From positions 1 to 34,660 of the forward strand of contig JAAYQC010000197.1 of assembly GCA_012519515.1 (NCBI GenBank): a stretch of 34,660 nt of DNA, given 5' to 3'. The notes below the pieces were generated by a model. That model did no database searches, was not told the origin of the DNA, and was given only the letters and a program-made list of their open reading frames with translations. This document shows, in pieces, positions 1-34,660 of the stretch (its first letter is position 1; each line of letters starts with the position of its first letter). The stretch comes from Bacteroidales bacterium (GTDB lineage: Bacteria; Bacteroidota; Bacteroidia; Bacteroidales; VadinHA17). The translations under genes were made by a program, and so were the position numbers.

Positions 1-139
1 AGATCTAAACCTTCGGCAAGGAAATTGTTAATATGTTGTAACAGGCTGTTAGTCAAAAAAGGATTTATTGATTTATTTAGTACTGTTTTTTTAAATATCT
101 TTCAGCCTGAATTCGGATTATGGTGTTAATTATTTAACA

Positions 140-3100
140 TTGTTTCGATTAGGAATATGTAAACTGGCCGGTGCAATACTTGGTTTCCTGTTAATGTCGG
201 TTCAATCGGGCGCTCAGACAGGAAATAAATTTATTTACCGGTTTAGCGGCAATTTGCAGGACAAGCCTGTAATTGCCGGTGAGGGTAGCATTGTCATCAA
301 TTACAGCCTTCCGGAACTCTCCATCGACAACATAACAAATGACAATGGCATCTTTTACCGGCTTTCCGCCCCGGGCCATTCAAAAACAGCTGACCCGGGG
401 AAACCTGAACTGCCGGTATTCAGCCGTCTTGTTTCAATTCCCTCCGGAACCGGATACAAAATCAGGATATCGGATGTGATCTCAACCAGTATCGCTCCAT
501 CCGGAAGAAATATAAAAGGCAGGCTCTTCCCCGCGCAACCGGGTGAGATCAAGCAGGACCTGCCCGGAAAACCTGATTTTGTCATCGACCGGAAATTATA
601 TTCCTCCAGGGGAGTTATTGGAAATGATACTGTAAGGATTGAAACACTGGGACGTTTGAGGGGAAAGGATCTTTCAACGCTTGTCATCTCGCCCGTCAGG
701 TATAATCCCTCATCAAATTCACTTGAGGTAATAACTTCAATGAAAATTGAGATCACCTACCCGGGTGGCATCTTTTCTCATGCAAAATCATCAGGCGGCG
801 GAGAATCGCCCCTGTTTGCCTTTACTTTTGGAAAGGGTGTCCTGAATTATTACCCTGATGAGATCATCAACGATTACTCTGACCAGCCAGTTGAAATGAT
901 AATTGTAACAGACACCTCCTACCGGAAAGTACTGGAGCCCTTTTTCCGCTGGAAACGGCAAAAGGGATTCAGACTCAATGTACTTTATTACGGTGAAGGT
1001 CTGGCAGGAAGCCATTTCTCCGAGCTGAAGAAATCAATAGCAGAAATTTACAATGCATCAAAGGCTGAAGGTCATCCGCCGGAATACCTTCTTATAATAG
1101 GCGATGTAACTAAAGTCCCTTATTACGGAACCGGGAATGTCACGGATATGTACTATGGAGAATTCGACGGACATGGTGCTTTCCTTCCCGATATGTATAT
1201 AGGGAGGATACCGGCGAAGGACACTGCTTCGGCAAGGACTGTCGCGGAAAAAATCATTCAGTATGAAAAGCACATGTTTGCCGATACAAACCGGTTTCAG
1301 TCAAATGCACTAGCCCTGGCAGGAAAGGATGCCTCTTACGAAAGCTATATGAACGGTCAGGTCAGGTATGCTGTTGACAATTATCTTACCGCCGCCAACC
1401 GTATCAATGAATATCATTTCTACTATCCCGACGGATTCACAAAAAAAGATTCGGTGATGAAGCTTATTTCGGAGGGATTATCCTTTATCAACTATTCCGG
1501 CCACGGTTCTTCGGCAGGCTGGCTGCATATCGACATCAAATCGCCCGATATAAAGAAACTCAGCAACGCGAACATGTATCCCTTTATAATAAGCAATGCA
1601 TGCCGCACGGCTCAGTTCAACGACACGGCATCGTTCGGCAACAAAATGCTGGTATCCAGGAACAAGGGAGCTATCGGTTTCATAGGTTGCACAAATGATT
1701 CGTACTGGGACGAGGATTTTACCTGGGCAATCGGACCGGGTACCCCGAACGAGAATCCAAAGTACAGCGATACGGGTCTCGGCGCACTCGACAGGTTGTT
1801 CCACACCCATGGAGAACTTCCTTCAGACTGGTATGTCAGCATGGGTCAGATCAATTATGCCGGAAATCTTGCCGTCAGTTCAACATCATCTCTTAAAAAG
1901 AAATACTACTGGGAAACCTATGCCGTGCTTGGCGACCCGAGCCTGATGCCGGTGATCGGCACTCCCCAAAATTTCAATATTTCACTGCCCGACACCCTGC
2001 CCAGGGGCATCACATCATGGTCGCTCACTGCCGATCCGTTTTCCTATGTTGCCATTTCTGATTTTGAAAACCTGTGGGATGCATCACATGCCAGTCCGTC
2101 AGGCGCAGTAACACTTGACATACCTGCATTTTCGGGCGATTCATGCCTGCTGGTAATAACCGGCCAGAACCGGATACCTGTCATAAAAACCATCTACTTT
2201 GCCAACAGCACCAGGGGCTATATCAACCTGTCATCCTCAGAGATAAACGATTCCGAAGAGAATAATAACAAACTTGCCGATTTCGGAGAGAGTTTCTGGC
2301 TCAAACTGAAAATAGCCAACCTGGGACAGACAGGGATATCAGATCTTACCGCATCAATATCATCCGATTCCGAATGGATTACCATAAACAACAGTACTGC
2401 CCTGATCCCTTCAATACCCGGAAGATCTGAAATCACTCTCGACAATGCCCTTCAGCTCACTCTCGACGAGAACGTTCCCGACCAGGGAATCGTTACAATC
2501 GACCTCAGCCTCAAGGACAACCTGACTGAAAAGAAGTACAAAATTGACATAAGGGTCCATGCACCAAGACTTGAGATTATTAATTGCATAGTCAACGATG
2601 CCCTTCATGGGAATAACAACGCGGCGGCTGAACCAGGAGAGAGCTTCAACCTGGTATTCCAGGTAAGAAACCTCGGATCCAGCAGCACTTCCGGGCAGTT
2701 CTACATTAATCCGCAGGGAGAAAAACTGGAGATCATCGATCCCGATATTAAATCAGGCACCCTGCAATTCGGTAGTATATCGGAAATTCCGGTGGCGGCA
2801 AAGCTTGCCGAATCAGCCCGGCATGGTGAGCATATCTCGCTGCGATCGGTTCTTGATTGTTCTCCCTTTATAGTTAACAAGGATTTCACAATCAGAGTGG
2901 GAAAAGTAAGGGAGAACTTTGAGTCATCATCATTCAGGAGCTATCCCTGGATCAACCTCAGCGAAAAACCATGGGTTGTCACCCAGACAAACGCGTTCGA
3001 CGGAGTTATTTCAGCAAGGTCGGGTCTCATAAGCCACAACAATGCCTCAAGGCTCATTATGAGAACCGAATTCCCGGAACCCGACACAGTGAAGTTTTTC

Positions 3101-3916
3101 GTCGAAGTGTCGTCGGAACTCAATTACGACTATTTCCTGTTCCTTGTAAACGGAAATGAAATAGTAAGAAAATCGGGCGAAACAGGATGGGAAGAGATCA
3201 CTGCCCCTGTTGAAGCCGGGCTGAATGTACTCGAATGGACATATAGGAAGGATAACTCTGTTTCCCAGGGAGGAGATGCTGCATGGATCGACCTTATTGA
3301 CTTCTCACAAACATCAGTTGTGAAATATATCAGCAGGGACCTGGAAGTGGCAAGGATTGTAAGCCCCGTTCAGAAAGATGTTTACGGCCAGGAAATTATC
3401 GCGGTGAATGTACTTAACATGGGAAGAGATACCATCAACGGGTTTTCCCTTGCATATTCGGTTAATAACAGACAGCCGGTAATCCAGCATTTCAACGAGA
3501 AAATTGCACCCTTCCAGGATTCATTGACCGTCGAATTTGAAAGAAGGGCCGACCTTGATCTCAGCGGCACATACGACATTGTTGTGTACGGTCTCGGCAA
3601 TAATGATGAGTACCTGATGAATGACACTCTGAAAGTCAGCCTGGTGAACACGGATGTGAATGAGTCGGCAAAGGTGTTCCCAAATCCTTTCTCCGACCGG
3701 ATTAACATAATTATTAATTCGAGGACCGACAGGGCTGTCAGGGTCAAACTTACCACCACCACGGGCGAACAGGTCATTTCATTGAGAGAACCCATTACTG
3801 CCGGAGAAAACCAGATCAGCCTTAATACTTCTAACATTGGTCCCGGAATGTATATCTTAAGCATCAGCGAACCCGGCATTCCCAGGGCTTACTCCCTGGT
3901 AAAAATAAAACGCTGA
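140..3916 (+). CDS. Gingipain-like C25 cysteine protease with T9SS sorting domain
   Basis: A large secreted protease of 1258 residues. The N-terminus is a signal peptide ending near Gln-Ser-Gly-Ala-Gln (about residue 26). A propeptide-like region (about 30-245) precedes a C25 catalytic domain (about 247-620) with the His of a Gly-His-Gly motif at residue 455 and the Cys of Asn-Ala-Cys at 488, the gingipain dyad. The domain closes with the usual Tyr-Ala-Val-Leu-Gly-Asp-Pro-Ser segment. Next come beta-sandwich, CARDB-like regions. The last 80 residues (FPNPF..., then GMYILSI and a basic end) form a type A T9SS sorting domain, so the protein should cross the outer membrane and be released or anchored to the surface. 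The start is a TTG at 140: no ATG gives the complete signal peptide. Family by motifs is sure; substrate specificity is not known. Confidence 0.93.
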   Translation: MFRLGICKLAGAILGFLLMSVQSGAQTGNKFIYRFSGNLQDKPVIAGEGSIVINYSLPELSIDNITNDNGIFYRLSAPGHSKTADPGKPELPVFSRLVSIPSGTGYKIRISDVISTSIAPSGRNIKGRLFPAQPGEIKQDLPGKPDFVIDRKLYSSRGVIGNDTVRIETLGRLRGKDLSTLVISPVRYNPSSNSLEVITSMKIEITYPGGIFSHAKSSGGGESPLFAFTFGKGVLNYYPDEIINDYSDQPVEMIIVTDTSYRKVLEPFFRWKRQKGFRLNVLYYGEGLAGSHFSELKKSIAEIYNASKAEGHPPEYLLIIGDVTKVPYYGTGNVTDMYYGEFDGHGAFLPDMYIGRIPAKDTASARTVAEKIIQYEKHMFADTNRFQSNALALAGKDASYESYMNGQVRYAVDNYLTAANRINEYHFYYPDGFTKKDSVMKLISEGLSFINYSGHGSSAGWLHIDIKSPDIKKLSNANMYPFIISNACRTAQFNDTASFGNKMLVSRNKGAIGFIGCTNDSYWDEDFTWAIGPGTPNENPKYSDTGLGALDRLFHTHGELPSDWYVSMGQINYAGNLAVSSTSSLKKKYYWETYAVLGDPSLMPVIGTPQNFNISLPDTLPRGITSWSLTADPFSYVAISDFENLWDASHASPSGAVTLDIPAFSGDSCLLVITGQNRIPVIKTIYFANSTRGYINLSSSEINDSEENNNKLADFGESFWLKLKIANLGQTGISDLTASISSDSEWITINNSTALIPSIPGRSEITLDNALQLTLDENVPDQGIVTIDLSLKDNLTEKKYKIDIRVHAPRLEIINCIVNDALHGNNNAAAEPGESFNLVFQVRNLGSSSTSGQFYINPQGEKLEIIDPDIKSGTLQFGSISEIPVAAKLAESARHGEHISLRSVLDCSPFIVNKDFTIRVGKVRENFESSSFRSYPWINLSEKPWVVTQTNAFDGVISARSGLISHNNASRLIMRTEFPEPDTVKFFVEVSSELNYDYFLFLVNGNEIVRKSGETGWEEITAPVEAGLNVLEWTYRKDNSVSQGGDAAWIDLIDFSQTSVVKYISRDLEVARIVSPVQKDVYGQEIIAVNVLNMGRDTINGFSLAYSVNNRQPVIQHFNEKIAPFQDSLTVEFERRADLDLSGTYDIVVYGLGNNDEYLMNDTLKVSLVNTDVNESAKVFPNPFSDRINIIINSRTDRAVRVKLTTTTGEQVISLREPITAGENQISLNTSNIGPGMYILSISEPGIPRAYSLVKIKR

Positions 3917-4065
3917 ACATCATAACCTGCACAGATACGGCATATTAGCCTTTCCGGAAGCGATGATGAAACACAAAGGAAGAGTTCAGGGAAATATCCT
4001 CATAAAAATTCTAAATCCTTAGTTGACTGAAGCTCCAGTGGCGGGTTTCATTCGAATACTTATAT

Positions 4066-4103
4066 AAAAAACAGACAGGGATACCTCCGAGGGTATCCCT
4101 GTC
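4066..4103 (-). terminator. Intrinsic terminator of the 4135-4881 gene
   Basis: Seen directly: a perfect 12-bp stem (4074-4085 with 4092-4103) and a 6-nt loop. On the minus strand a run of six T follows (4066-4071), then an AT-rich tail. It lies 31 nt past the stop codon of the DUF1080 lipoprotein gene. It might also stop plus-strand readthrough from the protease gene, but the plus side has no good T run. Confidence 0.85.
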
Positions 4104-4134
4104 CTCTTTCAAAAAATGAAAACACTGTGAAGAA

Positions 4135-4881
4135 CTACAGCTCCTTGATTTTAATATTCCTGAACCATACGTTATTGCCATGGTCCTGCAGACCAATGTA
4201 GCCTTCCCTGGCAGGATCAACAAATCTTGGCCAATCCTTGAACTTTGAATTTGCCACCATGTTTTTCCAGTCATCCGTCCAAAGATGGAATTCAACCACA
4301 TTGGCGCCGTTCTGCTTGAATACAACGGTTCCCTGATAACACAGGATGCCTGCCGTGTTCCATTCGCCGGCCGGCTTGGTGTTCTGCGGATTTGCAGGAA
4401 TAAGATCATATAGAGATCCTGCCTTGCGGTTTCCGTCTACACCAAGCTGAGCATCGGGGTGACGCTCATTGTCGAGTATCTGCATCTCGGGAGAAGACAT
4501 AAAAATTGGTTCATCGGGAACTTCCTGAGCCAGGAAGAATATACCGCTGTTGCCTCCCGGTTCTATTTTCCATTCAAGCGATAGTTCGAAATTGCTGAAT
4601 TTTTTGTCATAAATGATATCGCCTCCTGCTCCGCCAGCTTCACCTGCACCCGAACCGATGCAATGAAGTGTGCCATCAACTATCTCCCAACCTGCCGGGG
4701 GAAAAGTTGACTTATTGTAACCACGCCAGCCGTCGGTCGAGGTTCCGTCAAAAAGTACTGTCCATCCTTCATCCGCGGCAGCAGCCTGTGAACCTGCTTT
4801 TTTGCCTTTCGAACCGCAGGATGCTGTCAGACCAAGGATAAGAACACATGATAAAGACATGATAACGAAATGTTTCATCAT
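4135..4881 (-). CDS. DUF1080 (3-keto-disaccharide hydrolase family) lipoprotein
   Basis: A 248-residue exported lipoprotein: a hydrophobic leader ends in the lipobox Leu-Thr-Ala-Ser-Cys (Cys22). The rest is one DUF1080 concanavalin-like domain (about 38-248) with hallmark segments LFDGTSTDGW, GGNSGIFF, EMQILDN, AGSLYDL and a final GLQDHGNNVWFRNIKI. Members of this family hydrolyse or eliminate 3-keto-glycosides, products of sugar oxidation at C3. That the next gene upstream on the same strand is a Gfo/Idh/MocA oxidoreductase fits this role, but the substrate is inferred. It is paralogous to the gene at 6668-7462. Two ATGs in tandem (4881 and 4878) are possible starts. An unusual nested repeat occupies its upstream region. 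Confidence 0.9.
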   Translation of the reverse strand: MMKHFVIMSLSCVLILGLTASCGSKGKKAGSQAAAADEGWTVLFDGTSTDGWRGYNKSTFPPAGWEIVDGTLHCIGSGAGEAGGAGGDIIYDKKFSNFELSLEWKIEPGGNSGIFFLAQEVPDEPIFMSSPEMQILDNERHPDAQLGVDGNRKAGSLYDLIPANPQNTKPAGEWNTAGILCYQGTVVFKQNGANVVEFHLWTDDWKNMVANSKFKDWPRFVDPAREGYIGLQDHGNNVWFRNIKIKEL

Positions 4882-4882
4882 A

Positions 4883-4996
4883 ATATAATTTTGATTTTAA
4901 TGGTATGATGGAACCCACATGTTTGAAAATTATATTCATACGTGTTTGTGTATGTAACACATGTGGGTTTCATCAGTATATAATTTTGATTTTAAT
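4883..4996. repeat. 19-bp direct repeats enclosing an imperfect inverted repeat
   Basis: ATATAATTTTGATTTTAAT occurs exactly at 4883-4901 and again at 4978-4996. Between the copies is a 17-bp inverted repeat (TGATGGAACCCACATGT at 4906-4922, its complement at 4959-4975, one G-T mismatch), which itself encloses a shorter CATAC/GTATG pair (4937-4941, 4950-4954). The layout of flanking direct repeats around terminal inverted repeats resembles a miniature mobile element with a target duplication, but it could equally be a leader structure or operator for the DUF1080 gene that starts at 4881. Confidence 0.6.
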
Positions 4997-5007
4997 ATAA
5001 TTAATAT

Positions 5008-5032
5008 GCGGAGACGGCTATGCCGTCTCCGC
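5008..5032 (-). terminator. Hairpin terminator of the 5055-6542 gene
   Basis: A perfect 11-bp GC-rich stem (5008-5018 with 5022-5032) with a 3-nt loop. It starts 22 nt past the stop codon of the minus-strand oxidoreductase and is followed on that strand by an AT-rich tail (ATATTAATTATATT), not a pure T run. An intrinsic terminator is the best reading. Confidence 0.7.
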
Positions 5033-5054
5033 TAATATTCAAGTGCTTAGGATA

Positions 5055-6542
5055 TTATGCAGGCATATCGGGCAATGACCATGGAGCACGGTAGGTATGC
5101 TTGATCATTTCGTTTGCAAATTCCTGAGCATTAATGGTAAGGTTAGGCCTGTCGAACTTAGGATCACCGTCTATGATGGTGAAGTTGTCGGAGATGGTAA
5201 GTCTTACCTTGTCATCAGCCGAGACATTCTTGAACTCCATCTTATCACCGTCCCATTCGAGTTCCTTATTGAGTCCCTGCAGTCTGACGGCAAGAACACC
5301 CATAACAACCATTTCATTGAAAGGACCTGCTTCGGAGAAGTCGGATTTTGGCTTCACCCTGCTTTCCGGACTTTCCTTGCAAGCGCGTACCCAGTCCATT
5401 TCATGAGATACACCGTCAGGAAGCCTGCGCTCGGTTTTGGGAGAAGTGGGAACACGGCCTGAGAGCAGCCACGGATCCCTTCCATAGCAACCGGAGATGA
5501 GTTTATCCTTTGTTCCGTGGAAGATAGCCCCGCCACCGGCGTTGTTCATATTCTTTCCGGCTGGCCATCCTGCTGGTTTGGCAGGCTGCAATCCGCCGTC
5601 GTACCAGATTACTTCCACTTCCGGATAGGTCATTTTTGATCTTTTTGGAGTCGGTCTGGCAGGGAATGTCAGTTTAACCATTTGTGCATTCGGGGCACAA
5701 TCGGTAAGCAGCAGGGTTGAACTGCCCTGTGCTTTTATTGGGTACATGAGCTTAAGGCCCTTGAACACAGGATGCAGAATATGACATGCCATATCGCCCA
5801 ATGCACCTGTTCCAAAGTCCCACCAGCCGCGCCAGTTCCATGGTGTGTAAAGACTGTTGTAGGGGCGCATCTTTGCCGGACCGACGAAGAGGTCCCAGTT
5901 GAGTGTGTCAGGAACCCACTCACCATTGGGAACATTGAGGCCCTGTGGCCAAATCGGCCTGTCGGTGAAAGTTTCAACTTGCCTGACTTCTCCAATCTCG
6001 CCGTTCTGCAGCCATTCAACAGTCAGGTTGACACCTTCGCCCGATGATCCCTGGTTACCCATCTGTGTGGCAACCTTGTACTTATCAGCAAGCTTTGTAA
6101 GCAGCCTCGATTCATACACCGTGTGAGTCAAAGGTTTCTGAACATAAACATGCTTCCCGAGAGTCATGGCGTGAGCAGCAATAATGGCATGAGTATGGTC
6201 GGCCGTTGCAACGATAACTGCATCAATCGACTTACCCATTTCATCATACATCTTGCGCCAGTCCCAGTAACGCTTGGCATTGGGATGCGCTTCGAAAACC
6301 TTCTTCGAATAGCCCCAGTCTACATCGCATAAAGCAACAATGTTCTCTGTCGGGGCAACTGCTCTCAGGTTCGAGTTACCCATGCCCCCGATTCCTACGA
6401 CAGCAATATTCAGCTTGTCACTCGGAGCCCTGTGGCCCATTCCGCTGACAACCGAGCCTGGAATAATGGTAAGCCCTGCGGCTACAGCCCCGGTTGTTCC
6501 GATAAAATTGCGTCTCGTAATCTGTTTGGATTTTTCTTTCAT
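5055..6542 (-). CDS. Tat-exported Gfo/Idh/MocA family oxidoreductase
   Basis: A 495-residue NAD(P)-dependent sugar oxidoreductase. The start at 6542 is chosen because it places a twin-arginine signal (Thr-Arg-Arg-Asn-Phe-Ile-Gly) at residues 9-15 followed by a hydrophobic stretch; an upstream hydrophobic extension in the same frame has no clear start context. The Rossmann motif VGIGGMG is near residue 50, and Gln-Lys-Pro, the EKP-type catalytic lysine motif, follows at about 140. The C-terminal half is the usual alpha/beta substrate domain. Tat export implies folding with its cofactor before transport. It sits between two exported DUF1080 proteins on one strand, which suggests oxidation of a glycoside at C3 followed by DUF1080 cleavage. 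The role is inferred; the family is clear. Confidence 0.9.
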   Translation of the reverse strand: MKEKSKQITRRNFIGTTGAVAAGLTIIPGSVVSGMGHRAPSDKLNIAVVGIGGMGNSNLRAVAPTENIVALCDVDWGYSKKVFEAHPNAKRYWDWRKMYDEMGKSIDAVIVATADHTHAIIAAHAMTLGKHVYVQKPLTHTVYESRLLTKLADKYKVATQMGNQGSSGEGVNLTVEWLQNGEIGEVRQVETFTDRPIWPQGLNVPNGEWVPDTLNWDLFVGPAKMRPYNSLYTPWNWRGWWDFGTGALGDMACHILHPVFKGLKLMYPIKAQGSSTLLLTDCAPNAQMVKLTFPARPTPKRSKMTYPEVEVIWYDGGLQPAKPAGWPAGKNMNNAGGGAIFHGTKDKLISGCYGRDPWLLSGRVPTSPKTERRLPDGVSHEMDWVRACKESPESRVKPKSDFSEAGPFNEMVVMGVLAVRLQGLNKELEWDGDKMEFKNVSADDKVRLTISDNFTIIDGDPKFDRPNLTINAQEFANEMIKHTYRAPWSLPDMPA

Positions 6543-6584
6543 TGTCAGGTATTTTAAGTTTGTTATTAAGATTGGATTAATTAT

Positions 6585-6617
6585 CAAAAATAGTAATTTA
6601 TATATAAAAAACAGCAA
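6585..6617 (-). promoter_or_regulatory. Bacteroidota-type promoter for the oxidoreductase
   Basis: On the minus strand, TATTTTTG (6592-6585) matches the TANNTTTG -7 box and a TTG (6617-6615) lies 22 nt upstream in the -33 position. The box is 42 nt before the ATG at 6542. It overlaps the terminator of the gene upstream. Confidence 0.55.
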
Positions 6618-6627
6618 TCATTTGCTG
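6606..6627 (-). terminator. Intrinsic terminator of the second DUF1080 gene
   Basis: CAGCAA (6612-6617) pairs with TTGCTG (6622-6627) over a 4-nt loop; on the minus strand six T follow. It lies about 40 nt past the stop codon at 6668. Its tail is identical to that of the other DUF1080 terminator near 4066. Confidence 0.7.
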
Positions 6628-6667
6628 GCAAGCGACAAAGGATTGTCTGTTTTTTCTAAATGTCTGA

Positions 6668-7462
6668 TTACAACTCCCTTATCCAGATATTCCTGTAGGC
6701 AACCGGATTACCGTGGTCCTGAAGAACCAGCGGCATTGCGCCATGCTTTCTGATTGAATACTCCGGAATACCGATGTAGAGTGTCGGGCCTCTGAGACTG
6801 ACATTGTTCTGAATCAGAACACCATTGTGTAAAACGGTCACCCTTGGAGGTGTGAAATATGATAAGCTGTCCTCTCCAAAACGCGGCGCGGTGTAAATAA
6901 TATCATAACACTGCCATTCCCCGGGCTTGCGGCTTGCATTGACAAGGGGTGCATACTGCTTGTACAGGCTTCCGGCCTGACCCTGAACGTAGGTCGGGTT
7001 GTCATAGCTGTCAAGTACCTGAACCTCGTAAAGGCTCTGAAGATATACACCGCTGTTTCCCCTTCCCTGTCCGTCACCCTGAACTACCGATGGCGACTTC
7101 CATTCTATGTGAAGCTGGAAATCATTGAATTTCCTTTTTGTCTGAATAACACCCGATCCTTTGACACAAACAAGGGCGCCATTCTCCACTACCCATTTTG
7201 TAGGATTACCCCTTGCATCCTCCCACTCCTTGTTTACATCCGAACCGTCAAACAGAACAATGGCATCAGACGGAGGCATACCAACCTGCGCGCCGGGCTG
7301 AATGACAGGTACGGCAGGCTCAAAGAACTCTGTCATCTGGGGTGTCATCCTTGCAGGATACTCCTGCTTCTGCTGAGACTGAGCCGGTCTGCCTGGTTGT
7401 CCCTGCACGGAGCAAAAGACAAAAGGCATAAGAATCAAAATTGAGATAAACAGTTTTTTTAT
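6668..7462 (-). CDS. Exported DUF1080 protein, second paralogue
   Basis: A DUF1080 (3-keto-disaccharide hydrolase family) protein with an N-terminal signal peptide, a Gln/Pro-rich linker (about residues 24-60) and one DUF1080 domain with VLFDGSDVNKEW, GRGNSGVYLQ, YEVQVLDSYDN, AGSLYKQ and VLQDHGNPVAYRNIWIREL. No lipobox is evident. The start is uncertain. The complete signal peptide (basic Lys-Lys, then LFISILILMPF, cleavage near Gly-Gln) can be read only from an ATA codon at 7462, just after an in-frame TAG at 7471-7469; the usable standard starts, TTG at 7438 and ATG at 7429, both cut off the basic end. Its role beside the oxidoreductase is presumably cleavage of 3-oxidised sugars, an inference from the family. 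Confidence 0.87.
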   Translation of the reverse strand: MKKLFISILILMPFVFCSVQGQPGRPAQSQQKQEYPARMTPQMTEFFEPAVPVIQPGAQVGMPPSDAIVLFDGSDVNKEWEDARGNPTKWVVENGALVCVKGSGVIQTKRKFNDFQLHIEWKSPSVVQGDGQGRGNSGVYLQSLYEVQVLDSYDNPTYVQGQAGSLYKQYAPLVNASRKPGEWQCYDIIYTAPRFGEDSLSYFTPPRVTVLHNGVLIQNNVSLRGPTLYIGIPEYSIRKHGAMPLVLQDHGNPVAYRNIWIREL

Positions 7463-7570
7463 AGGAAACTAAATTTAAATGAGATTATAAATCAATTGGT
7501 TAGTATCAGAGGCAGAATTATTCCCGTTATGCTGGCAATCATCAGATTTTTACATTATCTAACATTCACT

Positions 7571-7602
7571 CAAATTTAATAATTAATTTTAGATATGGCA
7601 AA
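7571..7602 (-). promoter_or_regulatory. Bacteroidota-type promoter for the second DUF1080 gene
   Basis: On the minus strand, TTTG (7602-7599), a 20-nt spacer and TAAATTTG (7578-7571) match the -33/-7 pattern of Bacteroidota housekeeping promoters. The leader would be about 100 nt or longer. Confidence 0.55.
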
Positions 7603-7798
7603 CTGCAGAGCCCCGATTTAACCTTTTTTAATAACATTCAGCCTGCATTACTTCAGTTTTCGTTCAAAAGATCAGATGGATGGATGAAAATTGTTTCAAA
7701 ACGGCAATCGCATCAGTCTGTAATAACTTCTTCTTCTCTTCCATGAATAAATCGCGGGCAGAATTATTACAAAGGATGCATACTATGGAGTTTTCATT

Positions 7799-7806
7799 TA
7801 AATTTG
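7799..7806 (+). promoter_or_regulatory. -7 box upstream of the 7845 gene
   Basis: TAAATTTG matches TANNTTTG and lies 38 nt before the ATG. No clear -33 TTTG was found at the right distance. Confidence 0.4.
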
Positions 7807-7844
7807 GAAGCGACTGAAAAATATAAACCCAATTATTATCTGAG

Positions 7845-8315
7845 ATGGAAAACTCCTATTATTCTCTCGAGGTAAACAAAAACAACAGGCTGACACGGGT
7901 GTTCCAGCTAATCTTCGGGATCGTGTGCGCCGTGCTTGCAATTACCTGGATGATACTGAACCCCGACAGTTTAAAATCGTACACGAGTTTGCTGCCGTTT
8001 TTGTTCCTTGCCGTTTTCTCATGGTATATGATAAATTCTGGCATCGGCAAAGGTGAAAAACATATTGAGATCGGGCACGACCAGCTAAGAATAAAGAATA
8101 ATTCGCTTTTCCCAGCAAGGGTTTTTTCCGCCGCCGAAATATCAAAAATAGAGGTGCTGCCGCTCGGCATCCACTTATTCAGGAAAAACAAGGGCAAATT
8201 CCTTTTACGCTTTGGGACTACCTTTATCGATGTAATCGATCCGGTTAAAAGTGGCCTGGAGGAATTCTGCTCACGAAACAATATACCCGTGGAGTTTATA
8301 ACTGAAGAATTATAA
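7845..8315 (+). CDS. Small membrane protein, PH-like cytoplasmic domain
   Basis: A 156-residue protein of unknown function. Two hydrophobic segments (about 19-38 and 47-63) separated by a short loop form a membrane hairpin. The C-terminal part (about 72-150) is a beta-rich soluble region that starts with the pattern 'IEIGHDQLRIK' followed by alternating hydrophobic strands and a final helix (GLEEFCSRN), which resembles bacterial PH-like domains (DUF304/YdbT-type) fused to two membrane helices. This resemblance is by eye only. No catalytic motif is visible. It has its own -7 box and stands alone; the convergent CE15 gene ends 44 nt beyond. Confidence 0.75.
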   Translation: MENSYYSLEVNKNNRLTRVFQLIFGIVCAVLAITWMILNPDSLKSYTSLLPFLFLAVFSWYMINSGIGKGEKHIEIGHDQLRIKNNSLFPARVFSAAEISKIEVLPLGIHLFRKNKGKFLLRFGTTFIDVIDPVKSGLEEFCSRNNIPVEFITEEL

Positions 8316-8359
8316 TCAGCCCGGCGCTTTTCACAGCTGATATATAATAAGATATAGTT

Positions 8360-9622
8360 CTATCGCTTCAGGGTCCTGTCAGCAAAATTCATGATCCAGT
8401 TCCAGTCCTTGAGAAGCAGGTTGTGAACTCCGTCGCGCACATGATAGGCCGTATTCCCGCTGCTTACCGGAGTGTTCAGAGGGGGCATCCCCTCGTCGAG
8501 TATCGTTTTATCGTCAAACAGACTGAAAACCGGCAGGGAATGATACAGGGAAAGATAGGATCCCCGGGGGTCTGCCCAGAGATCTTCGCTTGCAGAAGTG
8601 ACATACACTGCCCTCGGAGCAATCAGTGCCATCAGCATATGCATGTCGACGGGCATGGCATCCTCGTTGTTTCCCCACTGCAGATAGTTCTTACAGAACC
8701 AGTGTGGAAAAGCCCGGTTGATGGTTTCCACGGTTTCGCCGAATTTTCTCCTTGCCAATGCAGCGCCTCCGCATCCCGATTCATTGCTTACAGCCATAGC
8801 AAAGCGCCGGTCTTCCGCGGCAGCCCAGAGAGCCGTCTTTCCTCCCCTGGAATGACCTATTACAGCGACTCTGGCCGGATCGATACTGCTGTCGGTAACC
8901 AGGTAATCCATGCAACGGCTTGCACCCCATGCCCAGGCTGCAATGGTCCCCCATGAATCTCCCTTCCTTTCGCCACGATCGAGAATACCGTGAATCCCAT
9001 TTTTGAAATCATCAAAATTATCAGGATCCACATCGGAATTCTGAAAAACAGCTGCAGCATATGACCGTGAGATAATCTCTTCGGCAGGCCAGAATTCATT
9101 TTTGATCGCCCGTGAGGGATCAGCCTGCTCTGTCCCCCTGTTATTGATAAGCAAAAATGCAGGAACTTTCCCGCCTGCATTGTTCGGGACAAACAAACTA
9201 AGCCTGATAGTCAGTGAACGGCCCTCTGACGAGATCTCTATGTCAACCTCCCTGAGCGTGGCAGCTCCATCCATGGCATTCCTGTTCTCACGTACTACGC
9301 GGAAATTCTGGGTGTATGGAGTTTCAGGAACTCTTCCGTACACGTTCTCACGGAAAAGTTCAAGAATCTCCTGCCTTCGCACGTCATTCCATGCCGCGGC
9401 ATCCGTAACGGTTCTTCCGTCATTTGCCGTAAGAAGTCGGGGCAATGTATAAGCCGGCACTTTTTCCTCGTAATAGTTGTACTGCGGCTGGCTTTTTGAA
9501 AGCCTTTCAACTACATCCGCCGGTGCACGCCAGCCGGTCTGGGAATTAACCGCGACAGGCAGGCATACAAGAATGGAAATTATTGCCATAATCAGGGCAG
9601 TTGATGATCTCATGGGTTTCAT
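8360..9622 (-). CDS. CE15-like glucuronoyl esterase
   Basis: A 420-residue exported alpha/beta hydrolase with a Sec signal peptide (residues 1-28, ending VAVNSQ). The nucleophile elbow GHSRGGK (Ser258) has the Ser-Arg-X-Gly-Lys form typical of carbohydrate esterase family 15. Further CE15 hallmarks are Asn-Glu-Ser-Gly-Cys-Gly-Gly (280-286), RRKFGE (291-296), FPHWFC (305-310) and the catalytic His400 in 'HNLLLKDW'. CE15 enzymes cut the ester between 4-O-methyl-glucuronic acid on xylan and lignin alcohols; actual specificity here is untested. It is monocistronic, convergent with the small membrane protein and divergent from the radical SAM gene. An ATG at 9613 is an alternative start. Confidence 0.88.
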   Translation of the reverse strand: MKPMRSSTALIMAIISILVCLPVAVNSQTGWRAPADVVERLSKSQPQYNYYEEKVPAYTLPRLLTANDGRTVTDAAAWNDVRRQEILELFRENVYGRVPETPYTQNFRVVRENRNAMDGAATLREVDIEISSEGRSLTIRLSLFVPNNAGGKVPAFLLINNRGTEQADPSRAIKNEFWPAEEIISRSYAAAVFQNSDVDPDNFDDFKNGIHGILDRGERKGDSWGTIAAWAWGASRCMDYLVTDSSIDPARVAVIGHSRGGKTALWAAAEDRRFAMAVSNESGCGGAALARRKFGETVETINRAFPHWFCKNYLQWGNNEDAMPVDMHMLMALIAPRAVYVTSASEDLWADPRGSYLSLYHSLPVFSLFDDKTILDEGMPPLNTPVSSGNTAYHVRDGVHNLLLKDWNWIMNFADRTLKR

Positions 9623-9714
9623 ATCGCTTTTTAAATTTGATGAACTGCCATAAAATTAGACTTTTTTATCAGCGTTTTGCAGGATTTGTACTAAATTTAT
9701 CGTAACTTGAAAAA

Positions 9715-10731
9715 ATGAAGCCGCTATTTCATAAATACGACAGCTATATCGAGTGCAGGCTTTGCCCGCATCTCTGCAAAATATCCCCCGGGAAAACGGG
9801 AATATGCGGAGCCAGGCAAAATACCGGCGATCGCATTGAGCTACTTACATATGGTGTTCTTTCAGCATGCGCTTCCGATCCCGTGGAGAAGAAGCCTCTT
9901 TATCATTTCTTTCCGGGACATAATATTCTTTCAGTAGGTTCCTACGGTTGCAACATGAGATGTGATTTCTGCCAGAACTGGAATATCTCGCAGAAAAGCT
10001 CCCTGAACCTGAAGCGAAACACCGACCCTGACAAACTCGCGGAGGAAGCAGTGTCGACTCATCACAATATTGGAATTGCATTCACTTACAATGAACCTGT
10101 CATATGGTTTGAATTTGTCAGGGATACTGCCATCAGGGTCAGGGAAAAGGGTTTGTTCACGGTTATGGTGAGCAACGGCTATGTCAACAAAGATCCTTTA
10201 AACGAGATGTTTGATTTTATAGATGCTTTCAACATCGACCTGAAAGCATTCAACGAATCCTTTTACAGGAAACTTACAGGCGCCGAACCTGATCCCGTGA
10301 AAGAATCGCTAAAAGCTATTTCTCGTGCCGGTAAACATCTGGAAATAACCACCCTGATCATCCCGGGAAGAAATGATTCAGTTGAAGAGATGAAACTGCA
10401 ATCTGAATGGATTGCCGCGGAAATCGGAGAAGAAACACCGCTTCATCTCAGCAGATACTTCCCCAGGTTCAGGCGCGATGATCCTTCTACAACTCACGAT
10501 ACGCTCGAAAGGCTTATGGAAGCAGCATCGGAGAAACTAAAATATGTTTACCTGGGCAACACTCATGGAGACAGCGGGCAGAATACCCATTGCAGTAAAT
10601 GCGGCACACTGGTAACAAAACGGTCAGGCTACAGTACACAGGTGATGAACCTCAGTGAGACCGGGAATTGCAGAAAATGCGGAAACGCCGTTTACAGGTA
10701 TTTCACTCTGCCTTATCATGCAGGGCAGTAA
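9715..10731 (+). CDS. amrS: AmmeMemoRadiSam-system radical SAM enzyme
   Basis: A 338-residue cytoplasmic iron-sulfur enzyme. The radical SAM motif is present as Cys79-X3-Cys83-X2-Cys86 (GCNMRCDFCQNW). An N-terminal cysteine cluster (Cys14, 17, 21, 31) and a C-terminal zinc-ribbon-like pair of CxxC motifs (HCSKCG and NCRKCG, about 288-322) fit the pyruvate formate-lyase activating enzyme-like AmrS subfamily, whose usual partners are AMMECR1 and MEMO homologues. Neither partner is encoded in this window. The ATG at 9715 follows AAAAA with no Shine-Dalgarno sequence. Its 3' end overlaps the convergent small gene by 29 nt. The chemical reaction is not established. Confidence 0.87.
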   Translation: MKPLFHKYDSYIECRLCPHLCKISPGKTGICGARQNTGDRIELLTYGVLSACASDPVEKKPLYHFFPGHNILSVGSYGCNMRCDFCQNWNISQKSSLNLKRNTDPDKLAEEAVSTHHNIGIAFTYNEPVIWFEFVRDTAIRVREKGLFTVMVSNGYVNKDPLNEMFDFIDAFNIDLKAFNESFYRKLTGAEPDPVKESLKAISRAGKHLEITTLIIPGRNDSVEEMKLQSEWIAAEIGEETPLHLSRYFPRFRRDDPSTTHDTLERLMEAASEKLKYVYLGNTHGDSGQNTHCSKCGTLVTKRSGYSTQVMNLSETGNCRKCGNAVYRYFTLPYHAGQ

Positions 10732-10996
10732 GCCTGCCGCAAAGCTTATCCAATCCAACCCAAAGATCCTTTTCGATCGTCCTGAAATGAAGCCTTGTCG
10801 ATTTCGGATCCTTACTGCCGGAAGGATTGTTGGCCCTCTTGATAAGATCGTTCCTGAGCGAAACAGCATCCGTTATTATGCCTGATACTTCTTCAGGCTT
10901 TTCATCGGGATGAAGAGTCCCGAATGTAAAACAGTCTGAGATCACCTCGAAAACGAGGGTGTCAATATTTTTTTTGAGTTTTCTTACACTTGGCAT
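10703..10996 (-). CDS. Small conserved helical protein of unknown function
   Basis: A 97-residue, probably all-helical cytoplasmic protein with no signal peptide or membrane segment. The pattern, basic start, 'ISDCF', 'ITDAVSLRNDLIKRANNP' and a final helix 'DLWVGLDKLCGRLTAL', resembles a short family I recall from many Bacteroidales genomes as hypothetical; no function can be assigned. It has a -7 box (TAACTTTG) 22 nt upstream. Its last 29 nt overlap, tail to tail, the end of the radical SAM gene. Confidence 0.7.
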   Translation of the reverse strand: MPSVRKLKKNIDTLVFEVISDCFTFGTLHPDEKPEEVSGIITDAVSLRNDLIKRANNPSGSKDPKSTRLHFRTIEKDLWVGLDKLCGRLTALHDKAE

Positions 10997-11018
10997 GATT
11001 GATGATTTTTAATCCGCA

Positions 11019-11026
11019 CAAAGTTA
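11019..11026 (-). promoter_or_regulatory. -7 box before the 10703-10996 gene
   Basis: TAACTTTG on the minus strand matches TANNTTTG and ends 22 nt before the ATG. No clear -33 element is seen. Confidence 0.4.
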
Positions 11027-11047
11027 ACAAAATAATTCATTGAGTAG

Positions 11048-11878
11048 TTATTCCCCTGTAACAAAGCCCCGTAAACTCTCCACCGCCCTGGCGATGTAAA
11101 GTTTCCTGAGCTTGTCAATCATTGGAACAGGTACCCTGAAATGGGAATCGCCCACAGTGTGAAACTGAAGCACCATCGGAGAGGTACCTGTCATAAACAC
11201 CGCGTCGCAGGCGGATATGGAATCCACAGGCAGGCAATAGAACTCAAGCTTTATTCCCTGTTCCCTGCAAATATCCAGGATGTATTTCCGGGTTATGCCG
11301 CTGAGAATCCGGTTGTCGGGAGCAGTAACCAGGGTGTTGCCCTTCAGAAAAAAGATATTGGAACGACTGCCTTCGGTTATTTCATTATCCCTGTTCACAA
11401 GCAAAGCCTCATATCCGCCCTCCAGTATCAGTTTATGATAAATCGACGACCGAAGCCTGTGATTTATCACCTTCGATCCGGGGTCCTGTCGTTCGGCATT
11501 GACCAAAACTCCTTTCACCCCGTTGCGGTACTGTTCATCAGAGGGATAAACAGGTTCTACAAAATAAATCAGGTAACGGGTAGTGTCACCATTGTAGTTG
11601 AATACCAGTTTAAGGTTTACCTCCTTTCTTTTTTCAGTCCTGACCAGCCTGATTATATCATTTCTTATATCATCCTTACCGGCAAGGCGGGCCTTTCCCT
11701 GCAGCTTCAGGCTTCCTTCCAGCCTCTCCATGTGATCATGGAAGAATACCGGAATGCCCCGCATCATGCGGATAACTTCATAAATTGAGTCCCCCCCGTA
11801 AACAAATGAATTATCAAAATGTTCCGAGGGATGAAGTTCCCCGTCAAGAATGAATTTCTTTCCATAACTCTCGTTCAT
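11048..11878 (-). CDS. Class IV PLP aminotransferase (BCAT/D-Ala aminotransferase/PabC fold)
   Basis: A 276-residue cytoplasmic enzyme. The PLP lysine is probably Lys136 (DPGSKVINHRLRS), followed by the class IV signature 'EITEGSRSNIFFLKG' (166-180) and 'LSGITRKYIL'. The N-terminus 'FVYGGDSIYEVIRMMRGIPVF' is the family's usual start. These features fit branched-chain aminotransferase, D-amino acid aminotransferase or aminodeoxychorismate lyase; motifs alone do not separate them, and there is no pab or ilv gene beside it. The gene stands alone, divergent from the exonuclease fusion. Confidence 0.88.
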   Translation of the reverse strand: MNESYGKKFILDGELHPSEHFDNSFVYGGDSIYEVIRMMRGIPVFFHDHMERLEGSLKLQGKARLAGKDDIRNDIIRLVRTEKRKEVNLKLVFNYNGDTTRYLIYFVEPVYPSDEQYRNGVKGVLVNAERQDPGSKVINHRLRSSIYHKLILEGGYEALLVNRDNEITEGSRSNIFFLKGNTLVTAPDNRILSGITRKYILDICREQGIKLEFYCLPVDSISACDAVFMTGTSPMVLQFHTVGDSHFRVPVPMIDKLRKLYIARAVESLRGFVTGE

Positions 11879-11899
11879 GACCTGATCTGTTTTTCAGTC

Positions 11900-11907
11900 C
11901 AAAAATA
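11900..11907 (-). promoter_or_regulatory. -7 box before the aminotransferase gene
   Basis: TATTTTTG on the minus strand matches TANNTTTG and lies 21 nt before the ATG at 11878. Confidence 0.4.
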
Positions 11908-11969
11908 CTAACAATAAGCCTATCGGCCCTCATTTCTGATTATATTCGCAGTTTGAGACCTTTCGATTC

Positions 11970-13340
11970 ATGTATGCAATTGTTGATATTGAAACCACGG
12001 GAGGGAGTTCCAGAATTGAAAAAATCACCGAAATTGCTATCATTCAGCATGATGGGGAAAAGATAACAGGTGAGTTTTCCACCCTTATCAACCCGGAAAG
12101 AAATATACCTTATTATATAACTAGCATTACCGGGATCACCAATGAGATGGTTGAGGATGCTCCCCGTTTTTTCGAGGTTGCCCGGACCATCGTGGAAATG
12201 ACCGAGGGCAGAACCCTGGTTGCACACAATGCAAGATTCGACTATTCGTTCATACGCGAAGAATTCAAATCGCTGGGATATAATTTCAGAAGGAACCTCC
12301 TGGATACGGTAACCCTGAGCCGCAAGCTTATCCCGGGCCACGAATCCTACAGTCTGGGAAATCTATGCAGGGATCTTGGTATAAAAATCGAGGGACGACA
12401 CAGGGCTTCGGGCGATGCTCTGGCAACAACCGAGCTTTTCAGGCTTCTTCTCGAAAAGGACAGTGAGTTTAATTCCGGTAAACCGGCCCTGATTAAGAAC
12501 ACAAAACTGTCAAAACTAAATCCCTGTCTTGACCTTGCAAAGCTTGAAATGATTCCGGAAGAGCCGGGCGTGTATTATTTCTACGATGAGAAAGGTGATT
12601 TAATCTACATAGGCAAAAGCCGCAACCTGCGCGAGAGGATCTGGACGCATCTGTCGAACAACACCACTGGCCGGGCAATGGAAATGAGGGATATGATAGC
12701 TGATATCGACTGGGAACTGACCGGCAGTGAACTGATAGCCCTTCTGCTCGAATCGGCAGAGATAAAGAAAAACAAGCCATTGTACAACAGGGCTCAGCGT
12801 CGTACCGGCTTTCAGTGGGGAATCTTCAGTTCAACCAATCCGGATGGTTACCTGACTTTCAGATTCGGCAAAATCGACGATGATAGCTGTCCTCTTTCCG
12901 TTTTTGCCGGAAAGGAAAAAGCCAGGTCAATGCTCTTACGCCTTGTTGAGAAATATGAACTCTGTCAGAAACTGGCAGGTCTTTACGATAGCCCCGGGGC
13001 TTGCTTTCACCATCATGTAGGTCTGTGCAGGGGAGCATGCCGCGGCAAGGAATCGCCTGAATCATACAATGAGAGAGCCCGTAAGGCGGAAGCTGAATTC
13101 GTTTTCACCCGCCGTAACTTCTTCATTATCGACAAGGGAAGATATAAAGGAGAGAAAAGCGCGATAAGAGTGCTTAACGGCAAATACTCGGGATTCGGTT
13201 ACTTCAGCATCGACGACATGGGCTTCGGACTGACTGCCGTCCACGATTGTATTAAGTACTCAGGTGATAACCGCGACATACAGGTAATACTTAAACAATA
13301 CCTGAGAGACTTTAAAATTGAAAAGATAATTGAATTCTGA
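11970..13340 (+). CDS. DEDDh 3'-5' exonuclease fused to GIY-YIG nuclease domain
   Basis: A 456-residue two-nuclease protein. Residues 1-165 form a DnaQ-type exonuclease: Asp6 and Glu8 (IVDIETTGG), 'LVAHNARFDYSFI', and the His-Arg-Ala-X3-Asp end of the DEDDh set. Residues about 195-275 form a UvrC/Cho-type GIY-YIG domain (GVYYFYDEKGDLIYIGKS, then RNLRERIWTHL, ending with the conserved Glu and 'KPLYNRAQR'). The remaining 180 residues include a cysteine-containing region (CFHHHVGLCRGAC) similar to the UvrC segment that follows its nuclease. Fusions of this kind are known in several phyla and are thought to act in DNA repair; the role is inferred. The gene is followed 41 nt later by the phosphate transport genes, which have their own promoter. 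Confidence 0.9.
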   Translation: MYAIVDIETTGGSSRIEKITEIAIIQHDGEKITGEFSTLINPERNIPYYITSITGITNEMVEDAPRFFEVARTIVEMTEGRTLVAHNARFDYSFIREEFKSLGYNFRRNLLDTVTLSRKLIPGHESYSLGNLCRDLGIKIEGRHRASGDALATTELFRLLLEKDSEFNSGKPALIKNTKLSKLNPCLDLAKLEMIPEEPGVYYFYDEKGDLIYIGKSRNLRERIWTHLSNNTTGRAMEMRDMIADIDWELTGSELIALLLESAEIKKNKPLYNRAQRRTGFQWGIFSSTNPDGYLTFRFGKIDDDSCPLSVFAGKEKARSMLLRLVEKYELCQKLAGLYDSPGACFHHHVGLCRGACRGKESPESYNERARKAEAEFVFTRRNFFIIDKGRYKGEKSAIRVLNGKYSGFGYFSIDDMGFGLTAVHDCIKYSGDNRDIQVILKQYLRDFKIEKIIEF

Positions 13341-13359
13341 AAGGTAAAACATATATTTG
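13330..13359 (+). promoter_or_regulatory. Bacteroidota-type promoter of the phosphate transport genes
   Basis: TTG (13330-13332), a 19-nt spacer and TATATTTG (13352-13359) match the -33/-7 pattern. The ATG at 13382 is 22 nt downstream. Confidence 0.55.
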
Positions 13360-13381
13360 TTTAAACCCATAGCTTACTGAA

Positions 13382-14032
13382 ATGGCTCTATTCACCCGCA
13401 CTACCAAAGATCTCATCCTGAAAATCGATGAGTTTTTCGACAATATTGACCTGGGTCTGCTTGTATTCAGGGAGGGAATAAAGACATATCTGGCAGGCGA
13501 CAAGGAGTCATTCGACAGGCATGTCCAGAAAGTGGAATTGCTAGAGAATAATGCCGACAGGCTTCAGCGCTCGATTGAAAATGAGATGGTAACACATTCC
13601 ATACTTCCCCGGCACCGGGGCGAAGTCAGCTCCATGATAGACCTTCTCGATGAAATAATAGATACCATAAAGTCTTCGATTACAGAATTCAGCATCGAAT
13701 CGCCCGACATACCGGCTTCTCTCCATGACCGTTGCATAAGCATCATGGAGGCGTCAGTCAGTGCCGGCGAAGAGCTGATTCCTGCAGCAAGGGCCTATTT
13801 CAAAGCTCCCCACACTGTCAGGGAGAAGCTTCTTAAGGTATATTACTTCGAAAGTGAAACGGACACGCTTATAAAAGATACCATTAAGTTCATTTTCCAT
13901 GATATGAATGAGCTTGACCTGGCTAAGAAAGCTCATCTGAGATATATTATTCACCATATCGGAAATATTTCCGACAATGCGCAGAAAGCAGCCGACATGC
14001 TTTCCACGATGGCAATCAAGATTATGATGTAA
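13382..14032 (+). CDS. DUF47 (PhoU-like) phosphate transport accessory protein
   Basis: A 216-residue all-helical cytoplasmic protein of the DUF47/TIGR00153 family, relatives of PhoU. The pattern 'IDEFFDNIDLGLLVFREGIKTYL', a central acidic helix 'MIDLLDEIIDTIKSSI' and the final 'HHIGNISDNAQKAADMLS' are typical, and length matches the family. DUF47 genes usually precede a PiT transporter, as here: the stop codon TAA and the next ATG share one base (TAATG), so translation is coupled. The protein probably controls the transporter or binds metal-phosphate; this is inferred from context. Confidence 0.9.
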   Translation: MALFTRTTKDLILKIDEFFDNIDLGLLVFREGIKTYLAGDKESFDRHVQKVELLENNADRLQRSIENEMVTHSILPRHRGEVSSMIDLLDEIIDTIKSSITEFSIESPDIPASLHDRCISIMEASVSAGEELIPAARAYFKAPHTVREKLLKVYYFESETDTLIKDTIKFIFHDMNELDLAKKAHLRYIIHHIGNISDNAQKAADMLSTMAIKIMM

Positions 14033-15264
14033 TGATAATCCTGTTTCTATCAAGCGGACTTCTCCTTGGTTGGTCGCTGGGCGCCAATGATGCCGCCAAC
14101 GTCTTCGGTTCGGCTGTCGGCTCAAAAATGGTCAGTTTTCGTCAGGCCGCGATAATCTCTTCGATATTCGTAATAATAGGATCTGTTGTCCAGGGAACCG
14201 GAGCTTCCGACACACTCGGCCGCCTTGGCGCCGTCAATGCAATAGGCGGATCCTTTACCGTCGCGCTCGCTGCAGCCATCGTGGTCTTTATGATGACTAA
14301 ATTCGCACTGCCCGTATCAACTACACAGGCGATTGTCGGTGCAATAATCGGATGGAACCTGTTTACCGGAAACCCAACCGATGCCACGACACTTACAAAC
14401 ATACTTTCAACATGGGTTTCAGGGCCGGTTCTGGGTGCCGTTTTTGCAGTCATTCTTTACATACTACTGAAAACCGTGAAGAGAAAATCGGCTATTCACC
14501 TTGTCAGGTTTGAATCCTATATTAGAACCGGCCTGATAATTGTCGGAGCCTTCGGCGCCTATAGCCTTGGAGCCAATAATATTGCCAATGTAATGGGAGT
14601 TTTCGTCCCGGCATTCAATCTTCATCCCCTCGATCTGAAACTGCTCACGCTTTCATCGCAGCAACAATTGTTTCTCCTCGGAAGCCTGGCCATTGCAGCC
14701 GGAATAATAACTTATTCCCGCAGGGTGATGGAGCAGGTGGGAAACAACATCATGGAGCTGTCGTCCGAATCGGCCCTGGTAGTTGTATTGTCGCAGGCTC
14801 TGGTACTATTCATCTTTTCATCCTCAGGACTGTCGGCATTTCTCCGGAACGCGGGTCTCCCTGCCATACCCATGGTACCGGTATCGAGCACCCAGGTGAT
14901 GATTGGAAGCATAATAGGGATTGGACTGTACAGTGGAGCCAGGAATATTAATTTCAGGATATTGGGAGAAATTGCCGCCGGATGGATTCTGACACCCCTG
15001 ATTGCTGGCATTCTTACTTTCTTTTCCCTCTTCTTTGTAAAGAACATCTTCGGCATACACGTGGGCAGCAAAACCGGCGGAGCGGTCCCTGTTGAGCTTC
15101 CAGCGACAAGCCCCGACCCGAGAGTATCGGAAATCATGCAATATCTTATTCTTTGCCTGATATTTGTCGGACTTATAACAGCATTGATATATTATCTCCT
15201 TGACAGGAAAAAGAGGATAGAACTTAAAAAATCAGAGGAAAAATTTTGGAAAAACATGAAATAA
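14032..15264 (+). CDS. pit: PiT-family inorganic phosphate transporter
   Basis: A 410-residue inner membrane protein with about ten hydrophobic segments. The two inverted halves each carry the PiT signature: GANDAANVFGSAVGSK near residue 14-29 and GANNIANVMG near 180. It moves phosphate, often as a metal-phosphate complex, with protons or sodium. The C-terminus has a soluble loop near 340-360, a last membrane helix and a basic tail. It is translationally coupled to the DUF47 gene and followed 9 nt later by the ROK kinase gene, so all three are likely on one transcript. Confidence 0.93.
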   Translation: MIILFLSSGLLLGWSLGANDAANVFGSAVGSKMVSFRQAAIISSIFVIIGSVVQGTGASDTLGRLGAVNAIGGSFTVALAAAIVVFMMTKFALPVSTTQAIVGAIIGWNLFTGNPTDATTLTNILSTWVSGPVLGAVFAVILYILLKTVKRKSAIHLVRFESYIRTGLIIVGAFGAYSLGANNIANVMGVFVPAFNLHPLDLKLLTLSSQQQLFLLGSLAIAAGIITYSRRVMEQVGNNIMELSSESALVVVLSQALVLFIFSSSGLSAFLRNAGLPAIPMVPVSSTQVMIGSIIGIGLYSGARNINFRILGEIAAGWILTPLIAGILTFFSLFFVKNIFGIHVGSKTGGAVPVELPATSPDPRVSEIMQYLILCLIFVGLITALIYYLLDRKKRIELKKSEEKFWKNMK

Positions 15265-15273
15265 CAAAAAATT

Positions 15274-16233
15274 ATGGATCATTACTATCTTGGGATTGAT
15301 ATCGGAGGAACAAAATGTGCCGTAATAGCGGGCACCGGTGATATGAAAATCCTCCGGAAAGCAGGTTTCGCCACAGAAACCCACAAAGGACCCGGTCACG
15401 CTATCGGGCTTTTACTTAACACTGCATCTGAGTTAGCAGTCAGCCTCGGCATCGAAAGGCTCAAATCCATCGGGATAAGCTGCGGAGGTCCCCTCGACAG
15501 CAAAAAGGGCATCGTGCAGTCGCCTCCCAACCTGCCCGGCTGGGACGATATACCCATTGTCGACCTGTTCAGAGATAAGTTCGGGGTTCCGGTCTATCTT
15601 CAGAATGATGCCAATGCATGCGCACTTGCCGAGTGGAAATTCGGTGCCGGAAAGGGAACAAGAAACATGATCTTCCTGACCTTCGGCACTGGAATGGGCG
15701 CCGGACTTATTCTCGACGGAAGACTCTATACGGGAACAAACGACCTTGCTGGGGAAGTTGGACATGTCCGCCTTGCCAAGGACGGACCGACTGCCTACGG
15801 CAAAATGGGATCGTTCGAAGGCTTTTGCAGCGGAACCGGTATTGCTATCCTTGCCAAACAGATAGTAAGTGAAAAGTTTGCACTGGGTAAAAAGGTATCG
15901 TTCTGCAAAACGAGGGAAGATATTGACAAAATTACCGCGCGGGATGTTGCACAAGCGGCTTTTGCCGGAGACAAGACAGCAATAAAGATCCTTGAAATAT
16001 CAGGGGAATACCTCGGAAAGGGACTCTCGTTTCTGATCGACATTCTGAATCCTGAGAAGATAGTCATAGGAAGTATCTTCGCCCGCTGCAGGCAGTTCAT
16101 CGAACCGGCCTGCCTCGAGATGGTCAGACAGGAAGCCCTCGCTCCTTCCGCGGCAGTATGCACGATAGTACCCGCGGAACTCGGTGAATCGGTTGGCGAC
16201 TATGCCAGCCTCAGCGTGGCAATGGTCGACTGA
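15274..16233 (+). CDS. ROK-family sugar kinase (glucokinase-like)
   Basis: A 319-residue cytoplasmic ATP-dependent sugar kinase. It has the phosphate-1 motif DIGGTKCAVIAG near the start, 'SCGGPLD' and 'QNDANACALAEW' with the catalytic Asp (about residue 111), 'FGTGMGAGLI', and the substrate-binding Glu-Val-Gly-His near 159. The zinc motif common in ROK proteins (CxCGxxGCxE) is absent: the stretch after Glu-Val-Gly-His reads 'YGKMGSFEGFCSG'. This zinc-free form is known in some ROK kinases. Substrate may be glucose, mannose or fructose; the alpha-mannosidase gene 28 nt downstream hints at mannose, but this is only context. It lies 9 nt after pit. Confidence 0.88.
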   Translation: MDHYYLGIDIGGTKCAVIAGTGDMKILRKAGFATETHKGPGHAIGLLLNTASELAVSLGIERLKSIGISCGGPLDSKKGIVQSPPNLPGWDDIPIVDLFRDKFGVPVYLQNDANACALAEWKFGAGKGTRNMIFLTFGTGMGAGLILDGRLYTGTNDLAGEVGHVRLAKDGPTAYGKMGSFEGFCSGTGIAILAKQIVSEKFALGKKVSFCKTREDIDKITARDVAQAAFAGDKTAIKILEISGEYLGKGLSFLIDILNPEKIVIGSIFARCRQFIEPACLEMVRQEALAPSAAVCTIVPAELGESVGDYASLSVAMVD

Positions 16234-16261
16234 CAGATTTAAAATCAAAATAACTATAATC

Positions 16262-18805
16262 ATGGAAGACATTACAAGAAGAGAATTCATCGGGAAGGCA
16301 GCTGCCGGAACTGCCGGAACAGTTCTGTTACCGGTATTCGGGAAATTCACCCAGACAGGCAAATGGCCTGCCGGCGTCTCAGGGATAAAATTTCACCTTA
16401 TCGGGCACGCCCATATCGATCCGGTCTGGCTATGGCCATGGCAGGAAGGCATTGCAGTAGTCCTCAGCTCATTCCGTTCGGCTCTCGACAGGATGAACGA
16501 GACACCCGACTTCAAATTCACAGCCAGTTCGGCACAGTTTTACGAATGGGTTGCCGAAAATGATCCGGCAATGCTTTCAGAGATAAGAAAACGTGTTGAT
16601 GAAGGCAGGTGGAACGTGGTCGGCGGCTGGTGGGTTGAACCTGACATGAATATCCCCGGAGGTGAAGCAATGGTACGCCAGGGTCTGTACGGACAACGGA
16701 CACTGCAGAAACTGCTCGGGCGAAAGGCAACTGTTGCCTTCAATCCCGATGCCTTCGGCCACGCGGGAACCGTTCCGCAGATAGTAAAATTGCAGGGAAT
16801 GAAAAACTATGTTTTCATGCGCCCATCACCCTCCGAAAAGGAACTGCCTGCCGACATGTTCTGGTGGGAAGGTCCCGACGGATCAAGGGTCCTAACCTAC
16901 CGGATACCCATAAGCTACAACGACAGCCGCTCGGTCAGAAACAGAATACAACAGATACTGGAAAGATTCAAAAATCAGGCTTTCAAAACATACATGTCAT
17001 TTTACGGGGTAGGTGACCATGGCGGAGGGGCAACCAGGGAAAACATCGCGTCCATTCAGGAAATTCAGGCAGAGAAAGGCGCACCCTCACTTATGTTCAG
17101 CACACCTGATAATTTCTTTGAAGTCATCAGGGCTGATAAGAACCTCTCCCTGCCCGTTGTCAAGAATGATCTTCAACACCATGCACCAGGATGCTACACG
17201 GCAGAAGCCGAAATAAAAAAGAACAACAGATTGTCGGAGACAGCCCTTGTGACAGCAGAAAAGATATCAGCCATCGGATCGCTTATCTGGAAATCCGCTT
17301 ATCCGAAGGAAGAATTTACCGCTGCCTGGAAAAGAGTGCTGTTTCTTCAATTCCACGACAGCCTGGCCGGAACTTCGGTTCCCGAACACTCGGCATCAGC
17401 CCGCGAAGGTTACGGATACGCTCTTGATGTTGCCCATCAGGCCATCTATAAAACAATCCAGAAACTTGAATGGCAAATCCCGACAAGCGATCCTGACTCC
17501 CAGTATATGATCGCGTTCAACCCCCATGCATGGGATATAGAAAGTAATATTGAATATGATTTCAGCTGGGACCAGAAAAAAGATTCCACCGTCGAGGATG
17601 AAAAGGGCAAGCTTCTCATGCACCAGTGGACTACCGGCTCTACCGAAACAGGAAACAGAAAGGGAATTCTTGTCAAAACCACAATACCGGCATTAGGCTA
17701 CAGGCAAATCAGGATAAAACCGGAAAAAACAAAGGATCCCATACAGGGAGTGAGCGTATCTAAAAACTCGCTTGAGAATGAATTCCTGAGACTTACAGTA
17801 TCCGGATCAGGGACAATAGACCTTTTCGACAAGGAAAACGGTATCGAAGTCTTCAAAGGAAACGCTGCCGGATGCCGGGCCGTCGTTATTGACGATCCGA
17901 GCGATACCTGGAGCCACGACATTAAATCGTTCTCAAAGGAAATAGGAGCATTCGATAATGCCGACATAATAATACTCGAATCGGGTCCGCTCCGCGGCAT
18001 CATCAGGGCTGTCTCAAAATTCGGCGACTCTACTCTTGCCATCGACTGGATCCTCCATGCAGGAGCCAGAATAGTCGAAGCCAGGGTTTCCATTAACTGG
18101 AACGAGAAACTCAAAATGCTTAAATTCTCATTCCCTGTTAACGTGGAATCACCAGCTGCAAACTATGAATCACCGTACGGATTCATAACGCGCGAGGCAA
18201 ACGGAGATGAAGATCCCGGACAACGATGGATAGATGTCAGCGGAAGCGGCAAGGGTGCAGTTTACGGACTGGCAGTAATCAACGATGCTAAATACGGATA
18301 CAGCGTCAACGGCAATGATATGCGCATATCTGTACTACGCTCAGCCGTTTTCGCCCACCATAATCCCCGCGTGCTGAATATGGACAGGGAATATATATGG
18401 CAGGATCAGGGAATTCATAATTTCAGGATGATGCTGGTCCCCCACAAGGGCACATGGCAGGAAAATTCAATTACCCGCCGGGCAGAAGAGTTTCTTTCGC
18501 CTCCCGTGGCATTATACCAGGGAATTCACGGAGGTTCAATGCCGGGAGCAGGATCCTTTATCAGGATTGAAAGCAATGATATCATCATTTCATCAATTAA
18601 ACAGGCAGAAGAAGGAAATGATCTGATAATCAGATGTGTCGAAACATCGGGCAAAAGTGTCACCGCGACCGTCGATTTCTCATTTATCAACCGCAAGTGG
18701 ACCGGTTCCTTTAAACCATGCGAAATAAAAAGCCTGAGACTCGACTGTCATAACGGAAGTGTGAAAGAGGTGAACCTTCTTGAGGAAGATATTCAGGATG
18801 CCTGA
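16262..18805 (+). CDS. Tat-exported GH38 alpha-mannosidase
   Basis: An 847-residue enzyme that removes alpha-linked mannose. The start at 16262 gives a twin-arginine signal (Thr-Arg-Arg-Glu-Phe-Ile-Gly) at once; a longer frame from 16184 would overlap the kinase gene and bury it. The GH38 zinc site appears as 'HAHIDPVWLWPW' (His51, Asp53) and the nucleophile as Asp163 in 'NPDAFGHAGT', with another metal His probably in 'QFHDSLAGTS' (about 370). The middle domain and C-terminal beta-sandwich (about 540-847) complete the usual layout. Tat export of GH38 is uncommon compared with Sec export or cytoplasmic forms. It probably shares a transcript with the ROK kinase. Confidence 0.92.
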   Translation: MEDITRREFIGKAAAGTAGTVLLPVFGKFTQTGKWPAGVSGIKFHLIGHAHIDPVWLWPWQEGIAVVLSSFRSALDRMNETPDFKFTASSAQFYEWVAENDPAMLSEIRKRVDEGRWNVVGGWWVEPDMNIPGGEAMVRQGLYGQRTLQKLLGRKATVAFNPDAFGHAGTVPQIVKLQGMKNYVFMRPSPSEKELPADMFWWEGPDGSRVLTYRIPISYNDSRSVRNRIQQILERFKNQAFKTYMSFYGVGDHGGGATRENIASIQEIQAEKGAPSLMFSTPDNFFEVIRADKNLSLPVVKNDLQHHAPGCYTAEAEIKKNNRLSETALVTAEKISAIGSLIWKSAYPKEEFTAAWKRVLFLQFHDSLAGTSVPEHSASAREGYGYALDVAHQAIYKTIQKLEWQIPTSDPDSQYMIAFNPHAWDIESNIEYDFSWDQKKDSTVEDEKGKLLMHQWTTGSTETGNRKGILVKTTIPALGYRQIRIKPEKTKDPIQGVSVSKNSLENEFLRLTVSGSGTIDLFDKENGIEVFKGNAAGCRAVVIDDPSDTWSHDIKSFSKEIGAFDNADIIILESGPLRGIIRAVSKFGDSTLAIDWILHAGARIVEARVSINWNEKLKMLKFSFPVNVESPAANYESPYGFITREANGDEDPGQRWIDVSGSGKGAVYGLAVINDAKYGYSVNGNDMRISVLRSAVFAHHNPRVLNMDREYIWQDQGIHNFRMMLVPHKGTWQENSITRRAEEFLSPPVALYQGIHGGSMPGAGSFIRIESNDIIISSIKQAEEGNDLIIRCVETSGKSVTATVDFSFINRKWTGSFKPCEIKSLRLDCHNGSVKEVNLLEEDIQDA

Positions 18806-18846
18806 TCCCCTGAGCCCGGTCTGGAAGGATATGAAAATGAAAAGAC

Positions 18847-18875
18847 GCCATTGAAGCTTTCAAAGCTTCAATGGC
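18847..18875. repeat. Perfect 14-bp inverted repeat before the GGT promoter
   Basis: GCCATTGAAGCTTT (18847-18860), one base, then its exact complement (18862-18875). It lies 42 nt past the mannosidase stop codon and overlaps the expected -33 region of the gamma-glutamyltransferase promoter. No T run follows on either strand, so it is a poor intrinsic terminator and could be an operator or a boundary hairpin. Confidence 0.65.
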
Positions 18876-18895
18876 TCAATGAAAACATAGTTTGT

Positions 18896-18903
18896 TAACT
18901 TTG
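18896..18903 (+). promoter_or_regulatory. -7 box of the gamma-glutamyltransferase gene
   Basis: TAACTTTG matches TANNTTTG and ends 24 nt before the ATG at 18928. The -33 position falls in the right arm of the 14-bp inverted repeat. Confidence 0.45.
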
Positions 18904-18927
18904 CATTAGTTCTCAAACTGCAATGAA

Positions 18928-20619
18928 ATGACCCGAAAGATATTTATCGCTTCAACGCTTCTTCTGATACCTATAATTACTATGGCTCAGGACAGAGTTA
19001 CAGGGCGGGACTTCGCAACACGGTCGGAGGTTATTGCCCAGAACGGAATGGCGGCAACCAGCCAGCCTCTGGCAACACAGGCTGCCATTGACATCCTTCA
19101 AAAGGGAGGAAATGCCATTGATGCCGCCATCGCGGCAAATGCCGTGCTTGGAGTTGTTGAACCCACCGGATGTGGAATTGGCGGAGATCTGTTTGCAATA
19201 ATATGGAGTTCTGAAAAACAGAAACTTTACGGACTGAATGCAAGCGGCAGATCGCCCCGGTCGCTAAAGATGGATTATTTCAAAAAAAACGGCTACCAGT
19301 TCATCCCCGCTACCGGCCCCCTGCCTGTCAGCGTACCCGGTTGCGTCGACGGGTGGTATGAAATGCACGAATTATTCGGAAGGATTCCGATGCGCGACAT
19401 TCTACAGCCGGCCATCAATTATGCCCGAAACGGTTTCCCTGTTACGGAGGTGATTGCCTTCTATCTCGAAAGCAACGTCAGGGCATTAAGTGATTTCCCC
19501 AACATAAAGGAAACTTATATGCCGAAAGGCAAGGTGCCTGCAAAGGGTGAGATATTTAAAAATCCGAACCTTGCCAATACCCTGGAAAAAATCGCGAAGG
19601 GAGGCAGAAACGAGTTCTACAGGGGAAGTATAGCCAAGACAATCGACGCCTTCATGAAAGCTAATGGAGGATTTCTCAGCTATGATGACCTTTCCCGGCA
19701 CAGTTCCGAATGGATACAACCTGTAAAATCCTCCTACAGGGGATATGATATATGGGAGCTTCCACCTAACGGACAGGGTATTGCAACAATCCAGATACTA
19801 AACATCCTGGAAGGATTCGACATCGCGCGAATGGGCTTCGGATCGGCACAGTATATACATACGTTCACCGAGGCCAAAAAACTGGCATTCGAAGACAGGG
19901 CAAAATACTACGCCGACCAAAGGTTCAGCAAGGTTCCCGTGACTCAGCTTATTTCAAAAAAATATGCCGCTGAAAGGAGAAAGCTGATCAATCCGTCCAG
20001 GGCCGCCAGAATAGTCAACTCAGGAAAGATTGAAGCCGGAAACACCATCTACCTTACCGTCGCCGACCGATTCGGCAACATGGTTTCGCTCATTCAAAGC
20101 AATTACCGCGGTATGGGATCAGGAATGTGTCCTACCGGTCTTGGCTTCATACTTCAGGACAGAGGCGAGATGTTCAGCCTCGATCCCGGACATGCAAATG
20201 CCTATGCTCCGGGCAAAAGACCCTTTCATACCATAATACCCGGTTTCATTACAAAAAACGGCAAACCATGGATTAGCTTCGGGGTTATGGGAGGAGACAT
20301 GCAGCCTCAGGGACATGCCCAGATAATCGTGAACCTGATTGATTTTAAGATGAACCTTCAGGAAGCCGGTGATGCTCCCAGGATATACCATACCGGATCG
20401 TCCGAACCGACAGGCCAGGTGATGACCGACGGCGGAATCCTCTACCTCGAAAGCGGAATCCGCTGGGAAGAGATACGGCAACTCCTTACCATGGGCCATA
20501 ATGTCCAGTGGAACCTTGGATCCTACGGCGGATATCAGGCCATAATGTGGGATGAAAAAAACAAGGTATGGTACGGAGCTTCGGAATCCAGAAAAGACGG
20601 ACAGGCATCAGGCTATTGA
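18928..20619 (+). CDS. ggt: Gamma-glutamyltransferase (glutathione hydrolase family)
   Basis: A 563-residue exported N-terminal nucleophile hydrolase. A Sec signal peptide (1-20, ending ITMAQ) precedes the conserved block 'GGNAIDAAIAANAVLGVVEP' and 'GIGGDLFAI'. The autoprocessing and catalytic threonine is probably Thr373 in 'GNTIYLTVADRFGNMVS', where the family often has Thr-Thr; the second Thr is Ile here. The small subunit would be residues 373-563 with 'GMGSGMCPTGLGFILQDRG' and 'MGGDMQPQGHAQ'. The enzyme cleaves gamma-glutamyl bonds (glutathione and related compounds) in the periplasm. Its last 12 nt overlap the end of the minus-strand complex operon. Confidence 0.92.
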   Translation: MTRKIFIASTLLLIPIITMAQDRVTGRDFATRSEVIAQNGMAATSQPLATQAAIDILQKGGNAIDAAIAANAVLGVVEPTGCGIGGDLFAIIWSSEKQKLYGLNASGRSPRSLKMDYFKKNGYQFIPATGPLPVSVPGCVDGWYEMHELFGRIPMRDILQPAINYARNGFPVTEVIAFYLESNVRALSDFPNIKETYMPKGKVPAKGEIFKNPNLANTLEKIAKGGRNEFYRGSIAKTIDAFMKANGGFLSYDDLSRHSSEWIQPVKSSYRGYDIWELPPNGQGIATIQILNILEGFDIARMGFGSAQYIHTFTEAKKLAFEDRAKYYADQRFSKVPVTQLISKKYAAERRKLINPSRAARIVNSGKIEAGNTIYLTVADRFGNMVSLIQSNYRGMGSGMCPTGLGFILQDRGEMFSLDPGHANAYAPGKRPFHTIIPGFITKNGKPWISFGVMGGDMQPQGHAQIIVNLIDFKMNLQEAGDAPRIYHTGSSEPTGQVMTDGGILYLESGIRWEEIRQLLTMGHNVQWNLGSYGGYQAIMWDEKNKVWYGASESRKDGQASGY

Positions 20620-21363
20620 CAAAAGGTCGAGTATCCCGTTTATGAATGTAAGCGGATGTGCCGGATTTCCCGGAACATAAAGGTCAACATGATGTTCCTC
20701 GATGAATCTTCTGTCTATCGCGGGTGAAGCGGCATACATTCCACCGCTGATGGCATCGGTACCTGCAAGTATAATCACTTTCGGATCAGGAACTGCTTCA
20801 TATGTCAGCCTTAAAGCTTCGGCCATGTTAGCGGAAACAGGTCCTGTGATCACAATCCCGTCGGCATGACGGGGCGACGCAACAAACTCAACTCCATGAC
20901 GTCCGAGGTCGAAATTCACATTTCCTGCCGCATTCAACTCCATCTCGCATGAATTGTCGCCTCCGGCCGATACCTGCCTCAGCTTGAGCGAACGCCTGAA
21001 AATCTTCCTTATCTCTTCACGTACGACATTCCCGTCAAACCGCAGCGGAGTATCAACACCCGGACTGATCACAAGATCCTCTCTCCTGGAGCAGGCAATC
21101 CTGTAATCATTTGTGAACCTTATTTTCTCCCTGAGACAAAACTCGCATTCCCTGCAAAAAACACATCTTCCCAGATCGATTGCCCCGCTTTTATCATCTA
21201 TAGCGCCCGAAGGACAAAGGGAACTGACAATTTCAATTTCCTTTCCGGTGATATCGGCAGAAATAACCGGTCTTCCCCTGAAAAGCTCCGACACGGGCTG
21301 ACGCCTGAGATCCTTTACATACTGGATGCCGTGCTGCCTTAATATTTTGATTTCCTTGTACAT
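20608..21363 (-). CDS. hyfI: HyfI/NuoB-like subunit fused to a 4Fe-4S domain, proximal cluster ligands lost
   Basis: A 251-residue soluble subunit of the membrane complex. Residues 45-80 are a ferredoxin-like domain with Cys50 (LCPSGAI) and Cys67, 70, 73, 76 (CVFCRECEFC), enough for one 4Fe-4S cluster. Residues 125-250 have the NuoB/HycG fold: 'ASPRHADGIVITGPVS', 'AISGGMY', 'YVPGNPAHPL'. In hydrogenases and complex I four cysteines here bind the proximal cluster. By position, the first is Asp136, the second Cys139 is kept, the third is Asp203 and the fourth is Asn233. Each codon was read on the minus strand (GAC, TGC, GAT, AAT). The proximal cluster is therefore probably missing or greatly altered. 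It is the last gene of the operon, 18 nt after the large subunit. Confidence 0.88.
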   Translation of the reverse strand: MYKEIKILRQHGIQYVKDLRRQPVSELFRGRPVISADITGKEIEIVSSLCPSGAIDDKSGAIDLGRCVFCRECEFCLREKIRFTNDYRIACSRREDLVISPGVDTPLRFDGNVVREEIRKIFRRSLKLRQVSAGGDNSCEMELNAAGNVNFDLGRHGVEFVASPRHADGIVITGPVSANMAEALRLTYEAVPDPKVIILAGTDAISGGMYAASPAIDRRFIEEHHVDLYVPGNPAHPLTFINGILDLLSIA

Positions 21364-21381
21364 CTTTCGGGTATGAAGCTG

Positions 21382-22899
21382 TTATAGGTCATTTCCACAA
21401 TAACTCAGATTAAAACTCTTGTTGCAAACCGGAAAATCAGATATCTCCTGTTGCCTGACTGCTATGGCCAGAGCCATCCAGTTATGGAACGACGGATCCT
21501 TAATCTTGTAATGAATGATGTTCCCGCTTTTATCGGTTATTGCAGAATGGCAGATTTCACCCCTCCATCCTTCAACAAGCGAAAGGGCGAAGCTGTCGGG
21601 ACTAAGGCTGAGATTATAATCCGGGCCGGAATTACCGGCAGGCAGATTATTCCAGGCTGATATAAGTTCTATAATAAGTTCTGTTGACTCCCTCACTTCC
21701 TCTGCCCGTAACAGCCCGCGCGCGAGAACATCTCCCGTGTCGAAAACAAGCGGTTCAAAAGAGCTTTCGCCGTAGTACTGGAAAGGATGCGACCATCTTA
21801 TATCGCGCCTGACATCACAAGTCCGTGCAGCCATCCCCACCGCTCCGATATCCAGCGCCTGACGGCGGGTCACACAACCGATATCCTCGAACCTCGCGAG
21901 AACACTTGGAAGTGAATAGATCCTGCCGGATATTGCAGCAAAGCGCTTCCCGACGTCCTCAAGCACCTGAAGTATTTTATCAACAACCTTACGGTTCATC
22001 ATGTAATTACTGCCCCCCGGACGGACCAGTCCCTTTCCGAACCTGTTCCCGCACCAGAACTGTGTGGTGTTTATTATTTCAGTTCGAAGGGCTTCACACA
22101 CGACCTGGCCAAACTGGTAAGCAACATCCGCGCAAAGGGCTGCCGTATCGCCGATATGCACCGCTATCCTTTCCAGCTCCAGGGCAATGCACCTTTCAAT
22201 CTGAAGTGAGGTCGCCGGCAGCGTTCCGGACAGTGACTCAATCAGCTGGGCATACGACAGAGCGTAGCCCACCGCGGTATCACCCACGATATTATCACAC
22301 ATAACACACCGGCTTATGCCATTCCTGCTTTCCGACAGCAGCTTCTCCGCGGCCCTGTGCTGATAACCAAGCTGTATCTCAAGATGCAGAACTTTTTCAC
22401 CGTTGCAGATAAACCTGAAATGACCCGGCTCTATCACTCCGGCATGAACGGGACCAACTCCTACTTCATGAAGCTCCTCTCCTTCTATACTGTAAAACGG
22501 ATAGTTATCCATAACCGAGGTCCTGTCGGCCCGGTAGTGGGGATACCTTACAGGCTTCAGCCAGGGATGTCCTTCAAAAACAACACCGTAATTCTCATGA
22601 ATTTCACGCTCAAACACATGAAGCTGAGGAATTTCCTTTGAAAGCGAGGGAACCGTGCTTCTTTCCCGCGGAAGTTCCGTTGAATACAGCCTGAAGCAAT
22701 GATCATTGTCATTGGCCAGGCAGCAGAATAGCCGCGGGGCTCCGCTCATTTCCACCGCGTACAGGGCAGCGCAATGCTCAGCCTCATCCTTCATCATCAA
22801 CACAGTCTGATCAAAGAAGCCGGCATAATCCAGAACGGGTATGCTGTCGAGGCTTATCGTGAAGGGATTGGATGATATTTTCCTGTAAAGCTCACTCAT
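21382..22899 (-). CDS. hyfG: HyfG/HycE-like large subunit (NuoC-NuoD fusion) without NiFe ligands
   Basis: A 505-residue protein from the ATG at 22899 (22932 is an alternative that overlaps the previous gene). About 1-120 is a NuoC-like domain (FEREIHENYGVVFEGHPWLKP) and the rest is NuoD/HycE-like with 'VGPVHAGVIEPGHFRF' and 'QLGYQHRAAEKLL'. Where NiFe enzymes have Cys-Gly-X-Cys, this protein has Val-Gly-Asp-Thr (VGDTAVGYALSYAQ); where they have Asp-Pro-Cys-X2-Cys near the end, it has 'CNKSFNLSYCGNDL'. Both NiFe-binding pairs are gone, so it cannot be a normal hydrogenase. A separate Cys-X2-Cys lies 4 to 7 residues before the lost pair. It presumably couples an unknown redox reaction, perhaps with quinone, to the membrane arm. 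Confidence 0.9.
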   Translation of the reverse strand: MSELYRKISSNPFTISLDSIPVLDYAGFFDQTVLMMKDEAEHCAALYAVEMSGAPRLFCCLANDNDHCFRLYSTELPRERSTVPSLSKEIPQLHVFEREIHENYGVVFEGHPWLKPVRYPHYRADRTSVMDNYPFYSIEGEELHEVGVGPVHAGVIEPGHFRFICNGEKVLHLEIQLGYQHRAAEKLLSESRNGISRCVMCDNIVGDTAVGYALSYAQLIESLSGTLPATSLQIERCIALELERIAVHIGDTAALCADVAYQFGQVVCEALRTEIINTTQFWCGNRFGKGLVRPGGSNYMMNRKVVDKILQVLEDVGKRFAAISGRIYSLPSVLARFEDIGCVTRRQALDIGAVGMAARTCDVRRDIRWSHPFQYYGESSFEPLVFDTGDVLARGLLRAEEVRESTELIIELISAWNNLPAGNSGPDYNLSLSPDSFALSLVEGWRGEICHSAITDKSGNIIHYKIKDPSFHNWMALAIAVRQQEISDFPVCNKSFNLSYCGNDL

Positions 22900-22906
22900 T
22901 GCATTG

Positions 22907-24331
22907 TCATTTTGGAAGAAGACTGATACCATGATTAATCAGATCTGACACAAAAGAGGGCTGGAAGAAACACATCAGCACCACTATTCCGAGAAGGATA
23001 TACTGGCTGACCGTCTCAATCCCATTAACCTTGCCGGGTTCAATGTTCTCATCAGCGTTGCGCGGACTGGAGAACAGTATATGCATGATGCGTGTGCTCA
23101 TTGCATATACAATAAAACAAAGCAATATCACGGCGGAAATCATGAGCGCCCATTGATTGTTGGCAAGCATCCCCTTGAAGATCAGGAACTCGCTTATAAA
23201 TAAGCCGGATGGGGGGATAGCAAGTATGCAAATCATTCCAAGCAGCAAAACCATTGCTCCCGAAGGATACAGCTTCATATACCTTCCGCAGTTATCGAGC
23301 TTGAAGGTGTGAAGTACCCTCGACAGCTGCCCCATCTGGAAGAACATGCTCGATTTTGCCAGCGAATGAAGAATCACGAGAAGTATCCCGGCATAATATC
23401 CTATACCTCCCACTCCGATGGCAATTGCCACCAGTCCCATATTCTCAAGACTTGAGTATGCCAGCATGCGTTTGAGATGCTTTGCCTTCAGCATGTAGCC
23501 GGAAGCCACAAGGAGAGAGAGCAGTCCCGCGATTATCAGCACGCTGTTCATAAAGGGAAATATCGATGACGTTGAGAAAATGGTATAGACCCTGAAGATC
23601 GCCAGGAAACCCACATTCATAAGCGTGGTGGATATCAAAGCGCTTATGGGCGGAGGTGCCACCGAGTGTGCATCAATCGTAACCGTGTGCATCGGGAAAA
23701 GTCCCATTTTCGTACTGAAACCTGTCAGGACAAACAGGAATGATATCCTGAGATACATCGGGTTTGCCTGGTTTACCAGAGTGGCAAGTGATGTGAATGA
23801 CAGGCTTGCAGCATCTTCCCTGCCGTATATGAATCCGAGGAAAAGAATGCCGAAATAGGCAAGGGCAATGCCCGCCGAACAGATGAAAACATATTTCCAG
23901 GTTGCTTCGAGGGCAACAGCCGTCCGGTCGTGATAGATGAGCGATGCAACAGCAAGTGTCGTGGCTTCAACAAAGACCCAGAGCACTGTCATGCCATTGG
24001 CAAGATAGGCCCCGGTCATGAAGGTCATTAGGGCAACCAGGGAAGCATGATAGATATTGAATCTCCTGGTATCATCTCCGGCCGTGTAAATAAAACCATG
24101 GTATACAACCGGAATTGCAAGAATTGAAAGCACTGAAAGAAGCAGGATCCCGGTTCCGGTATAGGTAAAAAACCTGAGTTCCGTGAGGTCAAGCCTGGTC
24201 CAGGCATAAACACTCAGACCAATATGCATCAATGCATAGCCCCACATCAGTATCCGGGTAAGGACTCTGTTCCTGAAGAGCAGCATCGCCAGGCAGATAA
24301 GTACGGATATGATAAAAAACGACAGCAGCAT
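22907..24331 (-). CDS. hyfF: HyfF-like antiporter-type membrane subunit
   Basis: A 474-residue inner membrane protein of the proton-conducting membrane transporter family (NuoL/M/N, Mrp), with about 13-14 hydrophobic helices. The proton-path Glu in helix 5 is Glu122 (LWVFVEATTL) and the helix 7 Lys is Lys208 (FSTKMGLFPMHT). The segment corresponding to the second lysine helix reads 'TTLMNVGFLAI' with Asn239, whereas the HyfB-like partner has Lys there. It lies 1 nt after hyfE and overlaps or nearly abuts the large subunit gene, so it is translated within the operon. Role: ion translocation in the membrane arm; the ion, proton or sodium, is unknown. Confidence 0.9.
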   Translation of the reverse strand: MLLSFFIISVLICLAMLLFRNRVLTRILMWGYALMHIGLSVYAWTRLDLTELRFFTYTGTGILLLSVLSILAIPVVYHGFIYTAGDDTRRFNIYHASLVALMTFMTGAYLANGMTVLWVFVEATTLAVASLIYHDRTAVALEATWKYVFICSAGIALAYFGILFLGFIYGREDAASLSFTSLATLVNQANPMYLRISFLFVLTGFSTKMGLFPMHTVTIDAHSVAPPPISALISTTLMNVGFLAIFRVYTIFSTSSIFPFMNSVLIIAGLLSLLVASGYMLKAKHLKRMLAYSSLENMGLVAIAIGVGGIGYYAGILLVILHSLAKSSMFFQMGQLSRVLHTFKLDNCGRYMKLYPSGAMVLLLGMICILAIPPSGLFISEFLIFKGMLANNQWALMISAVILLCFIVYAMSTRIMHILFSSPRNADENIEPGKVNGIETVSQYILLGIVVLMCFFQPSFVSDLINHGISLLPK

Positions 24332-24332
24332 T

Positions 24333-24947
24333 TCAGTCTTTCAGCATTGTTAATTCGTTAACATATGGTTTGAGGCGCAATCCGAAGAAGCCCAGTATAA
24401 GCACCCCGACAAAAATATCCAGAAGTATTCCTATGTTGATCAGCATGGGCATTTCGTTTCCCACAGCGATCGAAAAAATGAAAACTGCATTTTCAATTAT
24501 CAGAAAGCCTGTAAGATGTGAAATGATCAGCCTGTGGGTGACAATAAGCAGCAGCCCGGTGAAGAGGCTGAACAGGGCAATCGTCATGTAAATAACGTCC
24601 ACATAAGGATTCCTGAGCGACCATGAGAGAATGAGGCTGGCAAACAGCGCCGCAACCGACAGGATGACCAGATAGAAACCCGGCATTGCCTGCCTGTGAA
24701 CCTTCGTCACACCCGATACCTTCGTAATGCGCCTGAGCAGATAGGGTATCACAATTGCCTTGATTATAATCGTCTCCGCGATTATGAAGATCAGGTTTAC
24801 CGTGTTAATCTCGATAAGCTCCAAAATAGCGATTCCGCAAAGAAGCAGGCCCTGAATGCCAATGAGCCGTATGTAGGTAACCAGTCTTTCAGCAGAAGCG
24901 AAATAGACCAGGCTTATTGCAAACATTATTATAAGGTATATCACCAT
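24333..24947 (-). CDS. hyfE: HyfE-like small membrane subunit
   Basis: A 204-residue protein with six or seven hydrophobic helices and almost no soluble part, like HyfE, which combines a NuoK-like region with extra helices. The typical 'IIAETIIIKAIVIPYLLRR' loop, with an acidic residue in a helix (Glu in AETI), is present, and the protein ends in 'LRLKPYVNELTMLKD'. The start at 24947 avoids overlap with hyfC, 4 nt after its stop codon; an upstream start at 25001 would add 18 residues inside hyfC. It probably links the HyfB- and HyfF-like channels to the HyfC-like subunit. Confidence 0.87.
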   Translation of the reverse strand: MVIYLIIMFAISLVYFASAERLVTYIRLIGIQGLLLCGIAILELIEINTVNLIFIIAETIIIKAIVIPYLLRRITKVSGVTKVHRQAMPGFYLVILSVAALFASLILSWSLRNPYVDVIYMTIALFSLFTGLLLIVTHRLIISHLTGFLIIENAVFIFSIAVGNEMPMLINIGILLDIFVGVLILGFFGLRLKPYVNELTMLKD

Positions 24948-24951
24948 CGCT

Positions 24952-25860
24952 CTAAAGATTAAGATTGAGAATAAGAATGACAGCGAAGGCAAGTATTGCA
25001 ATTGCTGAAACCGTAAGTATGAACTTCGGGTTCTTGTTCATCTTGTTTCTTGCCCTGAATGACTCGAGAAACCCGACAATAATGGCAAACAAAGCCTGAA
25101 CAGCAAGAAAGAGAGCAATCTGGAGGTAAATATTCCAGCCCGCGGGAACAACTACATTGTATATGAGCGATCCGTATACGGCGAATTTCAACCATGTAGT
25201 TATATGAATCAGTGCCTTGTCGAATCCGCTGTAGTCAAGTATCATAACCTCATGGATCATGGTAAGTTCAAGATGCGTTTTAGGATCATCGACAGGAAGA
25301 CGGCTGTTTTCAACAAGCGCGATCTGGATAAATATATAAAAGCCTATAATGCTGAATATAAGCACATAATGATTACTTGTGATGAAAAAATTACTAAATA
25401 TATCTGTAAAAGAAACATATCCGGTGAACATTGCAAAGGTAGCCATCAGTATAAAGAAGGCCGGCTCGATAAGCATTGCAAAAAACGCTTCACGGCTGGC
25501 TCCCATTCCTTCAAAACTGCTGCCGGTATCAAGGGCGGCAATTATCATGAAGAAACGTCCCAGCGACAGGATATATGCAAAAAACACAAAGTCGCCCTCA
25601 AAGTGAATCAGGGCTTCCTGTTTTCCGAAAGGAATCACGAGGATGGCACACAGAACGGTTGCAAGCGAAATAACCGGCGCAATCTGGAAGATAAGCCCTG
25701 TAGTCGTGCTGAAAACGCTCCCTTTTCTCAACAGCACTCCTGCATCCCTCAAAGGCTGAAGGATACCCGGTCCCCTGCGCCCTGACGCGATGCTCTTTGT
25801 CCTCAGGATTATCCCGGGAAAGAACATAGCCGATACCAGTATCATTATCAGTGCTGCCAT
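24952..25860 (-). CDS. hyfC: HyfC/HycD-like (NuoH-type) membrane subunit
   Basis: A 302-residue NuoH-type inner membrane protein with eight hydrophobic helices, which docks the soluble arm. The cytoplasmic loop motifs are clear: 'GASREAFFAMLIEP' near 122-135 and 'ENSRLPVDDPKTHLELTMIHEVM' (about 186-209), rich in the conserved acidic residues at the coupling site of complex I and group 4 hydrogenases. It starts 1 nt after the hyfB stop codon and ends 4 nt before hyfE, which marks close translational coupling. Confidence 0.92.
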   Translation of the reverse strand: MAALIMILVSAMFFPGIILRTKSIASGRRGPGILQPLRDAGVLLRKGSVFSTTTGLIFQIAPVISLATVLCAILVIPFGKQEALIHFEGDFVFFAYILSLGRFFMIIAALDTGSSFEGMGASREAFFAMLIEPAFFILMATFAMFTGYVSFTDIFSNFFITSNHYVLIFSIIGFYIFIQIALVENSRLPVDDPKTHLELTMIHEVMILDYSGFDKALIHITTWLKFAVYGSLIYNVVVPAGWNIYLQIALFLAVQALFAIIVGFLESFRARNKMNKNPKFILTVSAIAILAFAVILILNLNL

Positions 25861-25861
25861 A

Positions 25862-27853
25862 TCAGATTATATTTAACCAGGTTAGCAATAGCACAAATAG
25901 TATAAAAACAAAAGCATACAGAATGTAGTGCTGCACTTTCCCGGTCTGCATCACGGCAATCTTCTTGAGAAGTTCCGACAACAGGCCGGCAGGCTTTTCC
26001 ACTATTACCTTCTGAAATACATCATCGACGCGTGAGCTGAAACTTCTGCCTTCAGGGAACAACTCATCCTCCTCTATCTCCGGCATCATCTTTTTTGTTC
26101 CGATAACAGGTTTAGCTACATGGTTATAGTTATAAGCAAAGGATGTTGAGGTGTACTGTTGCTTCGGACCCGTGGCGGTATATCCGCAACCCCATGTCGG
26201 ACCCGTACTCAGCTTTACCGACCTTAGATGAATCTTCCTGTACAGGGCAAGGGCAACAACAAGAACAATGAACACGCCTGCAATAAGGCTTATCGATGCC
26301 AGCCCCGGAAGGCTTGTTTCAGCAATCCTTCTCATGCCTTCAATCCCGAACCCGGTTCCAACAATATCAAATACCGGCCTGACAAACAAGGGAGAAGCAA
26401 GTCCGATCAGGATGATAAGGGCCAGGGAAATAAACTGCGGCATGATCATTCCCCTTTCAACTTCAGAGGCTGAAACGGCATGCTGAGAACGCGGTTCACC
26501 CAGAAATGCAATCCCGAATGCCTTGGTGAAACAGAAGACGGCAAGACCCCCTATAAGCGCCAATACCACGATTGATCCTAACACGAGTATCGACTGGTGC
26601 AGCCCTGATGAGGGAAGATCGCGGAACATGCCAAGGTAAATGAGGTATTCGGAAATAAAACCGTTAAAGGGAGGAAGACCGCAGATAGCCAGTGATCCTG
26701 CCAGAAAAAGCAATGAGGTATAGGGCATTTTCTTCATCAGCCCGCCCAGCTTTTCTATGTCGCGGGTGTGTGTGGCCGTGTATACTGATCCGGCACTGAA
26801 GAACAACAGCGATTTAAAGAGGGAGTGGTTCAGCACATGAAGCAATCCCCCGCTGAAACCCAGCAGGCTGAGCGTATTGTTGCCAGTGGCAAGTCCTATC
26901 ACCCCCAATCCTGTCCCAATGCCTATTATCCCGATGTTCTCGATACTGTGGTAAGCAAGCAGCTTCTTCATATCGTGCTGTACGATAGCCATCATCACAC
27001 CAAGCAAACCTGATACAAGTGAAACGATGAGTATAAGTATGCCTATCTGAAGGAGATCGTGCCTGACATAGAGCAATACCCTGAGTATCCCGTATATTCC
27101 CATTTTTATCATCACTCCCGACATCACACCCGAAACATGCGATGGCGCTGCCGGATTAGCCCGGGGAAGCCATGAGTGAAGGGGAATGAAACCGGCTTTG
27201 ATACCGAAGCCGATAAAGAACAGAATGAAAAGCAGGATGTTTGAATGGCCACTGAAGAAAACTCCAAGTGAATCAAAGCTCATACTTCCGGTCTCATTGG
27301 CAGAAATGAGAAATGCAAACATAAGGAAGAACATCCCGACATGCATCTGGATAAGATAACTGATGCCTGTCTTCATAATGCTCTTTTCTTCCGCATCAAA
27401 GATGACAAGCATGAAGGATGACAGAGCCATTATCTCCCAGACTATCAGGAACGACAGTCCGTCGCGCGCTATTAGCACGAGGATCATCGAGAAATAGAGC
27501 CACAGGTAGGAAAAATAGTGAAGTGAAAAGCTCAATGAATTCTTGCTCCCGTAATACTGCTTCAGATAGCCCTTTGCATAGAGCAGGCCTATCAGAAGGG
27601 TTAAGTTAACCACGAGGATGAAAAAAGCCGACAGCCCGTCAACGGCAAAGATTACTGGCTTTCCGGTCAGAGGAATCATTCCTTCAAGCCTCAGTTCGGA
27701 GCTTAATCCCGAAAGCGCTTCAATGCTCCATACCGAACTTATTGCAACACCGGCGGCAAGAACAATAAGAGCCGTGGTATGCTTCAGGACTTTAGGTACC
27801 GGAAAAAGGGCAAATGACAGAATCAGAACTACAAAAAATAGCGCTATATTCAT
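25862..27853 (-). CDS. hyfB: HyfB-like (Mrp/NuoL-type) antiporter subunit
   Basis: A 663-residue membrane protein and first gene of the six-gene operon. The proton-conducting core (about 60-480) has Glu140 in helix 5 (FLIVWEIMAL), Lys219 (GFGIKAGFIPLHSWLP) and Lys250 (MSGVMIKMGIYGI), with 'LAYHSIENIG' and 'LNHSLFKSLLFF' further on, all usual for active ion translocation. The C-terminal part includes the cytoplasmic stretch 'GPTWGCGYTATGPKQQYTSTS', cited here in part, common to HyfB/Mrp proteins, and a final membrane helix (about 641-661). The residues suggest the ion channel is intact although the redox part of the complex is altered. Confidence 0.92.
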   Translation of the reverse strand: MNIALFFVVLILSFALFPVPKVLKHTTALIVLAAGVAISSVWSIEALSGLSSELRLEGMIPLTGKPVIFAVDGLSAFFILVVNLTLLIGLLYAKGYLKQYYGSKNSLSFSLHYFSYLWLYFSMILVLIARDGLSFLIVWEIMALSSFMLVIFDAEEKSIMKTGISYLIQMHVGMFFLMFAFLISANETGSMSFDSLGVFFSGHSNILLFILFFIGFGIKAGFIPLHSWLPRANPAAPSHVSGVMSGVMIKMGIYGILRVLLYVRHDLLQIGILILIVSLVSGLLGVMMAIVQHDMKKLLAYHSIENIGIIGIGTGLGVIGLATGNNTLSLLGFSGGLLHVLNHSLFKSLLFFSAGSVYTATHTRDIEKLGGLMKKMPYTSLLFLAGSLAICGLPPFNGFISEYLIYLGMFRDLPSSGLHQSILVLGSIVVLALIGGLAVFCFTKAFGIAFLGEPRSQHAVSASEVERGMIMPQFISLALIILIGLASPLFVRPVFDIVGTGFGIEGMRRIAETSLPGLASISLIAGVFIVLVVALALYRKIHLRSVKLSTGPTWGCGYTATGPKQQYTSTSFAYNYNHVAKPVIGTKKMMPEIEEDELFPEGRSFSSRVDDVFQKVIVEKPAGLLSELLKKIAVMQTGKVQHYILYAFVFILFVLLLTWLNII

Positions 27854-27887
27854 TGCAGGATTATTTCCACAACATGACTTTTGCGGG

Positions 27888-27915
27888 CAAAAATATAAAA
27901 ATATTGCAATAGCAA
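27888..27915 (-). promoter_or_regulatory. Likely promoter of the six-gene complex operon
   Basis: On the minus strand TATTTTTG (27895-27888) matches the -7 box and a TTG (27915-27913) lies 17 nt upstream. The hyfB ATG is 34 nt downstream. Confidence 0.5.
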
Positions 27916-28002
27916 GCTATCCCTGCCTTATTTTAATCAAGCTCTCCCGATTACAATAAAAAGCACATTTAAGAACTGGTAAAAGCAGTTTAATCAGGAA
28001 TT

Positions 28003-29499
28003 TCAGGCATTCACGTTAAGCTGAACATTCTCCCTTGCTTCAGTTACCTCGATAACCCGCGTGTTGCCGCCTTTCTCAAGGTTAATATCGTGAGGCTGGT
28101 TGGTACGCCAGTTTCCGTTGGTGAAATCCGGTACGTCAATCGACCGCGACCTGTTTGCAACCGACCATTCGCTGAGAGGCGATATTGAACTCCATAATGC
28201 CCCGTCGTACACATCCTGATCGAGCGGCAAACCGTTCCTCAGGCAGTCGATGAGCCTCCAGTCCATGATGAAATCCATGCCTCCATGACCGCCGACTTTC
28301 TTTGCCATCTCCCCTACTCTTTTTACAATCTCGGGTGTGAACTTCTCGGTTACATCCCTGAGTTCCTCCTCACTGAGCCAGTTGTGCCCCATTGCAATAC
28401 GTTCGGGTGCCGGATACTTGCTGGCGGCACCTGCAGTTCCGCTTATAACATGAAGCCTCGAATAGGGCCTGACCGATGAAACATCGTGCTGGATAAGTAT
28501 TGTTCTTCCAAGATTCGTCCGGACGAGCGATGTATTCATGTTTCCCCGGTATGTCCTGCCGGCATAGGGAGCATAGAACTCATCTCCCGCGGCAAGTTCA
28601 TTGGCGTGCTTGCCCATTGTAAAATCATTGCCCGACATTGAGGTTAGATATTCCATCTTGTCGCCCCTGTTGATGTTCATTATCTGGCAAACCGGACCCA
28701 GACCATGGGTTGGATAGAGGTTGCCGTTTCTTTCGGCATTCTCCTTCAGTCTCCACATACCCGTGTAGGCTCCGTCGGCCTGACGATCATCAATAGGCTT
28801 CTTGAAATTGTAGCCCATGAGATTGTGAATATACGCCCCCTCACCGTGAATAATGTCTCCGAACATGCCCTGCCTTGCCATATTCAGCGTGAGAAGCTCA
28901 AAGAAATCGTAACAGCAGTTTTCAAGCATCATGCAGTGTTTCTTTGTCTTCTCCGAGGTCTCTACAAGCTGCCAGGCTTCATCAATAGTCCGGCAAATCG
29001 GAACCTCACAGGCAACATGCTTCCCGTTCTCCATGGCATATACCGACATAGGGGTATGCCATACCCAGGGTGTACATATATAAATAAGGTCAAGATCTGG
29101 CATTTCAACAAGCTTCTTCCAGATATTCTCATCGCCGCTGAATTCCTGGGCTGCAGGCCTGCCTATACGCGAAAGGTAACGCTGTGATTCCTCCACGGCT
29201 GCCGGACGAAGATCGCCAAGCGCCTTTATTTCGACACCTTCAATGTATGAAAGTCTTTCAACCGCGCCTCCTCCCCTGTCACCCACTCCGATAAAGCCAA
29301 CTCTGACAACCGGAAGAGCCGGGGCTGCATATCCCGACATATTGAACTTTCCTGTATGAGGCCGCCTGACAGCTTCAAGAATCGATGATAGATTTGATTC
29401 CGGCTCCCTGGGGGCGCATCCTGAGAGTAATCCTCCGGCAAAGGCTCCGGCGCCTGCCACGGTTGCATGTTTCAAAAAATCGCGACGACTGCTTTTCAT
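28003..29499 (-). CDS. GH109-like Gfo/Idh/MocA protein, Tat lipoprotein
   Basis: A 498-residue exported protein. Its leader combines a twin-arginine motif (Ser-Arg-Arg-Asp-Phe-Leu-Lys, residues 4-10) with a lipobox (Leu-Leu-Ser-Gly-Cys28), so it is probably folded with NAD, exported and tethered to a membrane. The mature part opens with 'FNMSGYAAPALPVVRVGFIGVGDRG' in short form (Rossmann motif GVGDRG) and has 'WVWHTPMSVYAMENGKHVACEVP' and 'KKHCMMLENCCYDFFEL', typical of GH109 alpha-N-acetylgalactosaminidases, which cleave by an NAD-dependent oxidation-elimination. Substrate here is inferred only. Where other Gfo/Idh proteins have Glu-Lys-Pro, it has Glu-Val-Pro, as GH109 does. Confidence 0.88.
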   Translation of the reverse strand: MKSSRRDFLKHATVAGAGAFAGGLLSGCAPREPESNLSSILEAVRRPHTGKFNMSGYAAPALPVVRVGFIGVGDRGGGAVERLSYIEGVEIKALGDLRPAAVEESQRYLSRIGRPAAQEFSGDENIWKKLVEMPDLDLIYICTPWVWHTPMSVYAMENGKHVACEVPICRTIDEAWQLVETSEKTKKHCMMLENCCYDFFELLTLNMARQGMFGDIIHGEGAYIHNLMGYNFKKPIDDRQADGAYTGMWRLKENAERNGNLYPTHGLGPVCQIMNINRGDKMEYLTSMSGNDFTMGKHANELAAGDEFYAPYAGRTYRGNMNTSLVRTNLGRTILIQHDVSSVRPYSRLHVISGTAGAASKYPAPERIAMGHNWLSEEELRDVTEKFTPEIVKRVGEMAKKVGGHGGMDFIMDWRLIDCLRNGLPLDQDVYDGALWSSISPLSEWSVANRSRSIDVPDFTNGNWRTNQPHDINLEKGGNTRVIEVTEARENVQLNVNA

Positions 29500-29602
29500 G
29501 TTAGTAAGCTTATATGGGGTTAGATAATAGATGATTTGCGCTAAAATACTACAATAATAGCAATATGCAAGCTCTTTGTCAGACAGATCTTCCTGAAATA
29601 AT

Positions 29603-30637
29603 CTACCTGTATATCCTCCTGCGGTTCAGTTCACTCTGATAACGGCGCGCATTTTTGTTATGCTCCGACAGAGTCCGTGCAAAATTATGGTAACCTGAGA
29701 AATCGGGTCGGGCTGCAAAATACAGATAATCATGCTTCTCGGCATTCAGAACAGCTTCCAGCCCGCTGATCGACGGACATGCTATCGGGCCGGGAGGCAA
29801 GCCGGCATGTTTGTAGGTGTTGTATGGAGAATCAGTCTCCAGATGCTTGTAAAGAATCCTGCTGACACTGAAATCGTTGATGGCGAATTTTATCGTGGGA
29901 TCAGCCTGAAGAGGCATGCCTCTCCTGAGCCTGTTCAGGTATACCCCCGCTATCCTGGGCTTTTCATCATTCTTTAGAGCTTCCTCGTCAACAATGGATG
30001 CAAGGGTAGATACCTCCCGCGGTGTCAGCCCAAGCTCCCCGCTCTTTTTTATTCTTTCCCTGCTCCAGAATCTGTTGTATTCCCGCAGCATCCTGACGTA
30101 AAGCTTCTGTGCGCTTGTATTCCAGAAAAACTCATAGGTATCAGGAATAAATACAGATATTACGGTCTCCCGACTGAAGCCGTCGCTGCTGTAATTGGCC
30201 GGATTGGAAAAGAATTCCATTATAGATGCCGAATCAGCTTCAATCTGCCCGCCGATCTTACCGGCAAGTTCATTAAGTGTCCTTATGTTGTTGAATGTGA
30301 TTCTGACAGGCATCTGCCGGCCTCCCCGGAGCATGTTGATCAGATCATTGGCGCTCATGGGTTTTGAAATCACATACTTCCCGGGTTTAACCAGAACGGG
30401 GGATTTCTTCTTTTCAGCCACCCAGTGCAGAGTCCTGCTGCTTTTTATATCAAGATTCGCCTCAATGGTATCCATTGCCTGTTTATAACTTGCCCTGTCG
30501 GGAATGTAGAGCGTCGACTCCTCTCCTTTCGGGAAAACAGAGGGTCGGAACAGGCGGGAATAAATCACGGCTGAAATTACAAGAACTGCAGTAAGCAACA
30601 GTGCAAGTATTATCAATATTATTCTCCTACTGTTCAT
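29603..30637 (-). CDS. mltG: Endolytic murein transglycosylase MltG
   Basis: A 344-residue protein with a single N-terminal membrane anchor (about 5-27) and a periplasmic YceG-like domain. Family hallmarks are 'PGKYVISKPMSANDLINMLRGG' (a LysM-like region), 'ASIVDEEALKNDEKPRIAGVYLNRL', 'PLQADPTIKFA', 'SPYNTYKHAGLPPGPIACPS' and the 'YLYFAARPDFSGYHNFARTLSEHN' end. The enzyme cuts nascent glycan strands and is thought to end chain growth. The -7 box 18 nt upstream and the divergent TauE-like gene make a small shared promoter region. Confidence in the family is high. Confidence 0.93.
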   Translation of the reverse strand: MNSRRIILIILALLLTAVLVISAVIYSRLFRPSVFPKGEESTLYIPDRASYKQAMDTIEANLDIKSSRTLHWVAEKKKSPVLVKPGKYVISKPMSANDLINMLRGGRQMPVRITFNNIRTLNELAGKIGGQIEADSASIMEFFSNPANYSSDGFSRETVISVFIPDTYEFFWNTSAQKLYVRMLREYNRFWSRERIKKSGELGLTPREVSTLASIVDEEALKNDEKPRIAGVYLNRLRRGMPLQADPTIKFAINDFSVSRILYKHLETDSPYNTYKHAGLPPGPIACPSISGLEAVLNAEKHDYLYFAARPDFSGYHNFARTLSEHNKNARRYQSELNRRRIYR

Positions 30638-30654
30638 CCGTCAGTATTATTCTG

Positions 30655-30662
30655 CAAATTTA
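30655..30662 (-). promoter_or_regulatory. -7 box of mltG
   Basis: TAAATTTG on the minus strand matches TANNTTTG and ends 17 nt before the mltG ATG at 30637. No -33 element is seen. Confidence 0.45.
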
Positions 30663-30677
30663 AAGAAAGACGCTGAA

Positions 30678-30710
30678 TTGAATAACTCAGATACAAATTC
30701 ATTATTTTTG
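30678..30710 (+). promoter_or_regulatory. Promoter of the TauE/SafE-like gene
   Basis: TTG (30678-30680), a 22-nt spacer and TATTTTTG (30703-30710) fit the -33/-7 pattern; the likely ATG at 30741 is 30 nt downstream. Confidence 0.5.
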
Positions 30711-30740
30711 AACACTATTTTTTCAAACCATTCAAATGAA

Positions 30741-31115
30741 ATGAAGATGACCACAACAGCTCTATTGACTCTTATCATTATAGGCATCATTACAGGTGCC
30801 GTAGCAGGATTGTTAGGGATAGGCGGCGCGATAATTATGGTCCCGGCGCTTGTTTTCATAATGGGTCTCGGCCAGCACCAGGCACAGGGCACAAGCCTGG
30901 CAGTGATGCTTCCGCCTGTAGGAATCATAGCAGCCTACAACTATTACAAGGCCGGCGAGGTCAATCTGAAATATGCACTTATCCTGGCTGTAGCTTTCAT
31001 CGTCGGATCGTATTTCGGATCGAAACTTGCACTTAACATCCCCCAGCGCATGCTGCAAAAAATATTTGCCCTGGTCCTGCTGCTCATTTCCGTGAAAATG
31101 CTGTTTTCAAAATAA
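30741..31115 (+). CDS. Half-size TauE/SafE-family membrane protein
   Basis: A 124-residue protein with about four hydrophobic helices. 'GAVAGLLGIGGAIIMVPALVFIMG' in short form is the TauE/SafE repeat signature, followed by 'HQAQGTSLAVMLPPVGIIAAYNYYKAG' and 'GSYFGSKLAL'. Family members, sulfite or organic anion exporters, usually have two such halves in about 250 residues; this one has a single half and would have to act as a dimer. It is not truncated by an obvious frameshift: a terminator follows at once. The start at 30741 fits the -7 box; an upstream in-frame ATG at 30678 would precede that box. Substrate unknown. Confidence 0.85.
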   Translation: MKMTTTALLTLIIIGIITGAVAGLLGIGGAIIMVPALVFIMGLGQHQAQGTSLAVMLPPVGIIAAYNYYKAGEVNLKYALILAVAFIVGSYFGSKLALNIPQRMLQKIFALVLLLISVKMLFSK

Positions 31116-31119
31116 AAAA

Positions 31120-31147
31120 GCAGGGACACTACAAACAATGTCCCTGC
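31120..31147. terminator. Bidirectional terminator between convergent genes
   Basis: A perfect 9-bp stem (GCAGGGACA, 31120-31128, with 31139-31147) and 10-nt loop. On the minus strand six T follow directly, good for the outer membrane protein gene; on the plus strand CTTTATT follows, weaker for the TauE-like gene. Confidence 0.8.
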
Positions 31148-31163
31148 CTTTATTCTCTATCTG

Positions 31164-31790
31164 TCAGAACATTATCCCGACACTGAGCAGAAATGCATTA
31201 GGCCTGTCATCCAGAGAGACCTTCTCTCCTCCTGCATCAATTTTAGTCTGGTATTTCTGCAGACTGCCTTCATATCTAAGATCAACAACAAGCTTCTTGA
31301 AAATATCAAAACCTATTCCGGCCTGATATCCGAAAGTAAGATCGTTATACATTGCCTTGAAATCAGCATCGTCAATCAGATCCTTGGGCGAATTGATCAG
31401 AAGACGTGCTGCAGGACCGGCATTGAGACGAACCGGACCGAATTTTGCCCCTAACATTACCGGAAGATCAAGACGATTGAACTGCTGCTTTACAATTTCC
31501 GACTCAACACCTTCTACTATCTTATACTCGTCAGTCCTTGATGCGAACAGAAGTTCAGGCTGTATGTAGAATCCAGCCATACTTATCCTTAAAAAAGCAC
31601 CCGCGTGAAATCCATAATTGGCTGATTTAATGGCATTGACAAGATATTCTGACTCTCCTGATGTAAGGGTTTTCACATCTTCCATTTTAACATTTGTGGT
31701 GCTCGCGCCCGCCTTCAGGCCGAAATTTACCTGTGAGAATGCGGGAATAGCAAGTAACACAGATAGTACAATTAAAACAAATTTTTTCAT
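31164..31790 (-). CDS. PorT-type outer membrane beta-barrel protein
   Basis: A 208-residue protein with a Sec signal peptide (1-20, ending IPAFSQ) and an eight-stranded barrel pattern, beginning 'VNFGLKAGASTTN' and including 'GFHAGAFLRISMAGFYIQPELLF', quoted in part, with 'PVMLGAKFGPVRLNAGPAARLLI' and a last strand ending in Phe ('AFLLSVGIMF'). This matches the outer membrane protein beta-barrel (PorT-like, OMP_b-brl_2) family so common in Bacteroidota. Its exact role cannot be told from sequence; many such proteins have no known function. It is a single gene with a strong terminator. Confidence 0.85.
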   Translation of the reverse strand: MKKFVLIVLSVLLAIPAFSQVNFGLKAGASTTNVKMEDVKTLTSGESEYLVNAIKSANYGFHAGAFLRISMAGFYIQPELLFASRTDEYKIVEGVESEIVKQQFNRLDLPVMLGAKFGPVRLNAGPAARLLINSPKDLIDDADFKAMYNDLTFGYQAGIGFDIFKKLVVDLRYEGSLQKYQTKIDAGGEKVSLDDRPNAFLLSVGIMF

Positions 31791-31946
31791 TTCTTTGGTT
31801 TTAAGTTCAACATGTCAATCAGATACTAACATACACAGACATCTGAAATAACTTTCATCAGACATATAACGGTGAAGTTGAACAAAAGTTTCAGACATTC
31901 GTCAAAAACTGTGCGGACAGCCCTACCGCCTTGAAATAAAAACCCA

Positions 31947-32480
31947 CTATTTAGCGGCAAGCTCGCTGAAAATCGCCTTCTTCATCAGATCGAATTCCTC
32001 CCTGTCAAAAAGACGGGTCAGAAATATTATTTTTCCCTTCCGGTCAATTATAACATTCCTGGTAACACCGGCTTCCTTCAGGGCGTACAGCCCGAAAATA
32101 TCGGCTCCGGGGTCAAGTGCCAGGGGGTAGCTTACAGCCATGTCCTTTTTGAATTTCAGCACTTTGTCAAGAGGCTCATCCCGGTCGATACCGATGACCA
32201 CAAGATCGGTTTTTTTGCCCGGAATCCATATCTCCTTCTCAATAAAGGGCATTTCCTGCCTGCAAACCGAACACCAGCTGGCAGTGAATTGCAGCATCAC
32301 CACCTTCCCCCTTAAATCAGAAAGACGGTACGATTTACCGCCGGCTTCGTTTATTGTAAAATCGGGAGCCGGGTCACCAACTTTTATTAAATATCCGTGA
32401 TCATAAACTATCTTTTCCTGCCCCGAAAGGACAAGGCTCAGCATAAAAGCTGTTATTGAGAGCAATACCATTCTTCTCAT
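31947..32480 (-). CDS. TlpA-like thioredoxin-fold protein
   Basis: A 177-residue exported thioredoxin-family protein. After an N-terminal hydrophobic leader ending near Ser-Gly-Gln, the AhpC/TSA-Redoxin fold begins with 'KVGDPAPDFTINEAGGKSYRLSDLRGK', quoted in part, then 'FTASWCSVCRQEMP', where Cys-Ser-Val-Cys is the redox pair, and 'GVTRNVIIDRKGKI' with the conserved cis-Pro region changed to Thr-Arg. It is probably a periplasmic disulfide reductase or resilience protein. The start is taken at 32480 (32486 also possible); a longer frame to 32546 is rejected because a -7 box at 32494-32501 would lie inside it. Confidence 0.87.
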   Translation of the reverse strand: MRRMVLLSITAFMLSLVLSGQEKIVYDHGYLIKVGDPAPDFTINEAGGKSYRLSDLRGKVVMLQFTASWCSVCRQEMPFIEKEIWIPGKKTDLVVIGIDRDEPLDKVLKFKKDMAVSYPLALDPGADIFGLYALKEAGVTRNVIIDRKGKIIFLTRLFDREEFDLMKKAIFSELAAK

Positions 32481-32493
32481 GTCCATTTTTTTG

Positions 32494-32501
32494 CAAATAT
32501 A
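32494..32501 (-). promoter_or_regulatory. -7 box immediately before the TlpA-like gene
   Basis: TATATTTG on the minus strand ends only 7 nt before the ATG at 32486 and 13 nt before that at 32480, so the leader would be very short. No clear -33 element is seen. Confidence 0.4.
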
Positions 32502-32562
32502 GCAAACGGCATAATTCGTGCCATGTTGCCAGATGTGTAAGAACAACAGAATTTTTAACCCA

Positions 32563-32630
32563 AAACGATATCCGGCTTATTGTTTATCGATAATTTTTTT
32601 ACCTGAAACGATATGAAATTCAAATCGTTT
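32563..32630. repeat. AAACGATAT repeats and inverted copy in a divergent intergenic region
   Basis: AAACGATAT occurs at 32563-32571 and 32606-32614, and ATCGTTT, the complement of its core, at 32624-32630, so the second and third copies form a 7-bp inverted repeat with an 11-nt gap. The region lies between the TlpA-like and M28 genes and could be an operator. Nothing else is seen in the remaining 80 nt before the peptidase start. Confidence 0.4.
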
Positions 32631-32712
32631 AGGCTTTTGATGCTTTTTAATGTTTAGTTCCGTTTTTTGATTAATATTGAAATCAGATTGTAACAGATAA
32701 TAACAGGCAGCA

Positions 32713-34323
32713 ATGAAAAAACTCATTTTGGTTTTCTTTTTTGGGATATGGGCATTTCTAATTCCATCGGTGGCACAGACGGGCGGCGACAGTTTCCTGA
32801 AGGCTCTGAACAATATTAAAGAGGATGTGCTGAAGGCACAGCTTGGCTTTCTGGCTTCCGACTGGATGGAAGGCAGGGCTACTGCAACAAGGGGCGATTA
32901 CATGGCTTCCGATTATATAGCCAGCCAGCTCCGGCTGTTCGGGGTCGCACCTGCCGGTGATCTTCAGGCAGACAAAAGCACAGCCGGATTATTCGATAGT
33001 TCAGAAAACACTTATTTCCAGAATTTCACCCTGATTAAAACCATTCCGGGCGAGCCTCCTGTAATGAAAATCATTGTTTCGGAAGGAAAAGATCACATCA
33101 GGACAACAAACCCCCAGCCTGACACTGATTTTTTCGTGTACGGCCAAAGGCAATCCGTTGAAATGGAAGCTCCCGTCGTATTTGTAGGATATGGTATCAG
33201 GAATGAAAAACTCAGGATAGATGATTTCAGCAATCTTGATCTCAGGGGTAAACTTGTTCTAAGGATTGCCGGTTCTCCCGGATTCCTGGAAGACAAACTC
33301 TCAGTAGCGGAGATGCTTTACCTGTCAAGAGATGCCGAGCGTATCGCCAGGCAGGCGGGCGCTGCCGGGATGATTACTTTTGATCCCTCGGCTGCCGTCC
33401 CGGTACCGCCAAGACGTAATCCCTTTCCCGACATAGCTTATGCTGAGGCAAGTCAGTCACCCGGGCGTCGGTCAGCCTCCTATTCGCTGCCGTCAACAAA
33501 GAGTCCCGACAGCTTTATAAGCATACTTGTATCAGCCAGAACCGCAGATGAGTTATTCAGCGGAACGGGTTTCAATGTTGAGGAATTTGTTTCCAATTCG
33601 GTGAAAAAACATGTAAAACCCATAACATTGCCCGCCGACAGAAAGATTTACATAAAAACCAATGTTAAAACGGAGAATGTCAGGGTCAGGAATGTGGTCG
33701 GAATCATTAAGGGGAAAGATACCTCGCAGATAATAGTGTTGGGGGCTCATTACGACCACATGGGTATGTCGGACGGATACGTGTGGAACGACGCCGACGA
33801 CAACGGATCGGGAACCGTGGGAATAATGACGATTGCAAAAGCGATAATGGAGACCGGCATCAAACCTGAAAAGACAATTATTATAGCATTGTGGGCAGCA
33901 GAGGAAAACGGACTGCTTGGTTCCAGGTACTTTGTTTCAAAACTGCCCCGGCCGGTGAACAACATCCGCCTAAACCTGAATTTTGACATGATATCGAGAT
34001 ACGTCTCAGAAAATGAACCCAACAAGGCATTCATGATTTACAACGATACTTTTCCGGCATTTAAAACCATGACCGAAAGGAATCTGAAGGAATATGGAAT
34101 TGATCTGGATATAGAGTACCAGCCCTCGGCCAATCCGCCGGGAGGAAGCGATCACAGATCATTCGTGGATGCTGGCATACCCATAATGCGGTTCAAGCCG
34201 GGTCACAGGGAAGAATATCATACACCTTATGATGAAGTTTCAACGGTTGACTGGGATATCATGAAGAAGATTGTCAGGATCGGATTCGCAAATATATGGG
34301 AACTGGCTAATAGTGAATGGTAG
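32713..34323 (+). CDS. Exported M28-family metallopeptidase with PA domain
   Basis: A 536-residue zinc peptidase, probably an aminopeptidase. A Sec signal peptide (1-21, ending PSVAQ) precedes a helical cap, a PA-like insert (about 145-260, with 'VFVGYGI' and 'DLRGKLVLRI') and the M28 catalytic domain (about 325-536). The metal ligands and catalytic residue are visible: His346 (GAHYDHMG), Asp362 (DDNGSG), Glu397 (catalytic) and Glu398 (AEENG), Asp425 (NFDMI) and His503 (EYHTPYD). Length and layout match the PA-domain M28 aminopeptidases of Bacteroidota. The ATG at 32713 gives the signal peptide directly. The gene stands alone, next to a long repeat-rich region. Confidence 0.92.
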   Translation: MKKLILVFFFGIWAFLIPSVAQTGGDSFLKALNNIKEDVLKAQLGFLASDWMEGRATATRGDYMASDYIASQLRLFGVAPAGDLQADKSTAGLFDSSENTYFQNFTLIKTIPGEPPVMKIIVSEGKDHIRTTNPQPDTDFFVYGQRQSVEMEAPVVFVGYGIRNEKLRIDDFSNLDLRGKLVLRIAGSPGFLEDKLSVAEMLYLSRDAERIARQAGAAGMITFDPSAAVPVPPRRNPFPDIAYAEASQSPGRRSASYSLPSTKSPDSFISILVSARTADELFSGTGFNVEEFVSNSVKKHVKPITLPADRKIYIKTNVKTENVRVRNVVGIIKGKDTSQIIVLGAHYDHMGMSDGYVWNDADDNGSGTVGIMTIAKAIMETGIKPEKTIIIALWAAEENGLLGSRYFVSKLPRPVNNIRLNLNFDMISRYVSENEPNKAFMIYNDTFPAFKTMTERNLKEYGIDLDIEYQPSANPPGGSDHRSFVDAGIPIMRFKPGHREEYHTPYDEVSTVDWDIMKKIVRIGFANIWELANSEW

Positions 34324-34340
34324 GCTTGAGGCAATTAAAA

Positions 34341-34389
34341 GTGGAAAGTGGAAAGTGGAAAGGGGAAAGGGGAAAGTATAAAGGGGAAA
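34341..34389. repeat. Heptamer tandem repeat (GTGGAAA/GGGGAAA)
   Basis: Seven consecutive 7-bp units: three GTGGAAA, two GGGGAAA, one GTATAAA, one GGGGAAA. The period does not vary, though the sequence does. Confidence 0.85.
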
Positions 34390-34409
34390 GGTTAAGCGTT
34401 CAGGGTTCA

Positions 34410-34444
34410 TGTATTATGTATTATAGGCGATGTATTATAGGCGA
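34410..34444. repeat. 14-bp tandem repeat TGTATTATAGGCGA, first locus
   Basis: Two exact copies (34417-34430, 34431-34444) preceded by a half copy (34410-34416). The same pair returns at 34567-34594. Confidence 0.85.
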
Positions 34445-34530
34445 TGTTAAAACAATTGGCAATTAACAATGAACAATTAACAATTAGTAAATGATGCAAG
34501 GTTCAGGACTAAGAGACGAAGGGAGGAAGG

Positions 34531-34558
34531 GACCGCAAGACCGCAAGACTGCAAGACC
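34531..34558. repeat. Octamer tandem repeat GACCGCAA, first locus
   Basis: Units GACCGCAA, GACCGCAA, GACTGCAA and a partial GACC. The second locus at 34612-34643 has four units with single-base variation. Confidence 0.8.
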
Positions 34559-34566
34559 ATGAGATA

Positions 34567-34594
34567 TGTATTATAGGCGATGTATTATAGGCGA
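34567..34594. repeat. 14-bp tandem repeat TGTATTATAGGCGA, second locus
   Basis: Two further exact copies (34567-34580, 34581-34594), 123 nt beyond the first pair. Confidence 0.85.
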
Positions 34595-34611
34595 TATGCT
34601 GCATTAGAAGG

Positions 34612-34643
34612 GACCGCAGGACCGCAAGACTGCAAGACCGTAA
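34612..34643. repeat. Octamer tandem repeat GACCGCAA, second locus
   Basis: Units GACCGCAG, GACCGCAA, GACTGCAA, GACCGTAA. Same unit and same variant (CTG for CCG in a late unit) as at the first locus. Confidence 0.8.
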
Positions 34644-34660
34644 GACAATGTATAATGTAT

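Follow-up and report, generated by a model that had tools for sequence, protein, structure and literature searches.

Machines of the complex I family are taken to be driven by electrons, and how electron transfer drives ions through them has long been debated. The locus described here raises the question of how such a machine would be driven if electrons could no longer reach its cavity. The window that we analysed, 34,660 nucleotides of contig JAAYQC010000197.1 from a Bacteroidales bacterium (assembly GCA_012519515.1), carries six co-directional genes on its minus strand (20608-27853), which make up a real operon (Table 1). A sequence-only reading had described them as a packed hyfB-hyfC-hyfE-hyfF-hyfG-hyfI operon with gaps of 1-18 nt. 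The operon stands, but the presumed hyfI at its end encodes HyfH and HyfI as one fused protein, with an N-terminal ferredoxin domain (residues ~40-100) followed by a C-terminal small-subunit domain (~116-250); this fusion and the absence of three of the four proximal-cluster cysteines had been overlooked. The described spacing holds for B-C (1 nt), C-E (4 nt), E-F (1 nt) and G-HI (18 nt), but not for hyfF and hyfG, which overlap by 26 nt as listed, or are separated by 7 nt if hyfG begins at Met12. The C-E gap is counted from the hyfE ATG at 24947 (Met19 of the listed frame), which is Met in 62/62 rows; the listed TTG at 25001 gives 222 aa. The large subunit matches Pfam PF00329 (8.8e-9) and PF00346 (1.1e-33), as well as HycE (8.1e-33). 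An Rfam search returned no match and a promoter scan nothing usable.

Table 1. Genes of the operon and sites in their products, in window coordinates
Feature	Position	Strand	Details
hyfB: NuoL/HyfB-like antiporter subunit	25862..27853	-	663 aa; NCBIfam NF005086 hydrogenase 4 subunit B 1.3e-163
hyfC: NuoH-like membrane subunit	24952..25860	-	302 aa; Pfam PF00146 3.3e-32
hyfE: membrane subunit	24333..24947	-	204 aa from conserved ATG; NCBIfam NF008556 1.9e-6
hyfF: second antiporter-like subunit	22907..24331	-	474 aa; NCBIfam NF005045 6.2e-71
hyfG: large subunit, NuoC-like + NuoD-like domains	21382..22932	-	516 aa (505 from Met12)
HyfG V216-G217-D218-T219 replacing C-G-x-C	22276..22287	-	alignment
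HyfG C-terminal N504-K-S-F-N-L-S-Y-C-G-N-D-L516 replacing D-P-C-x-x-C end	21385..21423	-	alignment
hyfHI fusion: ferredoxin domain + small-subunit domain	20608..21363	-	251 aa
HyfHI C50, C67, C70, C73: only cluster site left, in ferredoxin domain	21145..21216	-	70/70 rows
HyfHI D136 + C139 replacing proximal-cluster C-x-x-C	20947..20958	-	D136 70/70, C139 50/70 rows
HyfHI D203 replacing third proximal-cluster cysteine	20755..20757	-	Asp 64, Ala 6 of 70
HyfHI N233 replacing fourth proximal-cluster cysteine	20665..20667	-	70/70 rows

Both NiFe cysteine pairs are missing from HyfG, as had been claimed: G217 and D218 stand at the place of the first pair in 80/80 HyfG rows, and in the alignment the C-terminus reads S-F-N-L-S-Y-C-G-N-D-L where hydrogenases have S-L-D-P-C-Y-S-C. 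A [NiFe] hydrogenase with displaced ligands might be suspected from C209-x-x-C212 and C512 of the window protein, and NiFe cysteines elsewhere in the subunit had been named beforehand as something to look for. However, C209 occurs in only 10/80 rows and C212 in only 5/80, so the NiFe cysteines have not moved there. HypD, the one Hyp protein sought, is absent from the genome of the window (G000, 97% complete), the same search having found it in 4/14 control genomes; it is also absent from 21 of 36 genomes with 'de-wired' operons (defined below by their small subunits) and present in the other 15, these genomes, here and in the 49-kDa survey below, covering 36 of 80 loci. We therefore reject a hydrogenase with moved ligands, whose probability we regard as negligible. 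The NiFe cysteines, HypD and the proximal [4Fe-4S] ligands of a group 4 [NiFe] hydrogenase are all lacking, and what is found, antiporter-like subunits together with a large subunit that resembles group 4 but is devoid of NiFe ligands, is the definition of the energy-converting hydrogenase-related (Ehr) complexes, described for instance from Geobacter, Nitrospira, Sulfobacillus and Margulisbacteria, whose function is stated to be unknown in the accessible parts of two papers. In the tree HyfG falls inside the Ehr clade, adjoining Hyc/Hyf, which together with G217-D218 and the absence of HypD upholds the earlier assignment as Ehr-like and not a hydrogenase.

Much of the Ehr pocket is kept. There are 68 large-subunit positions common to the de-wired rows and their wired relatives, D218, N504, K505 and S510 among them, and at the C-terminus S506, Y511, G513 and D515 are shared as well. 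D218, E168, R457 and N504-K505-S506 would, as predicted from the alignments, line a pocket, whose residues are not all fixed, since L119, a wired sister, has Lys at the place of E168. The HyfG segments 141-171, 481-487 and 496-516 were modelled below pLDDT 50, and the pocket geometry was therefore not used. A canonical quinone reductase was considered as well and rejected: at the quinone-binding positions of the 49-kDa subunit, which we take to be His38 and Tyr87 of Thermus Nqo4, the alignments place I167 and G217, so that the aligned residues give no support to it.

In complex I, MBH and formate hydrogenlyase (FHL) the proximal cluster passes electrons to the cavity. All steps of the FHL relay are shorter than 14 Å, according to the available part of the report (PMC9474812). 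In HyfHI the proximal [4Fe-4S] places are held by D136, C139, D203 and N233, where HycG, MbhJ and NuoB have Cys; only C139 remains of the cysteine set, and the three-Cys proximal cluster of the MBS type is absent. The cysteines of the outer ferredoxin cluster (N6a-type) are gone too, and the inner cluster alone is retained. The row counts in Table 1 refer to 70 HyfHI sequences chosen by similarity alone, while D136 and N233 are present in 77/77 full orthologues examined from the Bacteroidota clade, namely 71 that form the 'de-wired' set, defined by these residues themselves, and 6 more. Other Ehr small subunits keep all four proximal cysteines in 61 of 62 rows (20/20, 37 further loci and 4/5 plasmid rows; the Ehr proteins of organisms named in the papers are not among them), against 0/77 in the de-wired clade, and no intermediate ligand set occurs among the Ehr rows compared. 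The de-wired complex thus has the subunit set, the NiFe ligand loss and the pocket signature (G-D-[ST] plus N-K-S-F) of Ehr complexes and is nested in their clade, but differs from them in having lost the proximal and outer cluster ligands, the Fe-S relay of the other rows being absent. Ehr complexes as a kind are already known; an Ehr variant with a cut Fe-S wire is new, and the accessible parts of the open PMC literature yielded no group 4 or Ehr complex devoid of the proximal cluster. The relay forms no part of the definition of Ehr in the available sections of that literature. Judged by these ligands, electrons would presumably not be transferred through the whole Fe-S chain.

A redox site could, on the other hand, have been relocated, with a quinone head group, a flavin or a disulfide in the vacated HyfI site and a shortened wire that would still be driven by electrons. 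The inner cluster, present in all 70 rows, would then lie within tunnelling range of that site; D136 and N233 are invariant and new, as if binding something, and many residues in both subunits are specific to the de-wired rows. That redox sites can move is suggested by MBS, whose proximal cluster is the proposed catalyst in the accessible text of its description (PMC7684303). However, the outer cluster, the would-be electron receiver, is also lost, and C139 and D203 vary. I167 and G217 at the presumed quinone positions (Nqo4 numbering) likewise speak against it, and we consider a relocated site possible but doubtful.

The charged channel residues of the membrane arm that were compared are conserved across de-wired, wired and E. 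coli rows. The earlier statement that HyfB retains Glu140, Lys219 and Lys250 holds in 58/58 rows, and the protein also keeps H339, H343, K347 and E402; HyfC keeps D90, D111, E124, E132, E184, D191, E198, E204 and E266, and HyfF keeps E122, E142, K146, K208, R247 and K326. A decaying, functionless remnant of a hydrogenase operon might be seen in the loss of four NiFe and several Fe-S ligands, in the separation of hyfG and hyfHI in four genomes and in G005, where the search for HyfHI gave no more than a weak NuoB-like match. Yet the dN/dS values of the six genes (0.03-0.12) and the invariant new residues led us to reject a pseudogene, and the operon occurs in a large clade in which most uncut loci have all six genes, which makes a remnant very improbable. 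A small subunit of 85% length or more could not be had from 11 of the 80 loci, where it is cut or absent, nor a large subunit of that length from one locus; G538 was left out.

The de-wired rows (36 of the 71 were taken for this tree) form one clade with wired sisters, indicating a single origin in Bacteroidota. The one exception among the 62 other Ehr rows, Allomeiothermus silvanus, has lost the same two clusters with different residues, and since the AU test rejects one origin for both losses (p 4.6e-55), its loss was independent.

With the metal active site and the Fe-S links lost and the ion-moving parts kept, the driver of the complex may be something other than electrons. We propose, with moderate confidence, that it is a 'de-wired' Ehr complex, an ion translocator coupled to a ligand or to an ion gradient and not driven by electrons via the usual cluster chain. 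The membrane arm and the Ehr-type pocket would have been kept while the electron path into the pocket was cut, the inner cluster would persist as an electrical island (a structural element or a redox sensor), and ion movement through HyfB/F/C/E would not be paid for by electrons arriving in the cavity via the Fe-S chain. Coupling could be provided by the ion gradients themselves, as in Mrp-like antiport, or by ligand binding or non-redox turnover in the conserved pocket (D218, E168, R457, N504-K505-S506). Of the pumps proposed earlier, the conformation-driven version is favoured, whereas a redox-driven one with an unknown partner is weakened by the loss of the proximal and outer cluster ligands; nor was any partner gene conspicuous around the 80 loci, many of which are truncated. 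Several observations run against the de-wired reading: C139, in 50/70 rows, would fit another cofactor; the invariant [4Fe-4S] site argues for a surviving redox role; the AlphaFold2 model of HyfI, good otherwise, is of low confidence at its N-terminus and in loop 131-150 (~pLDDT 74), as are the HyfG pocket segments; A. silvanus contributes a single sequence, which sits on a long branch, and the G-D-[ST] motif is missing from it; HyfB of the window has Asn at residue 233, which is His in 56/58 rows; and E168 of the pocket is replaced by Lys in L119.

An ordinary Ehr complex, a pump driven by electrons from ferredoxin or formate of the kind surmised for other members of the family, would share its subunits and pocket signature with the wired Ehr, and the available parts of two reports propose an FDH-Ehr in other phyla (PMC6349859) and describe Geobacter Ehr proteins as more abundant on formate than on hydrogen (PMC7894505). 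This is nevertheless quite unlikely, given that the wire ligands are gone in every full de-wired row and that among the 80 loci no conserved neighbouring dehydrogenase was conspicuous, their flanks being partly cut and not annotated singly. A conserved partner gene beside the de-wired operons was likewise discarded, the commonest non-core family in the flanks reaching only 10/80 loci, many of them cut short. The operon might replace complex I in the genome of the window (97% complete), which has no other complex I 49-kDa protein, but it is no general replacement, since 24/36 de-wired genomes encode a further 49-kDa-family protein with a stronger match (of complex I or of another group 4 type, not distinguished) and 12/36 have only HyfG-type matches.

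Among better characterized systems, E. coli formate hydrogenlyase Hyc/Hyf has homologous subunits in the same order and the same membrane residues, but the de-wired operon lacks the NiFe site, the proximal ligand set and genes for HyfA, HyfD and HyfJ, and its HyfH and HyfI are fused. Complex I and Mrp antiporters also have antiporter-like subunits with Glu/Lys residues; the operon differs from complex I in the absence of the quinone residues, of the N2 ligand set and of the NADH module (a scan of 26 proteins of the window showed no NuoEFG). Mrp antiporters, unlike the de-wired complex, are not known to have soluble counterparts of HyfG and HyfHI. As far as the accessible text goes (PMC7684303), MBS of Pyrococcus has also lost NiFe chemistry and kept the ion machine, but the ligand set of its three-Cys proximal cluster, the proposed catalyst, is absent here. 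In DAB2 (DabA/DabB), an analogy of mechanism only, a complex I-type antiporter subunit works without redox, CO2 hydration being coupled to the membrane potential according to the available part of the source (PMC13144422); DabA is beta-carbonic anhydrase-like and unrelated to HyfG/HyfHI, and the profile matches of the six operon proteins include no carbonic anhydrase-like family.

It is conceivable, though we think it unlikely, that this large-subunit pocket performs non-redox chemistry throughout the Ehr family, e.g. ion exchange or the interconversion of CO2 and bicarbonate, and that this chemistry is coupled to the passage of ions through the complex I-type subunits. The Fe-S wire would in that case be an accessory that was inherited and then lost on two or more occasions. 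Bicarbonate handling would fit the SulP anion transporters, of three lineages, that lie beside or within wired Ehr operons; the SulP and HTH-EIIA genes of these relatives have no match in the de-wired loci at 1e-4, and no title in the literature surveyed links SulP to Ehr. The seven SulPa loci are not independent, for those compared are closely related (four are 86-90% identical to a fifth, the query). The job of Ehr complexes is constrained because a large clade has given up the wire and still retains the pocket signature. A natural, conserved member of the complex I family that has the ion-channel residues but lacks the final cluster ahead of the cavity offers a test of coupling: should it move ions, electrons would not have to reach the cavity for coupling to work. 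The de-wired complex is open to testing in carriers with strain names, Petrimonas sp. IBARAKI (L058), Breznakibacter xylanolyticus DSM 6779 (L050) and Flavihumibacter profundi KCTC 62290 (L035), with Allomeiothermus silvanus DSM 9946 as a further one.

The six-gene operon, an energy-converting hydrogenase-related (Ehr) complex, has the location and the minus-strand order B-C-E-F-G-HI that the sequence-only reading had given it (coordinates in the table). Pfam and NCBIfam describe B and F as antiporter-like, C as NuoH-like, G as NuoC+NuoD-like and the product of the last gene as NuoB-like, while E is HyfE-like by NCBIfam only. The solved chain nearest to the large subunit is HycE of formate hydrogenlyase (8.1e-33), and alignment bears out the claimed loss of the NiFe motifs, with V-G-D-T replacing C-G-x-C and L-S-Y-C-G-N-D replacing D-P-C-x-x-C. 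G217 and D218 of the former are invariant in 80 rows (window and 79 relatives). The C-x-x-C at 209/212 of the window protein is poorly conserved, with Cys at these places in 10/80 and 5/80 rows.

The last gene, previously called hyfI, does encode a HyfI-like part, but the HyfH-like ferredoxin domain fused to it had been overlooked. This domain retains C50, C67, C70 and C73 in 70/70 small-subunit rows (the window plus 69 of 80 loci, the other 11 being cut or lacking the gene), a set sufficient for one cluster, which we take to be the inner one by the usual 2[4Fe-4S] pattern; the outer-cluster set is missing. Alignment with MbhJ and HycG reveals that three of the four proximal-cluster cysteine places are occupied by Asp136, Asp203 and Asn233, and the fourth by Cys139. 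Asp136 and Asn233 are invariant (70/70), Asp203 is found in 64/70 rows and Cys139 in 50/70. Thus, the Fe-S chain keeps its middle and loses both ends.

A total of 265 relatives in named genomes were confirmed; the titles of the best 80 of these indicate Bacteroidota groups in all but four cases, three being entries called "uncultured bacterium" and one having Fibrobacterales in its title. Three sources supplied Ehr relatives with all four proximal cysteines ("wired"): a Variovorax sp. PBL-E5 plasmid, a set of 395 genomes within the phylum, 17 of which gave a match at E <= 1e-22, and a set of 294 genomes belonging to another of its classes, where 54 matched at E <= 1e-30 and 53 of these were read. 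The 92 small-subunit rows compared fall into clean classes: 71 without the proximal set ("dewired"; D, any residue, D or A, and N at the four places), 20 four-Cys Ehr, and E. coli HyfI, which has four Cys and whose large subunit carries C-G-I-C. G-D is present in all 91 Ehr rows. With six rows added to the dewired class (L086-L089, L200, L217) and 41 to the wired one (37 loci and four plasmid rows), no intermediate proximal ligand set was found among 77 dewired and 61 wired sequences. One wired group has lost outer-cluster cysteines and retains the proximal four, so outer-cluster loss also occurs alone.

When the columns of the proximal ligands were masked, a 57-row small-subunit tree placed the dewired rows in one clade (SH-aLRT 99) whose sister is fully wired; a 42-row tree with bootstrap gives this clade 100/99. 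The placement among Ehr proteins, a check proposed in the sequence-only reading, came out in the large-subunit tree, where wired and dewired Ehr rows cluster (100/99) and join Hyc/Hyf (100/100), separately from Nuo. The outer and proximal cysteines are likewise missing, and the inner four kept, in the protein encoded on plasmid pMESIL01 of Allomeiothermus silvanus DSM 9946 (Deinococcota), with replacement residues other than those of the Bacteroidota clade. The AU test rejects grouping the two together (p 4.6e-55; A. silvanus is on a long branch), which implies that the same loss pattern arose at least twice.

Each step of the FHL relay is below 14 A according to PMC9474812, and the missing last cluster would leave a gap of about two such steps between the inner cluster and the large-subunit cavity, so that electrons probably do not reach the cavity along the usual chain. 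Ion movement would instead be coupled to gradients or to a pocket ligand, with the lone inner cluster perhaps acting as a sensor or strut. DAB2 is a precedent, since non-redox chemistry is coupled there to a subunit of the antiporter type (PMC13144422). The main rival explanation is that a putative organic redox group occupies the vacated proximal site. Ehr complexes as such are already known; two papers call their function unknown, and a third says the same of the advantage they give. Searches of the open-access literature brought up no report of an Ehr complex or complex I relative that lacks the proximal cluster.

The genome of the window (97.1% complete, 255 contigs) contains no HypD, the gene sought in following up the suggested check for hydrogenase maturation genes, and no other Complex1_49kDa protein was found in it; it carries RnfC, cytochrome bd and four [FeFe]-hydrogenase-type matches. 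HypD is present in 15 of the 36 dewired genomes examined, and another, stronger 49-kDa protein in 24.

Gene neighbours were surveyed in 55 loci, and in 47 of them (two dewired) hyfB is preceded by one or more ORFs. A protein with HTH and PTS EIIA-type domains heads or enters the operon in 37/47 loci, and a SulP transporter gene is found next to or within it in 10/47 (11/55); neither was found in dewired loci, including the two among the 47. The neighbours of wired operons may point to ion, anion or pH balance. The SulP anion transporters represent three lineages, and the SulP-STAS-EIIA fusion form is located between hyfG and hyfI. A KdpA gene adjoins the operon of L119 (genome G107), which is wired and sister to the dewired clade; L119 is also the sole Ehr row in the large-subunit tree set with Lys for E168, a proposed pocket residue.

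Features of the window and of loci of relatives (L-numbers)
Feature	Location	Remark
Ehr operon	window:20608-27853	minus strand
HTH_17 + PTS EIIA_2 gene	L120-L131, L195-L199, L201, L203-L209, L211, L213-L216, L218-L224	directly 5' of hyfB in most flanked wired operons; between B and C in L223, L224
SulP gene	L132:5940-8141, L229, L119:611-2371, L194, L123:78-1790 and kin	
Second hyfB-like gene	L035, L036, L050, L052, L060, L066, L121, L124, L129	adjoining hyfB or between hyfB and hyfC
Ehr operon and second hyfB-like to hyfF set, Variovorax sp. PBL-E5 plasmid 3	L093:3728-19251	fused small subunit
Lone Ehr-like large subunit, Alicyclobacillus plasmid	L097:8740-10236	DUF190 and CrcB genes nearby
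C25-family peptidase	window:140-3916	large; Por secretion tail
Two 3-keto-disaccharide hydrolases, two GFO/IDH/MocA oxidoreductases	window:4135-7438 and 28003-29499	one oxidoreductase with GH109-type domain

The second hyfB-like genes in nine loci indicate that members of the family differ in how many antiporter subunits they have. In four Bacteroidales-type genomes assembled from metagenomes (L034, L072, L078 and L080, with L086-L089) the operon is broken up, as the hyfG locus lacks the other subunits and the hyfHI fusion is found at a separate site, in at least three of them on a different contig. On the Variovorax plasmid, a second set of hyfB-like, NuoH-like, HyfE-like and hyfF genes starts ~3.4 kb past the Ehr operon and is cut by the locus end. 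No other Ehr subunits are annotated within 9 kb of the Alicyclobacillus large subunit. The disaccharide hydrolases and oxidoreductases of the window perhaps constitute a sugar-oxidation set around the operon.
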